Translations under genes and position numbers: made by a program
Source: a bacterium
GTDB lineage: Bacteria > SM23-81 > DAOVCL01
Reading direction: 5' to 3'
DNA: 7,507 bases
Assembly (NCBI GenBank): GCA_029932675.1
Contig: JAOZPP010000095.1
Span: forward strand, 1 to 7,507
Shown: positions 1-7,507 of the stretch, one piece after another
Position numbering within the stretch: position 1 is the first letter of the stretch
Layout: each line of letters begins with the position of its first letter
Notes under the pieces: model-generated
The model's database searches: none
Seen by the model: only the letters and a program-made list of their open reading frames with translations
Told to the model about the DNA's origin: nothing

Positions 1-146
1 TTAAGATGATAATTCCGGTGAAGAGGAAGCTTAGTAAAATCAACTTTTCACGGGCCAGCTTATGGCCAAATTTACCGACTGCGGAAGAGCCCAACAACAG
101 CCCGCCTCCAAGGATCGAAATTAAGAATCAGATCCCCTGATGTGAC
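1..146 (-). pseudogene. Start-less fragment resembling an MFS transporter
   Basis: On the minus strand an open frame runs from 127 to the window edge and reads FLISILGGGLLLGS, then VGKFGHKLAREKLILL, then a hydrophobic stretch. The glycine-rich helix followed by GKFGHK...REK resembles the loop motif A region (G-x-L-x-D-R-x-G-R-K) of major facilitator superfamily transporters, followed by the next membrane helix. No start codon is visible; a TGA lies just upstream (128-130). Another frame just before it (146-129) reads VTSGDL, which would fit the residues expected ahead of this helix, so a one-base frameshift near 128 is possible. The similarity stops at the stem-loop at 148-171. I read it as a 5'-truncated or broken gene continuing beyond the window. 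The alternative is a chance hydrophobic frame; the family call rests on motif resemblance only. Confidence 0.4.
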
Positions 147-147
147 C

Positions 148-171
148 GTGGCAGAACAGGGGTTCTGCCAC
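148..171 (-). terminator. Perfect 10-bp stem-loop after the pump operon
   Basis: GTGGCAGAAC (148-157) and GTTCTGCCAC (162-171) form a perfect 10-bp stem around a 4-base loop. It lies 65 nt beyond the stop of the last operon gene, where an end-of-transcript structure would be expected. Neither strand has a T-run after the stem, so it is not a canonical intrinsic terminator. It could be an RNA 3'-end stabiliser, part of a Rho-dependent end, or a dispersed palindrome. Confidence 0.4.
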
Positions 172-197
172 CTCGTTATGCCACAAAGCTGAGCATG

Positions 198-213
198 GGG
201 ATTAGAAAATCCC
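198..213 (-). other. Short 6-bp stem-loop 3' of the PII-like gene
   Basis: GGGATT (198-203) and AATCCC (208-213) form a perfect 6-bp stem with a 4-base loop, 23 nt after the last stop codon of the operon and in tandem with the stronger hairpin at 148-171. No T-tract follows. It may belong to the operon's 3' end; a stem this short could also be chance. Confidence 0.25.
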
Positions 214-236
214 GATGCAACAGAAGCCCACAAGGT

Positions 237-533
237 TCACTTCCAGCAAAAATCCTCCACCGTCCAGCACGTTGCCGTGATCCCCTCATATTTCGTGGCT
301 TCGTTGAACGCCCGCACCCGGCTCATGAGCGCTTCGGCCACCTCGTCCTCGACCGAAAACATCAGGGCGCTGTTGTATCCGGGCCAGATGTGCGTTCCCA
401 TTTGTGGACGTCCTGTGCGCATCTTCGCCTGCACCTCGGGCCAGCGGGTGTAGGCCTGGATCTCAAGCTCCTTCAGGATGTCCATCACTTCGTCGTCCAT
501 ACTTTCTTTGTACGATAGAAACACCATCTTCAT
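237..533 (-). CDS. PII-like, RND pump-associated protein (PG0541 type)
   Basis: A 98-residue soluble protein starting MKMVFLSYKES, with no signal peptide or membrane segment. The pattern of a short N-terminal beta strand, helix, a central segment with RTGRPQMGTHIWPGYNSA (residues 39-56), then VEDEVAEALMSRVRAFNE and a final strand matches, from memory, small PII/ferredoxin-fold proteins encoded beside RND pumps and named after Porphyromonas PG0541. Their role is not established; PII-like proteins usually bind small effectors as trimers and regulate a partner, so a cytoplasmic sensor acting on the pump is an inference. The C-terminus carries two cysteines (C89, C96) and two tryptophans (W90, W97). 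The start at 533 has GGAGG 8 nt upstream; an in-frame extension back to 677 would overlap the permease gene and lacks that support. It lies 20 nt after the permease stop, so it is probably cotranscribed. Confidence 0.8.
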   Translation of the reverse strand: MKMVFLSYKESMDDEVMDILKELEIQAYTRWPEVQAKMRTGRPQMGTHIWPGYNSALMFSVEDEVAEALMSRVRAFNEATKYEGITATCWTVEDFCWK

Positions 534-541
534 GGTCGTTT

Positions 542-546
542 CCTCC
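542..546 (-). promoter_or_regulatory. Ribosome binding site of the PII-like gene
   Basis: GGAGG on the minus strand lies 8 nt before the ATG at 533 and inside the 20-nt gap after the permease stop (554-556). It decides the start against the longer upstream frame. Confidence 0.8.
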
Positions 547-553
547 TCTCTTG

Positions 554-3500
554 CTATCTCGAACGGTTCTTTTTGACTCTGGTTTCGAAAATCGAATACA
601 TAACGGGGACAAGAATCAGCGTAACAAGCGTGGAAACCAACAGCCCACCAATAACCGAGATGGCCAGGGGACTCCACATTTCCGATCCTTCTCCGGTTTT
701 CAAAGCAAGAGGCAGTAGGGCAAAGATGGTGGTGAACGCGGTCATCAGTACAGGCCGCAGCCGGCGGGGGCCGGAGACCAAAATGGCCTCAAAGAGCTTA
801 AGCCCTCGCGCCCGCATAATGTTGATGTAATCCACTAACACAATGGCGTTGTTCACCACAATCCCTACTAACATCACCATACCCACAAAGGAGATGGCGT
901 TGAGGGTCTTGCCGGTAATAAATAACGCCCAAATCACCCCCACGATGGCGAAGGGAATGGAGAAAAGGATGACAAAGGGATCGAGGAGCGACTCGAACTG
1001 AGCGGCCATCACCATATAGACCAGGATGATCCCGAAAACCAGGGCAATGCCCAGCCAGCGGAAAGACTCGGCCTGATCCTGGGCGGAACCCCCAATCTCC
1101 ACGTCAATCCCCTCTGGGATGGAGATTTTGGCTAATCCCTTTTTCAAATCGGCCACTACCTTCCCTAATGATCGCTTGTACAGGCTTCCTCCAACGTAGA
1201 CCACCCGTTCCTGATCCTTGCGCTCAATGGTCAAGGGGCCTCTTCTCTCCACAATCCGGGCGATGTTGCTGATGGGGATCTGCTTGCCCAGAGGAGAGGT
1301 GACAAAGGCGTTCTCCAGATCGGCGAGGCGCTGCCGATCCGAGCCCTGCAGTCGGACAAAGGTGTCGTACTCCTCTCCGCCCTCCCGGTACTTGGTAACC
1401 ACATCTCCATAGAATTTGGTGCGAAGCGTTGAGGCAATCTGGGCCATGTTCAAGCCCAAAGAAGCCGCTTTCTTACGGTCCACCTCCACCCAGAGCTCCG
1501 GCTTGCCCTTCTCCCGGGAGATGGTGACGTCGGTCAAACCCGGGATTTTATCCATGATCTTCTTAACTTCGACGGCAAAGGCATCCGTCTTGGCGATATC
1601 GTGCCCGTAGATCTCTACGGTCACCGGCTTGACCCCACCGGACATCATCTGCATGGGATCCTGCTGGGCAAAATCAATGACCTGGATCCCAGGAATTTTA
1701 GAGATCTCCTTACTCAGGGCTTGAGCGATATCCCGATCCGAACGTTTGCGCTCGTTCTTGGGTACCAGTCGCCCCCCCACCATGATGATGTGGGTGTCGC
1801 TTCGCTGGCCCATCATGGATTCCATGCCCATCTCGCTCACCCCGCAGCGGGCGTACATCACTTTCCTTTCCGGAACCTCCTTCTCCATGATATCCTCGAT
1901 CTTTTCCATCACCTGGTCGGTGGCCTCCACCCGAGTGCCGACGGGCAGCTTCACCGTGCCCATAACCTCGCTCTGATCTATGGTCGGCATAAATTCCGTT
2001 CCTACCACCTTGAATAGAAAGAGACTACCCACAAAGACCCCCAGGCCGACCGCTACGGTGATCTTCCGATGGTTTAGGGCCCAGTTCAACACCCTCCTGT
2101 AGGTGGCTTCAAGGCCTGTAAACCATTTCTCGCTGAAGTCGTGAAACCGTCTGATAAGCCCTTTTCGCTCTTCCCCTGGTAAGGGCACCCGCATAAACTG
2201 GGAGGATAGCATAGGAGTAAGGGTCAAAGCCGAGAACAAAGAGGCAGCCATGACAATTATCGCTACCAAGGCCAATTCCCGAAACATAATACCTGTAAGC
2301 CCTTTCACAAAGATGATTGGGAAAAAGATAGCGATCGTGGTGAACGTGGAGGCCATTACTGCCGTACCCACTTCCCCGGCACCAAACATGGACGCTTCTC
2401 TTCTGGATTCACCCTCCGTGCGGTGGCGGTAGATATTCTCGTAGATTACGATGGCATTGTCCACCACCATGCCGAGGGCAATGGCGATGGCGGAGAGGGA
2501 CATCATGTTGATGGTGTATCCTCCAGTGTAAAGAAAAAGGAAGGCAACGATTAAAGAGACCGGGATGGTTACGGCAATGATAAAACTCCCCCGGATCTCT
2601 CGCAGAAAGAAGAAGACCACCAATACGACGAACAGAAGCGCCCAGCCGACTGTGCTGGCTAAGTTGTTAATCGAACGGACAATGAATTCAGAAAAGTCCA
2701 TAGCCAGAACGACCTTCACATCTGGCGGCAGTTTCTTCTCCAATTTGGGGAGGGCCTTTTTGATGTGGTTGACTACGGTGACCGTGTTGGCCCCGGACTG
2801 CTTCTGCACCATGACGATTAGGCCCCGCCCACGATTGATGCGCACCCGACGGTCTATCTCCTTAAAGGAATCCTTTACTTGGGCCACATCTCGGAGATAG
2901 ATGGGCGTACCATTGAAAGTGCCCACCACCACGTCGTTGATCTCTTCAACGTGCTGAAATTCTCCGGGAACCCGGATAATGTACTCGGTCCTCCCGATTT
3001 TCAAATCCCCGGCGGGCAGGCTGAAATTCTCTGCCGCTAATATCCCGGTCACCTGAGGGAGCGAAAGGTGATAGGCCTCCAGGCGCTGGCGGTCTATATT
3101 GACCTGGATTTCCCGTTCCAGCCCGCCTATGATAGCGGTCATGGCAACGCCCGGGATACGCTTCAACGGATCGCAAAATTCATCCTCGATGATGTCGTGA
3201 AGATCGGGATAGCTCTGCTCGGCCGTCACCCCGAAAAGCAGCACCGGCATCATGGAAACGTCCATCTTGAACAGCATGGGCCGGTCCGCATCTTCGGGCA
3301 GGAACGTGACCGCCATATCGAGCCGCTGCCGCACATCGTTCGCCGCCTCGTCTAAATTTGTGCCCCATTCGAACCTCATAGTTACCACCGAGAGATTCTC
3401 CTCCGAGGAGGAGGTGACCTCCTTGATGTTGGGCGTGGTGCTCACCTGGTCCTCAACGACCTTTGTGACCTTGGTCTCGATGTCCTCGGCGCTGGCGCCA

Positions 3501-3655
3501 CGGTAGAACGTGATTACCGCCATGGTGGGTAGCTCCATCTTCGGAAAGAGATCAATCGGAAGAAGTCTCAGAGCCACCAGACCCAGTATCACAATCGCCA
3601 CAAAGATCATTGTTGTGAAGACAGGGCGCCTAACGCCAAATTCGGGTAATTTCAT
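554..3655 (-). CDS. RND efflux permease, HAE1 (AcrB-like) family
   Basis: A 1033-residue inner-membrane transporter of full family length. It exports hydrophobic or amphiphilic compounds by proton antiport as a trimer with the adaptor and TolC-like channel. The N-terminus MKLPEFGVRRPVFTTMIFVA is the standard cytoplasmic start and first helix. Two repeats of large periplasmic porter domain plus membrane helices are visible: helices at about 335-490 (first repeat) and 865-1025 (second repeat). Helix 4 has GMVVDNAIVIYEN, keeping the Asp equivalent to AcrB D407 (here D399) but with Asn at the next position. Helix 10 has VVNNAIVLVDY, with Asn (N935) where AcrB has K940. Helix 11 has RRLRPVLMT, keeping the Arg equivalent to R971 (about R967). 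Such D-N and N-N forms are, as I recall, common in HAE1 pumps outside the AcrB branch. Methionines cluster at about 609-615 and 668-671. Substrate cannot be told from sequence. GGAGG lies 9 nt before the ATG. Confidence 0.95.
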   Translation of the reverse strand: MKLPEFGVRRPVFTTMIFVAIVILGLVALRLLPIDLFPKMELPTMAVITFYRGASAEDIETKVTKVVEDQVSTTPNIKEVTSSSEENLSVVTMRFEWGTNLDEAANDVRQRLDMAVTFLPEDADRPMLFKMDVSMMPVLLFGVTAEQSYPDLHDIIEDEFCDPLKRIPGVAMTAIIGGLEREIQVNIDRQRLEAYHLSLPQVTGILAAENFSLPAGDLKIGRTEYIIRVPGEFQHVEEINDVVVGTFNGTPIYLRDVAQVKDSFKEIDRRVRINRGRGLIVMVQKQSGANTVTVVNHIKKALPKLEKKLPPDVKVVLAMDFSEFIVRSINNLASTVGWALLFVVLVVFFFLREIRGSFIIAVTIPVSLIVAFLFLYTGGYTINMMSLSAIAIALGMVVDNAIVIYENIYRHRTEGESRREASMFGAGEVGTAVMASTFTTIAIFFPIIFVKGLTGIMFRELALVAIIVMAASLFSALTLTPMLSSQFMRVPLPGEERKGLIRRFHDFSEKWFTGLEATYRRVLNWALNHRKITVAVGLGVFVGSLFLFKVVGTEFMPTIDQSEVMGTVKLPVGTRVEATDQVMEKIEDIMEKEVPERKVMYARCGVSEMGMESMMGQRSDTHIIMVGGRLVPKNERKRSDRDIAQALSKEISKIPGIQVIDFAQQDPMQMMSGGVKPVTVEIYGHDIAKTDAFAVEVKKIMDKIPGLTDVTISREKGKPELWVEVDRKKAASLGLNMAQIASTLRTKFYGDVVTKYREGGEEYDTFVRLQGSDRQRLADLENAFVTSPLGKQIPISNIARIVERRGPLTIERKDQERVVYVGGSLYKRSLGKVVADLKKGLAKISIPEGIDVEIGGSAQDQAESFRWLGIALVFGIILVYMVMAAQFESLLDPFVILFSIPFAIVGVIWALFITGKTLNAISFVGMVMLVGIVVNNAIVLVDYINIMRARGLKLFEAILVSGPRRLRPVLMTAFTTIFALLPLALKTGEGSEMWSPLAISVIGGLLVSTLVTLILVPVMYSIFETRVKKNRSR

Positions 3656-3664
3656 CAGTTGTTA

Positions 3665-3669
3665 CCTCC
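3665..3669 (-). promoter_or_regulatory. Ribosome binding site of the permease gene
   Basis: GGAGG on the minus strand, 9 nt before the ATG at 3655. It starts only 6 nt past the end of the long inverted repeat at 3676-3758, so folding of that repeat could affect access to it (inference). Confidence 0.75.
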
Positions 3670-3675
3670 ACTTGT

Positions 3676-3758
3676 TTACAAAGAATTGAAAAGAAATCCC
3701 TTCCATTCCCTTCAAGTCTTTGTAATCCTTTATAGCTATTCCTTTCAATTCTTTGTAA
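3676..3758 (-). repeat. Right copy of imperfect-palindrome repeat
   Basis: TTACAAAGAATTGAAA (minus, 3758-3743) and its exact reverse complement (minus, 3691-3676) form a perfect 16-bp inverted repeat enclosing 51 nt. The interior holds ATGGAAGGGA (3706-3697), also found in the left copy at 4193-4254, and a second near-copy of the arm, TTACAAAGACTTGAAGGG (3725-3708), 33 nt after the first and matching it at 16 of 18 positions. The unit begins right after the restored TAG stop of the GxxExxY gene and ends 6 nt before the permease ribosome binding site. Confidence 0.85.
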
Positions 3759-4179
3759 CTATTTCCCTTCGGTTTCCTGTATAAATTTACCCTTTTTGTG
3801 CTTGTAGAAGTTCTCCAATCTCTTAAATTCAAGCTCAGGATTGGCAAAGTTGACCAGGAGTCCCACATCTAAGTTCGTGGCCCGCAGATACGATATTACC
3901 TGCGCTTTGTGTTTGTCATTTAATTGTTCTACGGCCCTTAGCCTCTACAATAACAGTCCCATTTACTAACATGTCTAATCTGTGGTTTCCGACTAAGGCG
4001 CCATTATAAAATATCTCCACCGGCTTTTCCTTTTCCACCCTCATTCCATTACTTTCCAAATCTACAACAACTGCATTTTGATATATGCCTTCCAAAAAGC
4101 CTGGCCCCAATTTCCGATGAAGATGGTAGAATGACCTGATTATCTTAGACGTCAGTTCTGCATGCAGATACTCAGGCAT
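3759..4179 (-). pseudogene. GxxExxY-family protein gene (PD-(D/E)XK fold), frameshifted
   Basis: From the ATG at 4179 the frame encodes MPEYLHAELTSKIIRSFYHL, then LGPGFLEGIY, containing the GxxExxY signature (G27, E30, Y33), then HRLDMLV (D69) and VIVEAK (E79, K81). These acidic and lysine residues match the PD-(D/E)XK nuclease-like pattern given for this family (Pfam PF13366); no activity is established. After VEAK the frame reads GRRTIK and stops at 3916, giving 87 residues. Leaving out one base of the C-run at 3935-3937 restores a frame reading AVEQLNDKHKAQVISYLRA, LDVGLLVNF, then ELEFKRLENFYKH to a TAG at 3759-3761. That is the conserved family C-terminus and gives about 139 residues, close to normal length. 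The start has AGGAG close upstream. Causes could be real decay, an assembly or sequencing error in the C-run, or, less likely, programmed frameshifting. GC is low (24 of 60 in the line at 4021). Confidence 0.85.
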
Positions 4180-4192
4180 AACTCCTTCTTTT

Positions 4193-4254
4193 TTACAATG
4201 ATCTGAAGAGATTTAAAAAGAGTTTCCCTTCCATATCTTTTCAATTCTTTGTAA
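4193..4254 (-). repeat. Left copy of imperfect-palindrome repeat
   Basis: On the minus strand the unit starts TTACAAAGAATTGAAA (4254-4239), has ATGGAAGGGA in the middle (4234-4225), and ends TTGTAA (4198-4193), the same order as in the right copy at 3676-3758. Only the outer 6 bases (TTACAA/TTGTAA) pair perfectly, so the right arm is more decayed here. Its first half overlaps the adaptor gene and provides that gene's last codons and TGA stop (4241-4243). Confidence 0.75.
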
Positions 4255-5164
4255 CTATTTTGACCTCGCTCCCATCCTTCAACATCTGCTGTCCAATGGT
4301 GACTATGGTCTCGCCTTCATCTAACCCTGCTAGCACCTCCACCTGATCGCCTTGGCTTGCCCCCAATTTAACATCTTTTCTCACTGCCCTTCCCCCATTG
4401 ACCACGAAGACATATCTCTTCCCCTCCCCCCCCAGGAGGCAATCCCGAGGGATCAACAGCACATCCTTGTGCTCAGCCACAAGCAACCTCACCCGGGCGA
4501 AAAATCCAGGTTTCAGCCTATGATCTGGGTTGCGAATGCTGATCTCTGCCGGAGCCGTCCTGCTCATAGGATCAACCACTGGACTCAATTTAGTCAACCG
4601 TCCAACGAATACCTCATCGGGATAGGCATCTACTCTTATTTTTGCTTTTTGCCCTATCTTCACTTTGGGGATGTCCCTTTCGATGATGTTGATCTTCGCC
4701 TTCACCCTGACCATAGAAACGATCATAGCGATTGGAGTTCCCATAGAGGGAGCTGGCTGAGGCGGATTGACGCCACTTCCCTTATCCAAAAAGACAGTGC
4801 CCACAATTCCGTCGATAGGTGAGGTAACCTCAGCAGGCTCAAACCTTAGCCCTGTTATATCCCGGTCTATGAGGGCAATCACATCCCCCTTCTTCACCCT
4901 ATCCCCCTCTTGCACCCTATTCTCGACCAGCTTCCCGGCCACCTTGGGATAGACTAAGATTTGATCTTCAGCCTTTATGTCCCCGGTAAACGAAAGCCAT
5001 TCCTTGATGTCACCTCTCTTCACCGTATCTACCCTTACGGGTACTGGCTTTGCCTCCTCCACGATCACTCTTCTTTGCTGCTTCCCCTTATACTTGGTCA
5101 ATATCGTATACCCGGAAAAACCAACAATACCTAAGATCAATATCCAAATAATTACCTTCTTCAT
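4241..5164 (-). CDS. Periplasmic adaptor (membrane fusion protein), hairpin-less
   Basis: A 307-residue adaptor linking the RND permease to the outer-membrane channel. An N-terminal anchor helix (about residues 4-23, no lipobox cysteine) is followed by a periplasmic body. The first lipoyl half-motif is at about 73-100 (YPKVAGKLVENRVQEGDRVK) and the second at about 111-132 (AEVTSPIDGIVGTVFLDKG). Next come a beta-barrel domain (about 150-228, with VGRLTKLSPVVDP and LKPGFFARVRL) and a membrane-proximal domain (about 235-305, with LAGLDEGETIVTIGQQ). Only about 11 residues separate the lipoyl halves, where AcrA-type adaptors carry a long coiled-coil hairpin; this also explains the short length. 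The start is 5 nt after the channel stop, and GGGGAG (5173-5178) inside the channel gene's end serves as ribosome binding site, suggesting coupled translation. The last codons and stop lie in the repeat shared with the GxxExxY cassette. Confidence 0.92.
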   Translation of the reverse strand: MKKVIIWILILGIVGFSGYTILTKYKGKQQRRVIVEEAKPVPVRVDTVKRGDIKEWLSFTGDIKAEDQILVYPKVAGKLVENRVQEGDRVKKGDVIALIDRDITGLRFEPAEVTSPIDGIVGTVFLDKGSGVNPPQPAPSMGTPIAMIVSMVRVKAKINIIERDIPKVKIGQKAKIRVDAYPDEVFVGRLTKLSPVVDPMSRTAPAEISIRNPDHRLKPGFFARVRLLVAEHKDVLLIPRDCLLGGEGKRYVFVVNGGRAVRKDVKLGASQGDQVEVLAGLDEGETIVTIGQQMLKDGSEVKIVTKN

Positions 5165-5169
5165 CTTTA

Positions 5170-6534
5170 TTACTCCCCTTGGTTGACTTGTTCTGTAATC
5201 CCCACAGCCCTCTGCAGCCCAGCAATGGCCAAAATAAGATCATGTAAGGCCTGATAATGATTGGTCTTGGCCTGAGTCAAGGCCAGCTCCACACCCATCA
5301 CATCCAGACTGGTTACCATCCCTTGTTCATACTGTTCTTGGGCAATCTCTACGCTCCTTTGGGCCTGCCTAAGGTTTTCTTCACTGGAGGCAGTTATCTC
5401 CTCTGCCTCCTGGAGGGCGAGGTAAGCCTGCCTAACCTGAAGTTTAATCCCTTCCTTCAATTGCTCCTCGGCCAGCTCCAACTTATCCAAGGATACCATT
5501 GCCTCCTGAACTTTGGCTTTGGTCTGAAGGCCATCAAAGATGGGCAAAGAGAGGGTTAACAAACCCATATAGCTTTTATCCCATTTATCCCAATCAAAGG
5601 AGAGGCTATTGTTTTCCGCCGTGTAGCTTCCGATGAAGGCTAAACTGGGTTTGTTGTTCGCCTTGGCCAATTTCAGCATCCTTTCCCCTATCTCCCTCTG
5701 CAGTTCAAGCTGGGCTATCTCCGACCTCCCTTTTAAAGCCCTACTAATACAATCCTCCAAGCTAAGATTGTAGCCAGTTCTCTTCAACTCCCCTTCAACC
5801 TTCACTTCCTCCGCTAAGTCTATTCCTAAGGTATTCTTTAGGCCCAAAAGGGCCAACTTTAGTCCATTTTCAGCCTTGATTATCCTGGGTTTCAGGTTGG
5901 CCAAGGAGACTTCCGCTCTAAGTACCTCGAATTCGGAAGCCTCCCCGGCTCCGTATCTAATCTTAGTTACTCTTAGGTGCTCCTTAGCTAACTCTTCTGC
6001 CTCCTTGGTTACCTGGATGAACTTCTCCATTAGGAGAACGCCATAGAAGGCCTTCTTTACCTGGTAGATCGTCTCCTCCTTTACTTGTTTATACCTCTCT
6101 TGGGTAATCCTGAGGTTCAACTCCGCTGTTTTATATCCCTGCCAAATCCTACCCCAGGTAAAGAGCGGCTGAGTAAGGTTTAAGCTAACGGTATAGTCTT
6201 TGGTGAAATCCATTTCTACCTTCTTTGTCGCCCCTGGGGGAAGCATCGGATTAAACTGCCCAATAGGGAAATCCACCTCAGGTAATCCTTCAAAAAGTGT
6301 ATACGATCCCTTACCGCTGAGCTGAGGGAAGAACCCAGATCTGGCCTCCTTCACCTTTGCCTGCGCTGCCCTTATATCCTCTTCAGCCTGGAGGACCCTT
6401 TTGTTCCTCTCCAGAGCAAGCTTTATGCTCTCCTCCAAGGTCAGAACAAGTCTTTTCTGAGCAGAGAATACTCTCCCCCCTCCAAAGGCAAGAAGAAGGA
6501 GCAAGGAGAAGACAACCCATTTTTTACTCTTCAT
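5170..6534 (-). CDS. TolC-like outer-membrane efflux channel (OEP family)
   Basis: A 454-residue outer-membrane factor forming the trimeric exit duct of the pump. The start at 6534 gives MKSKKWVVFSLLLLLAFGGG, a standard signal peptide with cleavage near V22-F-S-A25; there is no lipobox, so it is not a lipoprotein. Two OEP repeats follow. The first runs from LTLEESIKLALERNKRVLQA through the strand segment YTVSLNLTQPLFTWGR to a long helical stretch. The second begins LSLEDCISRALKGRSEIAQL and contains MGLLTLSLPIFDGLQTKAKV and the coiled-coil segment ending ALHDLILAIAGLQRAVGI. The open frame extends to a TTG at 6603, but this start is rejected: it adds 23 residues ahead of the signal peptide, while 6534 has GGAGG at 5-nt spacing. 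It is followed after 5 nt by the adaptor gene. Confidence 0.94.
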   Translation of the reverse strand: MKSKKWVVFSLLLLLAFGGGRVFSAQKRLVLTLEESIKLALERNKRVLQAEEDIRAAQAKVKEARSGFFPQLSGKGSYTLFEGLPEVDFPIGQFNPMLPPGATKKVEMDFTKDYTVSLNLTQPLFTWGRIWQGYKTAELNLRITQERYKQVKEETIYQVKKAFYGVLLMEKFIQVTKEAEELAKEHLRVTKIRYGAGEASEFEVLRAEVSLANLKPRIIKAENGLKLALLGLKNTLGIDLAEEVKVEGELKRTGYNLSLEDCISRALKGRSEIAQLELQREIGERMLKLAKANNKPSLAFIGSYTAENNSLSFDWDKWDKSYMGLLTLSLPIFDGLQTKAKVQEAMVSLDKLELAEEQLKEGIKLQVRQAYLALQEAEEITASSEENLRQAQRSVEIAQEQYEQGMVTSLDVMGVELALTQAKTNHYQALHDLILAIAGLQRAVGITEQVNQGE

Positions 6535-6539
6535 ACTTT

Positions 6540-6544
6540 CCTCC
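6540..6544 (-). promoter_or_regulatory. Ribosome binding site fixing the channel gene start
   Basis: GGAGG on the minus strand, 5 nt before the ATG at 6534. It selects this start over the TTG at 6603 and the ATGs in between. Confidence 0.8.
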
Positions 6545-6592
6545 GCTGGCAAAATTGAACTAGCCATCTTCATAAGGTGTTTTTTTATTAAA

Positions 6593-6631
6593 ACTTGTGT
6601 CAAGTCCTGGGGTTGGACGGGTGATTATCAC
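6593..6631 (-). promoter_or_regulatory. Possible operator/promoter region before the channel gene
   Basis: The 134-nt gap between tetR and the channel gene (6535-6668) holds two short palindromes: GTGATTATCAC (6621-6631; 5-bp arms around one base) and ACTTGTGTCAAGT (6593-6605; 5-bp arms around three bases). The second includes a perfect -35-like TTGACA on the minus strand (6603-6598), but no good -10 hexamer lies 16-18 nt downstream. A separate promoter for the pump genes is possible; read-through from the tetR promoter is equally possible. Confidence 0.3.
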
Positions 6632-6668
6632 AAAACCCACTCAAACTAAAGAACCTCAAAAAGGCCCT

Positions 6669-7280
6669 TTAAGCTTTAGCCCCCTCTAAGAAGAGCTTAG
6701 TGACAACCTCACTCATCTCTTGAAGGGAGGACTCGCTGCCAGTAAAGATCCACTGCGCAGTGAACGAATTGATAATCCCGATCAGCGCTATAGCTAAATA
6801 ATTGGGGGTTAGGTTTTTCAGATCCCCTTTATCAATCGCTGCTTTCATTAACCCTTCCACATCTTTCAGATAGCTTTGAAATCTCTTCATCAACTCCCTT
6901 CTCAGTTTGTTCTTAGTCCCCGGCTTGAACCTATTCCTCTCCGAGGTTATAATCTGGAAATATTCTTTGTTCTCCTCGAAGAATTTGAGGTGAGCACGGA
7001 TAAGACGCTTGATGCACTCCATAGGGGCTAAACTGGCTCCTAACCCTTGGTTCATCTCCTTCTGCTTGTCCACCTTGTCGAGCACTAAGGAGAGAAAGAT
7101 GTCTTCCTTGTTCTTGAAGTAAGTGTAGAGGGCCCCTTTGCTGAACTCAGCCCTTTCAGCTATCTCATCTACTGTGGCTGCGTAGAAACCCTTCTCAGCA
7201 AAGATCTCCTCAGCAGCGGAGAGGATAGCCTCCCTATTGGCTAATTTTACCTTTTCCCTTCTTGTTAAATTTTTAGTCAT
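6669..7280 (-). CDS. TetR/AcrR-family transcriptional repressor
   Basis: A 203-residue regulator of standard family length. The N-terminal DNA-binding domain is clear: REAILSAAEEIFAEKGFYAA (helix 1 and turn), TVDEIAERAEFSKGALYTYF (helix-turn-helix, about residues 36-55), then NKEDIFLSLVLDKV. The C-terminal ligand-binding and dimer region (about 75-203) is all-helical and, as usual, not informative about the ligand. It is the first gene of the cluster and faces the same way as the pump genes, so it probably represses itself and the pump, with release when a pump substrate binds; this is inferred from context. A TAA codon directly precedes the ATG at 7280, so no upstream start is possible. No good Shine-Dalgarno is seen; the operator-like site 7283-7296 lies where one would be. 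GC is lower than in the permease gene (24 of 60 in the line at 6781). Confidence 0.93.
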   Translation of the reverse strand: MTKNLTRREKVKLANREAILSAAEEIFAEKGFYAATVDEIAERAEFSKGALYTYFKNKEDIFLSLVLDKVDKQKEMNQGLGASLAPMECIKRLIRAHLKFFEENKEYFQIITSERNRFKPGTKNKLRRELMKRFQSYLKDVEGLMKAAIDKGDLKNLTPNYLAIALIGIINSFTAQWIFTGSESSLQEMSEVVTKLFLEGAKA

Positions 7281-7282
7281 TT

Positions 7283-7296
7283 ACCGACTGGTTAGT
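7283..7296 (-). promoter_or_regulatory. Operator-like site O1
   Basis: ACCGACTGGTTAGT (plus strand) has 4 of 6 symmetric pairs around a 2-bp centre and resembles TetR-family operators of the form ACCGAC-nn-GTCGGT. It ends 2 nt before the tetR start codon, so a bound repressor would cover the ribosome binding region and the early transcript. It shares its right half GTTAGT with O2. Confidence 0.45.
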
Positions 7297-7301
7297 ATAA
7301 A

Positions 7302-7315
7302 ACTGAATAGTTAGT
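7302..7315 (-). promoter_or_regulatory. Operator-like site O2
   Basis: ACTGAATAGTTAGT (plus strand) is a second 14-bp imperfect dyad (4 of 6 pairs), with the same right half GTTAGT as O1, 19 bp away centre to centre, about two helical turns. This spacing places both sites on one face of the DNA, between the predicted promoter and the tetR start. Confidence 0.4.
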
Positions 7316-7318
7316 CAT

Positions 7319-7347
7319 AAGGTACTAAATATTTTCCCCCTTGTCAA
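7319..7347 (-). promoter_or_regulatory. Probable tetR promoter
   Basis: A perfect -35 hexamer TTGACA (minus, 7347-7342) is followed after 17 nt by TACCTT (7324-7319), a poor -10 match (3 of 6). It lies just upstream of the two operator-like sites, as expected for an autorepressed gene. A second -10-like TATACT (7299-7294) has no -35 partner. Confidence 0.4.
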
Positions 7348-7451
7348 GGGAAATCTTTGAATAAAAAATTTGTCTTACACCAACAAGGATGTTCTCAAAA
7401 ATATAGCAAGTTACGCAAATCAACTGGCAACTTATAAGTAGACCAGAAAAG

Positions 7452-7507
<56 letters not shown>

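Follow-up and report, generated by a model that had tools for sequence, protein, structure and literature searches.

The window, by which we mean the whole stretch of 7,507 nt that was analysed, is one entire contig (C17) of a 3.03-Mb genome (G000) from a sparsely sampled phylum. Its minus strand carries genes for a TetR-type regulator, a TolC-type outer membrane protein, an RND adaptor and an RND permease. The RND efflux periplasmic adaptor gene (4241–5164, minus strand; TIGR01730, 190.7 bits) and the RND efflux permease gene downstream of it (554–3655, minus strand; NF033617, E = 5.9 × 10−243, a match below that model's own cut-off) leave the interval 3656–4240 between them, which agrees with the 585-nt gap given in the earlier note. 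The permease ribosome binding site lies within 3656–3675. The rest of the gap holds a GxxExxY gene and two palindromes of the same polarity, and no transposase ORF was found in the gap.

The upstream palindromic repeat (GTTACAAAGAATTGAAAAGATATGGAAGGGAAACTCTTTTTAAATCTCTTCAGATCATTGTAAAAAAG; 4188–4255, minus strand) was recognised by its fold, by an exact 22-mer and by its alignment with nine other copies, and the downstream repeat (3676–3759, minus strand), which has the polarity of the upstream copy plus an extra partial unit, by its fold and the same 22-mer. This 22-mer, TTTCAATTCTTTGTAACTATTT, occurs at 3743–3764 and 4239–4260; by our own arithmetic, the chance expectation for such exact 22-mers in 7.5 kb is about 10−6. 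Direct location of the strings confirmed that both copies also contain ATGGAAGGGA and then TTGTAA in the same order and polarity. The predicted RNA fold of 3676–3759 was more stable than all 200 shuffles (z = −4.2), and that of about 4188–4255 had z = −2.2 against shuffles.

The first 15 bases of the upstream repeat, GTT ACA AAG AAT TGA, encode the last residues of the adaptor and its stop codon, and the stop codon TAG of the GxxExxY gene abuts the downstream palindrome. The repeat supplies the adaptor stop codon, and the position of the element in the operon breaks neither host gene. The view that the gap is filled by a gene plus repeats stands, but the upstream repeat is not purely intergenic.

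The GxxExxY protein

The gene between the repeats is present in two frame segments. The first part (3916–4179, minus strand; MPEYLHAEL...VEAK, then out of frame to TGA) carries the GxxExxY, D and ExK residues, and the second part, in a shifted frame (3759–3945, minus strand; AVEQLNDKHKAQVISYL...ETEGK, then TAG), carries QxxxY and NF. When the two segments were joined, the match to TIGR04256 reached 136.6 bits (E = 4.5 × 10−40; curated cut-off 35 bits), whereas the frames taken separately scored 78 and 46 bits, and the match to PF13366 (PDDEXK_3) had E = 1.7 × 10−38. With its G-x-x-E-x-x-Y motif the gene is a clear member of the GxxExxY family, as had been proposed.

The frame break, which was overlooked in the first reading of the window, lies near 3940 and consists of one extra G (the window reads GGGCC where the intact ortholog of the same-genus genome G001 reads GGCC). 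The dN/dS between the window gene and this ortholog was about 0.11 overall, with 0.27 in the first part and 0.02 after the break. The sequence after the extra G is almost without amino-acid changes relative to G001. These ratios show that the gene has been under purifying selection, and indicate that the break is either very recent or a sequence error.

We built an AlphaFold2 model of the protein on an alignment of 39 sequences (pLDDT 93.4). Its best match in the PDB was Cas4 SSO0001 (E = 3.5 × 10−4, Z = 9.5), and further structure matches included LHK-Exo, lambda exonuclease and AdnAB. Most Z values were below 8, so that confidence in the fold class comes mainly from combining them with the PF13366 match. 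A sequence search of solved structures gave no relative at a useful E-value. Among the positions invariant in the 39 sequences are G26, E31, Y34, D70, E80, K82, Q94 and Y98; the series E..D..ExK..QxxxY is the residue set of Cas4/RecB-type nucleases. Both the core fold and the E/D..D..ExK residues of the PD-(D/E)XK superfamily are present. The model thus predicts that GxxExxY is a PD-(D/E)XK nuclease of the Cas4/RecB/lambda-exonuclease type, and the nuclease-like fold suggested for it earlier is borne out by the PF13366 match and by the similarity of the model to Cas4 and lambda-type exonucleases.

The likeness to Cas4, RecB and lambda exonuclease lies in the predicted fold and in these motifs, whereas GxxExxY is much shorter. 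A PADLOC scan of three GxxExxY sequences gave only marginal matches to Cas4 models and no clearer support for a role in defence. A literature search that reached a minority of subscription papers and preprints found no work on the function of GxxExxY, on its association with repeats or on the repeat strings; the family is named in passing, adjoining a reverse transcriptase.

Inverted arrays around GxxExxY genes

GxxExxY loci were gathered from 60 genomes, one per species, and from a scan of GTDB contigs. For each locus, the 250 nt upstream of the gene were compared with the reverse complement of the 250 nt downstream, and two nulls were used. When 1030 placements drawn at random within these loci served as the null, 71 of the 103 genes exceeded the 99th percentile and 81 the 95th (Mann–Whitney, p = 2 × 10−45), and the loci came from at least 12 phyla. 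With 135 neighbouring ORFs as the null, 74% of 107 GxxExxY genes lay above the 95th percentile. Repeats thus regularly flank GxxExxY genes, which the earlier note had put forward as a point to check.

The arms share a degenerate CRCRRAK consensus across loci from different phyla. Each arm has two to four units, with a period mode of 9–10 nt (examples of arm words are ACCACAGAGgACACAGAG, CGCAAAGGCGCAAAG, CACGAAGGACACGAAG, CGCAGATTACGCAGATTA and CACGGATGAACACGGATG), and the word found in the window diverges from this consensus. Within 100 nt upstream, unit pairs on the strand of the gene occur at 7.4 per kb, compared with 0.08 per kb beyond 500 nt; within 100 nt downstream, those on the opposite strand occur at 8.9 per kb, again compared with 0.08 per kb beyond 500 nt. 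The density of units is therefore about 100-fold higher within 100 nt of the gene. The CRCRRAK motif was derived from these same loci, so it is tested fairly by the rate in the far flanks, the asymmetry between strands and the counts in genomes. About a quarter of the genes (26 of 107) have no detectable unit pair.

At one locus on a Methylophaga lonarensis contig (L151), the GxxExxY gene is enclosed by an inverted repeat of about 154 nt that is almost perfect and combines the CACAGAG and CGCAGAT word types. Searches for the gene or the cassette elsewhere gave no match in phages, none in E. coli and seven in plasmids, and the best plasmid record looked chromosomal.

As a comparison family, we used 45 four-helix-bundle genes (PF05635), which encode the S23 protein of 23S rRNA intervening sequences. 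Inverted flank similarity exceeded the 95th percentile of the same control for 76% of them, and they carry inverted arrays as often as GxxExxY genes do. Their arrays have a strict 7-nt period (0.51 at lag 7, 0.47 at lag 14 and 0.42 at lag 21), whereas the period in GxxExxY arrays is 9–10 nt, and their words are unlike those of GxxExxY. Genome-specific words, such as GGTTAGC, GTCCTGA and AGACAGA, were seen at loci L175–L224 (for example L175, L188 and L217). The possibility that CACAGAG repeats are common to the four-helix-bundle genes was rejected, since the CRCRRAK unit pair occurred in none of the 45. Two unrelated small-protein families therefore have one architecture with family-specific periods.

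Relatives, solo copies and dispersed units

G001 is the only same-genus genome in the sample. It carries an intact gene at the same junction with repeats on both sides; the region is 81% identical to the window at the nucleotide level, and the flanking repeats differ in length. It is thus not the case that relatives share the gene with unrelated flanks. Pump operons with an empty adaptor–permease junction, another point that the earlier note had put forward to check, do exist in relatives: in G002, G003, G006, G010 and G012, which belong to the rest of the phylum and beyond and all lie outside the genus, the homologous junctions measure about 10–60 nt and have no cassette. These short junctions make the insertion into the pump operon look like a genus-level event. 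No precise DNA-level empty site was found for the window cassette, the same-genus site in G001 being occupied.

The window repeat is rare in its own genome, with four copies. A DNA search of G000 with the cassette returned two more palindromes and no second gene. Gene-less copies lie at these two further places in G000 (C15 and C55) and at four in G001 (C100, C197 and two in C208). Ten repeat copies align in one polarity, with the consensus GTTACAAAGAATTGAAAGGAATGGAAGGGAAAAnCTTTTCAATTCCCTTCAATTCATTGTAAAAAAAG and a consensus stem of 23 pairs. One solo palindrome in G001 lies at a junction between genes that we take, by eye, to be Lon and Memo; it is absent from G000, which has other DNA there. 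Another (G001:C208:9345; L172 near 4845) starts directly at the stop codon of a gene that by eye looks like a Cas6-type gene. In the C197 flank of G001 (query part 747–821), we also observed a AGAATGTAAAATGAAGAATGTAGAATTAAGAATG-type array that resembles the 7-nt arrays of four-helix-bundle genes and occurs at dozens of places in G001 and at a few in G000.

MITEs and Rickettsia palindromic elements are short palindromes at intergenic or gene-end sites. The repeats of the window are similar in that one palindrome supplies a gene's stop codon, but they are linked to a nuclease gene and not to a DDE transposon.

We compared further sites between the two genomes. L053 is a cassette in G001, and at the orthologous site G000 retains the arrays at both ends and the flanks on both sides, with about 160 nt of unrelated DNA in place of the gene; this is a gene-less derivative that lost the gene and kept the arrays. 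Two other candidates for empty sites were rejected: at the L040 site in G000 the cassette is absent, but the downstream flank is not syntenic, and at the C197 site the alignment was poor. The presence or absence of the doublet amounts to one difference between two species, and the empty allele holds other filler. In the compared loci, no precise empty site, target duplication or excision product was seen for a complete GxxExxY cassette.

Dispersed units were counted in the 60 genomes with the pattern CRCRRAGNNCRCRRAG, and its reversed form served as the control. There were 606 hits against 82 control hits in genomes with a GxxExxY gene, and 225 against 148 in genomes without one (Mann–Whitney, p = 6 × 10−4). 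An excess of at least 10 units was found in 9 of the 17 gene-bearing genomes and in 3 of the 43 gene-less genomes (Fisher's test, p = 2 × 10−4); these counts represent one genome per species rather than populations, and the statistics ignore the kinship of the genomes. In the complete 5.0-Mb chromosome of G050, which has one GxxExxY gene, 133 units were counted against 3 in the control, and the solo copies occupy more than 100 unrelated sites; nearly all of the listed copies are AACCACAGAGTCACAGAGGACACRGAGG-like. The repeats are therefore linked to GxxExxY genes, and a genome-wide distribution without such a link did not emerge. Three genomes in which no GxxExxY gene was detected (G011, G015 and G045) have an excess of CRCRRAG unit pairs, which indicates that units can persist or spread without a detectable gene. 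One of them, G011, also has 19 partial four-helix-bundle matches, often in divergent pairs.

The similarity of arm words was positively correlated with pairwise protein identity (ρ = 0.24, permutation p = 0.003). The correlation held below 60% identity (0.21, p = 0.005) and was not significant below 50% (p = 0.14), and control DNA of equal length taken 600 nt upstream showed no covariation with the protein (0.005). The covariation between word and protein is modest. In the protein tree, in which many inner branches are unresolved and for which a few word labels were set by eye, T-ending words (GAT/AAT) mark 12 loci, and 9 of these group in a single 12-member clade (SH-aLRT 97). This clade joins loci from several unrelated genomes with the window's ortholog, and none of 500 label shuffles was as clustered.

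What may spread the repeats

The arrays are associated with the gene in their flanking position, orientation, consensus, period, gene-correlated dispersal and covariation with the protein. The earlier note had described the cassette as a small movable unit. The family-wide link between repeat and gene, the solo copies, the covariation of word and protein and the empty junctions outside the genus favour that description; they do not reach as far as recent movement of this cassette, which the only same-genus relative carries at the same junction.

In REPIN-RAYT systems, a single-copy Y1 transposase is paired with inverted repeats, some flanking it and others dispersed, and the types of the two co-evolve (PMC3116915). 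The GxxExxY system resembles them in that an enzyme gene present in few copies is flanked by inverted repeats, many gene-less copies are dispersed outside genes, and the flavour of the repeat follows the enzyme lineage. However, the enzyme differs, since GxxExxY belongs by prediction to the PD-(D/E)XK nucleases and RAYT is an HUH transposase; no Y1/HUH transposase adjoins the repeats, and the Y1 genes lie elsewhere without them. The ends also differ: in REPIN-RAYT systems they are a single short palindromic word, in GxxExxY cassettes arrays of 9–10-nt units whose degenerate consensus is common to different phyla. Several different cassettes can occur in one genome, unlike in REPIN-RAYT systems.

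On balance, we lean towards the view that the nuclease recognises the arrays and helps to spread or maintain them, and that the cassette is one of a widespread class of small elements. Such an element would be a single GxxExxY nuclease gene bounded by inverted arrays of a 9–10-nt word, with gene-less arrays or palindromes dispersed in the same genomes. The nuclease would recognise the periodic units, probably at both ends of the element or at both arms of a folded palindrome, and would cut or trim the DNA there. Repair or replication may then copy or preserve the repeats and, from time to time, the entire cassette, both in cis and in trans. An unrelated enzyme would thus take the place of RAYT in a partnership that resembles REPIN-RAYT.

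Other explanations may be considered for the same observations. In 23S rRNA, intervening sequences contain an S23 ORF inside terminal inverted repeats and are cut by RNase III, and like the cassette they are sub-kilobase, have one small ORF, are tolerated inside an expressed unit and are of unsettled origin (PMC4990558). The cassette may be a passenger of the same sort, whose inverted ends pair in the transcript to form a stem that RNase III cuts, so that operons or rRNA tolerate the insert, while the protein has no share in moving the repeats. Its co-orientation with the operon, the matching layout with RNase III excision in 23S intervening sequences (PMC4990558) and the equally frequent inverted arrays of the S23 family agree with this. 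The cassette differs from 23S intervening sequences in that its insertion site lies between two protein genes and not in 23S rRNA, and in that the GxxExxY protein is unrelated to S23. Against the passenger reading, no rRNA was found around the sampled GxxExxY loci with a crude probe. The solo copies examined are stand-alone arrays between genes, tolerance at the RNA level leaves the spread unexplained, and neither word–protein covariation nor invariant nuclease residues would be expected of a passenger. We consider this explanation unlikely. A selfish unit of the homing type, in which the nuclease cuts insert-less alleles, repair copies the cassette in and the arrays are simply its ends, would account for the nuclease fold, the single gene, the tolerated intergenic spots and the persistence at the same site in two species. 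It accords poorly with a chromosome in which more than 100 unrelated sites carry solo copies and with the failure to find a conserved target sequence, and we give it the least credence of the explanations discussed here.

It is also conceivable that another enzyme, a RAYT/IS200-type Y1 transposase, moves the repeats, and that GxxExxY genes merely land between them. Y1 transposases were present in all seven genomes tested (three matches in G000 and nine in G001). Unit arrays of the CRCRRAK type were nevertheless found at none of the 20 Y1 loci examined, and the one Y1-locus match to the window palindrome proved on inspection not to be a palindrome. A different dispersed repeat (GCGTCAACTCCTGTTGATGC...) adjoins a Y1 transposase gene in G001 (G001:C42:19279-19902), with a repeat score of 28 compared with 10–12 at other Y1 loci; this is apparently an ordinary REP-RAYT pair in the same genome. 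Since a Y1 enzyme would also fail to explain why a single gene family goes with a single repeat consensus in at least 12 phyla, we regard its involvement as improbable. No greater probability is assigned to the idea that the arrays are operators, bound by GxxExxY or a host factor for autoregulation, with the dispersed copies as regulatory sites. The arrays do lie immediately upstream of the gene, and the 9–10-nt period is near one helical turn, yet an equally strong inverted array lies downstream, solo palindromes occur after stop codons and between unrelated genes, and no DNA-binding domain was seen besides the nuclease fold.

Returning to the nuclease acting on its own arrays, several findings count against this model, namely the modest covariation and its loss below 50% identity, the three gene-less genomes with excess units, the quarter of genes in which no unit pair was detected, the fact that no precise empty site, target duplication or excision product was seen for a complete cassette, the Y1 transposases in the same genomes, which could act on the repeats, and the divergent word and broken frame of the window gene. 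We infer that GxxExxY proteins may bind the arrays specifically, cut them and promote the spread of the repeats, and that the enzyme would be a catalytic nuclease and the cassette mobile. This putative role in spreading or maintaining the repeats is much better founded than in the first reading. A bolder proposal, which we put forward tentatively and would sooner doubt than accept, is that there is a new class of mobile elements for which GxxExxY proteins serve as dedicated mobilising nucleases. They would be stand-alone Cas4/RecB-like PD-(D/E)XK enzymes that recognise arrays of periodic short words, with cognate words for each subfamily. Each would spread the cassette that encodes it as well as gene-less copies, which may number more than 100 in a genome, and the four-helix-bundle (S23/IVS) genes would form a parallel 7-nt class.

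GxxExxY is a common annotation in environmental genomes, for which the literature searched gave no function. A widespread bacterial DNA repeat family probably has this enzyme as its partner, and the repeat, whose unit and period can be read and whose word variants are cognate to the protein, provides a testable substrate for it. This suggests an origin for the dispersed CACAGAG-type repeats across phyla, and the 7-nt arrays of the four-helix-bundle genes bear on the origin of 23S rRNA intervening sequences. If it is true that the nuclease moves or maintains the repeats, a partnership like that of REPIN and RAYT would have evolved from a different enzyme.
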